64,000 nt of DNA from Fulvivirga marina (lineage in GTDB: Bacteria > Bacteroidota > Bacteroidia > Cytophagales > Cyclobacteriaceae): the NCBI RefSeq assembly GCF_016775155.1, contig NZ_JAEUGD010000066.1:250763-314762 (forward strand), written 5' to 3'. A program made the translations under genes and the position numbers. Positions 1-64,000 of this stretch are shown here, piece after piece. The notes beneath the pieces are model-generated. The model was not told the DNA's origin and did no database searches. It saw only the letters and a program-made list of their open reading frames with translations. The number at the start of each line of letters is the position of its first letter. Position 1 is the first letter of the stretch.

Positions 1-323
1 ACTTCCTCTTCAGTCAATTCCGAAATAAGAGTACACCCTAAGCCTTTACGGTATATAGCTTTTCTAGAGGCCATACCAAATACTTCACCATAAGCAGAAG
101 AGTCTGATAAATCAAGATAAAAAGCACCTAATGAAAGAGGGAAGCTCCCCAACTCATTTGCTATGACAGATTGAGAGGGCCTTCTGGAAATATAGGCGCA
201 ACTACACAGATTTTTGGCCCCATAACCGCTAATTATAGGAAAAGTCCTCCATGCGTAACTCAACCCATATATCAATATTATGAGTATAACCAGCAAGAAT
301 AACCTTGTCAGTAATTTTTTCAT
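1..323 (-). CDS. Serine hydrolase (beta-lactamase-like), N-terminal part, cut by window edge
   Basis: Reading from an ATG at 323, the frame stays open to the window edge (107 codons). The N-terminus has two Lys, then a hydrophobic stretch of about 15 residues that should act as signal or anchor. It is followed by the motif AKNLCSCAYISRR and, near residue 95, GLGCTLI. This pair is typical of the region before the beta-lactamase/transpeptidase domain of Bacteroidota serine hydrolases related to class C beta-lactamases and 6-aminohexanoate-dimer hydrolase. The catalytic SxxK lies outside the window, so the activity cannot be checked. The family call rests on memory of these N-terminal motifs. 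Confidence 0.6.
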   Translation of the reverse strand, partial: MKKLLTRLFLLVILIILIYGLSYAWRTFPIISGYGAKNLCSCAYISRRPSQSVIANELGSFPLSLGAFYLDLSDSSAYGEVFGMASRKAIYRKGLGCTLISELTEEE

Positions 324-361
324 TTTAATTAGTAGCCACAATAGAAAAAAATACGAATGAT

Positions 362-862
362 TTACTCTTTTTGTTTCTCTTGCTTTCCCCAATAATAGTC
401 GTCAGCCTCTCCATCTTCATCCCAGTCTAAACTTCCTTCAAACTCTACGATACCCCCTTCAACCTTAGTGGTATAGCGAGTAGTACTACCCTCTTGCGTC
501 ATTTCCAAAGTATCTCCATTTACAGCCCACATACCTGTACTTGTCATGATTATAGCATCATCAAGGTCTCTATATTCTGAGCTAAAACTGCCATCATTAT
601 TAAAAACAGTTGTGATGGGTTGGATCTTCAGTACTTCTTCCCATTTTCCGGCCGGCACATTTACAACAGAATCGGCCGACTCCCCTCTAATAATAACTCG
701 CATAGCTATATTACGCCACTCCCCAATTATATCCTCCTTAAGTGTACTTGCAGCCTTTGCTTTACGCTTATGCGAATGTTCGTCTGCTTCTTTCTCGCTG
801 TTCCCACAGGAAAATATAAAAGCTGAAACTAAAACCAGTGTTATTATATTCTTCATCTTCAT
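362..862 (-). CDS. Lipoprotein, lipocalin-like, unknown function
   Basis: A 166-residue protein with a lipoprotein signal (hydrophobic run ending FIFSC, Cys about residue 19) and a charged, His-containing tether. The C-terminal domain runs on the pattern GEW, FNNDGSF, GMWAVNGDTLEM, which resembles the beta strands of lipocalin-like domains in Bacteroidota lipoproteins. It should be anchored in a membrane facing the periplasm. The C-terminal tail is acidic (DWDEDGEADDYYWG). It lies 38 bp downstream of the serine hydrolase start on the same strand, so the two may be co-transcribed. No enzymatic motif is visible. Confidence 0.75.
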   Translation of the reverse strand: MKMKNIITLVLVSAFIFSCGNSEKEADEHSHKRKAKAASTLKEDIIGEWRNIAMRVIIRGESADSVVNVPAGKWEEVLKIQPITTVFNNDGSFSSEYRDLDDAIIMTSTGMWAVNGDTLEMTQEGSTTRYTTKVEGGIVEFEGSLDWDEDGEADDYYWGKQEKQKE

Positions 863-930
863 CTATAGTTACTTCTAAATGTAGTGTTATGATTGTGTAT
901 TTCAAAGTGGTAGCTTATCATTAAATCATG

Positions 931-938
931 TACTTTTG
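931..938 (+). promoter_or_regulatory. Bacteroidota -7 promoter box for ywbE
   Basis: TACTTTTG matches the TAnnTTTG consensus exactly and lies 21 bp upstream of the ywbE start, giving a short leader. No convincing TTTG -33 box is present at the usual distance. Confidence 0.5.
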
Positions 939-959
939 ACGTAACTATACATTTAATAC

Positions 960-1160
960 ATGAACGGTACCAATAGAAAAGATATAAGACCTGGTTTAAA
1001 GGTTGCCATAGTACTAAAAAAGGATCAACGAACCGGTAAACTTACAGAAGGAATAGTAAAAGACCTGCTTACTAAAGCCCCAGTACACCATCGCGGAATA
1101 AAAGTAAGATTGCAGGACGGGCAAATAGGCAGGGTGCAGCAAATCCTTGATGACCAATGA
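960..1160 (+). CDS. ywbE: YwbE family protein
   Basis: A 66-residue protein that matches the YwbE/DUF2196 family along its whole length. Visible family motifs are RKDIRPGLKV near the start, VLKKDQRTGKLTEGIV, and HHRGIKVRLQDGQIGRVQ. The family forms a small beta-barrel-like domain of unknown cellular role. The stop codon overlaps the start of the next gene by four bases (ATGA), so the two are translationally coupled. Confidence 0.9.
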   Translation: MNGTNRKDIRPGLKVAIVLKKDQRTGKLTEGIVKDLLTKAPVHHRGIKVRLQDGQIGRVQQILDDQ

Positions 1161-1570
1161 TACAAAGAGACTTCATACTAAAGGAGATTGAAAAGCTCAA
1201 CCTTTTGATTGCCAAGATCACCGGATTGAAGAACGATGGAAAAACCGATGAAGCCAACACCCTAATAAACAATCACGTTTTACATACATCTGGCTTTACC
1301 ATTCATGAACTGGAACCATTGGATACCTCAGAGACCATCGAATTTCTAAAGAAAGAAAAGAAACTATCTGTAATGGAGTTTAAAGTGTTGGCCGAGCTTT
1401 GCTTTCAAGCAGCAGAACTTGCTTCTCCTTTGTGTTCGACCAAAAGCATCAATCTATATAAAAAGTCATTGGTTATATTGGAACATATAACTGCAACGGA
1501 AAAAACCTATGACTTTGAGAGAGAAGACAGAACAAACGTCATCAGGTCAAAAATCAATGACTGTAACTAG
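1157..1570 (+). CDS. Conserved hypothetical protein
   Basis: A 137-residue, probably all-helical cytoplasmic protein with no signal peptide. It opens MIQRDFILKEIEKLNLLIAK, an arrangement reminiscent of small helical Bacteroidota/Firmicutes proteins of the DUF6483 kind, though I cannot confirm the family. It overlaps ywbE by 4 bp and so is in its operon. Its 3' end overlaps the convergent hydrolase gene by 4 bp. Function unknown. Confidence 0.75.
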   Translation: MIQRDFILKEIEKLNLLIAKITGLKNDGKTDEANTLINNHVLHTSGFTIHELEPLDTSETIEFLKKEKKLSVMEFKVLAELCFQAAELASPLCSTKSINLYKKSLVILEHITATEKTYDFEREDRTNVIRSKINDCN

Positions 1571-2532
1571 TCAATATTATCATTGAAAAATTGTAATGCC
1601 CGCCTTTCCATATAATTAAACTCACTGCCCTTTAGAGTAAAACCGACGTGCCCACCATAATCCGGAGACTCAAAATACAGATAATCATGTATTTCACACT
1701 CCTTTTCAGGATAACATTCCTTTGGTAGAAATGGGTCATTCCATGCATTTACTAAAAGCGTGGGAAGCTCAATATTATACATATAACGGTTAGCACTAGC
1801 CCTGTTATAAAAATCTGCTGCATCCTTAAAGCCATGTAGTGGTGCTGTATAGAGATTATCAAAATCCGGAAAATAGCGAATATTACTAAAATCACTACAT
1901 TGTATCTTTTCGGGGTACTGCTCCGCCTTTACTTTAATCTTATGCTCAAGTTTTCTAAGAAATCGCTTACGATAAAAGTTATTATGCTTTCTAGCCAGCT
2001 CATCAACGCTTGAACCAAGGTCGACAGGCACGGAAAATGCTGCTCCCCCCCTTACCTGGGGCACAACATGGTCAACCATTTCTCCCAAGTATTTAAGTGT
2101 CATGCTTCCTCCCATACTGAAACCAACAAGAACTATTGTGGAATAACCGTACCTCTCTACCGCATAACGTACGACTTGTGCCAGATCTTCAGTATCCCCA
2201 TGATGATAGAAACGCGGTTTTTTATTGATTTCACCACTGCAACTTCGGCAATTCCAAGCCAATACATCCCACCCATATTTATGAAAATACTTAGCCATAC
2301 CTCTTACATAGGGCCTCTGAGAGCTTCCTTCCAGACCATGAGATATCACAACAAGCTTTTCAGACCCTTGAGCCAACCAATCTAAATCCAGAAAATCGCC
2401 ATCGTTGGTATCTATTCGCTCTCGGACATACTCCACATCATTTACCTTACGAAAGGCACTGGGTATAACTGTGGCCATATGACCATTCTTCAGATAAAAG
2501 GGGGGGATATATTTTGACTGTACTAATGGCAT
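1567..2532 (-). CDS. Alpha/beta hydrolase, YheT family
   Basis: A 321-residue hydrolase of the YheT/ABHD1-3 family (AB_hydrolase_4), close to full family length. The family's N-terminal signature GHMATVIPS is present. SHGLEGSS gives the oxyanion-hole region, the nucleophile elbow is GFSMGGS with Ser139, the acid is in NAWNDPFLP, and the His is in GGHVGF near the C-terminus. The catalytic triad therefore looks complete. Relatives act on esters or lipids, but the natural substrate is unknown. There is no signal peptide, so it should be cytoplasmic. The gene is convergent with the preceding operon. Confidence 0.9.
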   Translation of the reverse strand: MPLVQSKYIPPFYLKNGHMATVIPSAFRKVNDVEYVRERIDTNDGDFLDLDWLAQGSEKLVVISHGLEGSSQRPYVRGMAKYFHKYGWDVLAWNCRSCSGEINKKPRFYHHGDTEDLAQVVRYAVERYGYSTIVLVGFSMGGSMTLKYLGEMVDHVVPQVRGGAAFSVPVDLGSSVDELARKHNNFYRKRFLRKLEHKIKVKAEQYPEKIQCSDFSNIRYFPDFDNLYTAPLHGFKDAADFYNRASANRYMYNIELPTLLVNAWNDPFLPKECYPEKECEIHDYLYFESPDYGGHVGFTLKGSEFNYMERRALQFFNDNID

Positions 2533-2664
2533 GATAAACTGATATCGTCTCGCTAAATGGGATTAACAATACGCTATTCCCCCAAGCGGGGGCAAATATA
2601 ACCCATTATATCAATTTTTACTGCGCATTTTTATTGTATCGAAACCATATCAAACTAAAGGCGT

Positions 2665-2672
2665 TAGATTTG
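2665..2672 (+). promoter_or_regulatory. Bacteroidota -7 promoter box for the HMA-AraC regulator
   Basis: TAGATTTG fits TAnnTTTG exactly and lies 22 bp before the regulator start codon. No clear -33 box was found. Confidence 0.45.
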
Positions 2673-2694
2673 TAAAAGAAAAATAGGCAATTGG

Positions 2695-3264
2695 ATGAAG
2701 CTACATATTAGAAATATGGTATGCCCACGTTGTATTGCAGCAGTTGAGCAATTTCTTAAAAAAGAAGGTATCCAATATACTTCTGTAATGTTGGGTGAGG
2801 TTGTAACTGCATCAGGAATTTCTGAAGACAGATTAAAGTTTATTGATAGTGGTTTGAAAAAACTGGGTTTTGAACTGATCACCAACCGGCAACAGCAAAA
2901 TATAGAATCCATCAAAAATATTGTGATTAGCAAAGTCCACCATGAAGAAGCTGCCCTTCAGCAGCAAAAGCTTAATTGGTCAGACATCATTGCTGAATCT
3001 CTCAACCAAGACTATAAAGGCCTAAGCCGCCTCTTTTCCTCGGTCGAAGGAATAACCATTGAGCAATACATTATCAAACAGAAAATTGAAAAGGTCAAAG
3101 AGTTGCTTCTCTATGATCAGCTCACCCTCTCTGAAATAGCATGGAAGCTGGGGTACAGTAGCGTAGCACACCTTAGTGGACAGTTTCAGAAAGTGACTGG
3201 CATGAGTCCAAGTGCTTTCAAAAAACAGTCGCAACCCCACAGATCATTTATCGATCAGGTATAA
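2695..3264 (+). CDS. HMA-like domain fused to AraC-type DNA-binding domain (putative copper regulator)
   Basis: A 189-residue protein in two parts. Residues 1-65 resemble a heavy-metal-associated ferredoxin fold, with NMVCPRCIAAVEQFL supplying a CxxC metal site. Residues 90-185 form an AraC/XylS double helix-turn-helix, with LTLSEIAWKLGYSSVAHLSGQF and FQKVTGMSPSAFKKQ as the usual second-HTH signature. It precedes a CopA ATPase on the same strand by 100 bp. I infer that it senses Cu(I) through the CxxC and controls the neighbouring export genes. This would be a different design from CueR, CsoR or CopY. AraC proteins with an effector domain this small are unusual, but the pairing with copper ATPases recurs in Bacteroidota. 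Confidence 0.85.
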   Translation: MKLHIRNMVCPRCIAAVEQFLKKEGIQYTSVMLGEVVTASGISEDRLKFIDSGLKKLGFELITNRQQQNIESIKNIVISKVHHEEAALQQQKLNWSDIIAESLNQDYKGLSRLFSSVEGITIEQYIIKQKIEKVKELLLYDQLTLSEIAWKLGYSSVAHLSGQFQKVTGMSPSAFKKQSQPHRSFIDQV

Positions 3265-3323
3265 CTGCCAAACCTTATAAATCTCACTGATAATTCTATA
3301 ACACAATGGATAGGGTTCGGGTA

Positions 3324-3331
3324 TAACTTTG
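3324..3331 (+). promoter_or_regulatory. Bacteroidota -7 promoter box for copA
   Basis: TAACTTTG matches TAnnTTTG and lies 33 bp upstream of the copA start. An internal promoter here would let copA be induced separately from its regulator. Confidence 0.5.
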
Positions 3332-3364
3332 TTATTATAAAAAGAAAGCAAAGGAAGAAAAATC

Positions 3365-5578
3365 ATGGTCACAAGTAATAAACAAACCTATCCAGTAAGT
3401 GGTATGAGTTGTGCTGCATGTGCAGTAAGTGTAGAGTCAACGCTAAAGGCCATCAACGGTGTAAAAGATGCTGGTGTAAATTTTGCTACCCAATCAGCCT
3501 GGGTTGAGTTAGAAAACGGCAATATCACCCCCGAAGAGCTACAAAGTACTGTACGTTCTATTGGATATGACCTGATCATTGATACTGAGGACCCTCAGGC
3601 ACTACAAGAAGAAGCCCAGCTTAAAAAGTATCAGGAAATTAAAAAACGGACAATCTGGTCCTCTATTCTAGCGGTTCCTGTAGTCGCAGTTGGAATGCTT
3701 TTTACCAACATACCTTATGGTGAGTGGGTTTCAATGACTTTGACAACCCCCATATTATTTTACTTTGGGAGAAACTTCTTTATCAATGCATTCAGGCAGG
3801 CAAAGCATGGCATGGCCAATATGGATACGCTGGTTGCTCTAAGCACTGGAATAGCATTCACATTTAGTGTCTTCAATACTATAAACCCCGAGTTCTGGAT
3901 CTCTAAAGGCCTGGAAGCACACGTCTACTACGAAGCCGCGGCTGTTATTATTGCTTTTATTTCGTTAGGCAAGTTGCTTGAAGAAAGGGCAAAATCCAAT
4001 ACTTCATCAGCCATTAAAAAACTTATGGGTTTGCAGCCTAAAACTGTTATTGTAATCATAGAAGATCAAGAAACAGAAATCCCGATCGCTTCGGTACAAA
4101 CAGGATATGAAATACTGGTGAGGCCTGGAGAAAAGGTTCCTGTAGACGGCAAGGTCAAGGAAGGAAGCTCTTATATAGATGAAAGCATGATCACGGGGGA
4201 ACCCATTCCAGTAGAAAAGCAAAAAGGCGGGAAAGTCTTTGCTGGTACAATCAACCAAAAAGGTAGCTTTAGGTTTATTGCTGAAAAAGTCGGCTCTGAT
4301 ACTTTACTAGCTCAGATCATCAAAATGGTTCAGGAAGCCCAGGGGAGCAAAGCTCCTGTACAAAAACTGGTGGACAAAATTGCGGGTATTTTTGTACCCG
4401 TGGTGATGGTCATTTCCATTATTACCTTTGCTGTTTGGATGATTGCCGGAGGGAATGATGCCTTTACTCATGCCCTTTTAACATCCATCACAGTCCTGGT
4501 TATTGCCTGCCCCTGTGCCTTGGGCCTCGCTACTCCTACTGCAATCATGGTAGGTGTGGGTAAAGGTGCCGAAAACAATATACTCATAAAAGATGCCGAA
4601 AGCCTTGAAATTGCTCACAAAGTCGATGCTATTATTCTTGACAAAACAGGAACCATAACAGAGGGCAAACCAGTAGTAACTGATCTTGTATGGACAAACC
4701 ATAAAATTGAAAAACTATATGACATCCTTTATACACTTGAATCTCAATCAGAACACCCCTTAGCCGAAGCAGTTGTATCGAAGCTCAGAGAAGGAAAAAC
4801 AGAAAAGGTTCAGTTAACAGATTTTAATAGTATAACAGGAAAAGGGGTATCGGCCAAGTATGACAGCACCTTATATTTAATTGGTAATAAAAGGTTGCTG
4901 GAAGACAAAAACATCTCCTTGAACAAGCAAATGATTCAAACAGCGAACCAATGGCAGACAGATGCAAAAACGGTCGTATACTTTGCTGATGAGAACGAAC
5001 TTCTAGCCGTTATAGCCATCGCAGACCAGGTAAAGCCAACCTCACGAGAGGCTATTAAACTTTTACAAAATAAAGGAATTGAAGTTTACATGCTTACCGG
5101 AGACAACCGGGAAACGGCCACCGCTATTGCCAAACAGGTTGGTTTGAGTCACTTTAAATCAGAAGTTCTTCCTGCTGATAAAGCTGATTTTGTAAAAGAA
5201 CTCCAGCGAAAAGGACACATTGTGGCAATGGTAGGTGATGGTATTAATGATTCTCACGCTCTGGCTCAGGCGGATGTAAGTATAGCTATGGGTAAGGGTT
5301 CTGATATAGCCATGGATGTAGCCAAAATGACCTTGATTACTTCCGATCTTAAATCAGTCCCTAAAGCACTGAACTTATCAGGAAAGATCGTTGATGGTAT
5401 TCGTCAAAATCTCTTTTGGGCATTCGTATATAATCTTATAGGAATCCCCATAGCAGCAGGTATACTTTACCCAGTAAATGGTTTTCTTCTAGATCCTATG
5501 ATAGCAGGTGCAGCAATGGCTTTAAGTTCTGTATCAGTAGTAAGTAACAGCCTGCGTCTAAAGGCTGCAAAAATATAA
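3365..5578 (+). CDS. copA: Copper-exporting P1B-type ATPase
   Basis: A 737-residue heavy-metal ATPase. Residues 10-75 are one HMA domain with GMSCAAC (Cys16, Cys19). Then come transmembrane helices, the actuator TGE loop ([11 protein letters not shown]), the transport motif CPC at 382-384, the phosphorylation motif DKTGTITEG with Asp426, the SEHPLAEAV nucleotide-binding His-Pro, TGDN, and the hinge [14 protein letters not shown]. The last helices carry YN and MALSS, the Cu(I)-binding pattern of subgroup P1B-1. It should pump Cu(I), perhaps Ag(I), out of the cytoplasm. Neighbours are the HMA-AraC regulator upstream and a small HMA protein 28 bp downstream. A single N-terminal HMA domain is common in bacterial CopA. 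Confidence 0.95.
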
Positions 5579-5606
5579 GTTATATAATTTCTTAAAACTC
5601 AATAAA

Positions 5607-5822
5607 ATGAACACTATTAAATTTAAAACTAATATCAAATGTATGGGGTGCCTAGAAACCGTAAAGCCTCAATTGGATCAATTACCAGAAGTAAAAACAT
5701 GGGAAGTTGACCTTGGAAGTCAGGATAAAATACTGACAGTAGAAGCTACGGATGCAAGTGGACTACAAAAAGTAGTGGACGCTCTAAAAGCTGTCGGTTA
5801 TATCGGAGAACCCCAAAATTAA
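5607..5822 (+). CDS. Small HMA-domain protein (CopZ-like metallochaperone)
   Basis: A 71-residue single HMA domain with the metal motif CMGC at residues 12-15 and the usual beta-alpha-beta pattern ending in VDALKAVGYIGE. It has no signal peptide, so it acts in the cytoplasm. By position, 28 bp after copA and before a terminator, it probably carries Cu(I) to CopA or to the regulator. The motif lacks the conserved Met before the first Cys (KCMGC instead of GMxCxxC), so metal preference is less certain. Confidence 0.85.
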   Translation: MNTIKFKTNIKCMGCLETVKPQLDQLPEVKTWEVDLGSQDKILTVEATDASGLQKVVDALKAVGYIGEPQN

Positions 5823-5830
5823 TATATCAT

Positions 5831-5870
5831 AAAAGCCCGGAGACATTTCTAGGCTCTCCGGCTTTTATTT
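5831..5870 (+). terminator. Intrinsic terminator of the copper operon
   Basis: The arms AAAAGCCCGGAGA and TCTCCGGCTTTT pair with one bulged C across a short loop, followed by T-rich sequence. It sits 9 bp after the small HMA gene. Confidence 0.8.
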
Positions 5871-5945
5871 AAATTATTTATTTCAGGTTCTGGTTTAATT
5901 CATCTTCAAAGGTAATCTTTACAGCTGATTTCAAAACTGTTACGC

Positions 5946-6245
5946 ATGTTAAAGACTAATATTAATAAACTTAGAGTGCTCGGTCTGCTGGAAGGCATTA
6001 GCTACCTTCTTTTACTAGGTGTTTGTATGCCTCTTAAATACTTGATGGATATACCTGAACCTACTTCATATGTTGGCATGGCGCATGGTATACTTTTTAT
6101 TGCGTACTGCCTTTGGGTAATCATTGTAGCAGTAGAAGTAAAATGGGGCTTTGGCAAGATATTTTGGGCTTTGCTAGCTTCTTTGCTACCTTTCGGCACA
6201 TTTTTAGCAGACGTGTGGCTATTCAAGCCGGAAAAGAGCCAATAA
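5946..6245 (+). CDS. DUF3817 membrane protein
   Basis: A 99-residue integral membrane protein with about three helices. It matches the DUF3817 family: LRVLGLLEGISYLLLLG at the start, the mid-motif GMAHGILFIAYCLW, and LLPFGTFLADVW near the end. These proteins are small inner-membrane proteins of unknown function. It stands alone between the copper terminator and the histidine kinase. Confidence 0.9.
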   Translation: MLKTNINKLRVLGLLEGISYLLLLGVCMPLKYLMDIPEPTSYVGMAHGILFIAYCLWVIIVAVEVKWGFGKIFWALLASLLPFGTFLADVWLFKPEKSQ

Positions 6246-6448
6246 AAACATTAGAATTTTAGCAACTTGTAAAGGGTGACTCATCCATAAACTTACCTCT
6301 GTCTCTTCTCTTCAACCAATCAAATATAGCTTTCCTATAGTCAAGTGTTCATATTTTTGTTGCTATAAGCAGTAAATATTACATTTTCGCAATTAAGCTA
6401 TAACTACTCTTAATTTTACATTTTGTAAAGATTAGAGAGCTCTTACAA

Positions 6449-7357
6449 ATGCCTAAGATAAAACCTTCAGCTAGAATTGCTATTATTTACTTTATTCTTG
6501 GTGTATTATGGATATTAGTTTCAGATAGTATAGTCAACCTATTTGTTCATGACAAAAAGTCCATTCTCGAAATACAAATTTTTAAAGGGTGGTTTTTCGT
6601 AATTGTAAGTTCATTACTCATCTATAGCCTTGGTGCTCACTATAACAGGCATCTGAATAATAAAATACGCGAGTTAAAAAATGCCAATGAAGACCTGAAA
6701 TTGTTTTTCTATAAAGCCTCTCACGACCTAAGGGGACCAATAAAATCAATACTCGGTCTTACTAATATTATAGATTTATACCTCCGATCCGGCGAGCTTC
6801 CTATAGCTATTAATCACATTGAACTTTCAGCAAAAAAAGCTGATCACCTTATCTATGATCTTGAACAATTGACCAATATCATCGAGGGACCATTAAATGT
6901 AGCTCCAATAAATTTCCATGCCTTAATCAAAAAAATTATCAAATACCAATACCAAAACAACCATGACCTAGTCGATAAAATCGATTTTGCATTAAAAGTG
7001 AATATAGATAATTATGAATCAAACCCGTACCTGATTGAGCTGGCATTAGAAAAGGTTATGGAAAATGCTATCATTTTCACAGCCCCATTTAAAGATAACC
7101 CACAAATTGAAACTTGTGTGAAGTCTGTAAGCGATGGAATAGAAGTAAGCATAAAAGATAATGGTATCGGAATAGAAGGCTTTCAGGTTAATAAGATATT
7201 CAACATGTTTTACAGAGGAACTGAGGCATCTAAAGGCAGCGGGTTAGGGCTGTACATTGCCAAAATGGCTATTGAACGTCTTAATGGTAAGATATGGGTT
7301 AAGAGCACTTATAGAAAAGAAAGCACTTTTACCATTTTCTTACCCAAAGTAGCATAG
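6449..7357 (+). CDS. Sensor histidine kinase, membrane bound
   Basis: A 302-residue kinase. Two hydrophobic helices (about residues 8-28 and 45-62) flank a very short external loop, so it has no sizeable extracellular sensor. A short coiled linker leads to the H-box FYKASHDLRGPIKS with His92. The N-box (LEKVMENAIIF), G1 (DNGIGIE) and G2 (GSGLGLYIAK) of the HATPase domain are all present. No response regulator lies beside it, so it is an orphan kinase with an unknown partner. The F-box/Asn spacing looks normal and the catalytic core appears intact. Confidence 0.92.
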   Translation: MPKIKPSARIAIIYFILGVLWILVSDSIVNLFVHDKKSILEIQIFKGWFFVIVSSLLIYSLGAHYNRHLNNKIRELKNANEDLKLFFYKASHDLRGPIKSILGLTNIIDLYLRSGELPIAINHIELSAKKADHLIYDLEQLTNIIEGPLNVAPINFHALIKKIIKYQYQNNHDLVDKIDFALKVNIDNYESNPYLIELALEKVMENAIIFTAPFKDNPQIETCVKSVSDGIEVSIKDNGIGIEGFQVNKIFNMFYRGTEASKGSGLGLYIAKMAIERLNGKIWVKSTYRKESTFTIFLPKVA

Positions 7358-7611
7358 CGGTCATTAAACGTACATTTTGACATAAGTGCCTTAAATTTGT
7401 CGTAAAAAAGCCGTACTTTCCGATTAGCACAAACTGTACATTTGTCGATGTTACTTTATAGAAAACATCATATCATCAGTAGAAAAACCGTAACTTATTC
7501 CGAAGAAATAACATTCTTTCAAAACTTCTGATGCAGAAGGAATAATAGGCAATAAACTATTCCTTAACCAAACCATACATTATACTCAACCACAGGCAAA
7601 GGTTTGTCGTC

Positions 7612-8070
7612 CTATGAATTATTATTTTGACCTAATAAATTGTGAAGCTTTTCACTTTCCACCACTTTTTCAGTAATGGTAAAAACTTGCTTTTTCAAGC
7701 TCCTGTGTGATTTTACATAGTCGACGACATCTTCCTCCAATTGGGCATGTTCTTCTCTGAATTTTTGCTCATTATGTACAAAAGGGTTCTCCACCATACC
7801 TCTTATATGCCCCATATGTCTGGCAATAGTTGCTAATAGATCATCCTTAAACCGTTCACATACATTAAGCTTTTCAGTAACCTGTTGTACCCATTCAATA
7901 TTATCTGATACAGTGAGCCAAATAGAATATTTACCCACAAGATGTTTCAAGAAACTTGTTTCATCACCATAAAAGCAAAGGTCTGATTTCCAGTAATTTG
8001 TAATAACATAAAGCTGTTCCCAACTGGCTTGGTCGAAAAAGTCACTTTTGTGTTGTATTTTAAGTTCCAT
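7612..8070 (-). CDS. Hypothetical protein
   Basis: A 152-residue soluble protein, probably mostly helical, with no signal peptide and no motif I recognise. It is rich in charged residues and has an internal stretch HMGHIRGMVENPFVHNEQKF. It is flanked by about 250 bp and 450 bp of non-coding DNA, so it forms a single-gene unit transcribed towards the kinase. Function unknown. It is retained as a gene because its codon use and amino-acid composition look like those of its neighbours. Confidence 0.65.
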   Translation of the reverse strand: MELKIQHKSDFFDQASWEQLYVITNYWKSDLCFYGDETSFLKHLVGKYSIWLTVSDNIEWVQQVTEKLNVCERFKDDLLATIARHMGHIRGMVENPFVHNEQKFREEHAQLEEDVVDYVKSHRSLKKQVFTITEKVVESEKLHNLLGQNNNS

Positions 8071-8369
8071 ATCCTTTACCTGTTTAAATAACTTATTGAT
8101 GACAGTTTTTTTGCTTCATAAGCATGAGATACAAAGGAGTAAGTTTACGGGCGAGAAGTTCATTTATTAAACTGAGCCTAATGAATCATAAGTGAATCTC
8201 CTCTGTTTATAAAAATACAACATGTTTAAGCCTTTCGCAATAAGAATCTATACTGAGAACTGCCGGTCAACTCATACTTCATTCATAGGCTTTACCTTAA
8301 AATTATCTGATGCTCAAACATATAACATATCCATAATATGGATAACCATTACTATACAAAGACTAATAA
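8071..8369. other. AT-rich intergenic stretch, nothing recognised
   Basis: No open frame with coding character and no strong hairpin was seen here. It must hold the promoter of the minus-strand hypothetical gene that starts at 8070. Confidence 0.4.
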
Positions 8370-8382
8370 TACCTTTGAAGCA

Positions 8383-8457
8383 TAATTAGTTAAGACTTCT
8401 TCATAGGGGTACTTTAATAAGGTTATTGCCCTAAGGCCGGCTGGTTACCGGCCTTTT
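8383..8457 (+). ncRNA. Candidate orphan small RNA
   Basis: A perfect -7 box TACCTTTG (8370-8377) is followed about 55 bp later by a strong intrinsic terminator. No open reading frame lies between, and no plus-strand gene lies upstream for about 1 kb. The next gene, a deoxynucleoside kinase, has its own -7 box after the terminator. The simplest reading is a transcript of about 75 nt. It could instead be an attenuated leader of the kinase gene. No -33 box was found, so confidence is low. Confidence 0.3.
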
Positions 8458-8460
8458 TTT
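8433..8460 (+). terminator. Strong intrinsic terminator not preceded by a protein gene
   Basis: AAGGCCGG and CCGGCCTT form a perfect 8-bp GC-rich stem with a 7-nt loop, followed by a run of T. No plus-strand protein gene ends nearby. Confidence 0.85.
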
Positions 8461-8491
8461 ATTTTTATTTTTTCCTTAGCCTTCGAAGTAA

Positions 8492-8499
8492 TATTTTTG
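8492..8499 (+). promoter_or_regulatory. -7 promoter box for the deoxynucleoside kinase
   Basis: TATTTTTG fits TAnnTTTG, 21 bp before the ATG at 8521. Transcription from here would start after the alternative TTG codon at 8497, which supports the ATG at 8521 as the true start. Confidence 0.5.
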
Positions 8500-8520
8500 C
8501 CTTCCCAAATTTTTTTTCTC

Positions 8521-9150
8521 ATGCACATCGCTATTTGTGGTAATATTGGTTCTGGTAAAACAACACTTGCAAAAATGCTCTCCCGTCACTATGGATGGGA
8601 AGCGGAACTCGAATCTGTAGAAGATAATCCCTATCTGGTAGATTTCTATGAAGATATGCACAGGTGGGCATTTCACTTGCAAATATATTTTCTGAACAGC
8701 AGGTTCTCCCAGGTGAAAAAGATTCGTGAAAACTGGAAGTCTACCGTTCAGGACAGAACCATATATGAAGACGCTTACATATTTGCCAACAACCTCTATC
8801 GGTCAAGCTACATCAATGATCGTGACTACTCCAGCTATCTCACACTTTTCGAGTCAATGATCCAGCATGTAGAAGCTCCGGATCTTTTGATCTACCTGAA
8901 GGCAGATATTCCAAAACTGGTAAGTCAGATACAGAAAAGAGGAAGGGACTATGAAAATGCCATCAGACTTGACTACTTGAAAAATCTAAATGAGCGCTAC
9001 CTTGAATGGATAGATAGCTACAATCTGGGCAAACTGTTAATTGTGGATGTAAACAATATGGATTTTGTTGCTAACCAGGAAGATTTTGCAAGTATCGTAA
9101 GCAAAATTGATGTGGAGTTACACGGTCTTTTCAGTAATAAAAAAGCTTAA
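8521..9150 (+). CDS. Deoxynucleoside kinase
   Basis: A 209-residue P-loop kinase that phosphorylates deoxynucleosides in the salvage pathway. The start at 8521 is chosen because the family begins with a beta strand directly before the P-loop (MHIAICGNIGSGKTT). Other signatures are the DRTIYEDAYIFANNLY segment (ERS/DRS-type motif and substrate site), DLLIYLKAD, and the lid KRGRDYE. It resembles the dNK proteins widespread in Bacteroidota (dCK/dGK-like), and which base it prefers cannot be read from the sequence. It is a single-gene unit ending in a bidirectional terminator. Confidence 0.92.
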   Translation: MHIAICGNIGSGKTTLAKMLSRHYGWEAELESVEDNPYLVDFYEDMHRWAFHLQIYFLNSRFSQVKKIRENWKSTVQDRTIYEDAYIFANNLYRSSYINDRDYSSYLTLFESMIQHVEAPDLLIYLKADIPKLVSQIQKRGRDYENAIRLDYLKNLNERYLEWIDSYNLGKLLIVDVNNMDFVANQEDFASIVSKIDVELHGLFSNKKA

Positions 9151-9155
9151 TAAAA

Positions 9156-9188
9156 AACAAGCCACTCATGGCCAATGAGTGGCTTGTT
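9156..9188. terminator. Bidirectional terminator between convergent genes
   Basis: Perfect 14-bp arms AACAAGCCACTCAT and ATGAGTGGCTTGTT enclose a 5-nt loop. It separates the kinase gene from the convergent DUF5777 gene and ends both transcripts. Confidence 0.9.
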
Positions 9189-9204
9189 ACCCTATATACA
9201 AAAG

Positions 9205-10098
9205 CTACCAGCCAGCTTCTTTTTTCTTCTCTAGCTGAAAAGTTCTGGAAATATTAAACCCAAAGTGGATATCTCCATCAAAGAAATCATCATTAGTCTC
9301 TGTAATAAACGATCTCTCAATAGCTGTAACCGAATTAGTAAAGTGTAGCTGAAATACGTGACCTCCTGTTTCAATATCAAAGCCTACGGCGATCGAATTT
9401 TTGTAAATGCTATTTTCAGGTGGATTAATGCGATAATAATACTCTGCGTTAAACGCTAGTCGTCGCGTTAACTTTACACGCCCTCCCATTCCAATCGCAA
9501 TCTGATCATTATCATCAAAAATTTCAACCCTGTTTTTATGCACAAAAGTAGGCATCACCTGTAAAGACAGATTGCTGCTAAACTTCCTAGCTATTAGTAA
9601 CTGACTAACTGTAGCCAATCTGTCGTTAAAAGAATAAGTAGGGTCATCCTCTTCTTTAGGGGTAGTTTTAAGAGCAAGGCTATTAAACAATACCATACTC
9701 ACCGGGGCTCCATTAGAAGCCTGTCTTATAAATTTATATTTCAGAAAAGCATCGAAACTCTTATCATAGGAACTTCTGCCAACTCCTAAGTTAATATTAT
9801 CTGTAATACCATATTCTAACCCCAGCCTGATGTTTGCATTATCCAGACCGAATAAATTATGTGCACCAGAGTTCACCCTCCCAAACCTATGGCTGATCAA
9901 AAATTCTAGCGCTTGTTTATGCTTGGTTTCTACAGAGTGACCTAATATCACCCTAGAGCCTTTAAAAGTGGCCGAAGTATATTGTTTACCTTCAGGTTCA
10001 TCAACAAGGTCCATTAAATCATCCTGAGCCATAACCGGAAGGTGAATAATCATAGCAAAAGCAGCCATGAAGTAATAAAATACATATCTAAAATTCAT
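9205..10098 (-). CDS. DUF5777 family outer-membrane beta-barrel protein
   Basis: A 297-residue protein with a cleavable signal peptide (ending PVMAQ). The rest has alternating amphipathic strands. The motif SHRFGRVNSGAHNLFGLDNA followed by NIRLGLEYGITDNINLGVG is the signature of DUF5777, an outer-membrane barrel family of Bacteroidota. It is the last gene of the ECF-sigma operon, 14 bp after yceI. Its usual company of a YceI protein and a c-type cytochrome-like protein is found here too. I infer a shared envelope role, perhaps electron transfer or isoprenoid/quinone handling, but no direct evidence is visible. Confidence 0.88.
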   Translation of the reverse strand: MNFRYVFYYFMAAFAMIIHLPVMAQDDLMDLVDEPEGKQYTSATFKGSRVILGHSVETKHKQALEFLISHRFGRVNSGAHNLFGLDNANIRLGLEYGITDNINLGVGRSSYDKSFDAFLKYKFIRQASNGAPVSMVLFNSLALKTTPKEEDDPTYSFNDRLATVSQLLIARKFSSNLSLQVMPTFVHKNRVEIFDDNDQIAIGMGGRVKLTRRLAFNAEYYYRINPPENSIYKNSIAVGFDIETGGHVFQLHFTNSVTAIERSFITETNDDFFDGDIHFGFNISRTFQLEKKKEAGW

Positions 10099-10112
10099 TG
10101 TCTTTTCTTTCC

Positions 10113-10649
10113 TTAAATTGGTTTATAAATAAAGTTGATGGTTACTTCTACTTCTTCAGCAATATTTTGCCAAAGAACCTGAGGTATTTTTACCTTGTAA
10201 TCTTCCAGGCGTACAGGAAATACACTTTTAAGGTATAACTTACCATCCTTATATTCCATCTCTCCATCTACATTTATAGCACGTGTAATACCATGTATCG
10301 TTATGTCTCCTTTAGCTGTTACCTTTTGAGTTGCCTTACCTTCCTCATAATTGATCACCTCTCCTTTAAATATAGCTTTTGGATATTTTTCAGACTCCAT
10401 GTAGTTTTCATTGAAATGCTCCTGCATTAACGATTTTTTGAACTCAAAAGAAGTGATTGGTATAGAAAAAACGATCTGCTTACTTTCTTCATCAAATACA
10501 CTTGACCCATCCTTGTTGTCAGCAGCTATATTTTCCAGAGTGGCTTCTGAAAAGAACCTTACCTTACTTTCAAAGGATTTGTATTTCTGCCCATAAGCGG
10601 TGATACTAAGGCCAAATATTACGATTAATAATTTAATTCTTGGATTCAT
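10113..10649 (-). CDS. YceI family periplasmic protein
   Basis: A 178-residue protein with a signal peptide (ending TAYGQ) and a full YceI lipocalin-like domain. The conserved core includes MQEHFNENYMESEKYPKAIF, then AKGDITIHGITRAI and FPVRLEDYKVKIP. YceI proteins bind polyisoprenoid lipids in a long hydrophobic pocket, and here the substrate is unknown. It lies 20 bp after the lipoprotein gene and 14 bp before DUF5777, in the operon led by the ECF sigma factor. Confidence 0.92.
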   Translation of the reverse strand: MNPRIKLLIVIFGLSITAYGQKYKSFESKVRFFSEATLENIAADNKDGSSVFDEESKQIVFSIPITSFEFKKSLMQEHFNENYMESEKYPKAIFKGEVINYEEGKATQKVTAKGDITIHGITRAINVDGEMEYKDGKLYLKSVFPVRLEDYKVKIPQVLWQNIAEEVEVTINFIYKPI

Positions 10650-10669
10650 GGTTGTTAATATTATTGTTT

Positions 10670-11485
10670 TTAATTTTTCAGAGCTCCATCTTCTACCCAG
10701 CAGGCGATAAGATCCTTTTCCTCCTGCGATAGTGATTGGTTTGAATCCGGTGGTGGCATATCACCATTTTGGGTCAACTTCTTTATGTTATCAGCATGTT
10801 CCTTTACATTAGCAAAAACATTCCAATTCAGATTTGCCCCCTGATCTCCATTATGGCAACCTTCGATTGCACAGTTAGTTATTATAATTTCTTTAACCTG
10901 TTGCTCATAGCTTGTGCCATTAAAAATAGTTTTTTGGGCAAACACCTGGCAACCGGCTTCATCTTTTACAACTATTTTATATGTCCCAGCGGCTAGCCCG
11001 CTAAATGTATTTAAGGACTGGAAAGTGCCATTATCCAGTTGGTACGACAGCTGACCTTCACCAGTAGCATTTACAACGAGTTCACCCCCTTCCGAATCAC
11101 ACCCCGCACTGGTAGTAGATATACTGTTTATGACCAATGAAGAGCCCACAACACCAATTGTAATTGAAGTAGTTACTTCACACTCATTAACATCCCTAAC
11201 GGTCACCACGTAATTTCCAGCAGAAAGTCCCGAAAACACTCCGGTGGCCTGAAAATCCACACCGTTAACACTATACAGCAAATCTCCCTGCCCTCCTTGT
11301 GCTGAAGCTGTCACAGCTCCATCCTTAGCAAGGCAATCGGATACATTCTTCACGTTGTCTATTTCTATTTGAAGGCCTGAATCCGCGCAGTTGACGGGTT
11401 CAGGATCTTTCTCACTGGAACACCCAGAAAGCCATAACAGCCCCAAACTAAGGGCAACACAATATGTCCTTATCGATCTTTTCAT
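10670..11485 (-). CDS. SprB-repeat lipoprotein with cytochrome c-like C-terminus (CX4CH)
   Basis: A 271-residue lipoprotein (lipobox LSGC, Cys about 22). Two SprB-type repeats follow, seen as FSGLSAGNYVVTVRDVNEC and FSGLAAGTYKIVVKDEAGC at their ends. The C-terminal 80 residues look like a cytochrome c domain of the type found with planctomycete-style cytochromes: ITNCAIEGCHNG, then GDMPPP and DLIACWVEDGA. The heme motif is CAIEGCH, that is CX4CH instead of CXXCH. MPPP would supply the Met ligand. If heme is bound, this is a surface or periplasmic electron carrier. It lies 14 bp after the anti-sigma gene. Confidence 0.8.
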   Translation of the reverse strand: MKRSIRTYCVALSLGLLWLSGCSSEKDPEPVNCADSGLQIEIDNVKNVSDCLAKDGAVTASAQGGQGDLLYSVNGVDFQATGVFSGLSAGNYVVTVRDVNECEVTTSITIGVVGSSLVINSISTTSAGCDSEGGELVVNATGEGQLSYQLDNGTFQSLNTFSGLAAGTYKIVVKDEAGCQVFAQKTIFNGTSYEQQVKEIIITNCAIEGCHNGDQGANLNWNVFANVKEHADNIKKLTQNGDMPPPDSNQSLSQEEKDLIACWVEDGALKN

Positions 11486-11499
11486 TTTAATAAGTTTGT

Positions 11500-13251
11500 T
11501 TATTTATTTTGGTTGAACTTATACATAAGATTTAAAAATGCACCGGTAGAAACCAGGTCTACCTTCCCCTCCCCTATACCCGCAACAGGTGCCTTAATAA
11601 AGGGCTCTAATTGAACAAAAAAACCATTCTTTACCTGTCTTTCATAACCCAACGACAGGTTCAGCACGCTAAAAAAATGGTTGTTCTTATTTTCATATTC
11701 ACTGGACCACTCCTTTTCAGTGCCATTGGCTTTGCTGAAGAAATCATAACTTTCCAGTAGCATGATATAGCTTGAAAAACCAGTCAATAGATAAAAACCA
11801 TGATTAACATTTTTACTTAGGTAGTAACTTATATTTACCGGAATATCAATTACCCTGCAGTCACCATCTATTCTAATGAAATCACTTGAACCTGAATAGT
11901 AACCTCCTCCGGAACTCTCCTCACTGAAATAGATTTTGCGGGAATAAATAGCTCCCGTTGAAATGCTCCACCGATTGATATAGTATGCTCCCATCAAACC
12001 AAAGTTACTTCCAGGCTTATCAGGCTCAAAATAACCTACAGAGGTTAGGTCTGGCGAATAAGCAAGTTTCAATGCAAAACTTCTACTATTGAGCGACGCC
12101 TCTCCTGTTATATCATCACTATCATCAGGAATCTCTACCATATTCAATTCTCTGTGATCAAATGAATATGAGTATTGGTGCTCCAAATAGCTCTTGGGCT
12201 CAAGAAATGCAGGGCTATAGACCCAAACTTGTTTATCCTTTTTAGAATAATTATCACTTCTTTCTTTACCAGCATTTGCTATGACCTGCCGATTTTCCTC
12301 CTTTGATTTAATCTGTCTATTAGACATGGTCTCTTCTTCCGGCTTGTCCTCTATAACACCCACAAGTTCATCATTATGAATCCGCTCTGCCGTACGAACC
12401 TCTATAGCATAGATATCATCAGCAGGCTCTTCATCAAAACCTCTCTTTTCTTCCCTTTGCTGATCACGGTCCTGCCTGGCATCAATAATACTCACCTGCA
12501 ATCCTGCATTGAATTTCTCGCTCTCAATATTATGTTCCCTCATAGTATACCTTGAAATTTCAGTGCTATAGATATTACTTTCCTCAACGTCAACCATGTT
12601 TTTATCTTCTTCTGATAACTTACCAGTAATATTCTCTTCTGAACTTATTTCCATATTTCCCAAAGAACTCTCCGGTTGCCTGTCATTTTTTCGCTCAACG
12701 GTTGTCAGCCTATACCTTTTTGCATTCTGAGAGCTATCAAAGACAGATTCTCCTTCCTTCAGTATCTCCGAACTGGAGGAAACATAGCCCTCCGTATCGT
12801 CTCTTTCGTTCACTAATTCCTCTCTATTTTTACCATGTCCTGAAGTTTCTTTATCAATGCCTCCATTAGAAAAGTATTCTGCATTGAAATTACCTGGTTC
12901 AGAGGTTCCTCCCTGCTGCACGCCTATGTTTTCATCACCCGCTTCAAAACAGTTATCTCTAACAGCATTTGTCTCCTGACGCTCTTTCATTTGATGCTCT
13001 ATAGTAACCTGAGAAACCTCTGCTAAAGGTATTACCTGACGCTCAGAAGATATTTTCCATATTACAATAGAACCTAGCAACAAAACACCTATTATCCCGC
13101 CCAGAATCTTAAAATAAGAGAAGCCATCGTCACCTCCATCATCTATTCTACGTTCCATATCTTCCCAGGCAGACTCATCAAATGATGCCTGATACTCTTC
13201 AGCCGCCTCCTTAAACAATTTGTCTAAATCATTGTCAGATATATTGCTCAT
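11500..13251 (-). CDS. Putative dual-membrane-spanning anti-sigma factor with outer-membrane beta-barrel
   Basis: A 583-residue protein with an unusual layout. Residues 1-45 are an acidic cytoplasmic segment (DLDKLFKEAAEEY, then SFDESAWEDMERRI) like the N-termini of Bacteroidota anti-sigma proteins. Residues 46-67 are one transmembrane helix. Residues 70-370 are a charged, low-complexity linker rich in E, D, K, N and S. From about residue 400 to the end there are amphipathic strands of a PorT-like outer-membrane barrel ending in LMYKFNQ. The gene overlaps the ECF sigma gene by 17 bp. This matches the Dma class known from Bacteroides, where a single chain links sigma factor and outer membrane. 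That function is inferred here. Confidence 0.8.
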   Translation of the reverse strand: MSNISDNDLDKLFKEAAEEYQASFDESAWEDMERRIDDGGDDGFSYFKILGGIIGVLLLGSIVIWKISSERQVIPLAEVSQVTIEHQMKERQETNAVRDNCFEAGDENIGVQQGGTSEPGNFNAEYFSNGGIDKETSGHGKNREELVNERDDTEGYVSSSSEILKEGESVFDSSQNAKRYRLTTVERKNDRQPESSLGNMEISSEENITGKLSEEDKNMVDVEESNIYSTEISRYTMREHNIESEKFNAGLQVSIIDARQDRDQQREEKRGFDEEPADDIYAIEVRTAERIHNDELVGVIEDKPEEETMSNRQIKSKEENRQVIANAGKERSDNYSKKDKQVWVYSPAFLEPKSYLEHQYSYSFDHRELNMVEIPDDSDDITGEASLNSRSFALKLAYSPDLTSVGYFEPDKPGSNFGLMGAYYINRWSISTGAIYSRKIYFSEESSGGGYYSGSSDFIRIDGDCRVIDIPVNISYYLSKNVNHGFYLLTGFSSYIMLLESYDFFSKANGTEKEWSSEYENKNNHFFSVLNLSLGYERQVKNGFFVQLEPFIKAPVAGIGEGKVDLVSTGAFLNLMYKFNQNK

Positions 13252-13837
13252 ATATTTCCTTATTCATCTTCATCAACATCTTTCTCAAATTAGCCCTGGC
13301 TTTCGATAGATTAGACTTTGATGTTCCAACAGAAATACCCAATTGCTTAGCTATCTCCTCATGGTTATACCCATCAATTACATATAAACTAAATACTGTC
13401 CTATACATTGGCGAAAGCCTCTGAACCAACTCCAGAATATCATTATGCGACATATCATCAATTACATCAACGCTCACCTGTTGATCATGTCCCTCGGTAA
13501 TATCCGCATGATAATAATGTTTTTTATTTGCCCTGAAGTGGTCTATTGCAGTATTGATCATAATCCTTCTTAGCCACCCCTTAAATGACCTTTTCGAATC
13601 ATACATATCAATTTTAGCAAAAACCTTCATAAAAGCATCATTTAAGATCTCCCTGGCTTCTTCATGATCCTGCGCATACCGCACACATATACTCATGGCA
13701 TAACCATAGTAATGCTTATAGAGCATACGTTGACTCTCTCTATTTTTACTTTTACACCCCTCTATTAAGATCATGTCATAGTCAGGATTAACCGTATTAT
13801 TAGACCTTTTGCCCTCATGACGGAGATAAATTTGCAT
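13235..13837 (-). CDS. ECF sigma factor (sigma-70 family, region 2 and 4)
   Basis: A 200-residue RNA polymerase sigma factor. Region 2 spans about residues 35-100 (YKHYYGYAMSICVRYAQ, DAFMKVFAKIDMYD, FKGWLRRIMINTAIDHFR). Region 4 spans about 130-185 (LSPMYRTVFSLYVIDGY, then HTH HEEIAKQLGISVGTSKSNL). A clear AAGGAGGC ribosome-binding site precedes the ATG, stronger than is usual here. It overlaps the downstream anti-sigma/barrel gene, so the pair should be made together. It is the first gene of a five-gene operon. The 286 bp upstream, before the small-RNA array, hold no gene. Confidence 0.95.
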   Translation of the reverse strand: MQIYLRHEGKRSNNTVNPDYDMILIEGCKSKNRESQRMLYKHYYGYAMSICVRYAQDHEEAREILNDAFMKVFAKIDMYDSKRSFKGWLRRIMINTAIDHFRANKKHYYHADITEGHDQQVSVDVIDDMSHNDILELVQRLSPMYRTVFSLYVIDGYNHEEIAKQLGISVGTSKSNLSKARANLRKMLMKMNKEIYEQYI

Positions 13838-14123
13838 TGGTTGCCTCCTTATTCAATTTACGAGTTTAAACTTTAATTCTTAAGTTAAGAACCGGCACAG
13901 AGCGTGGCTGCTTACTCAAAAGCCAAAGAGAATAAATCCAATGCTAGCAGGAACTATATTATTGTCTATATGGGGTATACACTGACTGGAATACAGGTGT
14001 ACAATAAGTGAACAACGTTGATAATAGCGTTCTTTAGCTACAAAATTAGGCACAAGTATCGAGTTATTTATAAAATAACTGTAGAAGGTAAGCTAGAGTA
14101 GTTAGACAAAAACCTTTATAAAC

Positions 14124-14181
14124 AAAAAAACCCTGAGAACCTAGCTCAGGGGGATTTCTGTTGTCTATAGTTGGCTTTAAT
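14124..14181 (-). ncRNA. Small RNA array, copy 1 (candidate)
   Basis: On the minus strand, TAAAGCCAACTATAGACAA (14179-14161) is followed by a terminator hairpin, CCCTGAG/CTCAGGG with a 7-nt loop (14151-14131), and seven T. A -7-like box TATCTTTC (14194-14187) lies 8 bp upstream of the leader. TTTG (14217-14214) lies 19 bp further up, the spacing expected of a Bacteroidota promoter. The transcript would be about 58 nt and has no open frame. Confidence 0.6.
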
Positions 14182-14217
14182 TGAATGAAAGATAGTATCA
14201 TTCCTTTCTTTTACAAA

Positions 14218-14294
14218 TAACGAAACGACCAATAACAAATACTACCGTTAAAGTGCAGCAATGGGCAATAAACATCAGCTCTCGACTAACGAAT
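14218..14294 (-). repeat. Conserved block upstream of small-RNA copy 1
   Basis: This block shares long runs with 14687-14763, including GAAACGACCAA, GCAA and AAACAT in the same order and spacing. Both blocks lie directly behind the promoter of a small-RNA copy, so either the duplication included upstream DNA or the block is a kept regulatory region. Confidence 0.65.
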
Positions 14295-14404
14295 GTATGC
14301 AATATTGTTTATTTAGTGTTGGGAAAGGGTATAACAGGCAAACTATGTAAAATACCTAAAAAATAATCGGATATTTTAAACATCGATAATCTCTGCATAC
14401 AAAC

Positions 14405-14463
14405 AAAAAATCCCCTGAAGTCATACTTCAGAGGATAATTCGTTGTCTATAGTTGGCTTTACT
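14405..14463 (-). ncRNA. Small RNA array, copy 2 (candidate)
   Basis: The same 19-nt leader (14461-14443) precedes an 11-bp stem (14436-14426 with 14420-14410) containing one G-U pair and ending in a T run. The loop is TATGA, not CTAGGT as in copies 3 and 4. The -7-like box TACTTTAG lies at 14475-14468, 7 bp from the leader. No -33 box is clear. The stem sequence differs from the other copies, yet it pairs fully. Confidence 0.55.
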
Positions 14464-14590
14464 GATACTAAAGTAGCAAGTAATAATAGCTTCAGGAAGT
14501 AAATTCAGATCAACAGTTAATTTTACCTACCAAACAACCACATCAAAAGTTAAACGACTGGCGACCTAATAGTTACAATCACACACAAAA

Positions 14591-14649
14591 CAAAAAATCC
14601 CTCAGGGACCTAGCCCTAAGGGATTTCTGTTGTCTATAGTTGGCTTTAA
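14591..14649 (-). ncRNA. Small RNA array, copy 3 (candidate)
   Basis: The leader is at 14647-14629. A 12-bp stem (14624-14613 with 14606-14595) with one G-U pair encloses the loop CTAGGT, followed by a T run. The -7-like box TATCTTCG lies at 14662-14655, 8 bp from the leader, with TTTA 19 bp further upstream. Confidence 0.6.
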
Positions 14650-14686
14650 TTATTTCGAAGATAACAGACTAATAATCAATTGTAAA

Positions 14687-14763
14687 TAATGAAACGACCA
14701 ACGACATATAACAACGACTAAGTGTAGCAACAGTCAACAAACATATCCACTCAGGCTAATGAA
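14687..14763 (-). repeat. Conserved block upstream of small-RNA copy 3
   Basis: This is the second copy of the block at 14218-14294. Copies 1 and 3 therefore look like products of one duplication of promoter, leader, hairpin and upstream region together. Confidence 0.65.
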
Positions 14764-14855
14764 CTTTAATCGAGAATAATAATCAGGATGGTGTAGAGCT
14801 ACGATGTCTAATAAGCATAAGCCACAATCATGCCCTTTCCAAATAGAAATTAAAT

Positions 14856-14915
14856 AAAAAATCCCTTAGGGACCTAGCCCCAAGGGATTTTTTGTTGTCT
14901 ATAGTTGGCTTTAAT
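14856..14915 (-). ncRNA. Small RNA array, copy 4 (candidate)
   Basis: The leader is at 14913-14895. A 16-bp stem (14893-14878 with 14871-14856) encloses the loop CTAGGT and has one G-U pair. Its base is A6/T6, so the T run pairs with the A run. The -7-like box TACCTTTA lies at 14929-14922, 9 bp from the leader. It is the copy nearest to the one-helix membrane protein gene. Confidence 0.6.
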
Positions 14916-14992
14916 ATGAAGTAAAGGTATAGCCTAAAACTGCTTTTATCAATTTAACATCGACAAACGAATATTATGATCGTTGGACTGCA

Positions 14993-15196
14993 TTAATCGT
15001 CGTTGAATTGCACTTTACTAAGACTGTCAGCATAAATAGTATCCTTTTTCTGCTCTCCTCTATGAAGCAAGCGTTCTTTTAACTGAGGTTTTGATCCTGG
15101 AAAAGTGGTCCTTATTGAAATATCATAAGTGACATAGATCATCGCTCCGAAAAATATCATCGCAAATAACAAAAAAAGTTTCTTTTTACTCATCAT
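14993..15196 (-). CDS. Small single-helix membrane protein
   Basis: A 67-residue protein. MMSKKKLFLL leads into one hydrophobic helix of about 18 residues, with Lys on the cytoplasmic side. The remaining 40 residues are charged and would lie outside the membrane. Either of the first two Met could be the start. No family is recognised. It lies directly upstream of the four-copy small-RNA array on the same strand, and read-through from it would enter copy 4. It is divergent from dinB. Confidence 0.65.
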   Translation of the reverse strand: MMSKKKLFLLFAMIFFGAMIYVTYDISIRTTFPGSKPQLKERLLHRGEQKKDTIYADSLSKVQFNDD

Positions 15197-15346
15197 ACTC
15201 TAGTCTACTTGCAAATATCCCATACCTTTTCAGAAAGATCAAATAAAATAATTGAACTAATTTTGATCTTGATAAACTAAGCAAACCCAGAACGATATAT
15301 TAATCGTATAAACCTACCAATACCAACGATACATGGGGCTATATTA

Positions 15347-16414
15347 ATGAGAAAGATTATACATATTGATATGGATGCTTTTTATGCCTCTGTTGAGCAA
15401 CGTGACAACCCTGAGCTAAAGGGGAAGCCTGTTGCAGTGGGCGGTAGCTCTGACCGTGGTGTAGTGGCGGCTGCAAGTTATGAAGCCCGGAAGTTTGGAG
15501 TTCGTTCTGCTATGCCATCTTCCATTGCAGCTCGAAAATGTCCTGATTTGATCTTCATTAAGCCTCGATTTGACGCATATAAAGCAGTATCAAACCAGAT
15601 ACGAGAGATTTTTTTTGAATATACGGATTTAGTTGAGCCTCTTTCTTTGGATGAAGCATACCTGGATGTAACACACAACAAAATGAATATGCCTTCTGCC
15701 ACCCTTATTGCCAGGGAGATAAAATCTAAAATAAAAGAGAAAACACAATTAACTGCATCGGCAGGTATTTCAATCAATAAATTCCTGGCAAAAACTGCCT
15801 CTGATGTAAACAAGCCCGATGGCCTATTTCTTATACCTCCAGATCAGGCAGAAGCTTATATAGAAAGCTTACCTATAGAACGTTTTTTTGGTATCGGTAA
15901 AGTAACTGCCGAAAAAATGCATAAAATGGGCATTAAAAATGGGCTTGACTTAAAAAAGTATAGCGAATCTGATCTGGCTATTAGATTTGGTAAATCCGGT
16001 AGATACTATTACCGGATAGCCCGGGCTATCGATGACCGCGAAGTAAACCCACACCGCATACGCAAATCACTAGGTGCAGAAAACACCTTTCTTCATGACC
16101 TAACTCAACCTGATGAAATAAGAAAAGAGCTCGAAAACATCAAAGACATTTTGATTAACCGCATGAAAAGGTCTAGTACAAAAGGAAAAACACTTACTAT
16201 GAAAGTGAAATTTCATGACTTTCAACAAATTACCCGTAGCAAGACCATTACTAAATGGATCGAAAATGAAAACCAGGTTACTTCACTATATGAGGAGTTG
16301 CTCACCACTTTCGATACCTCCGATGTGAAAATTCGCTTATTGGGACTCTCCATTTCCAACCTAAATCATGAAATTGAAGAAACGGCCTCCTATCAACTCA
16401 CTCTGAAGTTTTGA
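15347..16414 (+). CDS. dinB: DNA polymerase IV (Y-family translesion polymerase)
   Basis: A 355-residue Y-family polymerase, near the usual length. The catalytic carboxylates are in HIDMDAFYASVEQ (Asp8) and LSLDEAYLDVT. The fingers motif AASYEARKFGVRSAMP and the helix-hairpin-helix IERFFGIGKVTAEKMHKMGI are clear. The little-finger domain fills the C-terminal third. It copies across damaged bases with low fidelity. A C-terminal beta-clamp peptide is not obvious. ACGAT and ATCGT flank AT-rich DNA at 15292-15307 and could be an operator, but this is weak. The 3' end overlaps the convergent DUF4442 gene by 17 bp. Confidence 0.95.
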   Translation: MRKIIHIDMDAFYASVEQRDNPELKGKPVAVGGSSDRGVVAAASYEARKFGVRSAMPSSIAARKCPDLIFIKPRFDAYKAVSNQIREIFFEYTDLVEPLSLDEAYLDVTHNKMNMPSATLIAREIKSKIKEKTQLTASAGISINKFLAKTASDVNKPDGLFLIPPDQAEAYIESLPIERFFGIGKVTAEKMHKMGIKNGLDLKKYSESDLAIRFGKSGRYYYRIARAIDDREVNPHRIRKSLGAENTFLHDLTQPDEIRKELENIKDILINRMKRSSTKGKTLTMKVKFHDFQQITRSKTITKWIENENQVTSLYEELLTTFDTSDVKIRLLGLSISNLNHEIEETASYQLTLKF

Positions 16415-16901
16415 CTTCTCCCCCCTCTTTCTCTTTTTCCAAAGCATCAAAATCAAAACCTTTCTTTCGAACGTAAACGACCTTATCCACTTCAGTAACA
16501 ACCTCTCCTTCTTCATCCATCACTTCACAAGTAAATGTATAGTCTTTCTTTCCTATCCCTTCAATTTCTTCCCTAATCTCCGCAATCCTGTTTTTGCTAA
16601 TATTAAAAACACATTTTAAAGTTCCTCTTCCTTGCTTCTTGTACCTGATGGCTGCTGCCTTATCAAGTACTACATATTCTTTACCCAGATTGGCCATTAA
16701 AATAAACATATACCATGGATCACACATTGAATAAAGTGACCCTCCGTAATGTATACCAACCAGGTTTCGATTATACCACCTTAACTTCATGATCACCACA
16801 AAAGTAGTCATGTCTTTAGAAACCTTTTTCAGGTTGATACCAGTGCCTAATATAGGAGGCCACCAGTTAATCAGCTTCATTTTAGTTTGGATACTCAGCA
16901 T
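16398..16901 (-). CDS. DUF4442 hotdog-fold protein
   Basis: A 167-residue protein of the DUF4442 family, related to hotdog thioesterases. The family pattern is seen in KLINWWPPILGTGI, LRWYNRNLVGIHYGGSLYSMCDPWYM and YVVLDKAAAIRYKKQGRG. No catalytic residue can be assigned with confidence. A second Met at residue 8 (MKLINWWPP) is an equally good start. It is a single gene convergent with dinB. Confidence 0.88.
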   Translation of the reverse strand: MLSIQTKMKLINWWPPILGTGINLKKVSKDMTTFVVIMKLRWYNRNLVGIHYGGSLYSMCDPWYMFILMANLGKEYVVLDKAAAIRYKKQGRGTLKCVFNISKNRIAEIREEIEGIGKKDYTFTCEVMDEEGEVVTEVDKVVYVRKKGFDFDALEKEKEGGEVKTSE

Positions 16902-17016
16902 GCATACAAAATAAACGTATTACCGGAGAAATTTGGTAGCTTTGTTTAAAAGAATCGCAAAAAGATTTTTGCATCTTGGAGCTTAAGAAACTTAACGACT
17001 TATATTAATTCAATAA

Positions 17017-17454
17017 ATGAAAACAGCAGAGATAATTACCGAAAAAGGAACAATGAAAGTGGAGTTTTATGAGAAGGATGCTCCCAATACTGTAAAAAAT
17101 TTTATTGACCTTTCTAAAAAAGGATTCTATGACGGACTTACCTTTCACAGAGTAATTCCCAACTTCGTTATTCAAGGTGGTTGCCCTGAAGGTACGGGAT
17201 ATGGTGGTCCAGGGTACAAAATTGACTGTGAACTTGACGGAGATAACCAATATCATGATAGAGGTGTTATTTCCATGGCGCATGCAGGGAGAAATACCGG
17301 TGGTAGCCAATTCTTCATATGCCATAGTAGAGATAACACTGCAGGCCTTGACAGACACCATACGTGCTTTGGCAAGGTAGTTGAAGGCCTGGATGTAATA
17401 GACATGATCCGTCAGGGGGACAAAATCAACAAAATCAACATACATGAAGATTAA
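17017..17454 (+). CDS. Peptidyl-prolyl cis-trans isomerase, cyclophilin type
   Basis: A 145-residue cytoplasmic cyclophilin with no signal peptide. The active-site elements are FHRVIPNFVIQGG (Arg and Phe), MAHAGRNTGGSQFFI (Gln, Phe) and HHTCFGKVVEG. It should catalyse proline isomerisation during protein folding. Its end overlaps the next gene by 11 bp, so the two are co-transcribed. Confidence 0.95.
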   Translation: MKTAEIITEKGTMKVEFYEKDAPNTVKNFIDLSKKGFYDGLTFHRVIPNFVIQGGCPEGTGYGGPGYKIDCELDGDNQYHDRGVISMAHAGRNTGGSQFFICHSRDNTAGLDRHHTCFGKVVEGLDVIDMIRQGDKINKINIHED

Positions 17455-17920
17455 AATATTAACAGTTTTAATAGTAGTGGCAACTTTTGCCACTACTTAT
17501 GCTCAGAAAGAATCGAAAATGCCCGAAGTAACTATCACTTATGATCAAAAATTAGCCGAAACTAATGGAGAAGTGGAGTTAACTAAGGGAAAATGCATCG
17601 TTTTCGAAATTAAAAAAGTACAGGGTGGCGATCCCAGGGTTGACGCTCAGGTTACAACCTCATTGGTTTTTGACATTGCTGAGGATGCAAAGGAGTTTGA
17701 AATTAATGATAACTCATGGGAAAAAAAACAGGCTTATGTACGCATCAGCGAATGCAGGTGTATGGACAGAGGCTACAACCCTATTATCAGCGGCACACTC
17801 AAAGGTAAAAAACTTGCTGATAACAAGTGGCATATCGAGGCTGATGTCGTAGCCAGAGGCAAAGACAGTGGTGAAGATAGAATATTCAAATACACTGGTG
17901 TTATCTCCTCTCAAAAGTAG
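17444..17920 (+). CDS. Secreted protein of unknown function
   Basis: A 158-residue protein with a clear signal peptide (MKIKILTVLIVVATFATTYA, then QK). The mature part is beta-rich, with ISECRCMDRGYNPIISGTLKG in the middle, where two Cys two residues apart could form a disulfide or metal site. I recognise no family. Its start lies inside the cyclophilin gene, so translation is probably coupled. Confidence 0.75.
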   Translation: MKIKILTVLIVVATFATTYAQKESKMPEVTITYDQKLAETNGEVELTKGKCIVFEIKKVQGGDPRVDAQVTTSLVFDIAEDAKEFEINDNSWEKKQAYVRISECRCMDRGYNPIISGTLKGKKLADNKWHIEADVVARGKDSGEDRIFKYTGVISSQK

Positions 17921-18190
17921 CCTCAATCTATTTGATCAATACCTTTTCAATTGAACATTATGGAACTCCAGAGGTTAATTAGGTAAACTGCAAACTTAAC
18001 ACCCCGACATTAACCTAAACCTACAATCTATAATGTGAAAGTATTGTTACAAACCAAAGATCATCAAGCGCAGAGGGTTGTTATTTATTTCTGCAAAAGG
18101 ACGCTAACGTTTTTAGCAAATACTACTTAAACTGCATTTGCTTTTTTGTTTAAGCGTTCGGCAAATTTTATAAGCGGTAATGCTATAGTC
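17921..18190. other. Intergenic region before the RND operon
   Basis: No coding frame and no terminator hairpin I would trust. It is AT-rich DNA leading into the efflux promoter. Confidence 0.4.
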
Positions 18191-18210
18191 AATGTTTAAA
18201 CATTACTTTG
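18191..18210 (+). promoter_or_regulatory. Palindromic operator overlapping the RND promoter
   Basis: AATGTTTAAACATT (18191-18204) is a perfect 14-bp palindrome. It abuts a near-consensus -7 box TTACTTTG (18203-18210) 18 bp before the adaptor start. A TetR-type repressor binding there would block transcription. No TetR gene is in the window. Confidence 0.5.
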
Positions 18211-18227
18211 CGGGATAATTACGAGTT

Positions 18228-19307
18228 ATGAATTCAACAGTCAAGAAAATCCTGATTATTGCTATGATTTTAGCTGTAATTGGGTTTATAATTTACCCGC
18301 AATTAGATTTCGGTGATGAAAATACTCCGTCCACAATTAAGCACACTTCCAGTTCTTCTAGTAAACTACCTGTCACCGCAATTATTGCAAATACAACCAC
18401 TCTTGACAATAACCTACGGTCAACAGGCTCGTTAATGGCAAACGAATCTGTCACCTTAAGATCTGAAGTTGCTGGACTTGTTGAAAAAATCTACTTTAAG
18501 GAAGGTGAGCATGTCAAAAAGGGACAGTTACTCATACAATTAAATGATGACGAAGTAAGAGCTGAAATTGAAAAATTACAATTCACAAGAAAACTTAACG
18601 AAGATATTGAATACCGTCAAAAACAACTCCTTCAGCGAGAAGCCATTAGCCAAGAGGAATATGAGACCGCACTGACAACTTTAAACACCACACGCGCTGA
18701 CATTAAGGTTAGGCAGGTTAGACTTGATAAGCATCAAATTCGCGCTCCATTCAGTGGCGTTATAGGCCTGCGGTCGGTCAGCGTTGGTAGTTATCTAAAT
18801 CCGTCGGACAACATCGCCACACTATATAGTATCAACCCCATTAAAATTGATTTTTCCGTTCCGGGCAAATATTTGCCTCAGGTAAATGCAGGTGATAAAA
18901 TCACCTTTACAACAGATGCCTACGAAGAGCCCTTCTCTGGTAAAATATATGCCATAGAACCACAAATAGACCCCAAAACGAGAAGTCTGAAAATCAGAGC
19001 AACAAGTGAAAACGATGAGAACAAACTTTTGCCCGGCCAATTTGCCAAGATTCAGCTAACCATTGACAGTTATGAAAGGACTATAATGGTTCCTACAGAA
19101 GCAATTATCCCAGAGCTTAATGGCAAAAAGGTTTACGTTTATCAAAATGGTCTTGCCCAAACCAAACATGTGGAAACTGGTATAAGAACTGCGGACAAGA
19201 TCCAGGTAACTTCAGGCTTAAGCGCAGGTGATACCGTAATTACATCCGGAACGCTTCAACTCAGACAAGGCACTTCCATTGACATAGAACTTCAAGGCAA
19301 TGAGTAG
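18228..19307 (+). CDS. RND efflux periplasmic adaptor (membrane fusion protein)
   Basis: A 359-residue HlyD/AcrA-type adaptor. An N-terminal anchor helix (about residues 6-24) is followed by the barrel/lipoyl half motif LRSEVAGLVEKIYFKEGEHVKKGQLL, a short coiled-coil hairpin, and the second lipoyl half IRAPFSGVIGLRSVSVGSYL. A beta-barrel and a membrane-proximal domain ending in a VITSGTLQLRQG stretch complete it. It links the inner-membrane pump to the outer-membrane channel. The first of three overlapping genes, it overlaps the pump gene by 8 bp. Confidence 0.94.
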   Translation: MNSTVKKILIIAMILAVIGFIIYPQLDFGDENTPSTIKHTSSSSSKLPVTAIIANTTTLDNNLRSTGSLMANESVTLRSEVAGLVEKIYFKEGEHVKKGQLLIQLNDDEVRAEIEKLQFTRKLNEDIEYRQKQLLQREAISQEEYETALTTLNTTRADIKVRQVRLDKHQIRAPFSGVIGLRSVSVGSYLNPSDNIATLYSINPIKIDFSVPGKYLPQVNAGDKITFTTDAYEEPFSGKIYAIEPQIDPKTRSLKIRATSENDENKLLPGQFAKIQLTIDSYERTIMVPTEAIIPELNGKKVYVYQNGLAQTKHVETGIRTADKIQVTSGLSAGDTVITSGTLQLRQGTSIDIELQGNE

Positions 19308-22300
19308 TCTCTCCAATATCAGCATAGACAGACCTGTATTGGCCATTGTAATGTCAATCACTATTACATTATTTGGTCTGGTTGGTTTCAATTTCCTGGG
19401 TGTACGAGAGTACCCTAGCGTAGACCCTCCTATTATCACGGTTTCCACCAATTATGCAGGAGCAAACTCTGATGTGATCGAAACCCAGATAACGGAACCT
19501 CTCGAAGAATCAATCAATGGTATTGAAGGCATAAAAACACTCAGTTCTGTTTCCCGAGAAGGACGCAGTACCATTCGTGTAGAGTTTGGGCTTGATACTA
19601 ATCTGGAGGCTGCAGCCAATGATGTGAGAGATAAAGTATCGCGTGCAGTACGTAATTTGCCACCCGATGCGGACCCGCCCATTGTTTCTAAAGCAGATGC
19701 AGACTCATCTCCTATTATTGCTCTCAGAATATTTAGCAAAAAACGGAATCTACTGGAAATGTCAGAGATTGCTGACAATACTTTTAAAGAAACCTTCCAA
19801 ACTATAGAAGGTGTAAGTGAAGTAAGGGTTTGGGGAGAAAAAAGGTATTCTATCAGACTCTGGATGGACCCTGAAAAACTGGCTGCCTATCAGGTTACAC
19901 CGCTGGACGTATATGAGGCAGTAAATGCGCAAAACCTTGAATTACCGTCAGGAAGAATTGAGGGCTCTTCTACAGAATTGACCATAAGAACACTGGGCAG
20001 ACTTAATACGCCAGAGCAATATAACGACCTTATCATCCGGGAAGATGAAGAGACGATCATCCGCTTCAGAGATGTTGGAAGGGCAGAATTCTTCCCTGAA
20101 AATGATCGTACCGTGCTAAAAAATGATGGGATTCCCATGGTGATGACAGCCGTGGTTCCTCAACCAGGAACGAACAACCTGAGTATCGCTGAAAATTTTT
20201 ACAAGCGATTGGAAGGCATTAAAAAGAACCTTCCTGACGACATCGAGGTCTCTGTAGCCTTTGACAATACTGAATATATACAGGATTCTATTAATGAGGT
20301 AGAGCAGACCATCTATCTCGCCTTCTTTTTGGTGGTTCTTATTATCTTTATTTTCCTGCGCGACTGGAGAACTACTTTTATCCCTGTTATTACAGTTCCC
20401 ATTGCCCTAATAGGTTCATTCTTTTTAATGTACCTCTTTGGTTTCTCCATCAACGTACTCACCATGCTGGGTATAGTACTGGCCATTGGCCTGGTAGTGG
20501 ATGATGCCATTGTGGTATTGGAAAATATTTATTCAAAAATAGAAGGTGGTGAAAAGCCTGTTGATGCTGGCAAAAGAGGTACAGAAGAGATCTTTTTTGC
20601 AGTAATATCCACAACTGTAGCCCTATCTGCGGTATTCTTCCCCATTATCTTCCTTCAAGGTATAACAGGGCGACTTTTCCGTGAATTCGGTTTAGTGGTT
20701 GCCGGATCCGTTATCATTTCAAGCTTTGTAGCACTGACGCTTACGCCGATGCTATCTTCCAAATTGCTCAAAAGGCGCGAAAGACATAACTGGCTCTATA
20801 GAAAAACGGAGCCATTCTTTATAAAGCTTAACAATGTTTACGGCAATGCTCTTGATGCCTTTATGAGATACCGATGGATGGCTTTTGTTATTGTATTGAT
20901 ATCGGGCTTTGCTATTTACGGACTCATTAAACAATTACCCAACGAGTTGGCGCCACTGGAAGATAGAGGAACTTTCAGGGTAATTGCCACTGGACCCGAA
21001 GGCGCCACCTTCGAGTATATGGATTTTTATGTTGACCAAATGATTGACATGACCAAAAAAGAAGTCCCTGAAAATGCATCTATCATTTCGGTCACCTCAC
21101 CTGGTTTTGGGGCCTCGTCATCCGTTAACTCTGCTTTTGTAATTGTAAAGCTTGAAGATACAGAAAACAGAAAGCGCAGTCAAAGTGAAATTGTAGATGC
21201 CCTGAAACCTAAAATAGCTCAAAACACTCGTGCCCGTGCATTTGTTACTCAACCGCAAACCATAGGTGACAGACGAGGAGGTCTCCCAGTTCAGTTTGTA
21301 ATACAAGCACCTAACCTTGAAAAACTGAAAGAGGTACTTCCTCAGTTTCAGGAAAAGGCACAGTCCAGCCCTGTGTTTGACTTTGTAAACCTTGACTTAA
21401 AATTCAATAAACCCGAACTCAACGTCACCATTAACAGGGATAAAGCCCAAGACCTTGGTGTATCTGTACGTAACGTAGCTCAAACTCTTCAGCTGACCTT
21501 AAGTGGTCAACGGTTCGGATATTTTGTAAAAGATGGCAAACAGTACTACATCATAGGCCAGGTAGAAAGAGAGAATCGCAACGACCCTCTTGATCTTCGC
21601 TCCATCTATGTGAAAAATGATGACAATGAAATAGTGCAAATGGACAACCTCATAACCCTGCAAGAGAAAAGTACACCTCCGCAGCTTTATCGTTATAACA
21701 GGTTTGCTTCAGCCACATTTTCAGCGAGCCTTGCTCCTGGATATACTTTGGGTGCCGGACTGGAAGAAATGGACAGAATAGCTGAAGAAGTACTAGACGG
21801 GTCCTTCAGCACCGCTCTTGCCGGAAGCTCATTAGAATATCAGGAAAGTGCCAATAACCTGTACTTTGCTTTTGGCTTTGCTCTTATCCTTATTTACCTG
21901 GTACTGGCTGCTCAATTCGAGAGCTTCAGAGACCCGTTGATCATTATGTTCACAGTACCTTTGGCCTTAGCTGGCACACTTCTATCCCTTTGGTTTTTCG
22001 GTGAAACACTCAACATATTTAGTCAGATCGGTATCATCATGCTCATTGGACTGGTAACTAAAAATGGCATTCTGATTGTTGAATTTGCGAACCAGAGAAA
22101 GGCCCATGATATAGAACTTAAAGAAGCCATAATAGGTGCCGCCAAAGCTCGATTCAGGCCAATATTAATGACTAGCTTATCTACTATCTTAGGCATTTTA
22201 CCTATTGCACTGGCCTTAGGCGCAGGTTCTGAGAGCCGTGTTTCAATGGGAATAGCCGTAATAGGTGGTATGTTATTCGCCACTATACTTACCCTGTTTG

Positions 22301-22359
22301 TGATACCCGCAGTGTATAGTTATATCACCAGTAAACACAAAAGATTAGCAAGATTATGA
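19300..22359 (+). CDS. RND efflux transporter, HAE1/AcrB-like
   Basis: A 1019-residue proton-driven pump, of normal length for the family. The proton-relay pair Asp401-Asp402 is in GLVVDDAIVVLENI. The N-terminal SNISIDRPVLAIVMS, two large periplasmic loops and the twelve-helix pattern are typical, and the C-terminal repeat has GLVTKNGILIVEFANQ. Its type suggests export of hydrophobic compounds, but the substrate cannot be read from the sequence. It overlaps the TolC gene by 4 bp. Confidence 0.95.
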   Translation: MSSLSNISIDRPVLAIVMSITITLFGLVGFNFLGVREYPSVDPPIITVSTNYAGANSDVIETQITEPLEESINGIEGIKTLSSVSREGRSTIRVEFGLDTNLEAAANDVRDKVSRAVRNLPPDADPPIVSKADADSSPIIALRIFSKKRNLLEMSEIADNTFKETFQTIEGVSEVRVWGEKRYSIRLWMDPEKLAAYQVTPLDVYEAVNAQNLELPSGRIEGSSTELTIRTLGRLNTPEQYNDLIIREDEETIIRFRDVGRAEFFPENDRTVLKNDGIPMVMTAVVPQPGTNNLSIAENFYKRLEGIKKNLPDDIEVSVAFDNTEYIQDSINEVEQTIYLAFFLVVLIIFIFLRDWRTTFIPVITVPIALIGSFFLMYLFGFSINVLTMLGIVLAIGLVVDDAIVVLENIYSKIEGGEKPVDAGKRGTEEIFFAVISTTVALSAVFFPIIFLQGITGRLFREFGLVVAGSVIISSFVALTLTPMLSSKLLKRRERHNWLYRKTEPFFIKLNNVYGNALDAFMRYRWMAFVIVLISGFAIYGLIKQLPNELAPLEDRGTFRVIATGPEGATFEYMDFYVDQMIDMTKKEVPENASIISVTSPGFGASSSVNSAFVIVKLEDTENRKRSQSEIVDALKPKIAQNTRARAFVTQPQTIGDRRGGLPVQFVIQAPNLEKLKEVLPQFQEKAQSSPVFDFVNLDLKFNKPELNVTINRDKAQDLGVSVRNVAQTLQLTLSGQRFGYFVKDGKQYYIIGQVERENRNDPLDLRSIYVKNDDNEIVQMDNLITLQEKSTPPQLYRYNRFASATFSASLAPGYTLGAGLEEMDRIAEEVLDGSFSTALAGSSLEYQESANNLYFAFGFALILIYLVLAAQFESFRDPLIIMFTVPLALAGTLLSLWFFGETLNIFSQIGIIMLIGLVTKNGILIVEFANQRKAHDIELKEAIIGAAKARFRPILMTSLSTILGILPIALALGAGSESRVSMGIAVIGGMLFATILTLFVIPAVYSYITSKHKRLARL

Positions 22360-23663
22360 TGAGACTGACCCTGGTCATTACTTCTATTGTTTTGTTAGCT
22401 TCCCCCATTTTGGCACAGGAAGAACTGACACTCGAAAAAGCTATAGAAACAGCTCTTGAAAATAATTACTCTATCAAAATAGCCCGAAATAACGAAGAAG
22501 TAACCAAAAACAACTATACCTTGGGCAATGCCGGTTTTCTCCCCACCATTACCGCGGATTATAACCGTGATTACGGTGTTCAAAGCTTTGAGCAACAAAG
22601 ATCATCTGGAGAAGTTAGTGACAGTGGAGCCAAGAGCAAACGAGAAACATACGGCGCTACTCTAAACTGGACGATTTTTGACGGCTTCAAAATGTTCACC
22701 ACTTATGATCAACTGGAGGTGCTTAACCAGCAGAGTAAGGATCAAACAAAAGCTCAGATTGAACTTTTGGTTTACAATGTCACTGCGGCGTTTTACAGTG
22801 CCGCATTAGAAAAGGAGCGTCTGCTTCTCTTTGAAAGTAATGTAGAGCTGTCTGATGAACGTTTAAATGTATCCAAAGATAAGTATGAATTGGGGAAAGC
22901 ATCTAAAATTGAATACCTCCAGGCTCAGGTGGACCTGAACACAGATAAGTCTTCAATGATCAAACAACTGGAATTGTTGGCGATTAGAAAGTTTGAACTC
23001 ATGAAATTAATGGCCATTGATAAAGATACCCTCCACTTTAATATCAAATATGAAATTAAAAATGATCCGGATATTTCATTAAGAGGGTTACTCGATCATC
23101 TGGAGTCTCAGAATGCACAGTTACTCACATTAAAGAGAGATCAGGCAATAGCCCTGTATGATAAAAAAATAGTTCAGGGTGACAGATTGCCTGAAGTTGA
23201 CCTTTTTGCAGACTATACGCATTCCAGCTTCGAAACTCCTGCTGGCTTTGTTTTAAGTGGAAAATCCGATGACATTACCTATGGTATTGCTGCCAGATGG
23301 ACCATTTTCAATGGCTTTGATGTCAACAGACGAATGTCCAATGCTAAAATTCAGTACGAAAATGCTCAGTACCAATATAAAGACCAGTTATTAGCTTTCA
23401 CCACGGACATTAAAACAAGATATATCAACTATAGCAACAACCTTGATCTCCTGAAACTGGAAAAGGAAAACCTCAGTGTGGCCCGGGAAAACAACGAAAT
23501 AGCACAGGAACGATATCAGATAGGGCTCTCTAATTCCCTGGAACTACGCGAATCTCAGATCAATCTTATCAACGCAGAAATAAGATACCTCAACGCCGCA
23601 TTTGCCGCTAAACAGGCTGAGATAGAGCTAAAATACCTGAGTGGGATCCTAGTAGTGGAATAA
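22356..23663 (+). CDS. TolC-family outer-membrane efflux protein
   Basis: A 435-residue protein with a signal peptide (ending PILAQ). Two related halves of the outer-membrane efflux family are present, each with a long helical hairpin, seen as ELTLEKAIETALENNYSIKIA and VARENNEIAQERYQIGLSN. It forms the outer-membrane channel for the two genes before it. No terminator was recognised directly after it. A nuclease pseudogene begins about 80 bp downstream. Confidence 0.94.
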   Translation: MMRLTLVITSIVLLASPILAQEELTLEKAIETALENNYSIKIARNNEEVTKNNYTLGNAGFLPTITADYNRDYGVQSFEQQRSSGEVSDSGAKSKRETYGATLNWTIFDGFKMFTTYDQLEVLNQQSKDQTKAQIELLVYNVTAAFYSAALEKERLLLFESNVELSDERLNVSKDKYELGKASKIEYLQAQVDLNTDKSSMIKQLELLAIRKFELMKLMAIDKDTLHFNIKYEIKNDPDISLRGLLDHLESQNAQLLTLKRDQAIALYDKKIVQGDRLPEVDLFADYTHSSFETPAGFVLSGKSDDITYGIAARWTIFNGFDVNRRMSNAKIQYENAQYQYKDQLLAFTTDIKTRYINYSNNLDLLKLEKENLSVARENNEIAQERYQIGLSNSLELRESQINLINAEIRYLNAAFAAKQAEIELKYLSGILVVE

Positions 23664-23741
23664 GTTTAAGATTTGACATAAATGTAATTGTATCTGGTGA
23701 TTATGGTTAGCTTTACTTTGACCCTAAGCCACTTATGAAAA

Positions 23742-24133
23742 ATGGACCTTTTCCCTATTGTTGCCATAACCTCTGCTTACTGTAGCAATAGCCAGACACC
23801 AGTATCAAGCAATAATCACAATACTTATTCTCCAGCCACGGATGAGCTATTAGCCTGTATGCCCGGCCCATCCCCTAAAACACTCGAAATAATGACATGC
23901 AATATTGAAAAATATCCGAAAGACAACCAGTACTTACGACCATCAAACAACACAATGGCTTAGAAGTAACATTGGTTAATATACACCTGAAATGTTGCAA
24001 AAGCAGCAATGAATTGATTGACAACTTCATAACATTGGCATTGGACCAGTGCATCTGGGTATATGAGAAGTTAGTTTCAGATCACCGGCCCGTTATGGTA
24101 TCGCTCAAAAGGGATAAAATGTTTAATCTGTAA
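23742..24133 (+). pseudogene. Remnant of an endonuclease/exonuclease/phosphatase (EEP) family gene
   Basis: The first frame gives a lipoprotein-like start and LEIMTCNIEKYPKDNQ, which reads like the first strand of EEP nucleases (xMTWNIExFP) with Trp changed to Cys. It stops at 23961-23963. A second frame from about 23940 gives VTLVNIHLKCC, the middle EEP strand (xNxHLK), and then LVSDHRPVMVSL, the C-terminal SDHxPV motif, ending at 24133. The pieces are in the right order, but at least one frameshift and large internal deletions separate them, since the family is normally over 250 residues. Confidence 0.7.
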
Positions 24134-24141
24134 CCAGGCTA

Positions 24142-25296
24142 TTACTCAGCCTGGCTACTAAATATCTCTTCTAATTTATTTTCAAGTTCCTTTCCTCGAA
24201 GATTCTTTCCAATAATTTTTCCTTCAGGATCAAGTAAAAGAGCAAATGGTATCGAGTTAACATTGTATAGCCTCGCAGCCTCAGAGCCCCAAAACTTAAG
24301 ATCAGAAACCTGTGTCCAGTGTAGTTGATCCTGTTCGATAGCCTCAAGCCAGTCTTCACGCTTTCTATCCAACGACACGCCAAAAACTTCAAACCCTTTC
24401 TCATTGTACTTATTGTACATTCTTACCACATTGGGGTTCTCCATGCGGCAGGGTTTACACCATTTTGCCCAAAAATCCACCAACACATAGTTACCTCGCA
24501 AAGATGAAAGCTTAACTATTTCTCCATCTGGGTTAGGTAAGGCTATTTCAGGAGCAACCTGACCAATGGCTAGTTTTTTACTTTTCTCTACCTCACTTAC
24601 AAACTCCTGGGCTATGGATGAATTAGGCATCTCCTCGTCAAGAAGTGTAGCATAACGAACAAAGAACTCATGATGTTTATCTTTATCCAAATAGCGGCCG
24701 GATTTCAAAATCTCCACCACACCCAGTGATGCTCCGAGAGAATCTATTTTAGCCATTATTTGCTCCTTAAACTTCTCATCCAGTTCCACATATTCATCTC
24801 TTATAGCATCCATTTCTACCTGATCACCTGACTGACTGGCAGCTTTAAACCTTTCATTGATTTTTTGCATTGGCTCAGACGACTGGAAGCTGCTCGCCAT
24901 TTCCTGCACCTCACTGATGAAATCATGATCCCGGGATCCTTTCACTTCAAAAAAACCTTGTTGATTATTGCCGTCTACATTAACTACAACATCATCTTTA
25001 TCAAGAATTAACGGCACGAATTGTCTTCCATAAAAGTTAAGACGATAGTAACCCGGACTTTCAACCTTTACGTGCTGACTAAAAGTGTAGTCTTCCTCAT
25101 TCAAAGTGATCGTATCGTAAGGTACCGGTACATTGCCATTGAATTTCTCCAAAATTATCTGTCCATTTTGAGGATACCCCACAGTACCCGAAAGGTTGAT
25201 TGTTCCTTCGGTGCTCTGCTCTGATGAAGGGTTTGAAGAACAGGCCCAAAAGGAAACCACCGATATCATTAATATTCTTAAAAAGTTCATGTACAT
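24142..25296 (-). CDS. TlpA-like thioredoxin lipoprotein with DUF4369
   Basis: A 384-residue lipoprotein (Cys about 19). Residues 30-130 are a DUF4369 beta domain (LSGTVGYPQNGQIILEKF at its start). After a helical linker, residues 248-384 are a TlpA/ResA-like thioredoxin domain with WAKWCKPC (Cys280, Cys283) and the cis-Pro loop VNSIPFALLLDPEGKI. It should reduce or exchange disulfides in the periplasm. It lies 13 bp after gatB and is probably co-transcribed with it. The partner proteins are not known. Confidence 0.92.
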   Translation of the reverse strand: MYMNFLRILMISVVSFWACSSNPSSEQSTEGTINLSGTVGYPQNGQIILEKFNGNVPVPYDTITLNEEDYTFSQHVKVESPGYYRLNFYGRQFVPLILDKDDVVVNVDGNNQQGFFEVKGSRDHDFISEVQEMASSFQSSEPMQKINERFKAASQSGDQVEMDAIRDEYVELDEKFKEQIMAKIDSLGASLGVVEILKSGRYLDKDKHHEFFVRYATLLDEEMPNSSIAQEFVSEVEKSKKLAIGQVAPEIALPNPDGEIVKLSSLRGNYVLVDFWAKWCKPCRMENPNVVRMYNKYNEKGFEVFGVSLDRKREDWLEAIEQDQLHWTQVSDLKFWGSEAARLYNVNSIPFALLLDPEGKIIGKNLRGKELENKLEEIFSSQAE

Positions 25297-25309
25297 ATAT
25301 TTGCCTTTA

Positions 25310-26767
25310 TTAACTTAATTTGGTTCTCAACAGTTCATTAGCCACTTTAGGATTTACCTTTCCATTGCTACGCTTCATTACCTCTCCCATGAACATCCCC
25401 AGTAACCCTTTGTTACCCTTTTTGTAGGCAGCAACCTTGTCAGGAAACTCCGCCACAACCTCATCCACCAGGACACTAATAGCATCGCTGTCACTGTCCT
25501 GTACAAGATTAAGTAACTCCGCCGTTTCTAAGGCTGACATACTACCTTTTTGTTTTATCATTTCAGAGAATATCTTTTGAGATGCTACTGAAAAGCTCAC
25601 TTTATTGTCATCCACTAATTGAATCAGTTCTGCTAAACGCCCTGTAGTTACCGGCAATTCTTCGATCTGCAGATTTTGATCATTTAAGTATGACTTAACG
25701 GGGCCCATAACCCAGTTAGAAGCCGCCTTATAATTAGTAGTTTTAGAACACAAGTCCTCAAAATAGAGAGCTATTTCTTTCATGTCAGTCAGTACCTGAG
25801 CATCATACTCCGGCAGGTTAAACTCCTTTACATACTTTTCAAAAAGTTCCTGCGGAAGGCTTGGCATACTCTCTTCGATAGATTTTAACCACTCTTTGGT
25901 AACATGTAGTGGACTAAGGTCCGGATCAGGGAAGTAACGGTAATCATTAAGCTCTTCCTTTGTACGCATGCCTGAGGTAGTACCTGTGTTGGCGTCAAAG
26001 GTTCTGGTCTCTGAAAATATCTCTTCTCCATTTTCCACCGCAAGAATCTGCCTTTCTATTTCATGATCAATCGCACGCTGTACGTTCCTGATTGAGTTCA
26101 TGTTTTTAACCTCTACCTTCTTACCAAAAGTTTTAGACCCTTTGGGCATGATAGAAATATTGGCATCGCAACGAAGTGAACCTTCTTCCATATTACCATC
26201 ACATATATCCAGATACCGCACCAATCGTCTTACTTCTGTCAGAAAAGAATAAGCCTCATCAGAGGTCCTGATATCAGGTTCGGTCACGATCTCAATCAGC
26301 GGTACCCCTGCCCTGTTGAAATCTACCAATGTATCTTTCTCTCCATCCAGGTGGATGGACTTACCTGCATCCTCTTCAATATGTATTCTGTTAAGATGGA
26401 TGTCACGAGGCTCTCCATTTCTGGGAGAAACCCTTACAAATCCTTTCATGCATATAGGAGTACGGTCCTGAGTAAGCTGGTAACCTTTCGGAAGATCAGG
26501 ATAAAAATAGTTTTTACGATCAAAGATCTGTACCCGGCTGATATCGCAGTTACAGGCCAATCCCATTTTGATAGCATACTCAACCACCCTTTTATTCAGT
26601 TTTGGTAAAGTACCTGGATGTCCAAGGGTGATAACACTTATATTGGTGTTTGGTAAACTACCATATTCAGCAGAATCGGAATTGTATATTTTGGTCTTTG
26701 TCAATAACTGCGCATGAACCTCTAAGCCAATAACAGCTGTATATTTATCTCTGATCGCTTTATCCAT
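25310..26767 (-). CDS. gatB: Asp-tRNA(Asn)/Glu-tRNA(Gln) amidotransferase subunit B
   Basis: A 485-residue GatB of normal length. The opening AVIGLEVHAQLLTKTKIY and the GHPGTLPKLN segment are diagnostic. The ammonia-channel/kinase-like core has DFNRAGVPLIEIVTEPD, and the C-terminal YqeY-like tail ends in GKVNPKVANELLR. GatCAB amidates mischarged Glu-tRNA(Gln) or Asp-tRNA(Asn). gatA and gatC are not in the window. It lies 11 bp after alaS. Confidence 0.97.
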   Translation of the reverse strand: MDKAIRDKYTAVIGLEVHAQLLTKTKIYNSDSAEYGSLPNTNISVITLGHPGTLPKLNKRVVEYAIKMGLACNCDISRVQIFDRKNYFYPDLPKGYQLTQDRTPICMKGFVRVSPRNGEPRDIHLNRIHIEEDAGKSIHLDGEKDTLVDFNRAGVPLIEIVTEPDIRTSDEAYSFLTEVRRLVRYLDICDGNMEEGSLRCDANISIMPKGSKTFGKKVEVKNMNSIRNVQRAIDHEIERQILAVENGEEIFSETRTFDANTGTTSGMRTKEELNDYRYFPDPDLSPLHVTKEWLKSIEESMPSLPQELFEKYVKEFNLPEYDAQVLTDMKEIALYFEDLCSKTTNYKAASNWVMGPVKSYLNDQNLQIEELPVTTGRLAELIQLVDDNKVSFSVASQKIFSEMIKQKGSMSALETAELLNLVQDSDSDAISVLVDEVVAEFPDKVAAYKKGNKGLLGMFMGEVMKRSNGKVNPKVANELLRTKLS

Positions 26768-26778
26768 TTACCTTCAAA

Positions 26779-29400
26779 TTAAATGATTGTCCTGGCCTTC
26801 TCCAAAACCTTGTCCAACCCATTGATATCCTTACCCCCAGCTGTTGCGAAAAATGGCTGACCGCCACCACCGCCTTTGATTTCCTTCGCAAGTTCTCTCA
26901 CAATAGCACCTGCATTCAGGCCTTTCTCTTTAAGCGGGTTATCCCCAATAACCACCGCAATCTGTGGCTTGCCCTCAATATCCGCAGCCAATACCATAAA
27001 CAGGTCTTCTACCTCATTCTTTAGCTCGAATGACAGGTTTTTCAAAGCATCACCAGCAGGCACTGCCACTTTTTCAATAATTACATTGGCACCATTAACA
27101 GGCTTCACTTTTCCTAACAGCTCTTTTTTAATTCCCTGAGTCTGGCCAGCATGCAATTTTTCTATTTCTTTCTCCAGTTTTACTTTCTGTTCTACCAGAC
27201 TTTGTACAGCTGCCTTAATATCTTTGGGGTTTTTAAGTAGCTCTTTCAGCTCGCTTACTAATGCAAATTGTTCTTCAATATATTTTTCAGCCGCTTCTGA
27301 AGTTATAGCCTCTATTCTTCGAACACCCGCGGCTATTGAACTCTCTGATACAATCTTAAAAAAGCCGATATTACCTGTAGAAGAAACATGAGTACCTCCG
27401 CATAACTCTACTGAATAATCTTCACCAAAAGTAATAACACGCACAAAGTCACCATACTTTTCTCCGAATAGTGCCATCGCACCCAACTTCTTGGCTTCCT
27501 CGATCGGTACATTGCGTTTCTCATTCAGTGCAATATTCTCTCTGATCTTCTCATTAACAATATGTTCAACTTTCGCAATCTCCTCATCTGTCATTTTTTG
27601 AAAATGAGAAAAGTCGAATCTAAGCACCTTATCATTAACCAAAGATCCCTTCTGCTCCACATGTTCACCAAGCACTGACCTTAAAGCCGCATGTAATAAG
27701 TGTGTAGCACTATGATTGCTCATGGTGAGTTTTCTTTTCTTCTCACTTACCACAGCTTTGTATGTTCCTTCAAGGTTTGAAGGAAGTTTATCGGTAAAGT
27801 GAACAATCAGGTCGTTTTCCTTTTTAGTATCCAGCACACTGACTTTCTCTCCATTTCCTTCAAGGTATCCCTGATCACCAACCTGCCCTCCGCTTTCGGC
27901 GTAGAAAGGCGTCCTATCTAACACAACCTGATAGATTTCCTTTCCCTTTTGTTTAATTGTCCGGTATTTAACTAACCTTGCATCAGCTACCAGATGCTCA
28001 TACCCTACAAACTCTACACTCTCCTGGTCTCCTACTATATTCCAGTCACCTGTTTCCTTAGCGGCATCAGCCTTTGATCTGGCTTTTTGTTTTTGCATCT
28101 CCGCATTAAAACCCTCTGAATCAACAGAAAGACCATTCTCTCTGGCAATTAGAGAGGTTAAATCTAAAGGAAAACCAAAGGTATCATAAAGTTCAAAGGC
28201 TAATTTCCCATCAATTACCTTCTCCCCTTTTGATGTCATATCTGATTTTACAGAGTCTATTTTTTTAAGCCCATTTTCTAAGGTCCTTAAAAAGGAAGAT
28301 TCCTCTTGTTCAATCACCTTCATTACAAAGTCCTTCTGAGCTTTGAGTTCCGGGAACACCTCATCAAACTGATCCACCAGTATTGGTACCAATTCATATA
28401 TAAAAGGCTTTTTAAAGTCAAGGAAAGTGAATCCGTACCGAACTGCTCTTCTTAATATTCTTCTGATCACATACCCAGCTCCAGTATTAGAAGGTAGCTG
28501 TCCATCAGTAATAGCAAAAGCAATAGCTCTTACATGATCTGAAATAACACGGATCGCAATATCATTCTGACTATCTGCACCATATTTAATACCGGCTTTT
28601 TCTGACAAGAGGCTTATTAAAGGTGTAAACACATCAGTATCATAGTTTGAAGACTTATTTTGTATAGCCATACATAGTCTTTCAAACCCCATCCCAGTAT
28701 CCACGTGCTTGGCAGGCAGATTTTTTAATTCTCCGGAAGCCTGGCGGTTAAACTCCATAAATACGAGATTCCAAATCTCCACTACTGCTGGGTGATCTTG
28801 ATTCACGAGATCCTTTCCTGACACCCTTTCTATCTCCTCCGGCTCCCTGAGGTCTATATGTATTTCTGAGCAAGGCCCGCAAGGCCCTGTATCACCCATT
28901 TCCCAGAAATTATCTTTTTTCGATCCGTACAGAATTCTGTCTTCCGCAATGATCTCCTTCCAGAAATCGTAAGCTTCCTGGTCAATGTCAAGTTTATCTC
29001 CTTCATCACCTCCAAATACAGTTACATATAACCTGTCCTTTGGCAACCCATACACCTCTGTAAGCAGTTCCCAAGCCCAGGCAATGGCTTCCTTTTTAAA
29101 ATAGTCCCCAAAAGACCAGTTGCCTAGCATTTCAAACATGGTGTGATGGTATGTATCAAGTCCAACTTCCTCAAGGTCATTGTGCTTGCCTGATACCCTC
29201 AAACATTTCTGAGTGTCTGCCACACGATTATACTGAGCTTTTTTATTGCCCAAAAAGTAGTCTTTGAACTGGTTCATACCTGCATTGGTAAACATCAATG
29301 TAGGATCATCTTTATTAACCAAAGGAGCAGAATCCACTATTTGGTGCTGCTTGCTTTCAAAAAACTCAAGAAATTTTCGCCTTACTAACTTAGAATCCAT
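26779..29400 (-). CDS. alaS: Alanyl-tRNA synthetase
   Basis: An 873-residue enzyme of full length. The class II catalytic core is at the N-terminus (LMFTNAGMNQFKDYFLG, GNWSFGDYFKKEA). The editing domain has the zinc-site motifs HSATHLLHAAL and ELCGGTHV, and the C-terminal domain ends with GGGGGQPFFATAGG. It charges tRNA(Ala) and clears Ser-tRNA(Ala). It leads the alaS-gatB-thioredoxin operon and is divergent from the M23 peptidase genes. Confidence 0.98.
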   Translation of the reverse strand: MDSKLVRRKFLEFFESKQHQIVDSAPLVNKDDPTLMFTNAGMNQFKDYFLGNKKAQYNRVADTQKCLRVSGKHNDLEEVGLDTYHHTMFEMLGNWSFGDYFKKEAIAWAWELLTEVYGLPKDRLYVTVFGGDEGDKLDIDQEAYDFWKEIIAEDRILYGSKKDNFWEMGDTGPCGPCSEIHIDLREPEEIERVSGKDLVNQDHPAVVEIWNLVFMEFNRQASGELKNLPAKHVDTGMGFERLCMAIQNKSSNYDTDVFTPLISLLSEKAGIKYGADSQNDIAIRVISDHVRAIAFAITDGQLPSNTGAGYVIRRILRRAVRYGFTFLDFKKPFIYELVPILVDQFDEVFPELKAQKDFVMKVIEQEESSFLRTLENGLKKIDSVKSDMTSKGEKVIDGKLAFELYDTFGFPLDLTSLIARENGLSVDSEGFNAEMQKQKARSKADAAKETGDWNIVGDQESVEFVGYEHLVADARLVKYRTIKQKGKEIYQVVLDRTPFYAESGGQVGDQGYLEGNGEKVSVLDTKKENDLIVHFTDKLPSNLEGTYKAVVSEKKRKLTMSNHSATHLLHAALRSVLGEHVEQKGSLVNDKVLRFDFSHFQKMTDEEIAKVEHIVNEKIRENIALNEKRNVPIEEAKKLGAMALFGEKYGDFVRVITFGEDYSVELCGGTHVSSTGNIGFFKIVSESSIAAGVRRIEAITSEAAEKYIEEQFALVSELKELLKNPKDIKAAVQSLVEQKVKLEKEIEKLHAGQTQGIKKELLGKVKPVNGANVIIEKVAVPAGDALKNLSFELKNEVEDLFMVLAADIEGKPQIAVVIGDNPLKEKGLNAGAIVRELAKEIKGGGGGQPFFATAGGKDINGLDKVLEKARTII

Positions 29401-29563
29401 TTATTGTCAAAAAAATTGATAATTTTGCGCCCGAAGACTTTTTTTTAAAGAAAATTAATATATTGCAGTTAAACTAAAGCTTTAAACCTCGTGTTAACTG
29501 ACAAATAACTGCCTCTTTTTAGTAGAGAGAGACAAAAATAGAAGTTTTTAGCATAGAACATTA

Positions 29564-30550
29564 ATGGCCAGAATAAAATATTACTATGATACTGAGACCT
29601 GCCGCTATGAAAGAGCGAAGGTTACCTCTTCTGATATAGTATTCAATGTTTTAGGATTTTTTTCAGTAGCTCTTGTCATGGCAATTGCGTTTGTTCTTAT
29701 ATATAATACCTACTTCGACTCTCCTTCTGAAATAAGACTAAAAAAAGAAAACAAGGAACTACAAGCCTATTATGAAAACCTCCAGGAAGAAATGGATGAA
29801 GTCAATGAGGTAATTGTGGCTCTGGAAGAAAGAGACAATAATATATATAGAAAAATCTATGAAGCCGAACCTTTAGGCCCAACCATTCGTGAAGCCGGAC
29901 ATGGTGGTGCTGAAGAGTATAAGCGTATTATGGAAAAAGGTCTCTATGATAAAGAACTTGTAATCAATACCTTCAAAAAAATAGACAAAATAAAAAGAAA
30001 GGCAAGCATACAAAATCAGTCCTTTGATGAAATCATGCAACTAGCCCGTGACAATCAGGCTATGCTTTCTTCTTTACCTTGTATACAACCCGTAAAGAAT
30101 CGGGAATTAACAAAGTTAGCTTCGGGTTTTGGCATGAGAATCAACCCTTTCCATAAAGGCAGGGTAATGCATAGTGGTATTGATTTTGCTGCCCCCCGGG
30201 GCACCGAAGTATTTGCAACCGGTAACGGTGAAGTAAAATTTGTTAAAGACAATAGCGAACTGCAGACCGGATACGGCAACTATGTTGAAATCGACCACGG
30301 CTTTGGCTATGTAACCAAATATGCTCACTTGGGTGAGATAAAGGTAAAACCAGGCCAGAGGGTTCAACGAGGAGACATAATAGCTTATGTATCAAGCTCA
30401 GGTGGCTCTGCTGCACCACATGTACATTATGAAATCATGAAAGATAACCAAAAAATTGATCCGGCAAACTTCCTTATTCAGGGACTTAGCCATAAAGAAT
30501 ACCAAAAACTTTTAACATTAGCGTCACACGAAAATCAGTCTTTCGATTGA
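29564..30550 (+). CDS. M23 family metallopeptidase, membrane anchored (paralog 1)
   Basis: A 328-residue protein. A conserved N-terminal RIKYYYDTETCRYE precedes one transmembrane helix (about 27-48) and a coiled coil (about 55-90). The C-terminal LytM/M23 domain contains HSGIDFAAP and HVHYEI, the zinc ligands HxxxD and HxH. The ligands look complete, so it may cut peptidoglycan peptides. It is paired with a paralog 36 bp downstream. Similar proteins upstream of or divergent from alaS are common in Bacteroidota. Confidence 0.93.
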   Translation: MARIKYYYDTETCRYERAKVTSSDIVFNVLGFFSVALVMAIAFVLIYNTYFDSPSEIRLKKENKELQAYYENLQEEMDEVNEVIVALEERDNNIYRKIYEAEPLGPTIREAGHGGAEEYKRIMEKGLYDKELVINTFKKIDKIKRKASIQNQSFDEIMQLARDNQAMLSSLPCIQPVKNRELTKLASGFGMRINPFHKGRVMHSGIDFAAPRGTEVFATGNGEVKFVKDNSELQTGYGNYVEIDHGFGYVTKYAHLGEIKVKPGQRVQRGDIIAYVSSSGGSAAPHVHYEIMKDNQKIDPANFLIQGLSHKEYQKLLTLASHENQSFD

Positions 30551-30586
30551 CATTTTTTAAACTTATTTGAGCATATTTTTTAACAG

Positions 30587-31561
30587 ATGGCTAAAATACG
30601 ATATTATTATAACACAGAAACCTGCAAATACGAGCCCATAAAAGCTTCCAAAAGGGCTGTATTTATGAACATAATGGGGTTCCTCAGTGTATCAATAGTA
30701 CTTGCATTAGGGCTGATCTATTTATATAGAACTAACTTCACCCCCATAAAAGAGTCTAAACTTCTAGCTAAAAACCAAGACCTGCAAGTAGAGTGGAACC
30801 TACTGAATGATCAACTCCAAAGAGCCTATGATCATGCAGAAGAGCTTGAGTTCAAAGATGACAAGATATACAGAGTTATACTTGATACCGAACCTATTCC
30901 CCTAACCGTGCGAGAAGGTGGGGTCGGTGGACACGATAAGTATGAAGGATTGATGGAAGAAGACCTGGAACAGTCTGAAATGATAGTAGGAACATTCCAA
31001 AAAATGGATAAGCTGAAGAAAAAACTCTACATACAAAGCAAATCTTACGACCAAATCTCCAGTCTGCTTTCAGAAAAAGAAAAAATGTGGGCATCCAGAC
31101 CAGCCATTCAACCTATCAACAACAAAGAACTTACCAGGCTCCACACCACTTTTGGCAAAAGATATCACCCTATATTGAAACAATGGAAAAATCATGAAGG
31201 ACTAGACTTTACGGCACCTTCAGGAACTCCTGTATATGCAACTGGTGATGGTGTAGTAACCTCATCGTATAGATCCTCAACTTACGGTAACGTGATATTT
31301 ATAAATCATGGTTATGGATATCAGACACGATATGCTCACCTAACAGAGTATATTGTTAATCAGGGTGAAGGCGTAAAAAGAGGACAAGTAATAGGGTATG
31401 TTGGTAGTACTGGTCGTTCTCAGGCTCCTCACCTGCACTATGAAGTACTTTTTAATTATAAACCTATCAACCCAATCAACTTCTTCCAACGCGACTTGAG
31501 CAACGATGAATATGAAAAGCTAATAGAGATCTCCAAGCAGGAAACCATTCCTTTAGATTGA
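30587..31561 (+). CDS. M23 family metallopeptidase, membrane anchored (paralog 2)
   Basis: A 324-residue tandem paralog of the gene before it, sharing the start KIRYYYNTETCKYE, the transmembrane helix, the coiled coil, the EPIPLTVREGGVGGHDKY middle part, and an M23 domain with NHEGLDFTAP and HLHYEV. All zinc ligands are kept. The middle differs enough from paralog 1 to show an old duplication. It is followed by an unusually long hairpin terminator. Confidence 0.93.
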   Translation: MAKIRYYYNTETCKYEPIKASKRAVFMNIMGFLSVSIVLALGLIYLYRTNFTPIKESKLLAKNQDLQVEWNLLNDQLQRAYDHAEELEFKDDKIYRVILDTEPIPLTVREGGVGGHDKYEGLMEEDLEQSEMIVGTFQKMDKLKKKLYIQSKSYDQISSLLSEKEKMWASRPAIQPINNKELTRLHTTFGKRYHPILKQWKNHEGLDFTAPSGTPVYATGDGVVTSSYRSSTYGNVIFINHGYGYQTRYAHLTEYIVNQGEGVKRGQVIGYVGSTGRSQAPHLHYEVLFNYKPINPINFFQRDLSNDEYEKLIEISKQETIPLD

Positions 31562-31576
31562 TCCTAATATCTTATA

Positions 31577-31630
31577 TTGATAGCATGAAAAAGGTCAGTT
31601 ACTAAGAACTGACCTTTTTCATGCTATCAA
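31577..31630. terminator. Perfect 24-bp inverted repeat, terminator of the M23 pair
   Basis: Arms at 31577-31600 and 31607-31630 pair without mismatch around the loop ACTAAG. The stem contains an internal A5/T5 block, so either strand could terminate. It is longer than the other terminators in the window. Confidence 0.8.
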
Positions 31631-31723
31631 TTCTGCTATTTCAAATTGATTCATTTCCCTCTTTCGCTCCTAAACATTAAAACATAACCAAAAACTTACA
31701 AGACTTTCCATGTTCAAGAATAT

Positions 31724-31737
31724 CGCAAACGATTGCG
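31724..31737. promoter_or_regulatory. LacI-type operator-like palindrome upstream of the amylase
   Basis: CGCAAACGATTGCG is palindromic except at the centre and resembles LacI/PurR-family operators. It lies 99 bp before the amylase start. A related perfect palindrome lies at 63120-63133. Confidence 0.5.
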
Positions 31738-31835
31738 GCACCCTTATCATTGACACTTAAGCAGTTAACCTTACTTAGCCAAAAAAATCCACCATTTTAT
31801 TTCCAATTTTAACATTCAACCAAACCCTTATACTT

Positions 31836-33224
31836 ATGAAGAAGTTTATCAAAACCAATTGGCACTATTGTGCCTTAGCCTTACTATTTGCCTGCGCTGA
31901 ACCCGAAATACAGCGAGAAAAGCAAGGTGAGCAAATTACACCAGACCCCGTAGCCTCCAAGTCAGACGACACCAATGCGAAAAACCCTGGCCCTGGAGGT
32001 GGTGTGTTAATGCAAGCTTTTTATTGGGATGTGCCCGCTGGTGGAACCTGGTACAACACCGTAAAAAGCAAGTTAGCCTCCTGGGATGCTGCCGGTATTT
32101 CGGCTATATGGCTTCCTCCCGTTTCTAAAGCTCAAAATGGACCATTCTCTATGGGGTATGATCCAGCTGATTACTTTGACTTTGGAAATTACAATCAACA
32201 TGGATCTCTTGAAACCCGTTTTGGATCTAAAACAGAGTTACAAAGCCTGATCACAACCGCACATAACTACAACATCGATGTTTATGCAGATATTGTGATC
32301 AACCATAACAGTGGTGGCGACCTTGAAGCCAACCCTAATACAGGCACAAATACCTATACTGACTTTAACCCTGCTTCAGGCAAATTTTACAGAAGCTATA
32401 ATGACTTTCATCCTAATGGTTATGCCAATAATGATGAAGGTATTTTCGGAGGATTTCCTGACTTGAGCCATTCCGTACCTTATGTACAAGACTGGTTATG
32501 GAAAAGAAGCGATGGAGTTGGCAAATATTATAAAAATACAATGGGGTTTGACGGATTCCGCTTTGACTATGTGAAAGGCTTTGGAGGCTGGGTTGTACGT
32601 GATTGGATGAATAATGTCGGAGGTTTTGCTGTAGGAGAATACTGGGATGGCAATGCACAGCTTTTACAAAATTGGGTTAATGCAACAAACAGAACATCAT
32701 CAGCTTTTGATTTTGCCTGCTATTACAGAATGGATGAAGCTTTTGATGGTAATAACCTTAACAAGCTTAATGATGACATGCTATGGAAACGTGACCCTTC
32801 CAAAACTGTAACTTTTGTAACCAACCACGATACAGATGTAATCTGGGACAAAATGCATGCCTACGCTTACATCATGACCCATGAAGGATACCCCACTGTT
32901 TTCTATAGAGATTATGAAGAGTGGCTGGATAAAAGCAAGCTGAACAACCTCATATGGATACACCGAAACAAGGCTGTTGGCTCTACCACTATACTATATA
33001 CCGATAATGATGAGTATGTAGCCAAAAGAAATGGTTCCCCAGGTTTAGTAGTATACCTGAATGACTCTAACAATTGGGTTGAAAGATGGGTAGAAACCAA
33101 CTGGAGTAGCACAACAATAAAAGACTACACTGGAAATTCTAACTGGGAACCCACGACACAAAGTGGGAAATGGGTGAAAATTCAATGTCCTCCAAACAGT
33201 TACACCATCTGGTCTCCAAAATAA
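31836..33224 (+). CDS. Alpha-amylase, GH13 (archaeal GH13_7-like), lipoprotein
   Basis: A 462-residue lipoprotein (LLFACAE lipobox). The GH13 barrel has DIVINHNSGGD, the nucleophile Asp244 in GFRFDYVKGF, the acid/base Glu268 in GEYWDGN, and Asp332 in VTNHDTD. The spacing of these residues and runs such as FGGFPD, VVRDWMN and FYRDYEEWL look strongly like Thermococcus/Pyrococcus alpha-amylases as I remember them. It should cut alpha-1,4 links in starch or glycogen outside the cytoplasm. It stands alone behind a LacI-type operator, without SusC/D genes nearby. Confidence 0.92.
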   Translation: MKKFIKTNWHYCALALLFACAEPEIQREKQGEQITPDPVASKSDDTNAKNPGPGGGVLMQAFYWDVPAGGTWYNTVKSKLASWDAAGISAIWLPPVSKAQNGPFSMGYDPADYFDFGNYNQHGSLETRFGSKTELQSLITTAHNYNIDVYADIVINHNSGGDLEANPNTGTNTYTDFNPASGKFYRSYNDFHPNGYANNDEGIFGGFPDLSHSVPYVQDWLWKRSDGVGKYYKNTMGFDGFRFDYVKGFGGWVVRDWMNNVGGFAVGEYWDGNAQLLQNWVNATNRTSSAFDFACYYRMDEAFDGNNLNKLNDDMLWKRDPSKTVTFVTNHDTDVIWDKMHAYAYIMTHEGYPTVFYRDYEEWLDKSKLNNLIWIHRNKAVGSTTILYTDNDEYVAKRNGSPGLVVYLNDSNNWVERWVETNWSSTTIKDYTGNSNWEPTTQSGKWVKIQCPPNSYTIWSPK

Positions 33225-33250
33225 AAGTTTTTAGTTCATAATGTAGAATG

Positions 33251-33300
33251 ACTGCCCTGGTTTTCAATATTGATTGAAAAATACCTGGGCAGTTGTTATT
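33251..33300 (+). terminator. Terminator after the amylase gene
   Basis: ACTGCCC pairs with GGGCAGT, and an inner TTTCAAT/ATTGAAA helix extends the stem. TTGTTATTTT follows. An alternative upstream start for the next gene would lie inside this hairpin and is therefore unlikely. Confidence 0.75.
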
Positions 33301-33308
33301 TTAGTCCA

Positions 33309-34268
33309 ATGCGATATATTATAATTATTCTTATCACAAGCCTTTCGTTCGCCTGCCAACCTCAGCGTGAAGAAGTAAATACACAGGCTTTATTTCAGCG
33401 ATACCCGCAATTTTCAGGTTACACGTTTGAATATAAAACGAAGACATCTCCAGATAACCTGCATATCAAATTCTTTGCTAACCCCTCAACCGGCCATGTG
33501 CTTGCATGGATTACTTACACTGATGATTTTGCAGGAAAGGACATATTTTCCCCTGAAGGTTTGTCGATTACAGCTTTTGAAGGAGGACGAGCCAACCCCA
33601 GGGAAGTTATTCCGGTAGACCCTGCTATTGCCAAACAGTCTCTTTTGATTCCCTTTGAGGTAGTCAACGATCGATGGTTTTACAAAAAAACAAACCTGAT
33701 AGGAGACCTTTGTCCCTCCTACTCCCTGAAAATAACCAGTCTGAATAAAAAAATAGAATTTGAGGCTAACAAAAGTAGTTATAACCAATACCTTGAAAAA
33801 CATGGGATAAAAAGAGCTACAACGCTCTATAATGTAGCTCTGGACACCTTAACACAAAGTAACTATCAGGTTAGTAATGGGTTATCGTCCTTCCTTCATG
33901 CAGATGAAAATGAGTTATCATTAGCTGGGATTAACCTTCAATTACAGGCCTACCAACTGAAAAATAGCCTCAAACTCTCTGTTAAAATAGTCAATCATGG
34001 AAAACATGAGTTACTCATACAGCCGGATGTTTTTATTATTAAATCGAATAGCAAGCTAATCCAACCGGAAATTTTCTCATCTGAATTAAAACAACTTCGA
34101 AAGGGTGACCGCTTTATACAAGATTTTGTTTACCCTACAGACCATGAATTGAAGCAGTTTACACTGTTAAAGGAGGCCGTACAAGTTATCATTAATACCA
34201 AACCAGTGAACCTGTTCATTCAAAATATTGAATTTAAAAAAACAAACTATTCTTCGCTTGAGGGGTAA
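33309..34268 (+). CDS. Lipoprotein of unknown function
   Basis: A 319-residue protein from the ATG at 33309, chosen because it places the lipoprotein signal (MRYIIIILITSLSFACQ) at the N-terminus and clears the amylase terminator. The rest is beta-rich with no family I recognise, and residues from about 200 onward look like an immunoglobulin-like fold (LSVKIVNHGKHELLIQPDVF). It should be membrane-anchored. No operon partner is certain. Confidence 0.75.
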   Translation: MRYIIIILITSLSFACQPQREEVNTQALFQRYPQFSGYTFEYKTKTSPDNLHIKFFANPSTGHVLAWITYTDDFAGKDIFSPEGLSITAFEGGRANPREVIPVDPAIAKQSLLIPFEVVNDRWFYKKTNLIGDLCPSYSLKITSLNKKIEFEANKSSYNQYLEKHGIKRATTLYNVALDTLTQSNYQVSNGLSSFLHADENELSLAGINLQLQAYQLKNSLKLSVKIVNHGKHELLIQPDVFIIKSNSKLIQPEIFSSELKQLRKGDRFIQDFVYPTDHELKQFTLLKEAVQVIINTKPVNLFIQNIEFKKTNYSSLEG

Positions 34269-34382
34269 TTTTTAATCGCTTATAAAGTAAAACAAATTGA
34301 TCCTATCTTAATTTCACGATACAAAAGTGAGCTCAAATCATAAGAGCTCTGATTATCAGATTATTTTGTTTACTAAAATAAC

Positions 34383-34766
34383 ATGGGTTTACTTCAACAA
34401 TTTGAGAATACCTCCTATGACACCACCAAAGTTAGAGTTCTTTCAGGCCTATCTTGGTGTCCGATTATTCCCAGGGATAGAGCGAAAATCTATGCGCATG
34501 ACGCTCTGTCAATTGCTGAAAATAACGGGTATCAATTTGGCATTGATAACCTTTTCACAAAACCTTCCGAGGTTGAGCACCATACCTTAAAAGCCACTGA
34601 AATTTACAGAAAGCGAAACAATGATTCATGAAGGACGATCTTTATTGGCTGCTGCTCAATACCTTGATGTAAGTGCCTATTACAAAAAACTCTGAATCAT
34701 GCCCACCATTTTCTTACTCTCAATGAAGGGAAAAGAGATTATGAGTCCAAAAAATTTGGAGTCTAA
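34383..34766 (+). pseudogene. Frameshifted remnant of an unknown gene
   Basis: Three overlapping pieces in different frames read as one protein-like sequence. The first is 34383-34631 (starts MGLLQQFENTSYDTT). The second starts at 34621 (MIHEGRSLLAAAQYLDVSAY) and stops near 34695. The third ends at 34766 and contains HAHHFLTLNEGKRDYESKKF. The composition looks coding and the pieces abut, which suggests two frameshifts. The family is not recognised, and it may instead be chance. Confidence 0.35.
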
Positions 34767-35032
34767 TCGGAGAAGTGTACCGGATATCAGAAAACTACGA
34801 ACAGAGCACTAGATTCCTTCCTACAATCTGTTAAATATGTAAACCATACATGCAACTCGTACTCTTTCCCTTCATTAATATTGCTACAGTATATAAAAAC
34901 TGAAAGTCTCTCATCAAAAACACACCTCCTTTTTCCTGATTATAAAACATTTCAAACCTTTACAGTACCTACTTTTCTAAAAAAGCTTAGGACTTTAATT
35001 CTTTGAATTTTAGATTTTTATCAATCTTACCT
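34767..35032. other. Intergenic stretch before capA-like gene
   Basis: AT-rich DNA with no coding frame. Nothing recognisable except the promoter box at its end. Confidence 0.4.
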
Positions 35033-35040
35033 TATTTTTG
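35033..35040 (+). promoter_or_regulatory. -7 promoter box for the CapA-family gene
   Basis: TATTTTTG fits TAnnTTTG and lies 20 bp before the ATG at 35060. It lies downstream of an alternative ATG at 35003, which argues against that start. Confidence 0.5.
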
Positions 35041-35059
35041 CGCCCCCGTGATTAACACT

Positions 35060-36262
35060 ATGATATACACTTCAATAAAATATTTATGTCTGTTGTTGGC
35101 TATAACGGTAGTATTTAGTGCTTGTAAGGTATCCAGACCTTCTCAAAAAACTACTGAAAGTCAAACAGATACATTAGGAATCGTTAAAACAGATACCACT
35201 ATTCAAGAGCCTGCGGACTCAACAATAGCCCAAGTTCCCGAGGTTCAGGATTCTGTTGTCATTGGCATTCACCGTGTGCTCAAAGACACTCTGACCATAG
35301 TGGGTGTTGGAGATATCATGATGGGCACCAACTACCCTGAAAATTGGTACTTACCCTCCAATCATGGCGCTCAGTTATTTGCTGAAGTAGACACCATTCT
35401 TCGTAATGCTGATGTTACCTTTGGTAACCTGGAAGGTGTTATACTTAACAAAGGAGGAGATGCAAAATACTGTAGAGACCCAAAAGTTTGTTATATATTC
35501 CGGTCACCCGAATACCTGGCACAGAACCTGGTAAAAACAGGTTTTGATGTAATGAGCACTGCCAACAATCATGCAGGCGACTTCGGTACTCCCGGAAGAA
35601 AAAACACAATGAAGGTTCTGGACTCCCTGGGTATCAACCATGCAGGCCTACTCACCAATCCTTACACTACCTTTGAAAGAGATGGGATGCGATATGGTTT
35701 TGCTGCTTTTGCTCCCAATACAGGTACTGTAAGCATTAATGATATTGCCAACGCGAAGAAGATTGTTGCACACCTTGACTCTATAAGTGATATAGTTATC
35801 ATCAGCTTTCATGGAGGCGCTGAAGGCAGCAAATATCAACATGTAACGCGAAAGAATGAGTACTTCTATGGAGAGAACCGTGGCAATGTCTATTTATTTG
35901 CCCATCAGGTTATTGATGCCGGTGCTGATATTGTTTTTGGACATGGTCCGCACGTTACAAGGGCAGTCGAGGTTTACAAAAACAAGTTTATAGCATATAG
36001 CCTGGGCAATTTTTGCACCTACGCTCGATTTAATTTAAGAGGAGATAACGGACTGGCTCCTATCATTAAAGTTTTTACCGACAGCTATGGAAATTTTATA
36101 AAAGGTGAAATCACTCCAGTGATACAGATCGCTCCCGGAGGCCCCAGCATCGATCCTCAAAAGCGAGTCATCTCCCGTTTGCAACAACTTACCGAAAAAG
36201 ATTTCCCTGAAGTAAAAATAAAAATTGACGATAGCGGTATAATTACTTATATTCAAGACTGA
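35060..36262 (+). CDS. CapA family lipoprotein (poly-gamma-glutamate synthesis PgsA-like metallophosphatase)
   Basis: A 400-residue protein from the ATG at 35060, where the lipoprotein signal ends VVFSAC. After a Thr/Ser/Pro-rich linker comes a CapA/PGA_cap domain: GVGDIMMGTNYP, ADVTFGNLEGVI, TANNHAGDFG, ISFHGGAEG, GHGPHVTRAVEVY and YSLGNFC. These are the metal-binding His/Asp/Asn motifs of metallophosphatase-like CapA proteins, linked to capsular poly-gamma-glutamate or other exopolymers. No capB or capC is near. The precise function is unknown. It is followed after 7 bp by the MerR gene. Confidence 0.9.
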   Translation: MIYTSIKYLCLLLAITVVFSACKVSRPSQKTTESQTDTLGIVKTDTTIQEPADSTIAQVPEVQDSVVIGIHRVLKDTLTIVGVGDIMMGTNYPENWYLPSNHGAQLFAEVDTILRNADVTFGNLEGVILNKGGDAKYCRDPKVCYIFRSPEYLAQNLVKTGFDVMSTANNHAGDFGTPGRKNTMKVLDSLGINHAGLLTNPYTTFERDGMRYGFAAFAPNTGTVSINDIANAKKIVAHLDSISDIVIISFHGGAEGSKYQHVTRKNEYFYGENRGNVYLFAHQVIDAGADIVFGHGPHVTRAVEVYKNKFIAYSLGNFCTYARFNLRGDNGLAPIIKVFTDSYGNFIKGEITPVIQIAPGGPSIDPQKRVISRLQQLTEKDFPEVKIKIDDSGIITYIQD

Positions 36263-36269
36263 ATTATCC

Positions 36270-36608
36270 ATGCCTTATAAAGAGAAGACCATAGAGAAGA
36301 AGTACTACGCCATTGGAGAAGTGGCAGCTATGTTCAACGTGGCAACTTCATTAATTCGGTTCTGGGAAACCGAATTTGACATTATCAAACCAAAAAAAAA
36401 CCGCAAAGGTAATCGTCAGTTCACCAAAGAAGACATTGACAATGTAAGGCTTATCTACCATCTTGTAAAGGAAAGAGGTTTCACCCTGCAAGGAGCAAAG
36501 GACATGCTCAAGAATGACTCCAATGCAGTAAAAGATAAGATGGATATGATTGACTCTTTAACCAGGGTTAAGGAATTTCTCCAAGAATTGAGACAGCAGA
36601 TCCCTTAA
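36270..36608 (+). CDS. MerR family transcriptional regulator
   Basis: A 112-residue protein. The winged HTH is clear (YAIGEVAAMFNVATSLIRFWE, then NRQFTKEDIDNVRLIYHLVK). The C-terminal helix is short and there is no ligand-binding domain and no Cys cluster, so a metal-sensing role is unlikely. This small MerR type is found widely in Bacteroidota with unknown targets. It lies 7 bp after the CapA gene and 12 bp before dprA. Confidence 0.92.
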   Translation: MPYKEKTIEKKYYAIGEVAAMFNVATSLIRFWETEFDIIKPKKNRKGNRQFTKEDIDNVRLIYHLVKERGFTLQGAKDMLKNDSNAVKDKMDMIDSLTRVKEFLQELRQQIP

Positions 36609-36620
36609 GCAAATCACAAT

Positions 36621-37736
36621 ATGGATCAGAATCGGCTGGCTCAACTGGCACTACATTTCATTCCAGGAATTGGGAATTTCACGGTCAAACAACTCATTAG
36701 CTATTCTGGTTCTGCCGAAAATGTATTTAACCTGCCCAAGGCTAAACTGCTAAAAATACCAGGTATTGGTCCAGCTACGGCAAAATCAATACTGGAACAT
36801 CGCCCTTTCGCCAAAGCGGAAGAAGAACTAGTCAAGGCAGAAAAGGAAAATACGAGGTTACTTCTCTATTCAGACAAAGACTTCCCTCAAAGGTTGAAAC
36901 ACATTAACAATGCTCCTTCCCTACTATACTACAAAGGTAACGCTGACCTAAACGCAGAAAAGATAGTTGCTATTGTAGGAACAAGAAATGCTACTCAATA
37001 TGGACGAGATTTCACGGCAGAATTCATCGCAGGACTTAAATCTCACAACACTCTAATTGTAAGCGGATTAGCATATGGCATTGATATTCAAGCTCATAAA
37101 TGCTCTATAAAATCCGGACTGCCGACGGTAGGTGTAATGGCAAGTGGAATTGACATTATCTATCCGGCATTGCATAGAGAAACTGCGCAGCAAATGACCG
37201 GGTATGGCGGTATACTTTCCGAACATAGTTTCGGGAGCAAACCGGATGCTCCTAAATTCCCTGCGAGAAACAGAATCATTGCTGGTATGGCGGACGCTAT
37301 CGTAGTGGTAGAGGCTGCTAAAAAGGGAGGTGCCTTGATTACGGCAGAAATTGCCAATAGTTATAGCAAAGATGTATTTGCTGTTCCAGGGGACTTAAAA
37401 AGCTCTTTTTCAGAGGGGTGTAACAACCTGATTAAAACAAATAAGGCACATCTATTAACGAGCGTAAGTGATCTGGAATATATCATGAACTGGGCTCCTT
37501 TGGAAGAAGGAAAGAAAAAACCAGAGCCACAAATCGACATTTCATCCCTGGATGATGATGAAGCTTTGGTCTTTTCAGAACTAAAAAAACATGACACTGC
37601 TGTTGCCATAGATAACCTTAGCTGGCAAACCCAGCTTCCTGTAAGTAGATTAGCTTCAGTTTTACTGAACCTCGAATTCAAAGGGTTCGTTAACTCCTTA
37701 CCGGGAAAAAGCTATAAGCTTGCCAACAGTAAATGA
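36621..37736 (+). CDS. dprA: DNA-processing protein DprA
   Basis: A 371-residue DprA/Smf. An N-terminal helix-hairpin-helix (KLLKIPGIGPATAKSILEH) is followed by the Rossmann-like domain with AIVGTRNATQYGRDF, VSGLAYGIDIQAHK and the MASGIDIIYPALHRE region. A C-terminal winged-helix domain ends at SLPGKSYKLA. It binds incoming single-stranded DNA and loads RecA, so the organism may be naturally transformable. It overlaps the J-domain gene by 4 bp. Confidence 0.96.
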   Translation: MDQNRLAQLALHFIPGIGNFTVKQLISYSGSAENVFNLPKAKLLKIPGIGPATAKSILEHRPFAKAEEELVKAEKENTRLLLYSDKDFPQRLKHINNAPSLLYYKGNADLNAEKIVAIVGTRNATQYGRDFTAEFIAGLKSHNTLIVSGLAYGIDIQAHKCSIKSGLPTVGVMASGIDIIYPALHRETAQQMTGYGGILSEHSFGSKPDAPKFPARNRIIAGMADAIVVVEAAKKGGALITAEIANSYSKDVFAVPGDLKSSFSEGCNNLIKTNKAHLLTSVSDLEYIMNWAPLEEGKKKPEPQIDISSLDDDEALVFSELKKHDTAVAIDNLSWQTQLPVSRLASVLLNLEFKGFVNSLPGKSYKLANSK

Positions 37737-38770
37737 GAGATAATTACTATCACATTTTAGGACTGGACAATTTTGCCTCTCAGAGTGAAATAAAAAGTGC
37801 CTATCGGAGGTTAGCAAAGAAGTATCACCCAGATAAAAATTCCGGTGACCCTGATAGTGAGGAGAAGTTCAAAAGAGTCAATAAGGCGTACAAGGTCTTG
37901 ACAAACCCTGCCAAAAAGCCTAGCTATGATCAACTTTTGAAGCAGCAGATAGCGGCTCCAAATTCGCCTAATTATGCTCCCCGACAATCGCACTATACCA
38001 CTGAAAAGCGCAAGTATACTCCAACAGCATGGATGCTGGCCCGAGTCTTTATAATTGCTTTTATCATGGCAATTATACTCATCCCCATAGGGCTTATCTA
38101 TAAATCTTCAATAACTTCTTATGAAAGAGGTATGGAGGCTTTGCAAAAACAGGAATACTACCAGTCCCTAAACCATTTTGACCGTGCAATTACCACTTTC
38201 GGAGGTCGGGCAGTAGAAGCTGGAATTGAAGGAGGTAAGATATGCATCTACAACCTTCATAACTATGAGCAAGGATTATATTTTGTAAACCGTGGGTTGG
38301 AGCATGCTGAAAGGCAATCGCAGTTTGCCGAGCTATATTACCTGAAAGCACTTTCTTATAAAGGTCTCAGCAATTATGAAGAATCGATGAAAGCATTGAG
38401 TATGGCTGATTCTCTTCAATATACTACAGATAGTCTGGAGCTTCAGCTTGGCCTTTTGCATGCATTTGGCCTACACGAATTTAATAAAGGTGAGAAGAAC
38501 TTTAACTACCTTATTGAACACAATATCCATTTGCAAACAGCTCTATTTGGTAAGGCATGGTGCCTTCAAAATCAGGAACGGTATAGAGAGGCTGCCATTA
38601 CTTACTCAAAAGTTATAGAAATGGATCCAAGTCACGCTATTTCCTACTATTACAGGGGTTTGAATGAGATAAGCTATTATGACAGCTCAGCTGCCTGCCA
38701 AGACTTTGCTAACGCGATGGAGTTGGGATATTATAAAGCAGAAACTTTATTTAAATACCACTGTGAGTAG
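37733..38770 (+). CDS. J-domain protein with transmembrane helix and TPR repeats
   Basis: A 345-residue protein. Residues 1-70 are a J domain (HPD at 32-34) that should stimulate DnaK. One transmembrane helix spans about 100-120. The rest is a TPR array, with the last repeat ending in the region SYYYRGLNEISYYDSSAACQ. The membrane placement and TPRs suggest recruitment of DnaK to a membrane or envelope client. It is the fourth gene of the capA-merR-dprA run and ends before a bidirectional terminator. Confidence 0.9.
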   Translation: MRDNYYHILGLDNFASQSEIKSAYRRLAKKYHPDKNSGDPDSEEKFKRVNKAYKVLTNPAKKPSYDQLLKQQIAAPNSPNYAPRQSHYTTEKRKYTPTAWMLARVFIIAFIMAIILIPIGLIYKSSITSYERGMEALQKQEYYQSLNHFDRAITTFGGRAVEAGIEGGKICIYNLHNYEQGLYFVNRGLEHAERQSQFAELYYLKALSYKGLSNYEESMKALSMADSLQYTTDSLELQLGLLHAFGLHEFNKGEKNFNYLIEHNIHLQTALFGKAWCLQNQERYREAAITYSKVIEMDPSHAISYYYRGLNEISYYDSSAACQDFANAMELGYYKAETLFKYHCE

Positions 38771-38866
38771 TATTCTCGTTGATTCTTTTTATTTCAAACT
38801 CCTAACTCAAGTGCCTTATTCTTAACTTTCCATTTATTACAATGCGAAACACCAGACTCGGTATAC

Positions 38867-38897
38867 AAAAAAGACTCCGCCGAAGCAGAGTCCTTTT
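38867..38897. terminator. Bidirectional terminator
   Basis: AAAAGACTC and GAGTCCTTTT pair across a short loop between two convergent genes, with A and T runs on either side. Confidence 0.75.
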
Positions 38898-38914
38898 ACC
38901 ATGAAAAACCCCGA

Positions 38915-39565
38915 TTAGTTATCTTTATTATCATTATCAGTAGAATACATCCGCTGATTACATTGTTCCCTTATAATATCATATGCTTTTAAATCACCCA
39001 GTTCTCCTGCCTTACTTAGGTCAAGACATCCTTTCTGCAACTGACCAAACTCCAACCTGAGTACTCCACGCAGATAATAGGCGTCCACATTCTTTGGGTT
39101 GAGTTCCAATATTTTAGAACAGTCATTTATAGCGTCCTGATAGGCTTCCAGTTGTTGCTTTGCCTGCCCTCGTCTGTAATAGGCGTCCAGATTATTCGCA
39201 TCCATCTCAATAGTAGAAGAGTAATCCTCAATCGCTCCGTAATAGTCTTGCAATCTGTATTTGATATTACCTCTGGCAAAATAAGCTTCTGCGTATTTAT
39301 TATTCTTTTCGATAGCCGTATTGAAGTCTTTCATTGCTCCATGGATATCTTCAAATGCTTCTTTTATTTTTCCTCGCATATAGTAAGCCTGAGCATAGTT
39401 AGGATCAATTTCAATAGCTTTATTGTAATTGATTACAGCCTGCATATATTCACGCTGTTCATAAAGCTTCTTTCCTTTGTCCGTAAATTCTGCAGCTGTT
39501 TGTCCGTACGAGGTAATTGAAAGAATCAGACCAACGGCCACAATAATATATTTTTTCATTTTCAA
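38915..39565 (-). CDS. Secreted TPR-repeat protein
   Basis: A 216-residue protein with a signal peptide (ending TSYGQ) and five TPR units, each with the Y-x-R-G or Y-A-x-G pattern (YYMRGKIKEA, YFARGNIKYR, YYRRGQAKQQ, YYLRGVLRLE). The C-terminal KGCLDLSKAGELGD is seen in many Bacteroidota TPR proteins. It should act as a periplasmic protein-binding scaffold. No partner is evident. Confidence 0.9.
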   Translation of the reverse strand: MKMKKYIIVAVGLILSITSYGQTAAEFTDKGKKLYEQREYMQAVINYNKAIEIDPNYAQAYYMRGKIKEAFEDIHGAMKDFNTAIEKNNKYAEAYFARGNIKYRLQDYYGAIEDYSSTIEMDANNLDAYYRRGQAKQQLEAYQDAINDCSKILELNPKNVDAYYLRGVLRLEFGQLQKGCLDLSKAGELGDLKAYDIIREQCNQRMYSTDNDNKDN

Positions 39566-39634
39566 TTTTAATTGGTTTTTCAGGGTAACAAATTCCTAAC
39601 AAAAAGAATGCTAAAAACTTAAAATAAATTTAAA

Positions 39635-40489
39635 TCAATGAAACTGGGTAAAAATAGCAGGTGCAGCACCCACCGCCTCTAAGAAGAGTTTTTGATTTAG
39701 TCCTAAATCGGGATTTTTTGTCTCTAAATAGGACACAATTTTCTCCGTGGCAATATTTCCTACTAAATCATCTTTAGCCATGGGACATCCACCATACCCA
39801 TTGATAGCCCCATCAAAACGGCGACATCCAGCCATATAAGCAGCATCTATCTTTTCCTGGGCAGTATTAGGGTTGGAATGTAAATGCGCTCCGAATTCAA
39901 TATTAGGGTACCCCTTAATAAGGTTTTTATACAAATAAGTAATGTTTTCCCGATTTGAGACACCGATCGTATCTGCTAAAGAAACTATACCTATTCCCAT
40001 GGAAGACAATATATCCGTGAACTTACCCACTATTTCAACATCGTATGGATCGCCATATGGATTACCAAACCCCATAGAAATGTATGATACCAGCCGCTTA
40101 TTATGTTTTATACAGATCTCTTGTATTTCGTTGAGGGTATTGAGTGCCTCCGCAATCGACTTATTTGTATTTCTTTTCTGGAAAGTTTCAGATATGGAGA
40201 AAGGGAAACCCAGATAAGTAATAGCATCATATTGAGCCGCATCATGAGCCCCTCTGGTATTAGCTACAATGGCTAGCAATTTGGACTTGCTGTCTCTCAA
40301 ATCAAGCCCAGCCAGTACCTCAGCCGTATCCTTCATTTGAGGAATAGCTTTTGGAGAAACAAAACTTCCGAAATCGATGGTATCAAACCCAACTTTCAAA
40401 AGTTTATTTATATATTCAACCTTTAATTCAGTAGGTATAAATTCTTTGATACCTTGCATAGCATCTCTGGGGCACTCTATTATTTTCAT
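39635..40489 (-). CDS. Hydroxymethylglutaryl-CoA lyase
   Basis: A 284-residue HMGL-family TIM barrel from the ATG at 40489, chosen because the family starts at MKIIECPRDAMQGIKEFIP. FDTIDFGSFVSPKAIPQMKD, EFGAHLHSNP (metal His-x-His) and GCRRFDGAINGYGGCPMAKD (catalytic Cys) are present. It splits HMG-CoA to acetyl-CoA and acetoacetate in leucine breakdown. No other leucine-catabolic gene is near. The related isopropylmalate-type enzymes lack the GGCPMA motif, so the call is firm. Confidence 0.94.
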   Translation of the reverse strand: MKIIECPRDAMQGIKEFIPTELKVEYINKLLKVGFDTIDFGSFVSPKAIPQMKDTAEVLAGLDLRDSKSKLLAIVANTRGAHDAAQYDAITYLGFPFSISETFQKRNTNKSIAEALNTLNEIQEICIKHNKRLVSYISMGFGNPYGDPYDVEIVGKFTDILSSMGIGIVSLADTIGVSNRENITYLYKNLIKGYPNIEFGAHLHSNPNTAQEKIDAAYMAGCRRFDGAINGYGGCPMAKDDLVGNIATEKIVSYLETKNPDLGLNQKLFLEAVGAAPAIFTQFH

Positions 40490-40649
40490 ATCTGTTTTTA
40501 AGTAGGTATGCAAATGTATTAGTTAGGCCTATAAAAGACAAAAACATACCATTGAACGATCAAATTGTTTATTTATCCTTCACAATAAAAAAAATTATAG
40601 TTTTAATTTTTAGATTGACTATCCAAAACTTGCTAAAACATTAATTAAC

Positions 40650-42458
40650 ATGCCATTAACAGCTTTAACTGGTTCACTGGGGGTGAAACGAGCCGCTCAT
40701 TTATTGCGCAGAGCCACCTTTGGAGCATCAAAGCAGCAAATCGATGATTTTGCCAACCTAACCGCAGCGCAAGCCGTAGCTCAACTTTTTGCTACCAATC
40801 TACCTGATCCCACACTACCTCTTGATCCTGCCACTGGGCAGGAATGGGTTGAAAGTGGAGTGGTAGAAGGCGTAAATAGCGGTGACGATGAATTAAGGAA
40901 CTACTTCAAGGCCTGGTTCATTGGTCAGATGATGAGCACCGACATTGCTGCCAACCAAGAGCTAGCTTATGCTCTGAGAGAAAAAATCACCTTATTCCTA
41001 CATACTCATTTTACAACCATGGAGGAAAAAGTTGATGACAGCCGCGCATTGTACTTTCAAAATGCCTTATTTAGGCTATTTGCTTTTGATAAGGATGATG
41101 AAAATGTTGTAATAGTTGATGAGGACACTGGAAGCTCTCAAAATGAAATTGCACCGAGAAACTTTAAAGAACTCACCAAGAAAGTATGCATAGACAACGC
41201 TATGCTCATATTTCTTGATGGACGCCAGAACGTTAAGGGAAGTGTGAATGAAAACTATGCCCGGGAAATGTTCGAACTTTACACTATTGGTAGAGGGCTT
41301 GAAGCTCGTGTAAACGGTATGACCCCTCCAGGGCCTGGAGACTATTTCACATTTACGGAACAAGATGTCCAATCTGCTGCAAAAGTACTCTCCGGATTTG
41401 ATCGTGACGAAACTTATGAAACCATTGATCAATATACGGGTATTCCCAGAGGGCGAATCAAAGGAAATATTATTGCAACCCAACATGCAGGGGGAGTAAA
41501 GCAATTCAGTGATTACTTTAACGGGTATAATGGCGGCAAAGTGAGCCCTGACCCAACACTTTTACAAGGGGGACCAACTGAAGACAGTGCAATTGATGAA
41601 ATCAGCCAGCTGATAGATATGATCTATTCAAGGGAGGAAACAGCACGTCAAATTTGCCGTAAACTGTATCGTTTTTTCGTTTACTATGATATAGATGAAA
41701 ATCTCGATGATGATGTCATCGCCCAAATGGCGACCACTTTCACTGCCAATAACTTTAAAATCCAACCTGTATTGGAAGAACTCTTCCAAAGCGAACATTT
41801 CTATGATAATGTGGCTGGAGTAGACGACGATAAATTTGGCGGTATCATTAAATCGCCCCTTGACCTTATTCTAGGCACCTTAAAATTCCTGGAGATTAAG
41901 CTCCCGTCATACCAAAGCGATCTTGAGAATTTCTACATGATGGCCAATAGCCTAATGGATTTGATGAACCGCCAGGGAATGACATTTTATGAACCTTATG
42001 AGGTAGCAGGCTATGTGGCTTACCACCAATACCCTGTTTATAACAGAAACTGGATATCCACAAATTATCTCACTCAACGTTATGATTACATACGTCAGTT
42101 GATGAACCAAAATGAGGGTTTGCCGGCCTTTGACTTATTGGAATATGTAAAACTAAACTTCAATGCCCAGGCTACGGACGCAAAGCAATTTATTACAACA
42201 CTTGCCCCCTATATTTTCCCGTTTGCTGAAAATCTTGATTATGAAGTAGACGGTGGCGACCTAACCAAGGAACGCATCAGGTACTTTTTACAGGTATTTA
42301 TCCAGTTCGATGATTACCAGGATACAGCAGCTGTTAATCAGGCCAATTCGGACTGGGGTAGTTTGTATGCCGATCCTTCTAAATACCTGGAAGCCGGGGA
42401 ATACTTAAGAAGGCTTTTTAACGCAATGATGCAGTCTCCTGAATACCAACTATTTTAA
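40650..42458 (+). CDS. DUF1800 domain-containing protein
   Basis: A 602-residue protein of the DUF1800 family. Family signs are KRAAHLLRRATFGAS near the N-terminus, EKITLFLHTHFTT, NENYAREMFELYTIG and FKIQPVLEELFQSEHFYD. There is no evident signal peptide, although many relatives are exported. It lies 3 bp before the DUF1501 gene, and the pair is almost always found together. The function of the pair is unknown. Confidence 0.92.
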   Translation: MPLTALTGSLGVKRAAHLLRRATFGASKQQIDDFANLTAAQAVAQLFATNLPDPTLPLDPATGQEWVESGVVEGVNSGDDELRNYFKAWFIGQMMSTDIAANQELAYALREKITLFLHTHFTTMEEKVDDSRALYFQNALFRLFAFDKDDENVVIVDEDTGSSQNEIAPRNFKELTKKVCIDNAMLIFLDGRQNVKGSVNENYAREMFELYTIGRGLEARVNGMTPPGPGDYFTFTEQDVQSAAKVLSGFDRDETYETIDQYTGIPRGRIKGNIIATQHAGGVKQFSDYFNGYNGGKVSPDPTLLQGGPTEDSAIDEISQLIDMIYSREETARQICRKLYRFFVYYDIDENLDDDVIAQMATTFTANNFKIQPVLEELFQSEHFYDNVAGVDDDKFGGIIKSPLDLILGTLKFLEIKLPSYQSDLENFYMMANSLMDLMNRQGMTFYEPYEVAGYVAYHQYPVYNRNWISTNYLTQRYDYIRQLMNQNEGLPAFDLLEYVKLNFNAQATDAKQFITTLAPYIFPFAENLDYEVDGGDLTKERIRYFLQVFIQFDDYQDTAAVNQANSDWGSLYADPSKYLEAGEYLRRLFNAMMQSPEYQLF

Positions 42459-42461
42459 ACC

Positions 42462-44177
42462 ATGAAAAGAAGAAAATTCCTTAAACAGCTACCCATGTTA
42501 GCGGGTGCTTCGCTGGCATTGAATAATATACCTATCCGTGTCATGGGTGAGTCAAGTCATTTCCTCAGGTTGGCAGACCAAAGTAACAGCGATCGTGTTA
42601 TGGTCATTATTCAGCTTCATGGAGGAAATGACGGCTTAAATGCTGTCATTCCGATAGAGCAATATGACCTGTATTATAGCAGGAGAGCTAACATTGCAAT
42701 TCCAGCTAAAAACAGTGTAAGAAGATACATTCCTCTAGACTCTACCCTACCGTCAGCCGATCAAGTAGGCCTTCACCCCGATATGATTGGGGCTAAAGAC
42801 CTATATGACCGAGGTCGGATGGCCATAGTTCAAGGTGTCTCATATCCTAACAACAATGGCTCTCATTTCAGGGGGCGCGATATATGGCACATGGGAGGTG
42901 GATTTGATGATTATTATTCATCAGGTTGGGTAGGTAGATTTCTTCAGAACAATTATTTACCCAAAGTTTACCCTAATGATTTTCCCAATGCGGAAATGCC
43001 TGACCCCTTGGCTATAGAAGTTGGAAGTGATGTTTCTCTAATGTTTCATCAGCATGGCAACATTCCCACTTCTATTTCTATCCCGGGAGGCCCTCAGGGG
43101 TTCGCCGATTTGGTAGAAAGCCTTGAAGGTTTTGATGATAAGCTTATTGACCCACGAGGCAAACCACCTGTTGGTTTAGACAACTCTCCTTATGGTAAAG
43201 AGCTAAACTGGATACTTGGTTTAGAGGATAAGTCTGAAGATTACGCAGCCAGGCTCCTGGAAGTTTGGAACAACGCCAGTGAAACCTCAGTCACCTACCC
43301 TGAAATATATCCTTTCAATGCCCCTTCTGGTAGCCTTACGAACCGATTAACCCCACAACTACAAGTAGTGGCTAGGCTAATTGCAGGGGGTGCAAAAACA
43401 AAAGTTTACCTAGTAAGAATTGGAGGTTTTGATACCCATGCAGGCCAGGTTGAAAGCTATGACCCAACAATGGGTTTACACGCTGCTTTAATGTATCATA
43501 TATCTTCTGCCATGAATGCTTTTCAAGCTGATCTTCGTTCGAGGGGTATTGAGGACCGCGTATTATCAATGACAACTTCAGAATTCGGACGAAGGATAGA
43601 CTCTAATGGTAGCTTTGGTACCGACCATGGTAAAGGTGGCCCAATGTTTATTTTTGGTAAATATGCTAAGCCTGGCGTATTAGGCACGAACCATGACTTG
43701 TCAACCGCCAATGGGAATATTGACATGCAACATGACTACAGGCAAGTTTATGCTACCATCCTAAAAGACTGGATGAAGGTAGATGAGGATGTTGTCAATA
43801 ATGATATATTCTTTGGTAACTTTATTGATGGTCCTAAAGAAGATGGCTCAGGAAACTATGAACCATTGCAATTAATTTCAGATGAGGTAACAGGTACTGA
43901 GGGTTTCTTTAAAGATCGGTTCAGGCTTAACAATGCCTATCCTAACCCAGCATCAGGGGTAACAAATATTTCTTTCTACATCAATGCTGAAAACCAGGTA
44001 AACATTAAACTAATTGACCAAAAAGGCCAACTGGTGAAATGGCTGATGCAAGAAAGAAAAGGTCCAGGGGAGCATTCATTTAAAGCTAATCTTGCCGGAA
44101 TCAAGCCCGGAGTTTATTTCTACCAAATAGAATCGGGTATATTAAAGGACACTAAAAAACTGATTATAAGAGAGTAA
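42462..44177 (+). CDS. DUF1501 protein with Tat-like signal and type IX secretion sorting domain
   Basis: A 571-residue protein. MKRRKFLKQLPMLAGASLAL looks like a Tat signal. The DUF1501 (sulfatase-like) domain has IIQLHGGNDGLNAVIPI, HPDMIGAKDLYDRGRMAIVQ, VRIGGFDTHAGQ and TTSEFGRRIDSNGSFGTDHG. The C-terminal 80 residues are a T9SS type A sorting domain (YPNPASGVTNISFYI, NLAGIKPGVYFYQIE, KKLIIRE). A Tat signal and a T9SS tail on one protein imply export by Tat followed by passage across the outer membrane. Confidence 0.93.
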   Translation: MKRRKFLKQLPMLAGASLALNNIPIRVMGESSHFLRLADQSNSDRVMVIIQLHGGNDGLNAVIPIEQYDLYYSRRANIAIPAKNSVRRYIPLDSTLPSADQVGLHPDMIGAKDLYDRGRMAIVQGVSYPNNNGSHFRGRDIWHMGGGFDDYYSSGWVGRFLQNNYLPKVYPNDFPNAEMPDPLAIEVGSDVSLMFHQHGNIPTSISIPGGPQGFADLVESLEGFDDKLIDPRGKPPVGLDNSPYGKELNWILGLEDKSEDYAARLLEVWNNASETSVTYPEIYPFNAPSGSLTNRLTPQLQVVARLIAGGAKTKVYLVRIGGFDTHAGQVESYDPTMGLHAALMYHISSAMNAFQADLRSRGIEDRVLSMTTSEFGRRIDSNGSFGTDHGKGGPMFIFGKYAKPGVLGTNHDLSTANGNIDMQHDYRQVYATILKDWMKVDEDVVNNDIFFGNFIDGPKEDGSGNYEPLQLISDEVTGTEGFFKDRFRLNNAYPNPASGVTNISFYINAENQVNIKLIDQKGQLVKWLMQERKGPGEHSFKANLAGIKPGVYFYQIESGILKDTKKLIIRE

Positions 44178-44184
44178 AGAATCA

Positions 44185-45078
44185 ATGAAAAACCTAACCA
44201 TTCTTCTTTTGAGCGCAGTGCTACTCCTAGGGCATCATGCTACAGAGGCTCAAAACAAGAGAAAGAGGGATAAAATGTATCCCGCATACAGCACTTCAAG
44301 ACCAAAAAAGGATGATCGCTTTTTGCAAACCCAATGGTGGCTGGGTTTTAGAGCGGGAGCAAACCTTACTGAGGCTAATCCGATAAGACGATTTTCTGGC
44401 TTTAGTCCAATCAATTATGACAAGGAGTTGAATGAGAAAACCTATAGCGGCTATGAGTTGCCAGGGGGGCATGCTGGTATTGAAATTACTTTCTACCACA
44501 GAGGTTTTTCCTTTAGCCTACAACCTAACTATAGAAGACAACGGTTCTCCTACTATAATGAGTTCACTTGGGAAGATGTCGAAAATCCCGACAATCGCCT
44601 GGACTTAAAATACGATCAGGACCACCAACTCGATTACATCGAGATCCCTTTCTTCATTAAATATGACCTTACAAGAGGGAATCTAAGACCATTTATCCAA
44701 ATTGGTGGTTACTACGCCACACTGGCAAATGCCAATAAGGCAGTAGAAATAACAGGAACCGATTATGCATCAGGAAATGCAGGCCCCTTCAATACCGAAA
44801 ATTTAGTTATTGGAGCCAAAGACTTATTTATTAAAAGTTCTTTTGGTGTAGCCGGAGGCGTAGGTGCCAGTTATGACTTCTGGAATATGCGAATCGTACT
44901 GGATGCTACTTATCGTTATGGCATGAATAATATCACAAATGCCAAAAACAGGTACTCGAAAAACGAATTAGCTGGTATTGGAGATGCTCTTGATGATGTT
45001 GAAATGCGCAATATATCATTCAGTATTGGCTTTTTATTCCCATTGAGGTTTATCAACAAACAGTTTGATGCAAATTAA
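44185..45078 (+). CDS. PorT-like outer-membrane beta-barrel protein
   Basis: A 297-residue protein with a signal peptide (ending HATEAQ). Its amphipathic strands alternate in the pattern WWLGFRAGANLTEANP, FSFSLQPNYRRQRFSY and IEIPFFIKYDL, typical of the outer-membrane barrel/PorT family. It lies 7 bp after the DUF1501 gene and may help place or anchor those proteins at the surface. Confidence 0.85.
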   Translation: MKNLTILLLSAVLLLGHHATEAQNKRKRDKMYPAYSTSRPKKDDRFLQTQWWLGFRAGANLTEANPIRRFSGFSPINYDKELNEKTYSGYELPGGHAGIEITFYHRGFSFSLQPNYRRQRFSYYNEFTWEDVENPDNRLDLKYDQDHQLDYIEIPFFIKYDLTRGNLRPFIQIGGYYATLANANKAVEITGTDYASGNAGPFNTENLVIGAKDLFIKSSFGVAGGVGASYDFWNMRIVLDATYRYGMNNITNAKNRYSKNELAGIGDALDDVEMRNISFSIGFLFPLRFINKQFDAN

Positions 45079-45090
45079 CATTCACCAACC

Positions 45091-46299
45091 ATGAAAAGTA
45101 AATTTAATGAATATATAGCCCTCCTGTTAATCATGTTGGGCCTGCTATCAGCCTGTGATACTGCTGACAATGAAATTGCACCGGATGCTTCATTTTTCAG
45201 GATCTATGATAATGATCAATTTCAGGCCTCATTTATTCCCATTGATGTAAAACAGACCGGAGATGGTGGCTATCTTATTTTAGGAGCCACCCGGTTAAAC
45301 GATTCTGATTTCTCCGGAGTATACTTGCTAAAAGCTGATGAAAATGGGCAATTCGTTTCCGAACAAAACCTTTCTTCACAGTTCGTTCACCCTGTTAATA
45401 GTCTTATAGAACTAGAAGACAAATTCTACTTTGTGGCAATGGAAGCTACCAGTCTCAGGGCACACTTATTTACATTAAACAGTGCTGGTCAACTTACAGA
45501 CACTGCTGCCATTGGTGGCAATGTATATTACCCGTTATATGCTGCTGCAGATGAAAATAGTATTATACTGCATAGCTATAATAATGGAGAAAAAAGATCA
45601 GCACTATCCTTGGTAAGTACTTTGGGACAGGTTATAAATCAGGTAGATTTTAGTATTGGAGCCGGAGATGAGGTAGAAGCACCCATCATGGAACATTTCA
45701 CAAGAACAGGCCGACAACTCCCCTTCTCTGCCGGAAAAATGGACAATGGTCTTTATTATTTTAACGGTTTCTACAATTACACGATGTCGTTGGTTTTCAC
45801 TAACTTTTCTAGTGAAGACCCCAACGGGGTAACGCAGGGCCAGCATGACAACGGGGGAATTAGTGCCATTTCACATATAGCTGGAAATAGCTTTGCCATT
45901 GCCAGGTTCAATTATGGAGATAATTATATTCTTCCAAAAGTAGACCTTAATGTTACAGGTACATCCTCCTCTTTTGACCTTGCCGGCAACTCATTTCCTG
46001 AATTGGTTCCTGATGCCCCAATAATGGTCAAGAAAATGACTATTGATGGTAAGAATGTATCAATCTTTGGAAGTCACACTAAAGCAGGTAAAATTATTTT
46101 AATGGCATATAGCACAAGTTCCGGGGAATTATTGGGTACAAAACATTTGGGTTTTGCCAATCCCTTTGAAATCGCCGGATTCAATATAACCGAAGACAAC
46201 GGCCTTGTGGTTGCCGGAGCTACTTCAGTCGCAGACAGATTTACCCGTATCTGCCTATTCAAGTTAACAGAAGATGAGCTTTCAGAGCTGGTGAACTGA
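45091..46299 (+). CDS. Lipoprotein of unknown function, propeller-like
   Basis: A 402-residue lipoprotein (lipobox LLSAC). The mature region shows repeating strands such as KQTGDGGYLILGATRLNDSD and ITEDNGLVVAGATS, as in beta-propeller-like surface lipoproteins. It lies 12 bp after the barrel gene and ends the four-gene cassette before a strong terminator. Confidence 0.8.
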   Translation: MKSKFNEYIALLLIMLGLLSACDTADNEIAPDASFFRIYDNDQFQASFIPIDVKQTGDGGYLILGATRLNDSDFSGVYLLKADENGQFVSEQNLSSQFVHPVNSLIELEDKFYFVAMEATSLRAHLFTLNSAGQLTDTAAIGGNVYYPLYAAADENSIILHSYNNGEKRSALSLVSTLGQVINQVDFSIGAGDEVEAPIMEHFTRTGRQLPFSAGKMDNGLYYFNGFYNYTMSLVFTNFSSEDPNGVTQGQHDNGGISAISHIAGNSFAIARFNYGDNYILPKVDLNVTGTSSSFDLAGNSFPELVPDAPIMVKKMTIDGKNVSIFGSHTKAGKIILMAYSTSSGELLGTKHLGFANPFEIAGFNITEDNGLVVAGATSVADRFTRICLFKLTEDELSELVN

Positions 46300-46302
46300 T
46301 TC

Positions 46303-46346
46303 TGGAAGGCTCCGACAAGTGATTGACCAGTCGGAGCCTTCCAAAA
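46303..46346. terminator. Terminator of the DUF1800 cassette
   Basis: Perfect 14-bp arms TGGAAGGCTCCGAC and GTCGGAGCCTTCCA. The sequence after the arm is A-rich on this strand, so it may serve mainly the convergent hsp20 gene as well. Confidence 0.75.
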
Positions 46347-46347
46347 A

Positions 46348-46743
46348 CTACCATTTCTTTATTTCTATATTTTTATGAAAGCCAGTCCTTAACTCATTAA
46401 AGGGCAGGAAAACACTTAATATTTTTTCTTCAAATGAAGCTGAAATATTCCTAAAATCAATTTCTGGTGATAGTGGACAGGTCGCCGCGACATGAGGTAC
46501 CATGATGACAGAGTTATTGCGCCCTTTAAACTCAAGGTTATGATAAACCATTAAATTCTTCTCAACAATCTCCACCTTAATTTTTTCAATATCTACCCCT
46601 GGAATACGGGCCTTTAGCAAATAGTGATCGGATTTTTTCTCCAACTCCACCTGAGGTTCGCTGATGCCTCCATTGAGCGTATTTACAATATCAGCTGTAT
46701 GTAGCACCCTTCTCACCCATTTCTTATCTTTATCGTACTTCAT
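46348..46743 (-). CDS. Small heat-shock protein (Hsp20/alpha-crystallin family)
   Basis: A 131-residue protein with an alpha-crystallin-type beta sandwich: DHYLLKARIPGVDIEKIKVEI then ILSVFLPF. The PGV motif stands where Hsp20 proteins have a PG. The classical C-terminal IxI motif is replaced by IEIKKW. A good AGGAG ribosome-binding site precedes the start. It probably holds unfolding proteins as an oligomer. Confidence 0.75.
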   Translation of the reverse strand: MKYDKDKKWVRRVLHTADIVNTLNGGISEPQVELEKKSDHYLLKARIPGVDIEKIKVEIVEKNLMVYHNLEFKGRNNSVIMVPHVAATCPLSPEIDFRNISASFEEKILSVFLPFNELRTGFHKNIEIKKW

Positions 46744-46867
46744 AAAATCTCCTTTCGTTTGGTGTTATAACAACAACCATCATACCATGGTCTATACGGA
46801 AGCTTAAACAGACAAAATGACGGAAGAAAATAACAAAGACAGACAAAATGACAGGAATAAGTTCTAT

Positions 46868-46905
46868 GCAAAAAAGAAACCGGATGCACTTACGCACACC
46901 CGGTT
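46868..46905 (-). terminator. Terminator of the met operon
   Basis: On the minus strand, AACCGG and CCGGTT flank a loop-rich hairpin followed by TTCTTTTTTG. It lies just after metF. Confidence 0.6.
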
Positions 46906-46936
46906 ATAAATGAAACACCTGACGGTGTCTCCCCTT

Positions 46937-47890
46937 TTAGAACAATTCCTTCGCTATATTTAATACTGAATTTGATTTTCCCATAGAATAATAATGCAAT
47001 ACAGGGACACCAAATTTCACAAGTTCTTTTGATTGCTTAATAGTCCACTCAATACCCACCTGACGCACTTGTTTATCATCTTTACATTTATCTACTGCGT
47101 CGGCCAACTCCTCAGGTAAGTCAATATAAAAAATTCTAGGCAAAACATTAAGTTGCCTTTTAGTTGTAAGTGGCTTTAAGCCTGGAATTATAGGCACATT
47201 AATACCCATTTCTCTACATTTAGCTACAAAGTCAAAGTACTTTTTATTGTCAAAAAACATTTGAGTAACTATGTAGTCAGCACCCATATCTACCTTCATC
47301 TTAAGGTATTTCATGTCTGTCTTCAGATTAGGAGCTGCAAAATGCTTTTCAGGGTATCCAGCTACTCCTATACAAAAATCAGTGGGGTTAGCATTCAAAA
47401 GGTCTTCATCAAGATACTTCCCTTTATTCATATTTACTACTTGTTCAAGCAGTTCAGACGCATACTTATGACCTCCTGGTTCAGCTATAAATACTGACTC
47501 TGACTTTATAGCATCACCCTGAAGTAGCAGCACATTATCTATCCCCAAAAAATTCAGGTCTATGAGTGCATTTTCCGTTTCTTCCTTGTTAAAACCTCCA
47601 CATATAATATGAGGTACGGTATCTACATTGTACTTATTCTTAATAGCTGCACACATTCCTACTGTTCCCGGACGCTTCCTAATAGATTTTTTCTCCAGCA
47701 GGCCGTTTTCTCTTTTCTTATAAACAAACTCCTCTCTATGATAAGTAACGTCTATAAAAGGCGGGTTAAACTCCATAAGGGGATCAATATGATTATAAAG
47801 GTTATCAATATTCTCCCCTTTTAACGGAGGCAGTATTTCGAATGAAAAAAGTGTTTTTTTCGACTTTGAAAGATGTTCTGTTATCTTCAT
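46937..47890 (-). CDS. metF: 5,10-methylenetetrahydrofolate reductase
   Basis: A 317-residue TIM-barrel flavoprotein from the ATG at 47890, chosen because it gives the family start MKITEHLSKSKKTLFSFEILP and avoids overlapping metH. HIICGGFNKEETENAL, NVLLLQGDA and FCIGVAGYPEKH are typical, as is DYIVTQMFFDNKKYF. It reduces methylene-THF to methyl-THF, the methyl donor for the MetH next door. It lies 50 bp after metH in the riboswitch-controlled operon. Confidence 0.95.
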   Translation of the reverse strand: MKITEHLSKSKKTLFSFEILPPLKGENIDNLYNHIDPLMEFNPPFIDVTYHREEFVYKKRENGLLEKKSIRKRPGTVGMCAAIKNKYNVDTVPHIICGGFNKEETENALIDLNFLGIDNVLLLQGDAIKSESVFIAEPGGHKYASELLEQVVNMNKGKYLDEDLLNANPTDFCIGVAGYPEKHFAAPNLKTDMKYLKMKVDMGADYIVTQMFFDNKKYFDFVAKCREMGINVPIIPGLKPLTTKRQLNVLPRIFYIDLPEELADAVDKCKDDKQVRQVGIEWTIKQSKELVKFGVPVLHYYSMGKSNSVLNIAKELF

Positions 47891-47940
47891 ATTTTGCTCT
47901 TGGATTTCCGTAAATACGGAAAACATATTTTTAAAACATA

Positions 47941-50625
47941 TTAATAGGCAAGGCTTGGCCCCAGCCATTTTTCAATTTGCTCGACAGACATGCCCTTCCT
48001 TTGTGCGTAATCCTCTATCTGATCCTTTTCAACCTTACCCAGACCAAAGTATTTCGATTCAGGGTGAGAAAAATAGAAACCACTCACCGCAGCTGCAGGA
48101 TACATGGCATATGAATCAGTGAGAGATATTGCAGTATTTTTTTCTACTTCAAGTAGGTTAAAAAGCAATGGTTTTTCTGTATGGTCAGGACATGCAGGGT
48201 ATCCGGGTGCTGGTCTGATACCGGCATATTTTTCTTTTATAAGCTCTTCATTTGAAAAGCTTTCACTTGGATCATACCCCCAAAAATCTGTTCTGATCTT
48301 TGCATGCATAAGCTCCGCAAAAGCTTCTGCAAGTCTATCAGCGATAGCCTTAACCATGATCTCATTATAATCGTCATGTGCCTTTTTATATTTTTCAATA
48401 AGTGGCTCAATCCCAATACCTGTCGTCACAGCAAAGCCACCAATATAATCCGTAATACCGGTTTCTTCAGGAGCAACAAAATCCGCAAGGCATAGGTTAG
48501 AGATCCCCTTACCCTTTTTGCCCTGTTGCCTCAGAAAGTGAAACGTTTCCAAATGTTCACCATGATCAAAAACTTTCACATCATCTCCAACCCTCTTGGC
48601 TTCATAAAGTCCAATTACTCCATTGGCATGCAACAAACTGCCTTCTATTATTTCATCCAGCATCCTGTTCGCATCATCATATAGTTTTTTAGCCTCCTTA
48701 CCGATCACTTTGTCATCAAATATCTTAGGAAACTTCCCCTTCAGCATCCATGTCTGGAAAAATGGGGTCCAGTCTATATATTTTCTAATCTCCTCAAGTG
48801 GGTAATCATTAAACACTTTGTTGCCCAATACTTTAGGCTTAACGGGCCTGTAAGTAGACCAGTCCAAAGCCACCTGATTTTGACGAGCCTCAGATAAACT
48901 CACATACGATTTATCGGCTTTTCGGGTGGCATGACCTTCTCTCACCTCCTTATACTCTTGTTTGATCTTTTGATGAAAGGCTTCTCGCGTATTATTGCTG
49001 ATCAATTCACCAACTACAGGCACACTTCGGGAAGCATCTAAAACATGTACCACGGCACCGCTATAGTTTTCATCTATTTTCACGGCTGTATGAACCCTCG
49101 ATGTAGTAGCCCCACCAATAAGTAATGGAAACTTTAAATTCTGCTTTTCCATTTCTTTAGCCACATGTACCATTTCATCTAGTGAAGGAGTGATCAATCC
49201 ACTTAGACCTATGGCTGCAACATTTTCCTTAACAGCTGTTTCCAGAATCTTCTCAGCAGGAACCATGACTCCCAAGTCAACAATCTGATAGTTGTTACAC
49301 GCTAATACCACTCCTACTATGTTCTTTCCAATGTCATGCACATCTCCCTTGACCGTTGCCAGTAGTATCTTCGACGCCGATTCTGTAGACTTATTTTTTC
49401 GTTTTTCTTCCTCCATAAAAGGTTCCAAGTAAGCCACGGCCTTTTTCATGACACGAGCGCTTTTCACCACCTGAGGGAGAAACATTTTACCTGAACCAAA
49501 CAGATCTCCCACGATATTCATACCGTCCATCAATGGCCCTTCTATCACGTGCAGGGGCTGACCATACTTTACCCTGGCTTCTTCCGTATCAGTATCTATA
49601 AACTCGATAATTCCCTTTACCAGGGCGTGGGATATCCTTTCCTCAACCGAACCCTTTCTCCAGGCATTATCGCGTTGCTTCTTTTTAGCCCCACCCTTAA
49701 CCTTTTCAGCAAATTCCAGTAATCTCTCGGTAGCGTCATCTCGTCTATCAAGCAATACGTCTTCCACATGCTCCAACAAGTCTTTCGGAATTTCATCATA
49801 TACTTCAAGCATAGTAGGGTTCACAATACCCATGTCCATCCCCTTTTTAATAGCGTGATAAAGAAATGCCGAATGCATTGCTTCTCGCACTGCATTATTA
49901 CCTCTGAAAGAAAAGGAAACATTACTAACTCCTCCGCTTACATGTACGCCCGGCAAGTTCTCTCTGATCCATTGAGTCGCATTAAAAAAGTCCAGCGCAT
50001 TTTTCCTGTGTTCTTCCATACCTGTAGCAACTGGAAATATATTAGGATCAAAAATGATATCCTGAGGAGGGAAATTTACCTTATTAACAAGGATGTCGTA
50101 TGAACGCTTACAGATATCAATTCTGCGCTGATAATTATCAGCCTGACCGTCCTCATCGAAAGCCATTACAACTACGGCAGCTCCATACTGCTTTATTTTT
50201 TTAGCCTGTCTGACAAATTCGTCTTCTCCCCCTTTCAAGCTGATGGAGTTAACAATGCCTTTACCCTGAATACATTTAAGTCCTGCCTCGATAATGTGCC
50301 ATTTCGAGGAGTCAATCATAATCGGTATCTTGGATATTTCAGGCTCCGAAGCTATAAGGTTAAGAAATTTTGTCATAGCCTCTTCACCATCAAGCATTCC
50401 CTCATCCATATTAACATCCAGAACCTGAGCACCACCTTCAACCTGGTCACGCGCTACCTCCAGAGCTTCTTCATACTTATCTTCCTGTATCAGTCTAAGA
50501 AACTTCCTGGAACCTGTCACATTGGTCCTCTCCCCTATGTTAATAAAATTGGCATCTGGCGTTACTATTAAAGGTTCTAACCCGCTTAATCTCAAGTAAG
50601 GTATATTCTTTCCGTTGATGTTCAT
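47941..50625 (-). CDS. metH: Methionine synthase, B12-dependent, C-terminal part (lacks homocysteine domain)
   Basis: An 894-residue MetH lacking the N-terminal homocysteine-binding domain (full MetH is about 1200 residues). It keeps the pterin (methyl-THF) domain with [16 protein letters not shown], the B12 domain with [12 protein letters not shown] (His430 as the lower cobalt ligand), and the AdoMet reactivation domain with [17 protein letters not shown]. In many Bacteroidota, MetH is split, and the missing half should be encoded elsewhere as a homocysteine methyltransferase. It is preceded by a SAM-I riboswitch and a terminator. Confidence 0.94.
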
Positions 50626-50644
50626 TAATTAGAAAACGTTATAA

Positions 50645-50680
50645 ACAAAAAAAGCTCTTCCGACAAATCGGAAGAGCTTC
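50645..50680 (-). terminator. Riboswitch-linked terminator before metH
   Basis: On the minus strand AAGCTCTTCCGA and TCGGAAGAGCTT form a perfect 12-bp stem followed by seven T. It lies between the SAM-I aptamer and metH and can act as the expression platform. Confidence 0.9.
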
Positions 50681-50708
50681 TATATTTTTGTGTTTCGATA
50701 GCTTTACC

Positions 50709-50824
50709 AACTTATCTGCCCTCACATTATGTGAAGATGGATTTAGCACCTTTTTCCCAATAATCAGGAACGGTTGCTAAGGCTTCGCCGGGCCATTTCC
50801 CTCAGCCTTTCTTGATAAGAATAC
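50709..50824 (-). promoter_or_regulatory. SAM-I (S-box) riboswitch
   Basis: Reading the minus strand, the P1 arm TTCTTATC leads into the S-box core GAGGGAAATGGCCC (50803-50790), then AGCAACC (50778-50772) and GGTGCTAAATCC (50750-50739), and closes with GATAAG (50716-50711). These are the conserved SAM-I landmarks in order. High S-adenosylmethionine should favour the downstream terminator and switch off metH-metF. Confidence 0.95.
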
Positions 50825-50845
50825 TTTAAAAGAACAATCTTTGTA

Positions 50846-50875
50846 CAAAAGTAGAATATTTTTTTTAACAACAAA
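50846..50875 (-). promoter_or_regulatory. Full Bacteroidota promoter of the met operon
   Basis: On the minus strand TTTG (50875-50872) and TACTTTTG (50853-50846) are 18 bp apart, an exact match to both boxes. The transcript would start just before the SAM-I aptamer. Confidence 0.8.
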
Positions 50876-50914
50876 TTTAAATGACCATTTTAGTGCGTAA
50901 AAATATTAAGTGTT

Positions 50915-51391
50915 ATGAATAGTAATAGTAATACCGAAATAATTCGGAAGTTTTATGATGCCTTCAAGATGGGGGACGCGGAGACAATGGCGGCATGTTA
51001 CCATCCCGATGTTCAATTTGAAGACCCTGTTTTCAGGAAATTAAATGGTGATGAAGCTGGGGATATGTGGAGGATGTTGCTCTCCCGAGCCGAAGATCTT
51101 CATATCGAATATTTTGATGCTGCTGCCAATAATGATGAGGGAACCGTGCGATGGAATGCTACATATACTTTTTCCAAAACCGGAAGAAAAGTGAACAACA
51201 AGGTTAAAGCATGCTTCAGGTTTAAAGATGGACAGATCATAGAGCATAAAGATAGCTTCAACTTCTGGAAATGGAGCGGCATGGCACTGGGCCCTGTTGG
51301 TTTTTTTCTGGGCTTCACTCCTTTTCTCAGAAACAAAGTATCTGCCCAGACATTAAAGCTACTAAGGTCTTTCAGAGAAAAACGAGAATAG
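50915..51391 (+). CDS. NTF2-like/SnoaL-like domain protein
   Basis: A 158-residue protein with an NTF2-like fold: IIRKFYDAFKMGDAETMAACY at the start, then HPDVQFEDPVFRKLNGDEA and FRFKDGQIIEHKDSFNFWKW. Relatives include SnoaL-type cyclases and many small proteins of unknown use. The C-terminus has a hydrophobic stretch (LGPVGFFLGFTPFL) that may associate with membranes. It is followed by a clear terminator. Confidence 0.85.
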   Translation: MNSNSNTEIIRKFYDAFKMGDAETMAACYHPDVQFEDPVFRKLNGDEAGDMWRMLLSRAEDLHIEYFDAAANNDEGTVRWNATYTFSKTGRKVNNKVKACFRFKDGQIIEHKDSFNFWKWSGMALGPVGFFLGFTPFLRNKVSAQTLKLLRSFREKRE

Positions 51392-51415
51392 AGACATCCT
51401 CCTAATCATTATCTC

Positions 51416-51443
51416 AGCTATCACCCAATAGCTATTTTTTTTA
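51416..51443 (+). terminator. Terminator after the NTF2-like gene
   Basis: AGCTAT and ATAGCT pair around the loop CACCCA, followed by A and then eight T. Confidence 0.75.
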
Positions 51444-51567
51444 TTTCAAACTTTCCTATATTAGCAGCGGCCGCATTACTATGCAGCTGTTCCGCACGAG
51501 GTTCTACAACTCCGTTATCGTATCATGAAAGCTTGCCTAAAAATTATTACAACACAAATTTTAAGAA

Positions 51568-52785
51568 ATGCGAATCTGGAAAAAACTTACCCATGGTGAA
51601 ATTCAGGCGAGGGTATTTGGTGCTCTCAAACAAAATATAAACTACTATGATGCCAATATACTAGGCATACCAGCTTCTCACCTTGACAATAAGGTCTTCT
51701 ATCTGGATGCTCCTTTTTTGGATAATGCCCCTTACCTGTCAACGCTTATACATAACCCTAATCATATTGGTTGCCATACATTAGGCAAATCTGAAAGCTT
51801 TTTTAAAGGCACTCAGGAAATAGAAAAAGAGCTGATCAGGATATGTTCAGAAGAAATACTCAAAGGTACTTCCGATGATTTTGACGGATACGTAGCTTCA
51901 GGAGGAACAGAGGCTAATATGCAGGCCATCTGGATATATAGAAATTATTTTAAGAGAGAATTAGGAGCTAAACAGGAAGAGATTAGCATTCTCTGTTCTG
52001 AAGATAGCCATTACTCAACCAGTAAAGCTGCCAATGTACTCAATATAAACATTGCTTACACTACGGTAGACGAAAACAACCGTACTTTGAGTAAGCAAGC
52101 CGTTCTGCAGACTATTAAAGCTCAACAGGAAAAAGGTTATAAATATTTTATTGTTATCGCTAACATGATGACAACCATGTTTGGGTCCGTTGATGATGTA
52201 GAGTTATATACATCATCACTTGATGAACTGGGGTGTAAATATAAGCTACATATAGACGGCGCATATGGTGGGTTTTTCTTTCCTTTTTCAACAGACATTC
52301 ACCTACTCAATTTTTCCAACCCAAAGGTTGATTCCATAACACTGGATGCTCATAAGATGCTGCAAGCTCCGTACGGAACGGGTATTTTTCTATGTAGAAA
52401 GGGGCTTATCTCATATGCCAACACCAAAGAGGCCAGCTACGTAGAAGGTGAAGACTTCACATTGATAGGAAGCCGTAGTGGTGCCAATGCCATTGCCGTG
52501 TGGATGATATTGATGACTTACGGACCTTACGGCTGGAAGGAAAAAATCCTGGTATTACTCAATCGAGCAGACTGGCTGTGCAATAGACTTAATGAAAAGA
52601 ACATTACTCATTACCGTCAACGAGGATCTAATATTGTAACCATTAAAAGCAGCGACATTAAGGCTGGGATTGCAAAAAAATACGGTTTGGTTCCAGACAA
52701 CCACAAGAACCCTAAATGGTTTAAAGTAGTGATTATGGAGCATGTTACCATTGAAAAACTTGAACCTCTTGTAAGCGAGTTATAA
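51568..52785 (+). CDS. Pyridoxal-phosphate-dependent decarboxylase (group II-like)
   Basis: A 405-residue fold-type I PLP enzyme. ASGGTEANMQAIWIYRNYF binds the phosphate, HIDGAYGGFFFPF has the Asp that contacts the pyridine nitrogen, and DAHKMLQAPYGTG carries the Schiff-base Lys263. The arrangement is that of group II decarboxylases (glutamate, aromatic or diaminobutyrate). The substrate cannot be told. It is followed by a 19-bp inverted repeat and then the cyclase gene. Confidence 0.9.
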   Translation: MRIWKKLTHGEIQARVFGALKQNINYYDANILGIPASHLDNKVFYLDAPFLDNAPYLSTLIHNPNHIGCHTLGKSESFFKGTQEIEKELIRICSEEILKGTSDDFDGYVASGGTEANMQAIWIYRNYFKRELGAKQEEISILCSEDSHYSTSKAANVLNINIAYTTVDENNRTLSKQAVLQTIKAQQEKGYKYFIVIANMMTTMFGSVDDVELYTSSLDELGCKYKLHIDGAYGGFFFPFSTDIHLLNFSNPKVDSITLDAHKMLQAPYGTGIFLCRKGLISYANTKEASYVEGEDFTLIGSRSGANAIAVWMILMTYGPYGWKEKILVLLNRADWLCNRLNEKNITHYRQRGSNIVTIKSSDIKAGIAKKYGLVPDNHKNPKWFKVVIMEHVTIEKLEPLVSEL

Positions 52786-52821
52786 TCTGTTTATCAAAAG
52801 ACTATGGGAATAGCTTGTTAA

Positions 52822-52865
52822 GGTTGCCGAAAATATTTGTAATATCACAAATATTTTCGGCAACC
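52822..52865. repeat. Perfect 19-bp inverted repeat
   Basis: GGTTGCCGAAAATATTTGT and its exact reverse complement flank the loop AATATC. There is no strong T run after it, and it ends 14 bp before the next start codon, so it may be a terminator or an operator. Confidence 0.7.
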
Positions 52866-52879
52866 AACTTCAAACCAAA

Positions 52880-53644
52880 ATGCAAATAATTGACCTATCC
52901 AAAACAATTGAATACAACCCCAATGATCCATGGTTCATGCGAATTAAAATCAAGCATAAACCTCACGGCAAGGCTCATTGGTTAATACGTTTGTTCATAG
53001 GCCTTCCTAAAAAGTTATTTCCTGATAAATTCACCGGCTGGGCAGACGATACCATAAAAAGTATGGGTGTGCACTCATCTACACATATTGATGCGCCCTG
53101 GCATTACAGTCCAACCTGCAATGGTGAACGAGCAAAAACCATTGATGAAGTTCCTTTAGACTGGTGTTATGGCCCTGGAGTAGTGATTAATATGACTCAT
53201 AAGGCAGATTATGACCCTATCACTGCTGAGGATGTTCGCAAACAGGTGGAGAAGGATAACCTTAAAATCAATCAGGGAACCATTGCCCTTATTCGTACCG
53301 ACAGAGATCAGTATATGGGCACCAAAGAATTTCCTGAACGAGGTACAGGAATGAGTGCTGAAGCTACTGAGTGGCTAATTAACAAAGGGGTAAAGGTAAT
53401 GGGTATTGACCAGTGGGGATGGGATCTGCCTCTCAAGTATATGGCAAAAAAAGCCAAAGAAGAAAATAACGCCAAGCTATTTTGGGAAGGGCATCTTGTA
53501 GGACAACACAAGGAGTACTGTCATATGGAGCAACTAACCAACCTTAAAGCACTGCCTCCCCAGGGTTTCAAAGTAGCAGTCTTTCCTTTGAAGATCAAAG
53601 GTGCATCTGCCGCTCCTGCCAGGGTAGTAGCTATGATTGATTAG
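52880..53644 (+). CDS. Cyclase/kynurenine formamidase-like metal hydrolase
   Basis: A 254-residue protein of the cyclase family (PF04199). The family starts with IIDLSKTIE, and the metal motif SSTHIDAPWHY matches HxGTHxDxPxH with a Ser in the third position. GVKVMGIDQWGWD and LPPQGFKVAVFPLKIKGASA are usual C-terminal parts. Relatives open cyclic amides or hydrolyse N-formylkynurenine, and the substrate here is unknown. Confidence 0.9.
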   Translation: MQIIDLSKTIEYNPNDPWFMRIKIKHKPHGKAHWLIRLFIGLPKKLFPDKFTGWADDTIKSMGVHSSTHIDAPWHYSPTCNGERAKTIDEVPLDWCYGPGVVINMTHKADYDPITAEDVRKQVEKDNLKINQGTIALIRTDRDQYMGTKEFPERGTGMSAEATEWLINKGVKVMGIDQWGWDLPLKYMAKKAKEENNAKLFWEGHLVGQHKEYCHMEQLTNLKALPPQGFKVAVFPLKIKGASAAPARVVAMID

Positions 53645-53661
53645 CTAATGAGTGCCGCATT

Positions 53662-53699
53662 ATGTTTTGGTCATAGCTTCACTCCTATGATCAAAACAT
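53662..53699. terminator. Hairpin at the end of convergent genes, overlapping coding sequence
   Basis: ATGTTTTGGTCATAG and CTATGATCAAAACAT pair with one G-T wobble. The right arm lies inside the last codons of the minus-strand phosphatase gene. It may terminate both transcripts. Confidence 0.6.
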
Positions 53700-55083
53700 C
53701 ATCGGTTTGTTCATTTTTACCACGCCATTCGGTGAAAGTTTGCTCAACTATCGCCTTTTGCTCATATGTTCTTTTATTACAATTGTTAAGCAGGAGCTTC
53801 CGAAAGCGTTTACTCATAAATCTTTTAAATTCTTCACCTCCATACTGGTCTCTATACCCATCAGTAAACATATAGAAACCTGTAATTGTAGAAAGGTCGA
53901 ATTTATGGTTTCGAAACCTAAGGTCAGGTCGCCCGAGAATACCCCCTATTGAAACCCTGTCTGCCTCAATTTTTCTCATCTCTCCATTTTCTATCAATAG
54001 TAATGGATGCTTAGCACCTGCATACGAGAGCACCTGCTGCTCTCTATCAATAACGCATATAGAAATATCCATACCATCATTGTTATCTGTTTGTTGCTGC
54101 TTTAAGGCATATACGATGCGTTGCTGTAAGTAATCGAGGATTTTTGCCGGTTCAAAAATAAAATTGAGTTCTATGGCCTCCAGTAACAGGTTATAACCTA
54201 TCATACTCATAAACGCACCCGGAACACCATGACCGGTACAGTCCACCACAGCAATAAATATCCTTTCTCTTATTTTTGTGACGAAGTAAAAATCTCCACT
54301 TACCATGTCCCTTGGTTTGAAGAAAAGGAAATGGTCTGGCATAATATCCTCCATCTCCTCTTTTAATGGAAGTATAGCCTGTTGTATTGTTCGAGCATAC
54401 TTGGTTTGCTCATTGATTAATCGTACAGATTCCTTCAAATCATTATGCAATTGTAGCAACTGGGAATGTTGGTTCGTGATCTGACTATTTTTTCTTTGGA
54501 TGCTCTTTTGATATTTTTCATTTTCCCTTCTGAAAATAGAGGAGATCACGGCAAGGAGAATGATCGTAATCATAATATTGATCACATAAGCAACCTTTAA
54601 TTGCTCTGTTCTATAAATTGGCTCATGATCAAAGTTGTACATCTCCACTGCTATAATGCACAGACCACCAAGAGCGATGAGCAGATAAACATATACTCTC
54701 TTATCAAAAAACAGTACCGCAAGTCCGGAGCAAGCAAATATGATCAGTTGAGAGCCTCTCTCACTACCCCAGTACAAAGTCAGCAAGCTGAGGTATAAAA
54801 AAGGGATCAAAAGGCAAAAAAGTCTGGCTAAATTGTATTTCTTCCACTTATTGAACAGTATAGGCATGGGAAAAACCAAAGCTCCAGCCAATTGAATCGG
54901 CCACTCTTCCGGTACTTGCATGATCAGACTTTTAACAATGATCAACATAAAGAGTAGCTCCCCAGTCAATAATATCCCATTGACGAGTCTAACTTTCCTG
55001 ACCTCTTGTGGTGGTAAGCTTTCATCTACGCCAACATTTACCAGGTACTCCCTTATTGAAGCTATTTTATATATTAAACTCAT
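53671..55083 (-). CDS. SpoIIE-type PP2C phosphatase with membrane sensor part
   Basis: A 470-residue protein. About six transmembrane helices fill residues 30-195, followed by a coiled coil (about 200-240) and a SpoIIE/PP2C domain. Metal-binding and catalytic motifs are DMVSGDFYFV, AVVDCTGHGVPGAFMSMIG and FYMFTDGYRDQYGGEE. It should dephosphorylate a serine/threonine phosphoprotein, often an anti-sigma antagonist, but no such partner is in the window. Bacteroidota have many such 7TM-like phosphatases. Confidence 0.92.
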   Translation of the reverse strand: MSLIYKIASIREYLVNVGVDESLPPQEVRKVRLVNGILLTGELLFMLIIVKSLIMQVPEEWPIQLAGALVFPMPILFNKWKKYNLARLFCLLIPFLYLSLLTLYWGSERGSQLIIFACSGLAVLFFDKRVYVYLLIALGGLCIIAVEMYNFDHEPIYRTEQLKVAYVINIMITIILLAVISSIFRRENEKYQKSIQRKNSQITNQHSQLLQLHNDLKESVRLINEQTKYARTIQQAILPLKEEMEDIMPDHFLFFKPRDMVSGDFYFVTKIRERIFIAVVDCTGHGVPGAFMSMIGYNLLLEAIELNFIFEPAKILDYLQQRIVYALKQQQTDNNDGMDISICVIDREQQVLSYAGAKHPLLLIENGEMRKIEADRVSIGGILGRPDLRFRNHKFDLSTITGFYMFTDGYRDQYGGEEFKRFMSKRFRKLLLNNCNKRTYEQKAIVEQTFTEWRGKNEQTDDVLIIGVKL

Positions 55084-55410
55084 TGTAAAATTAGGAACTG
55101 ATCAAAGAACTGTTGCTCAACCAACGCTAGGGGAATTCGTAAGTGATTATATACCAGTCCAATCTCAATAATGTAACCGATTGCCTAAATTATGAAACCT
55201 TAAATAATTATCCATGATTACTGATCAACAAGAACCATTAAAATATCCTATTGTTATTTGAAAAGCCTTTCCTTTCTTTTTCTCCAATAAGAGTTGTGGT
55301 ACTCGGGACACATGATCTATTTTACTCGTTTCCTACAACTTATTCTTTCAGGTCAGCAAATTCATTCTCAAGATTTGCATATTTTACTTAGCTCGAATTA
55401 GATTTACACC

Positions 55411-55713
55411 ATGCAAATCAATCTTAATGATCCTGAGGATTTTACCATTGAAAACATAAAGACGCTCGTAGCATCGGAGGATGACACTGTAAACACACAA
55501 TTCAGAGTGACCGAAGACGGGATACTGCTTCTTTCCAGAGTTACCGGCAACCGCAACCTGGATGGAATAAAATTTTGCCTGGAAACTAATGCACGCGGAA
55601 ATGGCTATGTTGGAAAAACCGCAGCTCAGGATGACGTTTGGGTCCGTAGGGTTTATAAAGCGATTAAAGACAACTGGCCAGACCCTGTTGTTCCTTATAT
55701 TGATAATTTTTAA
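55411..55713 (+). CDS. Small conserved hypothetical protein
   Basis: A 100-residue soluble protein with DPEDFTIENIKTLVASEDDT at the start and KAIKDNWPDP near the end. It looks like small proteins seen in other Cytophagales, from memory. There is a long open frame on the opposite strand here, but its composition is poorer and it lacks a plausible start. No signal peptide. Function unknown. Confidence 0.7.
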   Translation: MQINLNDPEDFTIENIKTLVASEDDTVNTQFRVTEDGILLLSRVTGNRNLDGIKFCLETNARGNGYVGKTAAQDDVWVRRVYKAIKDNWPDPVVPYIDNF

Positions 55714-55995
55714 TTTACTAAACCGCTGTTGGAGAGATTCCAATGGTATTTACATAAGTAAATTTGATGTCGGTATCCATGCCGGGAGCTCTTTTTGTTA
55801 TAGTTTAGCAAACACTTCTTTATCAGCTCACTGAGCTATCTAAGTTTTTTCTCTCACAGAGTAAATATGAATAAGTGTAACATAACCATAAATGGCCATA
55901 CAGAGCCATTGTTACGGAGCATTATATTATAATACTGAAAATGCCAGGAGTATCAAGACCAGGGATACTAGTCGCTATCATTTTCCAACTCCTTT

Positions 55996-56868
55996 TTATG
56001 CTATTATCTTCTGCAGGTTACCATAGCTTGTCTTTATATTTTCAAAAGGATCTCCTATTATCTTATCCTGCTCCACAAAAAAGTGACCAAGCCCTGCTTT
56101 ATCTTTATTAGCAAATATTTGACTGAAGTCGATCTCCCCTGTACCTACTGCAGCAAATTCACCAGTCTTATCCATATCCTTCACATGCCATAGTGGAAAA
56201 CGGTCTTCATTTTCAATAAATAATTGTACCGGATCAATACCTGCCTTTCTAGTCCAGTACAGATCAAGCTCCATTTTCAAGAGATCCTTATCCGTTTCTG
56301 AAAGTAAAATATTGTAAGGCACCTGCCCTTGAAGTGTTTCGAATTCAAAAGCATGATTATGATAACACAGCTGAATCCCATTGCTTTTACACACCTCTCC
56401 ACACTTATTAAGCAACTCTGCGGTTTCTTTATACGCATCCAGGGTTTCTCTTTCAAAATCAAACAGGTATGCACATACCATATACTTTTGCCCTACTTCT
56501 ACGGCATCTTCGACTGCCTGCTCCCAGCCATTGATCAATGAACCTTGTTTTTCAGGAGCCTGCTTACCACTAAGATAATGTCCGCTAACGGCTTTTAAAC
56601 CATGCTCATCCAAAAGCTTTCTAAACTCTTTAGCCGACAAACCATAGTACTGTCGTTCTCCATACCCTGCAGACTCTACTTCCTTATAACCAATAGACGC
56701 AACTCTGGCCAGTGTTCCACTTGGATCTTCACTCATCTGATCACGCAAGGTGTAAAGCTGAATGCCCGTGGACGGCATTGTCTGCCCAAGACATGAAGGC
56801 AAAAACATCAGGCCAACACCTGCCAATGTACTGTACTTTATGAAGCTTCTTCTGGTATGATTTTTCAT
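55996..56868 (-). CDS. Sugar phosphate isomerase/epimerase, TIM barrel, exported
   Basis: A 290-residue AP-endonuclease-2-like TIM barrel with a twin-Arg-like signal (HTRRSFIKYSTLAGVGLMFL, then lipobox-like LPSC). The metal-site motifs include YHNHAFEFE, MELDLYWTRKAG and LWHVKDMD. It is the last gene of the glycoside operon, 146 bp after the large fusion protein. I infer it acts on keto-sugars or keto-glycosides in the periplasm. Confidence 0.9.
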   Translation of the reverse strand: MKNHTRRSFIKYSTLAGVGLMFLPSCLGQTMPSTGIQLYTLRDQMSEDPSGTLARVASIGYKEVESAGYGERQYYGLSAKEFRKLLDEHGLKAVSGHYLSGKQAPEKQGSLINGWEQAVEDAVEVGQKYMVCAYLFDFERETLDAYKETAELLNKCGEVCKSNGIQLCYHNHAFEFETLQGQVPYNILLSETDKDLLKMELDLYWTRKAGIDPVQLFIENEDRFPLWHVKDMDKTGEFAAVGTGEIDFSQIFANKDKAGLGHFFVEQDKIIGDPFENIKTSYGNLQKIIA

Positions 56869-57014
56869 TTTTGTTTGGTTTTAAGCCTCCTCTGCCTCTA
56901 TTTGCAAAGAGGTATAGTTTTGATATATGATTACGCTATTGTTCTAACACATTCTTCGATGTCTTGCCTCCTGAACCTATGTACTGCCAGTAATGCATCT
57001 CTCATTATATATTA

Positions 57015-60000
57015 TTATAGTTCCCGGATCTTTATGTTTCTAAACCACACTTTATCACCGTGATCCTGAAGAGAAATATGCCCTTTTCTGGCTTTACCAA
57101 ATCCAGACATAGCCTTGAACTTACTTCCTTTGATCATTTCATCCCATTCAGGCACATGCATCTGGAACTCCACAACTTTATATCCATTTAGCCAATGTTC
57201 CACATGTCCAGCTTTTGATACTATTCGTGCATAGTTCCACTGCCCTCCCGGATTAACCGTCACAAAGCGGGTGGATATCATATCATAAAGGTCGCCGGCT
57301 CTATGCATTTCAATGCGACCATCAGGATGCTTAGGGTTATCGAGTATCTGCATTTCAGGCCCTGTCTGCCATACATAATCATAATTTTCATTCTCAACCA
57401 CATTATAAATGACACCGCTATTGCCCCCTTCTTCGACCTTCCAGTCCAAAACCAGTTCGTAGTCCTGATACTCCTTGTCCGTAATGATATCCCCTCCGCC
57501 TACTACCTGCCAGTCCTTTTTCTTAGAATTATCAAGGTAAAGTGTACCATTCCCTACCTTCCATGCTGGCCCGATCCTATCCTCTTTAAACTTCCTCCAT
57601 CCCGTAGTAGTTTTCCCGTCAAAAAGAAGTTTCCACCCTTCTTCCTTCTCCTTTTCGGTCAACTGGTTATGGGGCACCGGTTCTACAGGGTTAACAAAAC
57701 CAGGTTTATCCTGAGGAATGTTATTCATTGTATACCAGCCTTCAGTGGTCCATAACGATTGCTTTTCGGCACTGGTAAAGGGGTTAACTACTCTAAAATG
57801 CACCACATGATCAGCTTCCATCCCTTCAAGTTCAAGGAATATCTTTTTCCTGTCACCAGACATATGTAATGACCTAACATTCAGTTGTTTCATATCAAGT
57901 TTAGGACCCCCATAATCCTCAGTAGGTTTATAATGCCACTGCTTAACCTGATAATCATCAACATGCTGTCCCTGATCTTCTGCAATGGGTTGGGTGAATT
58001 CCACTTCTATACCATTAGTTCTGGCCCTGATGGCCAAGGGCTCAAATGCAGTCTTCCCATTATAATGCAGCCGTTGCAACCCATGCCACAATTTATCATT
58101 TTGCTGCCAGTTACCCGGATTGCCAATACCTCCGATATAAAGATCTCCATCGGGTCCCCAGGTAAGACGGTTAACCCCTGCCTCAAGTCCCTGAATGAAT
58201 CTGAATACTGCTCCTTGGTATTTACCATCCACCTTTTCTACAAATACCCTTTTTACACCTCCATGAGTCACTTCCCCATGGATCATTTGTCCTTTGTAGG
58301 GGCCAAGATCAAGGTAAGCTGGTGTACTCGGAGAATTGCCTATCTCATCTTGAGGCAGCCAGACCACCGGCCTGGTTTCTTTTATATTTGCAGTACCCTC
58401 AAAGTCTACAGCCCGGGAACCATACCAGGCTCCTTTCTGTACGTGGACTATCTTGCTGGAAGGCAACCAGTCCCCCTGGTTATCTGCTATAAACAGTTCT
58501 CCATCAACTCCGATGCCTATACCATTGGGTGTTCTCAAGCCGTGAGCAATAAACTCAACAGAACCATCATCTTTAGAAATTTTAATGACTTTGCCTCGAT
58601 CTTGGATCTGAGGGTTTGCACTGGCTCCTCCAGGCATAATCGCAATGGCCAGAGCCGCATAGAAGTGTCCATCTTTATACGCTAACCCAAAGGCAAATTC
58701 ATGGAAATTAGCAGATACTTTCCAGTCATCACTTACTGTCTGATATTCATCGATCAATTCGTCCCCATCATGATCTATGAGTCTGGTAAGTTCATGCTTT
58801 TGAAGTACATAAATTTGATCATCAACTACTTTTAAACCCAACGGTTCCGCAAGCCCTGATGCTATTTGCTTCACTTTCATTTGGGAAGGGTCACCTGTCT
58901 CCACTCCATCAACGATGTAAACAGAACCAACGGAATCCCATGTACACACTACCATGCGTCCATTTGAAAGGAAATCCATACCTCCAACACGAGGTTCAAA
59001 GTCATCAGGACGGGCCTGAAACAGATCAAATGCCGGATGTACCTCCACCAAAGGTCTTTGATCTCCAGGGATGCTCCTCATTAATTTTTCAGGTGCTATA
59101 TAGGGTATCACTTCTCTAAACTGGGTGTTCTTGTATTTCAATACAGATGCAGGCACTATTGAAAACTTACGATCACCATATTTCGCCCATTGGAATGACA
59201 ATACTGCCCCCCCCTTTCCCTGAGCATATTCAATTTTCAGCTTGTTAAGCCCCTTTTGAAGGTAAATTTCACCATCCTTAGCTTCCGGACCGTGAAAACC
59301 AGAATTATCAATAACCAGTTTGTCATTAATGTAAAGTTTTGAACCATCATCTGAAACCAGCCTGAATACATAATTAGATGTTTCCTCTACGTCAACAAAC
59401 CCCTTGAACTCTATATAAATATTTTCTTTGAACTTCCCCAGGTCAGCAGCATTATCCAAATGAATAGCAGGAATGACACCGGAAAGCACGGGAGCAGTGG
59501 TTTTTACCAATTGATCAAAACCAGTATTAGGCTCATTCCAAGCGTAGGCATTGGCAGCAAGGCCATTGTGGAGTTCTTCACCACCAGCTTTAAAAGCTTC
59601 ATTTTGATCATTTAGCTGTAGTTTTATTGATGCAACGCCGAGCATCAGATCATCTTCCTTAACTTCCATTGTTTCTTTTAGAGGCTCGTTATCCAGCGAA
59701 AGGACATATGCCATCATTTTTTTTGCATCAATCTCCTGTAAATCAGGATGTGCTGTCATAGGTACTTCCCCCCAATTACCGCTACCTCCATTGATGACTT
59801 TTTGCGCAAGGTCCACAGTCGAAGCCTCCGAGTTCTCATATCGCTTCGCAATATCTATATAAGCCGGACCTACAGTCTTTTTGACCTCATTATGACAGGT
59901 TTTACAATCACTGTTCTCTATGAGTTGCTTGCCTTCCATTAGTGAACCTTCTGCTATTACTACCTTTGGTTCAACCTCATCCCCTGACATTCCTTTATCA

Positions 60001-60704
60001 AATCCGGGATGAAAGTAAACAGACAGTTCTGTAGCTCCGTCACCATTCAATAGCAAAAGCCCCTCCACGGTGTAAGTTGACCCACTGGTATACATATCTT
60101 TCTTTTGGTTGGTCACCTGAAACTCTCCTGTACACTCATAGTCCTTCTCTTCTTTCATATTGGTAAGGCTGACCTTAAGTCCTACCTGTACTGCCTGAGG
60201 CACATTAGCTACCGTAAATGTTCTGGACAACCCATTATGACCATTTTTTGAAATATACTCAGGCACCTCCTCTATCTGAATAGTATTACCTTGATCATCC
60301 TCTAGCTCATATTTAAAATGCACTTGCCCGTTTTTGAATTGATAGCCTTTAAAATCAACTTCAGGTTTAACTTCGATACCGCCTTTTATCATTACCCACT
60401 TGGTATGATTCAGTTTACTGGCATAATAAGCATAACCTTTACTGGTTGGCTGAGGGCCATGCTTAGTAGTATAAACGGCACCATCAAAATTTACGCCTCC
60501 TTTCCAAGCCTTGTACAAACCTCCATATCGGGCATCATAGGCTGCGTAAAGTTCGTCATGTAAGGCTACGGTTATTATTCTTGGCTGCTCATCAAGAACC
60601 GAGCGAAACACCCATGGGTTGCGAGGGCGTTCTCTTGTTTCTTCTTCCTTAGTACACGATATCAATAAAATTAGGGCGAGAACTATCTGGAATATTTTCT
60701 TCAT
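57015..60704 (-). CDS. Cytochrome c/PA14/propeller/DUF1080 fusion lipoprotein
   Basis: A 1229-residue lipoprotein (LLISC). In order: an N-terminal beta domain (about 25-255); a cytochrome c domain with CKTCH (Cys267, Cys270, His271) and axial Met in EVPMTAHP; a PA14-like domain (about 420-525); a propeller of the membrane-bound dehydrogenase type (about 560-870); and a DUF1080 domain (about 1015-1229), the 3-keto-disaccharide hydrolase family, with WKLLFDGKTTTGWRKF at its start. It joins an electron carrier to a 3-keto-glycoside hydrolase in one chain, lying between two TIM-barrel genes. Confidence 0.9.
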   Translation of the reverse strand: MKKIFQIVLALILLISCTKEEETRERPRNPWVFRSVLDEQPRIITVALHDELYAAYDARYGGLYKAWKGGVNFDGAVYTTKHGPQPTSKGYAYYASKLNHTKWVMIKGGIEVKPEVDFKGYQFKNGQVHFKYELEDDQGNTIQIEEVPEYISKNGHNGLSRTFTVANVPQAVQVGLKVSLTNMKEEKDYECTGEFQVTNQKKDMYTSGSTYTVEGLLLLNGDGATELSVYFHPGFDKGMSGDEVEPKVVIAEGSLMEGKQLIENSDCKTCHNEVKKTVGPAYIDIAKRYENSEASTVDLAQKVINGGSGNWGEVPMTAHPDLQEIDAKKMMAYVLSLDNEPLKETMEVKEDDLMLGVASIKLQLNDQNEAFKAGGEELHNGLAANAYAWNEPNTGFDQLVKTTAPVLSGVIPAIHLDNAADLGKFKENIYIEFKGFVDVEETSNYVFRLVSDDGSKLYINDKLVIDNSGFHGPEAKDGEIYLQKGLNKLKIEYAQGKGGAVLSFQWAKYGDRKFSIVPASVLKYKNTQFREVIPYIAPEKLMRSIPGDQRPLVEVHPAFDLFQARPDDFEPRVGGMDFLSNGRMVVCTWDSVGSVYIVDGVETGDPSQMKVKQIASGLAEPLGLKVVDDQIYVLQKHELTRLIDHDGDELIDEYQTVSDDWKVSANFHEFAFGLAYKDGHFYAALAIAIMPGGASANPQIQDRGKVIKISKDDGSVEFIAHGLRTPNGIGIGVDGELFIADNQGDWLPSSKIVHVQKGAWYGSRAVDFEGTANIKETRPVVWLPQDEIGNSPSTPAYLDLGPYKGQMIHGEVTHGGVKRVFVEKVDGKYQGAVFRFIQGLEAGVNRLTWGPDGDLYIGGIGNPGNWQQNDKLWHGLQRLHYNGKTAFEPLAIRARTNGIEVEFTQPIAEDQGQHVDDYQVKQWHYKPTEDYGGPKLDMKQLNVRSLHMSGDRKKIFLELEGMEADHVVHFRVVNPFTSAEKQSLWTTEGWYTMNNIPQDKPGFVNPVEPVPHNQLTEKEKEEGWKLLFDGKTTTGWRKFKEDRIGPAWKVGNGTLYLDNSKKKDWQVVGGGDIITDKEYQDYELVLDWKVEEGGNSGVIYNVVENENYDYVWQTGPEMQILDNPKHPDGRIEMHRAGDLYDMISTRFVTVNPGGQWNYARIVSKAGHVEHWLNGYKVVEFQMHVPEWDEMIKGSKFKAMSGFGKARKGHISLQDHGDKVWFRNIKIREL

Positions 60705-60769
60705 AGGTATAGAGTGCTATAGAACCATTTTCATAGCAGCATTATTGGGTTTTATTTTAAATCAAGTTT

Positions 60770-61825
60770 TCAGATTCCGAGTATCTTACGATTTAGCTCG
60801 TCATTGGATTCTCCACCAGCAAAATCATCAAAAGCTTTTTGGGTAACTTCGATAATATGACTTTGAATGAATGGTGCCCCTTCTCTTGCTCCCTGCTCGG
60901 GTGATTTGATGCAACACTCCCATTCCATCACTGCCCAACCTCCATAGCCATATTGTGATAGTTTACTGAATATTCCCGTAAAATCCACCTGTCCATCTCC
61001 CAATGATCTGAATCGACCGGGTCTGTCTCCCCATGATTGATACCCCCCATAAACACCACTTTTACCATTGTAATGGTACTCAGCATCCTTAACATGGAAC
61101 ATGCGAATGTATTCATTATAGTGATCAATCATTTGCAGATAATCAAGCTGCTGCAATACAAAATGACTCGGATCAAACAACAGTTTTACTCTTGGGTGTT
61201 TGTTTGTAGCCTCTACAAACCTTTCGAATGTGATGCCATCATGCAAGTCTTCTCCTGCATGAACTTCATAGCAAAGGTCTACACCGTTTTCATCAAATAC
61301 GTTCAATATTGGCTCCCACCTATTGGCCAACTCTTTAAAGCCGGCTTCGACCAAGCCATCCGGTCTTTGTGGCCAGGGGTACATAAAGGGCCATAGCAAA
61401 GCTCCTGAAAAAGTGGCATGAACATCAATGCCTAGGTTACGGCTGGCTTTCGCGGCTTTTTTCACCTGTTCGGCGGCCCATTTTTGTCTTTCAGACGGAT
61501 AGCCTCTCAGCTCAGCTGGAGCAAAAACATCAAACATAGTATCATAAGCAGGATGAACCGCAACCAACTGCCCTTGCTGGTGAGTGGACAGCTCCGTTAC
61601 CTGCATACCGTACTGCTCCACGGTACCTTTTATCTCATCAGTATAGGTTTTACTTGCTGCTGCCTTTTCCAGGTCAAAGCATCGCTTATCCCAAGTGGGT
61701 ATTTGTACCCCTTTATAACCTAGTTCCGATGCCCATTTGCATATGTTGTTGAGGTTATTGAATGGAGGTTCATCATCCAGAAATTGTGCGAGAAATATTG
61801 CTGGTCCTTGTATGGTTTTCATCAT
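60770..61825 (-). CDS. Sugar phosphate isomerase/epimerase, TIM barrel, cytoplasmic
   Basis: A 351-residue TIM barrel with no signal. The metal and substrate motifs are LCYEVHAGEDLHDG, KLLFDPSHFVLQQLDY, FHVKDAEYH and WAVMEWECC. It lies 23 bp after the Gfo/Idh gene. This pairing recurs in glycoside 3-oxidation clusters, where such proteins act on keto-sugar intermediates. Function here is inferred from position. Confidence 0.92.
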   Translation of the reverse strand: MMKTIQGPAIFLAQFLDDEPPFNNLNNICKWASELGYKGVQIPTWDKRCFDLEKAAASKTYTDEIKGTVEQYGMQVTELSTHQQGQLVAVHPAYDTMFDVFAPAELRGYPSERQKWAAEQVKKAAKASRNLGIDVHATFSGALLWPFMYPWPQRPDGLVEAGFKELANRWEPILNVFDENGVDLCYEVHAGEDLHDGITFERFVEATNKHPRVKLLFDPSHFVLQQLDYLQMIDHYNEYIRMFHVKDAEYHYNGKSGVYGGYQSWGDRPGRFRSLGDGQVDFTGIFSKLSQYGYGGWAVMEWECCIKSPEQGAREGAPFIQSHIIEVTQKAFDDFAGGESNDELNRKILGI

Positions 61826-61848
61826 ATGTTGTTGGTTTTGAAGTGGCT

Positions 61849-63009
61849 TTACATCTTAATCCACCGGTTTTTCTTTTCTGTTGATTCTACTACTTTATCA
61901 ATGAAGGTCATGCCCATTACTCCGTCATTTATATCGGGGTAATCGTAGATATCTAAATCAGGCTTTTCTCCCGATTCTACAGCCTTGATGGCAAATGCAA
62001 AATTTCGGTAGATATTAGCAAATGCCTCAAGGTAGCCTTCTGGATGCCCTGATGGCAACCTTGTATTTCTTCTTGAGGCTTCAGACAGGTATTGGTTATC
62101 TACTCCGGTCCTCCATAACTCATTAGGCCTGTCAGTCCATTTCACCTGCAATGTATTGGCATCGGTATGATTCCACTCCAGCCCGCCTTTTTCTCCATAA
62201 ACACGAAGTTTAAGGTTATTCTCCTCTCCGGCTGCTATCTGTGTTGCAACCAAGACACCAGATGTACCATTATCAAAACGAAGCAGAACAGCTCCGTCAT
62301 CATCAAGTTCACGCCCTTCAACAATTTTGTTGAGATCCGCACAAACATTGCTAATACTCAAACCACTAACATATTCTGCCAGATGTGCTGCATGTGTACC
62401 TATATCTCCCATACAGCCACTTTTTCCTGACCTTGCAGGATCTGTTCTCCAGGAAGCCTGCTTTTGCCCACCTTTCTCGATATTATCAGTAAGCCACCCC
62501 TGTGGATACTCTACGTACACCTTTCTCACACTGCCTAACATACCCTGTTTTATCAGGTTTTTAGCCTCCTTCACCATGGGGTAGCCACTATAGGTGTGGG
62601 TCAACCCGAATAGCAAACCTGTTTTATCTACAAGGGTCTTCAGTTCCAATGCTTCATCTAAAGAAAAACACAAGGGTTTATCTGACATAACGTGAAAACC
62701 ATGCTCCAGAGCCATTTTAGCAGGCCCGAAGTGCAGGTGATTTGGGGTCACTATGGATATAAAGTCCATGCGCTCTCCTTCGGGGAATTTGCTTTCATGT
62801 TCAATCATCTGTTGCCAGCTATCATATACCCTTTGCTCATCAAGATACAATGCCTGACCGGTTTGTTTGGACTTCTCGGGGCTACTACTAAATGCTCCAC
62901 AAACGAGTTCAATCTCCTGATCCAAAGCGGCAGCATTTCTGTGAACAGCTCCAATAAAAGCGTCTGCTCCACCTCCAACCATCCCCATTTTTATCTTGCG
63001 GTTTTTCAT
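61849..63009 (-). CDS. Gfo/Idh/MocA family oxidoreductase
   Basis: A 386-residue NAD(P)-dependent sugar oxidoreductase from the ATG at 63009 (another in-frame ATG is at 63015). MGMVGGGADAFIGAVHR is the Rossmann nucleotide loop, and ISIVTPNHLHF and SDKPLCFSLDEALEL (the catalytic-lysine EKP-like motif, here DKP) are typical. CMGDIGTHAAHLAEYVSG carries the second catalytic site. It likely oxidises a sugar hydroxyl, possibly at C3. It is the first gene of the operon. Confidence 0.93.
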   Translation of the reverse strand: MKNRKIKMGMVGGGADAFIGAVHRNAAALDQEIELVCGAFSSSPEKSKQTGQALYLDEQRVYDSWQQMIEHESKFPEGERMDFISIVTPNHLHFGPAKMALEHGFHVMSDKPLCFSLDEALELKTLVDKTGLLFGLTHTYSGYPMVKEAKNLIKQGMLGSVRKVYVEYPQGWLTDNIEKGGQKQASWRTDPARSGKSGCMGDIGTHAAHLAEYVSGLSISNVCADLNKIVEGRELDDDGAVLLRFDNGTSGVLVATQIAAGEENNLKLRVYGEKGGLEWNHTDANTLQVKWTDRPNELWRTGVDNQYLSEASRRNTRLPSGHPEGYLEAFANIYRNFAFAIKAVESGEKPDLDIYDYPDINDGVMGMTFIDKVVESTEKKNRWIKM

Positions 63010-63119
63010 TGCCATAAGCTTATTGTACAAATAAAAAGTTAGGTAAAAAACTGGGCGTTTTTCAGCCCTTATCGGTTCAATATAAAAATTATGAGTGACT
63101 TTAAAAATGTAATTTCTGA

Positions 63120-63133
63120 CGCAAACGTTTGCG
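63120..63133. promoter_or_regulatory. LacI-type operator palindrome between divergent operons
   Basis: CGCAAACGTTTGCG is a perfect 14-bp palindrome like PurR/LacI-family operators. It lies between the Gfo/Idh operon and the transporter gene and could repress both. Confidence 0.65.
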
Positions 63134-63197
63134 ATAAATGATGAATTTGCAGATTTTAAAATTAAAGGTTATTATCCCGTTTTAAACCTCTAGAACT

Positions 63198-64000
63198 ATG
63201 AATAAAACCATCCTTCCCAGACTAAGTACCATGATGTTTTTGCAGTTTTTTGTGTGGGGTGCCTGGTATGTAACCATCGGTAATTATATGGGTGCTCATG
63301 GTATGGCAGACCTAACCCACTGGCCTTATACTGTTAATCCAATAGCTGCTATTATTGCACCTTTTTTTCTGGGTATGATTGCCGACCGGTATTTTGCAAC
63401 AGAACGGGTTTTAGGCGTGCTGCATTTGCTGGGAGCTGCCATCATGTTTTATGTACCTCAAACCACAAGTAACTCTACCCTGTTTATTGTGATGCTGCTC
63501 GCTTATAATTTATGCTATATGCCCACGCTGGGACTTACTAATTCTCTTGCATTTCATAACATTCAGGACCAGGAAAGGCAATTTCCTATTGTGAGGGTGT
63601 TCGGTACTATCGGATGGATAGCCGCAGGCCTTTTCATCAGCTATGTTCTTGTATATTTTGTTGCTGATAGTTTACCAGATACTACACCACTTCCTATGTA
63701 CACCACTGCTTTTTCAAGTGTTATACTGGGACTTTACAGTTTCTCCTTACCTCATACACCTCCACCCGCTAAAGGTGAAAAGACTTCAATCAGAAGCATC
63801 TTAGGTATAGACGCCTACCACTATTTAAAGAGCAAATCATTTATTGTATTTCTGGTAAGCTCTTTCCTGATAAGTATACCTTTGGCAGCTTATTATAATT
63901 TTGCCCCCATCTTTGTTAACTACACCGGTTTTGAGCGCCCGGCAGCTACCATGTCTTTGGGGCAAGTTTCCGAAGTGGTTTTCATGCTATTAATGCCCTT
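63198..64000 (+). CDS. MFS transporter, nucleoside-permease-like, cut by window edge
   Basis: The open frame runs to the window end (267 codons). MMFLQFFVWGAWYVTIGNYM and FFLGMIADRYFATERVLGVLH match the NupG/nucleoside:H+ symporter-like MFS group of Bacteroidota. The visible part covers about seven transmembrane helices. These transporters are often placed beside glycoside-oxidation genes and then may import sugars or glycosides instead of nucleosides. The gene is divergent from the Gfo/Idh operon with a shared operator between. Confidence 0.9.
   Translation, partial: MNKTILPRLSTMMFLQFFVWGAWYVTIGNYMGAHGMADLTHWPYTVNPIAAIIAPFFLGMIADRYFATERVLGVLHLLGAAIMFYVPQTTSNSTLFIVMLLAYNLCYMPTLGLTNSLAFHNIQDQERQFPIVRVFGTIGWIAAGLFISYVLVYFVADSLPDTTPLPMYTTAFSSVILGLYSFSLPHTPPPAKGEKTSIRSILGIDAYHYLKSKSFIVFLVSSFLISIPLAAYYNFAPIFVNYTGFERPAATMSLGQVSEVVFMLLMP

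What the first reader, a model, noticed from the sequence alone, without database searches (positions are those of the whole stretch)
14124..14929. Four-copy tandem array of a putative small RNA family
Reading the minus strand, four units each hold a -7-like box (TATCTTTC, TACTTTAG, TATCTTCG, TACCTTTA), then 7-9 bp later an invariant 19-nt leader TAAAGCCAACTATAGACAA, then a terminator hairpin and T run. Hairpin stems differ between copies, but pairing is kept through G-U and compensatory changes, and the CTAGGT loop recurs in copies 1, 3 and 4. Copy 1 also has TTTG exactly 19 bp above its -7 box. Constant promoter spacing, a conserved exposed leader and pairing conservation point to independently transcribed RNAs of about 60 nt. 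The leader may be a seed that pairs with target mRNAs. I know of no named family with this layout.
Basis: partly seen in the sequence, partly recalled or inferred. Interest (0 to 1): 0.9.

Follow-up and report, generated by a model that had tools for sequence, protein, structure and literature searches.

The report
Multi-copy small RNA genes in Fulvivirga
Four look-alike stretches in a row are very probably small-RNA genes of a family not in the public RNA catalogue, in which a short exposed sequence is kept almost letter for letter in about a hundred copies, many with their own switch region, so it looks like a shared regulatory signal whose partner is still unknown.

Summary
Four minus-strand units at 14124-14929 carry the exact 19-mer (0.03 expected), a -7-like box and a terminator hairpin. 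The own genome has 13 confident copies, five of them in a second tandem array. All 15 genomes of the genus that were searched have the family, with 2-13 copies each by my count. In the GTDB family 71 of 295 sampled genomes have a best E<=1e-5 (my count). In samples of 390 order and 395 phylum genomes, hits outside that family were 4 and 1, all weak. No Rfam 15 family matches. Compensatory changes support the hairpin; a C-NAG-G loop is kept in 72 of 76 and 22 of 23 units. New here: 36 of 93 non-redundant promoters carry direct repeats 19-21 bp apart, against 19 of 1396 ordinary upstream regions of a relative, a layout like LytTR activator sites. A conserved small-protein gene lies just upstream in 22 of 25 clusters of other genera and 11 of 59 in Fulvivirga. 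A trans-acting sRNA family is very likely. The mRNA-seed idea was not supported by a partial target search. No transcript data were available.

The parts
14120..14183 (-). sRNA copy 1: predicted start near 14183, leader 14179-14161, terminator hairpin and T run to about 14120
   Evidence: 66.9 bits; start inferred from -7 box spacing
14400..14465 (-). sRNA copy 2: leader 14461-14443, hairpin with a different loop (GTATGAC), T run
   Evidence: 66.4 bits; start inferred
14587..14652 (-). sRNA copy 3: leader 14648-14630, hairpin with CTAGGT loop, T run
   Evidence: 81.6 bits; start inferred
14852..14917 (-). sRNA copy 4: leader 14913-14895, hairpin with CTAGGT loop, T run
   Evidence: 86.3 bits, best in the own genome; start inferred
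14187..14194 (-). -7-like box of copy 1 (TATCTTTC); TTTG at 14214-14217 is its -33-like box
14468..14475 (-). -7-like box of copy 2 (TACTTTAG)
14656..14663 (-). -7-like box of copy 3 (TATCTTCG)
14922..14929 (-). -7-like box of copy 4 (TACCTTTA)
14225..14256 (-). operator-like direct repeats of copy 1, units 14256-14245 and 14236-14225, 20 bp apart
14506..14558 (-). operator-like units of copy 2, 14558-14547 and 14517-14506, 41 bp apart (no middle unit found); not among the 20 best pair scores of the window
14694..14725 (-). operator-like direct repeats of copy 3, units 14725-14714 and 14705-14694, 20 bp apart
14960..15011 (-). operator-like direct repeats of copy 4, three units (15011-15000, 14990-14979, 14971-14960); the middle one was matched by a looser pattern that I added; the first overlaps the end of the small upstream gene
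14993..15196 (-). 67-aa protein with one hydrophobic stretch and the motif YDIS.RTTFPGSKPQLKERL, conserved neighbour upstream of the sRNA in other genera
   Evidence: no Pfam or NCBIfam match

Best explanation
The locus is a cluster of four paralogous small-RNA genes of a multi-copy family. Each unit has its own promoter, a Bacteroidota-type -33/-7 pair, in many units helped by an activator that binds direct repeats about 20 bp apart just upstream. Each makes an RNA of about 65 nt: a 5' single-stranded leader with GCCAACUAUAGACA, then a terminator hairpin with, as a rule, a C-NAG-G loop. The RNAs share one recognition sequence and so act in trans on the same partner. Most likely the leader pairs with one or a few mRNAs, with copy number and separate promoters setting dose and timing. 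Shown here: units, copy number, pairing conservation, leader and loop conservation, repeat spacing. Inferred: transcription, the activator and its LytTR type, trans action, mRNA pairing.
For: Exact 19-mer in four window copies and exact 15-mer at 12 places in the genome; 13 model hits at E<=1.1e-7 in the own genome; 15 of 15 genomes of the genus. Stem covariation in 76 units, nearly all from Fulvivirga, and separately in 23 units of other genera. Loop C-NAG-G in 72 of 76 and 22 of 23. Direct repeats: pair distance 20 seen 42 times against 1.1 in shuffles over 93 non-redundant promoters; 26 of 66 Fulvivirga and 10 of 27 other-genus promoters have a 19-21 bp pair, against 19 of 1396 regions upstream of G198 ORFs and 1.1 of 93 in shuffles. 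Of 138 units tallied, 46 have an opposite-strand gene next downstream, 24 of them within 150 bases, so many cannot be leaders of the next gene (simple ORF calls of 100 aa or more). One RRM-1 protein and no Hfq hit in the genome; in Bacteroides thetaiotaomicron a 14-member sRNA family is bound and counteracted by an RRM-1 protein (passages of PMC11697453).
Against: No transcript data. No enrichment of leader complements near start codons in 47% of one relative, no outstanding duplex there. In the own genome the 15-mer with up to 2 mismatches has 29 places: 12 exact copies, one more copy, and 16 others, the same as the reversed pattern (16). The SusC-directed test was inconclusive. 18 leader columns are invariant in 23 units of other genera, longer than most seeds need (recalled), which fits protein recognition as well. 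57 of 93 promoters lacked a strict repeat pair. The regulator is unknown.
Confidence: 0.55

Rival explanations
1. The RNAs are protein-binding decoys: a protein binds the invariant leader (with or without the C-NAG-G loop) and the many copies titrate it, as CsrB-type RNAs do (recalled).
For: 18 leader columns invariant in 23 rows of the other-genus alignment; no leader complement enriched near starts; loop kept; many copies.
Against: No excess of the sense motif elsewhere in the own genome, as mRNA targets of such a protein might show; no protein partner known.
Confidence: 0.2
2. The RNAs pair with one conserved RNA (another sRNA, tRNA, rRNA or one mRNA) not covered by the partial target search.
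For: The long invariant leader suggests one fixed partner; only 1.6 of 3.38 Mb of the relative was scanned, and two 16S site patterns were not found in that half.
Against: Places within 2 mismatches of the 15-mer in the own genome, copies aside, are no more than for the reversed pattern (16 and 16). Shorter complementarity is not excluded.
Confidence: 0.15
3. The units are a repeat element (MITE-like or duplicated promoter-terminator DNA) with no RNA function.
For: Near-identical tandem copies in some arrays, e.g. the C54 array.
Against: Compensatory changes in the stem; shared position behind the small-protein gene in 22 of 25 clusters of other genera.
Confidence: 0.05
4. Cis-acting leader or attenuator of a downstream gene.
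For: The next downstream gene is on the same strand at 84 of 138 units tallied, 14 of them within 150 bases.
Against: Tandem units each with promoter and terminator; 46 of 138 units have an opposite-strand gene next downstream and 8 none in the locus.
Confidence: 0.05

Closest known systems
FopS (family of paralogous sRNAs) and GibS of Bacteroides thetaiotaomicron (PMC11697453; passages seen)
   Same: Many paralogous sRNAs in one Bacteroidota genome, a shared 5' sequence, housekeeping-type promoters; an RRM-1 protein is present in both (here).
   Different: FopS copies number 12-15 per genome in Bacteroidaceae species named in the passage, repress susC mRNAs and bind RbpB; here tandem arrays, upstream repeats at 20 bp spacing, other hosts, no target found. 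FopS letters were not in the passages, so the two sequences were not compared directly.
Sibling sRNAs of Neisseria, NgncR_162/163 and relatives (PMC9973317, PMC5362039; search listing and start of abstract only)
   Same: Sibling sRNAs.
   Different: Other phylum; described there as regulators of metabolism.
OmrA/OmrB, Qrr, LhrC, CcsR sRNA sets (recalled, no call)
   Same: Multi-copy or tandem sRNAs with a shared single-stranded region, several under an activator.
   Different: Other phyla, different sequences; several use Hfq (recalled).
LytTR-type direct-repeat operators (PMC6193735; passages seen)
   Same: There two 9-bp repeats, mostly 12 bp and sometimes 11 or 13 bp apart (period 20-22 bp), with a bias to lie 10 bp upstream of the -35 box. 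Here the period is mostly 20 bp and the last unit ends about 8-9 bp above the -33 box (my reading).
   Different: Here up to three units, and no regulator has been tied to them; the genome has 19 LytTR matches.

Membership tests
Multi-copy sibling sRNAs (a kind, not a homology family) | Several paralogous genes for short RNAs with a common recognition region | tested here: met
   At the level of sequence: 13 copies in own genome, 15 of 15 genus genomes
Multi-copy sibling sRNAs (a kind, not a homology family) | Expressed as separate short transcripts | not testable with these tools
   No RNA data; promoter and terminator sequences only
Multi-copy sibling sRNAs (a kind, not a homology family) | Shared targets regulated through the common region | tested here: inconclusive
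   No seed enrichment in 47% of one relative; SusC test 6.5%
FopS/GibS | Sequence homology to FopS | not tested
   FopS letters not in the passages read; model R1 found one weak hit outside the family in 395 phylum genomes whose names are not known
FopS/GibS | Pairing with susC start regions | tested here: inconclusive
   30 of 44 SusC-like matches tested, mean duplex -7.77 against -6.77 (sd 0.60) for shuffled leaders
Any Rfam 15 family | Match at gathering score | tested here: not met
   Window and 15 related loci; the only matches were SAM in the window and DUF805b in L012, neither at an sRNA unit
LytTR-controlled promoters | Direct repeats with 20-22 bp period close above the promoter | tested here: met
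   19-21 bp pair in 36 of 93 promoters against 19 of 1396 controls; not seen in the other 57
LytTR-controlled promoters | A LytTR protein binds them | not testable with these tools
   19 LytTR matches in the genome, none assigned

The most novel reading that the evidence does not exclude
A dosage-tuned, Hfq-free RNA regulon private to one Bacteroidota family: 2-13 parallel RNA genes per Fulvivirga genome share an invariant code of up to 18 nt that is read by a protein or by a single RNA partner rather than by many mRNA seeds, many genes are switched by their own ladder of activator sites, and the system arose beside a small conserved membrane-protein gene with which it may be functionally linked.
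Probability: 0.25. Interest if true: 0.75.

Novelty: new member of a known kind. Interest (0 to 1): 0.62.

Why it matters
Regulatory RNAs of Bacteroidota are known mainly from Bacteroides (recalled), and three narrow searches of an open-access library found no paper on sRNAs of this group (one search listed one paper, which from its title and abstract start is about carbon sources and metabolites). The family is well delimited and has ready tests. It would let one ask how multi-copy sRNAs work without Hfq. The repeats give an entry to the regulator, the invariant leader to the partner.

Tried and rejected
Rfam at permissive threshold gave 16 weak matches in the region, all below their gathering scores (GcvB, RsaJ, His leader and others); rejected as chance.

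Antisense seed search near 1397 ORF starts in 1.6 of 3.38 Mb of G198 (k 7-10). TGTCTAT looked high (9 against 3.2) on genome frequency, but a Markov expectation from the same regions gives 9.7, so it was dropped. Many of the strongest duplexes lay inside ORFs or outside called genes.

SusC start test: 30 loci of 44 matches; start taken as the first in-frame ATG, doubtful for some (L305, L309, L320 among them); 6.5% of 200 single-base shuffles as good; one strong pairing (L300, -14.2). Not counted as support.

Model hits outside the GTDB family (L181, L182, L183, L185; L272) and the in-family hit L184 looked to me like chance terminators with partial leader likeness. Family hits with best E above 1e-5 (55 of 126 genomes) were not counted. 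Some entries of the genus list are the antisense of a true copy. Searches over 40 genomes used stricter filters that lose weak matches, so absence elsewhere is not proved.

Divergent copies behind the small-protein gene in 20 genomes of 18 genera without a hit at E<=1e-5: best model E 0.1 with filters off. In 12 of the 20 the locus holds a KPED.GK frame like that of DUF2452, which I read as the next gene; one such protein was tested against Pfam.

Operator scan in half of G198: top score 18.4 against 19.4 in a shuffled sequence, so nothing; the sRNA locus itself lies outside that half. Repeat distances 8, 13, 19, 27, 28, 41, 42, 52, 54 and 56 also exceeded shuffles at 5-9 pairs each (20, 21 and 40 had 42, 9 and 12); I did not explain all of these.

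Full report
Check of the observation. The minus strand holds four exact copies of TAAAGCCAACTATAGACAA, and nothing else in the 64 kb comes within three mismatches (0.03 expected). Boxes, hairpins and T runs are as described, with a 6-8 bp gap between box and leader. The copies are 265, 187 and 282 bp apart and lie in the gap between dinB (15347-16414, +) and an ECF sigma gene (13235-13837, -).

Copies in the genome and genus. The 15-mer GCCAACTATAGACAA occurs exactly 12 times in the 6.78 Mb genome: the four here, five in a second tandem array on contig C54, and one each on C8, C25 and C65. A covariance model built from 76 units (nearly all Fulvivirga, L098 from another genus) finds 13 copies at E<=1.1e-7. 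All 15 genomes of the genus that were held have it, from 2 copies (G011) to 13 (G000, G006) by my count of rows with E below 5e-7. An exact 20-mer scan of named genomes gave 42 stretches, all Fulvivirga or MAGs labelled Flammeovirgaceae or Bacteroidia.

Wider spread. In 295 genomes sampled from the same GTDB family, 126 have a match at E<=0.1, many weak; 71 (15 Fulvivirga and 56 others, in 13 of 84 genera, my count) have a best E<=1e-5. Of 390 order genomes 19 have a match at E<=0.001, four of them outside the family and weak (1.8e-4 to 7.0e-4); of 395 phylum genomes five, one outside and weak (6.2e-4). These samples share genomes, and the searches used stricter filters. So on this evidence the family is confined to one GTDB family. 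Units in other genera mostly read AGATTAAAGCCAACTATAGACA, and 23 of 23 aligned rows keep TAAAGCCAACTATAGACA. The model was built from leader matches, so leader conservation is partly a matter of selection. A second paralogue stands in tandem in two genera (L186-L190): TCGTG in the loop, leader GCCAACTGTAGAC in four of the five.

Structure. In the 76-row set 83.1% of pair cells are standard pairs, 147 cells have changes on both sides against 61.5 in shuffles, while the number of pairs with such a change is not exceptional (73 of 500 shuffles reach it); sliding the partner lowers each score except one pair count at -1. In the separate 23-row set from other genera, on a structure that I drew from it, 86.5% are standard pairs and 23 cells have double changes against 6.0. 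The stem reaches into the A tract and U tract in some units, e.g. L055, where AACAGAAAGCCCC faces GGGGCTTTCTGTT. The loop is C-NAG-G in 72 of 76 and 22 of 23; window copy 2 is one of the exceptions.

Promoters. Upstream of the leader a T-rich -33 box and a TAnnTT-like -7 box show in the ungapped profile. An expectation-maximisation run with no motif given found repeats of about GCA(A/G)TT(C/T)(A/G)(T/A)C at 20 bp intervals. Positions cluster near -98, -77 and -57 from the G of GCC; distance 20 occurs 42 times against 1.1 in shuffles, distance 40 12 times against 1.3, and some other distances 5-9 times. In a stricter count 26 of 66 Fulvivirga and 10 of 27 other-genus promoters have a 19-21 bp pair, against 19 of 1396 regions upstream of G198 ORFs; spacings of 13-15, 25-27 and 29-31 bp are seen in 0-4 promoters of a group. 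Non-redundancy was set at under 60% identity without gaps, so some orthologues remain. In the window the four best pair scores lie at promoters of copies 4, 1, 4 and 3, which also trained the matrix; the next is at 40548. LytTR regulators bind 9-bp repeats 11-13 bp apart, often 10 bp above -35 (PMC6193735, passages); the genome has 19 LytTR matches. The link to LytTR is an inference from spacing and sequence likeness.

Neighbours. A 67-aa protein with one hydrophobic stretch and the motif YDIS.RTTFPGSKPQLKERL is encoded just upstream of copy 4 (84 nt from the end of the match to AAAGCC). Relatives lie 55-169 nt before the first sRNA in about 34 held loci (37 rows printed, three repeating a locus). 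Counted by sRNA cluster, the motif is within 450 nt upstream of 22 of 25 clusters in other genera and of 11 of 59 in Fulvivirga. The protein is found in 273 of 295 genomes of the family, far more widely than the sRNA; four genomes with the sRNA have no match to it (G020, G022, G079, G116), and in G006, G007 and G010 it lies kilobases away from any listed copy. So the sRNA probably arose or settled behind an older gene and later spread to other sites in Fulvivirga. Other shared sites: between a CarboxypepD_reg protein and a PfkB kinase gene, and behind a LuxR-type response regulator.

Function. Separate promoters and terminators, and an opposite-strand gene next downstream at 46 of 138 units, point to stand-alone RNAs. 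Hfq gave no match, one RRM-1 protein is present. The seed hypothesis was tested in part and not supported: no enrichment near 1397 starts, no standing-out duplex, no excess of near-complements in the own genome, and an inconclusive SusC test. That leaves pairing with few targets, a single RNA partner, or a protein.

Known relatives. The nearest system that I know of is FopS in B. thetaiotaomicron, 14 paralogues that repress susC translation and are bound by RbpB (PMC11697453, passages). This family is like it in layout; homology was not tested. Paper searches: Fulvivirga with small RNA listed one paper, on carbon sources and metabolites; Cytophagales and Cyclobacteriaceae searches none. Surveys of candidate structured RNAs came up (listing only) and were not read.

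Noticed in passing
window 14993-15196: Small protein with one hydrophobic stretch (YDIS.RTTFPGSKPQLKERL), no Pfam or NCBIfam match, found in 273 of 295 genomes of the family, nearly always one copy in the rows seen (G155 has two).
   Followed up: partly
window 50709-50821: SAM riboswitch (RF00162, 87.8 bits), minus strand.
   Followed up: no
window 9205-13251: Operon-like run behind the ECF sigma gene: 583-aa protein, CxxCH lipoprotein, YceI, DUF5777 barrel; relatives of the lipoprotein or YceI gene lie next behind the sRNA in some loci of other genera.
   Followed up: partly
L186-L190: Second paralogue beside the sRNA in two genera, TCGTG in the loop, leader GCCAACTGTAGAC in four of five.
   Followed up: no
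window 40548: Operator-like repeat pair outside the array (score 15.9), possibly chance.
   Followed up: no
L012 306-340: DUF805b RNA motif (RF02914) within 700 bases of an sRNA copy.
   Followed up: no
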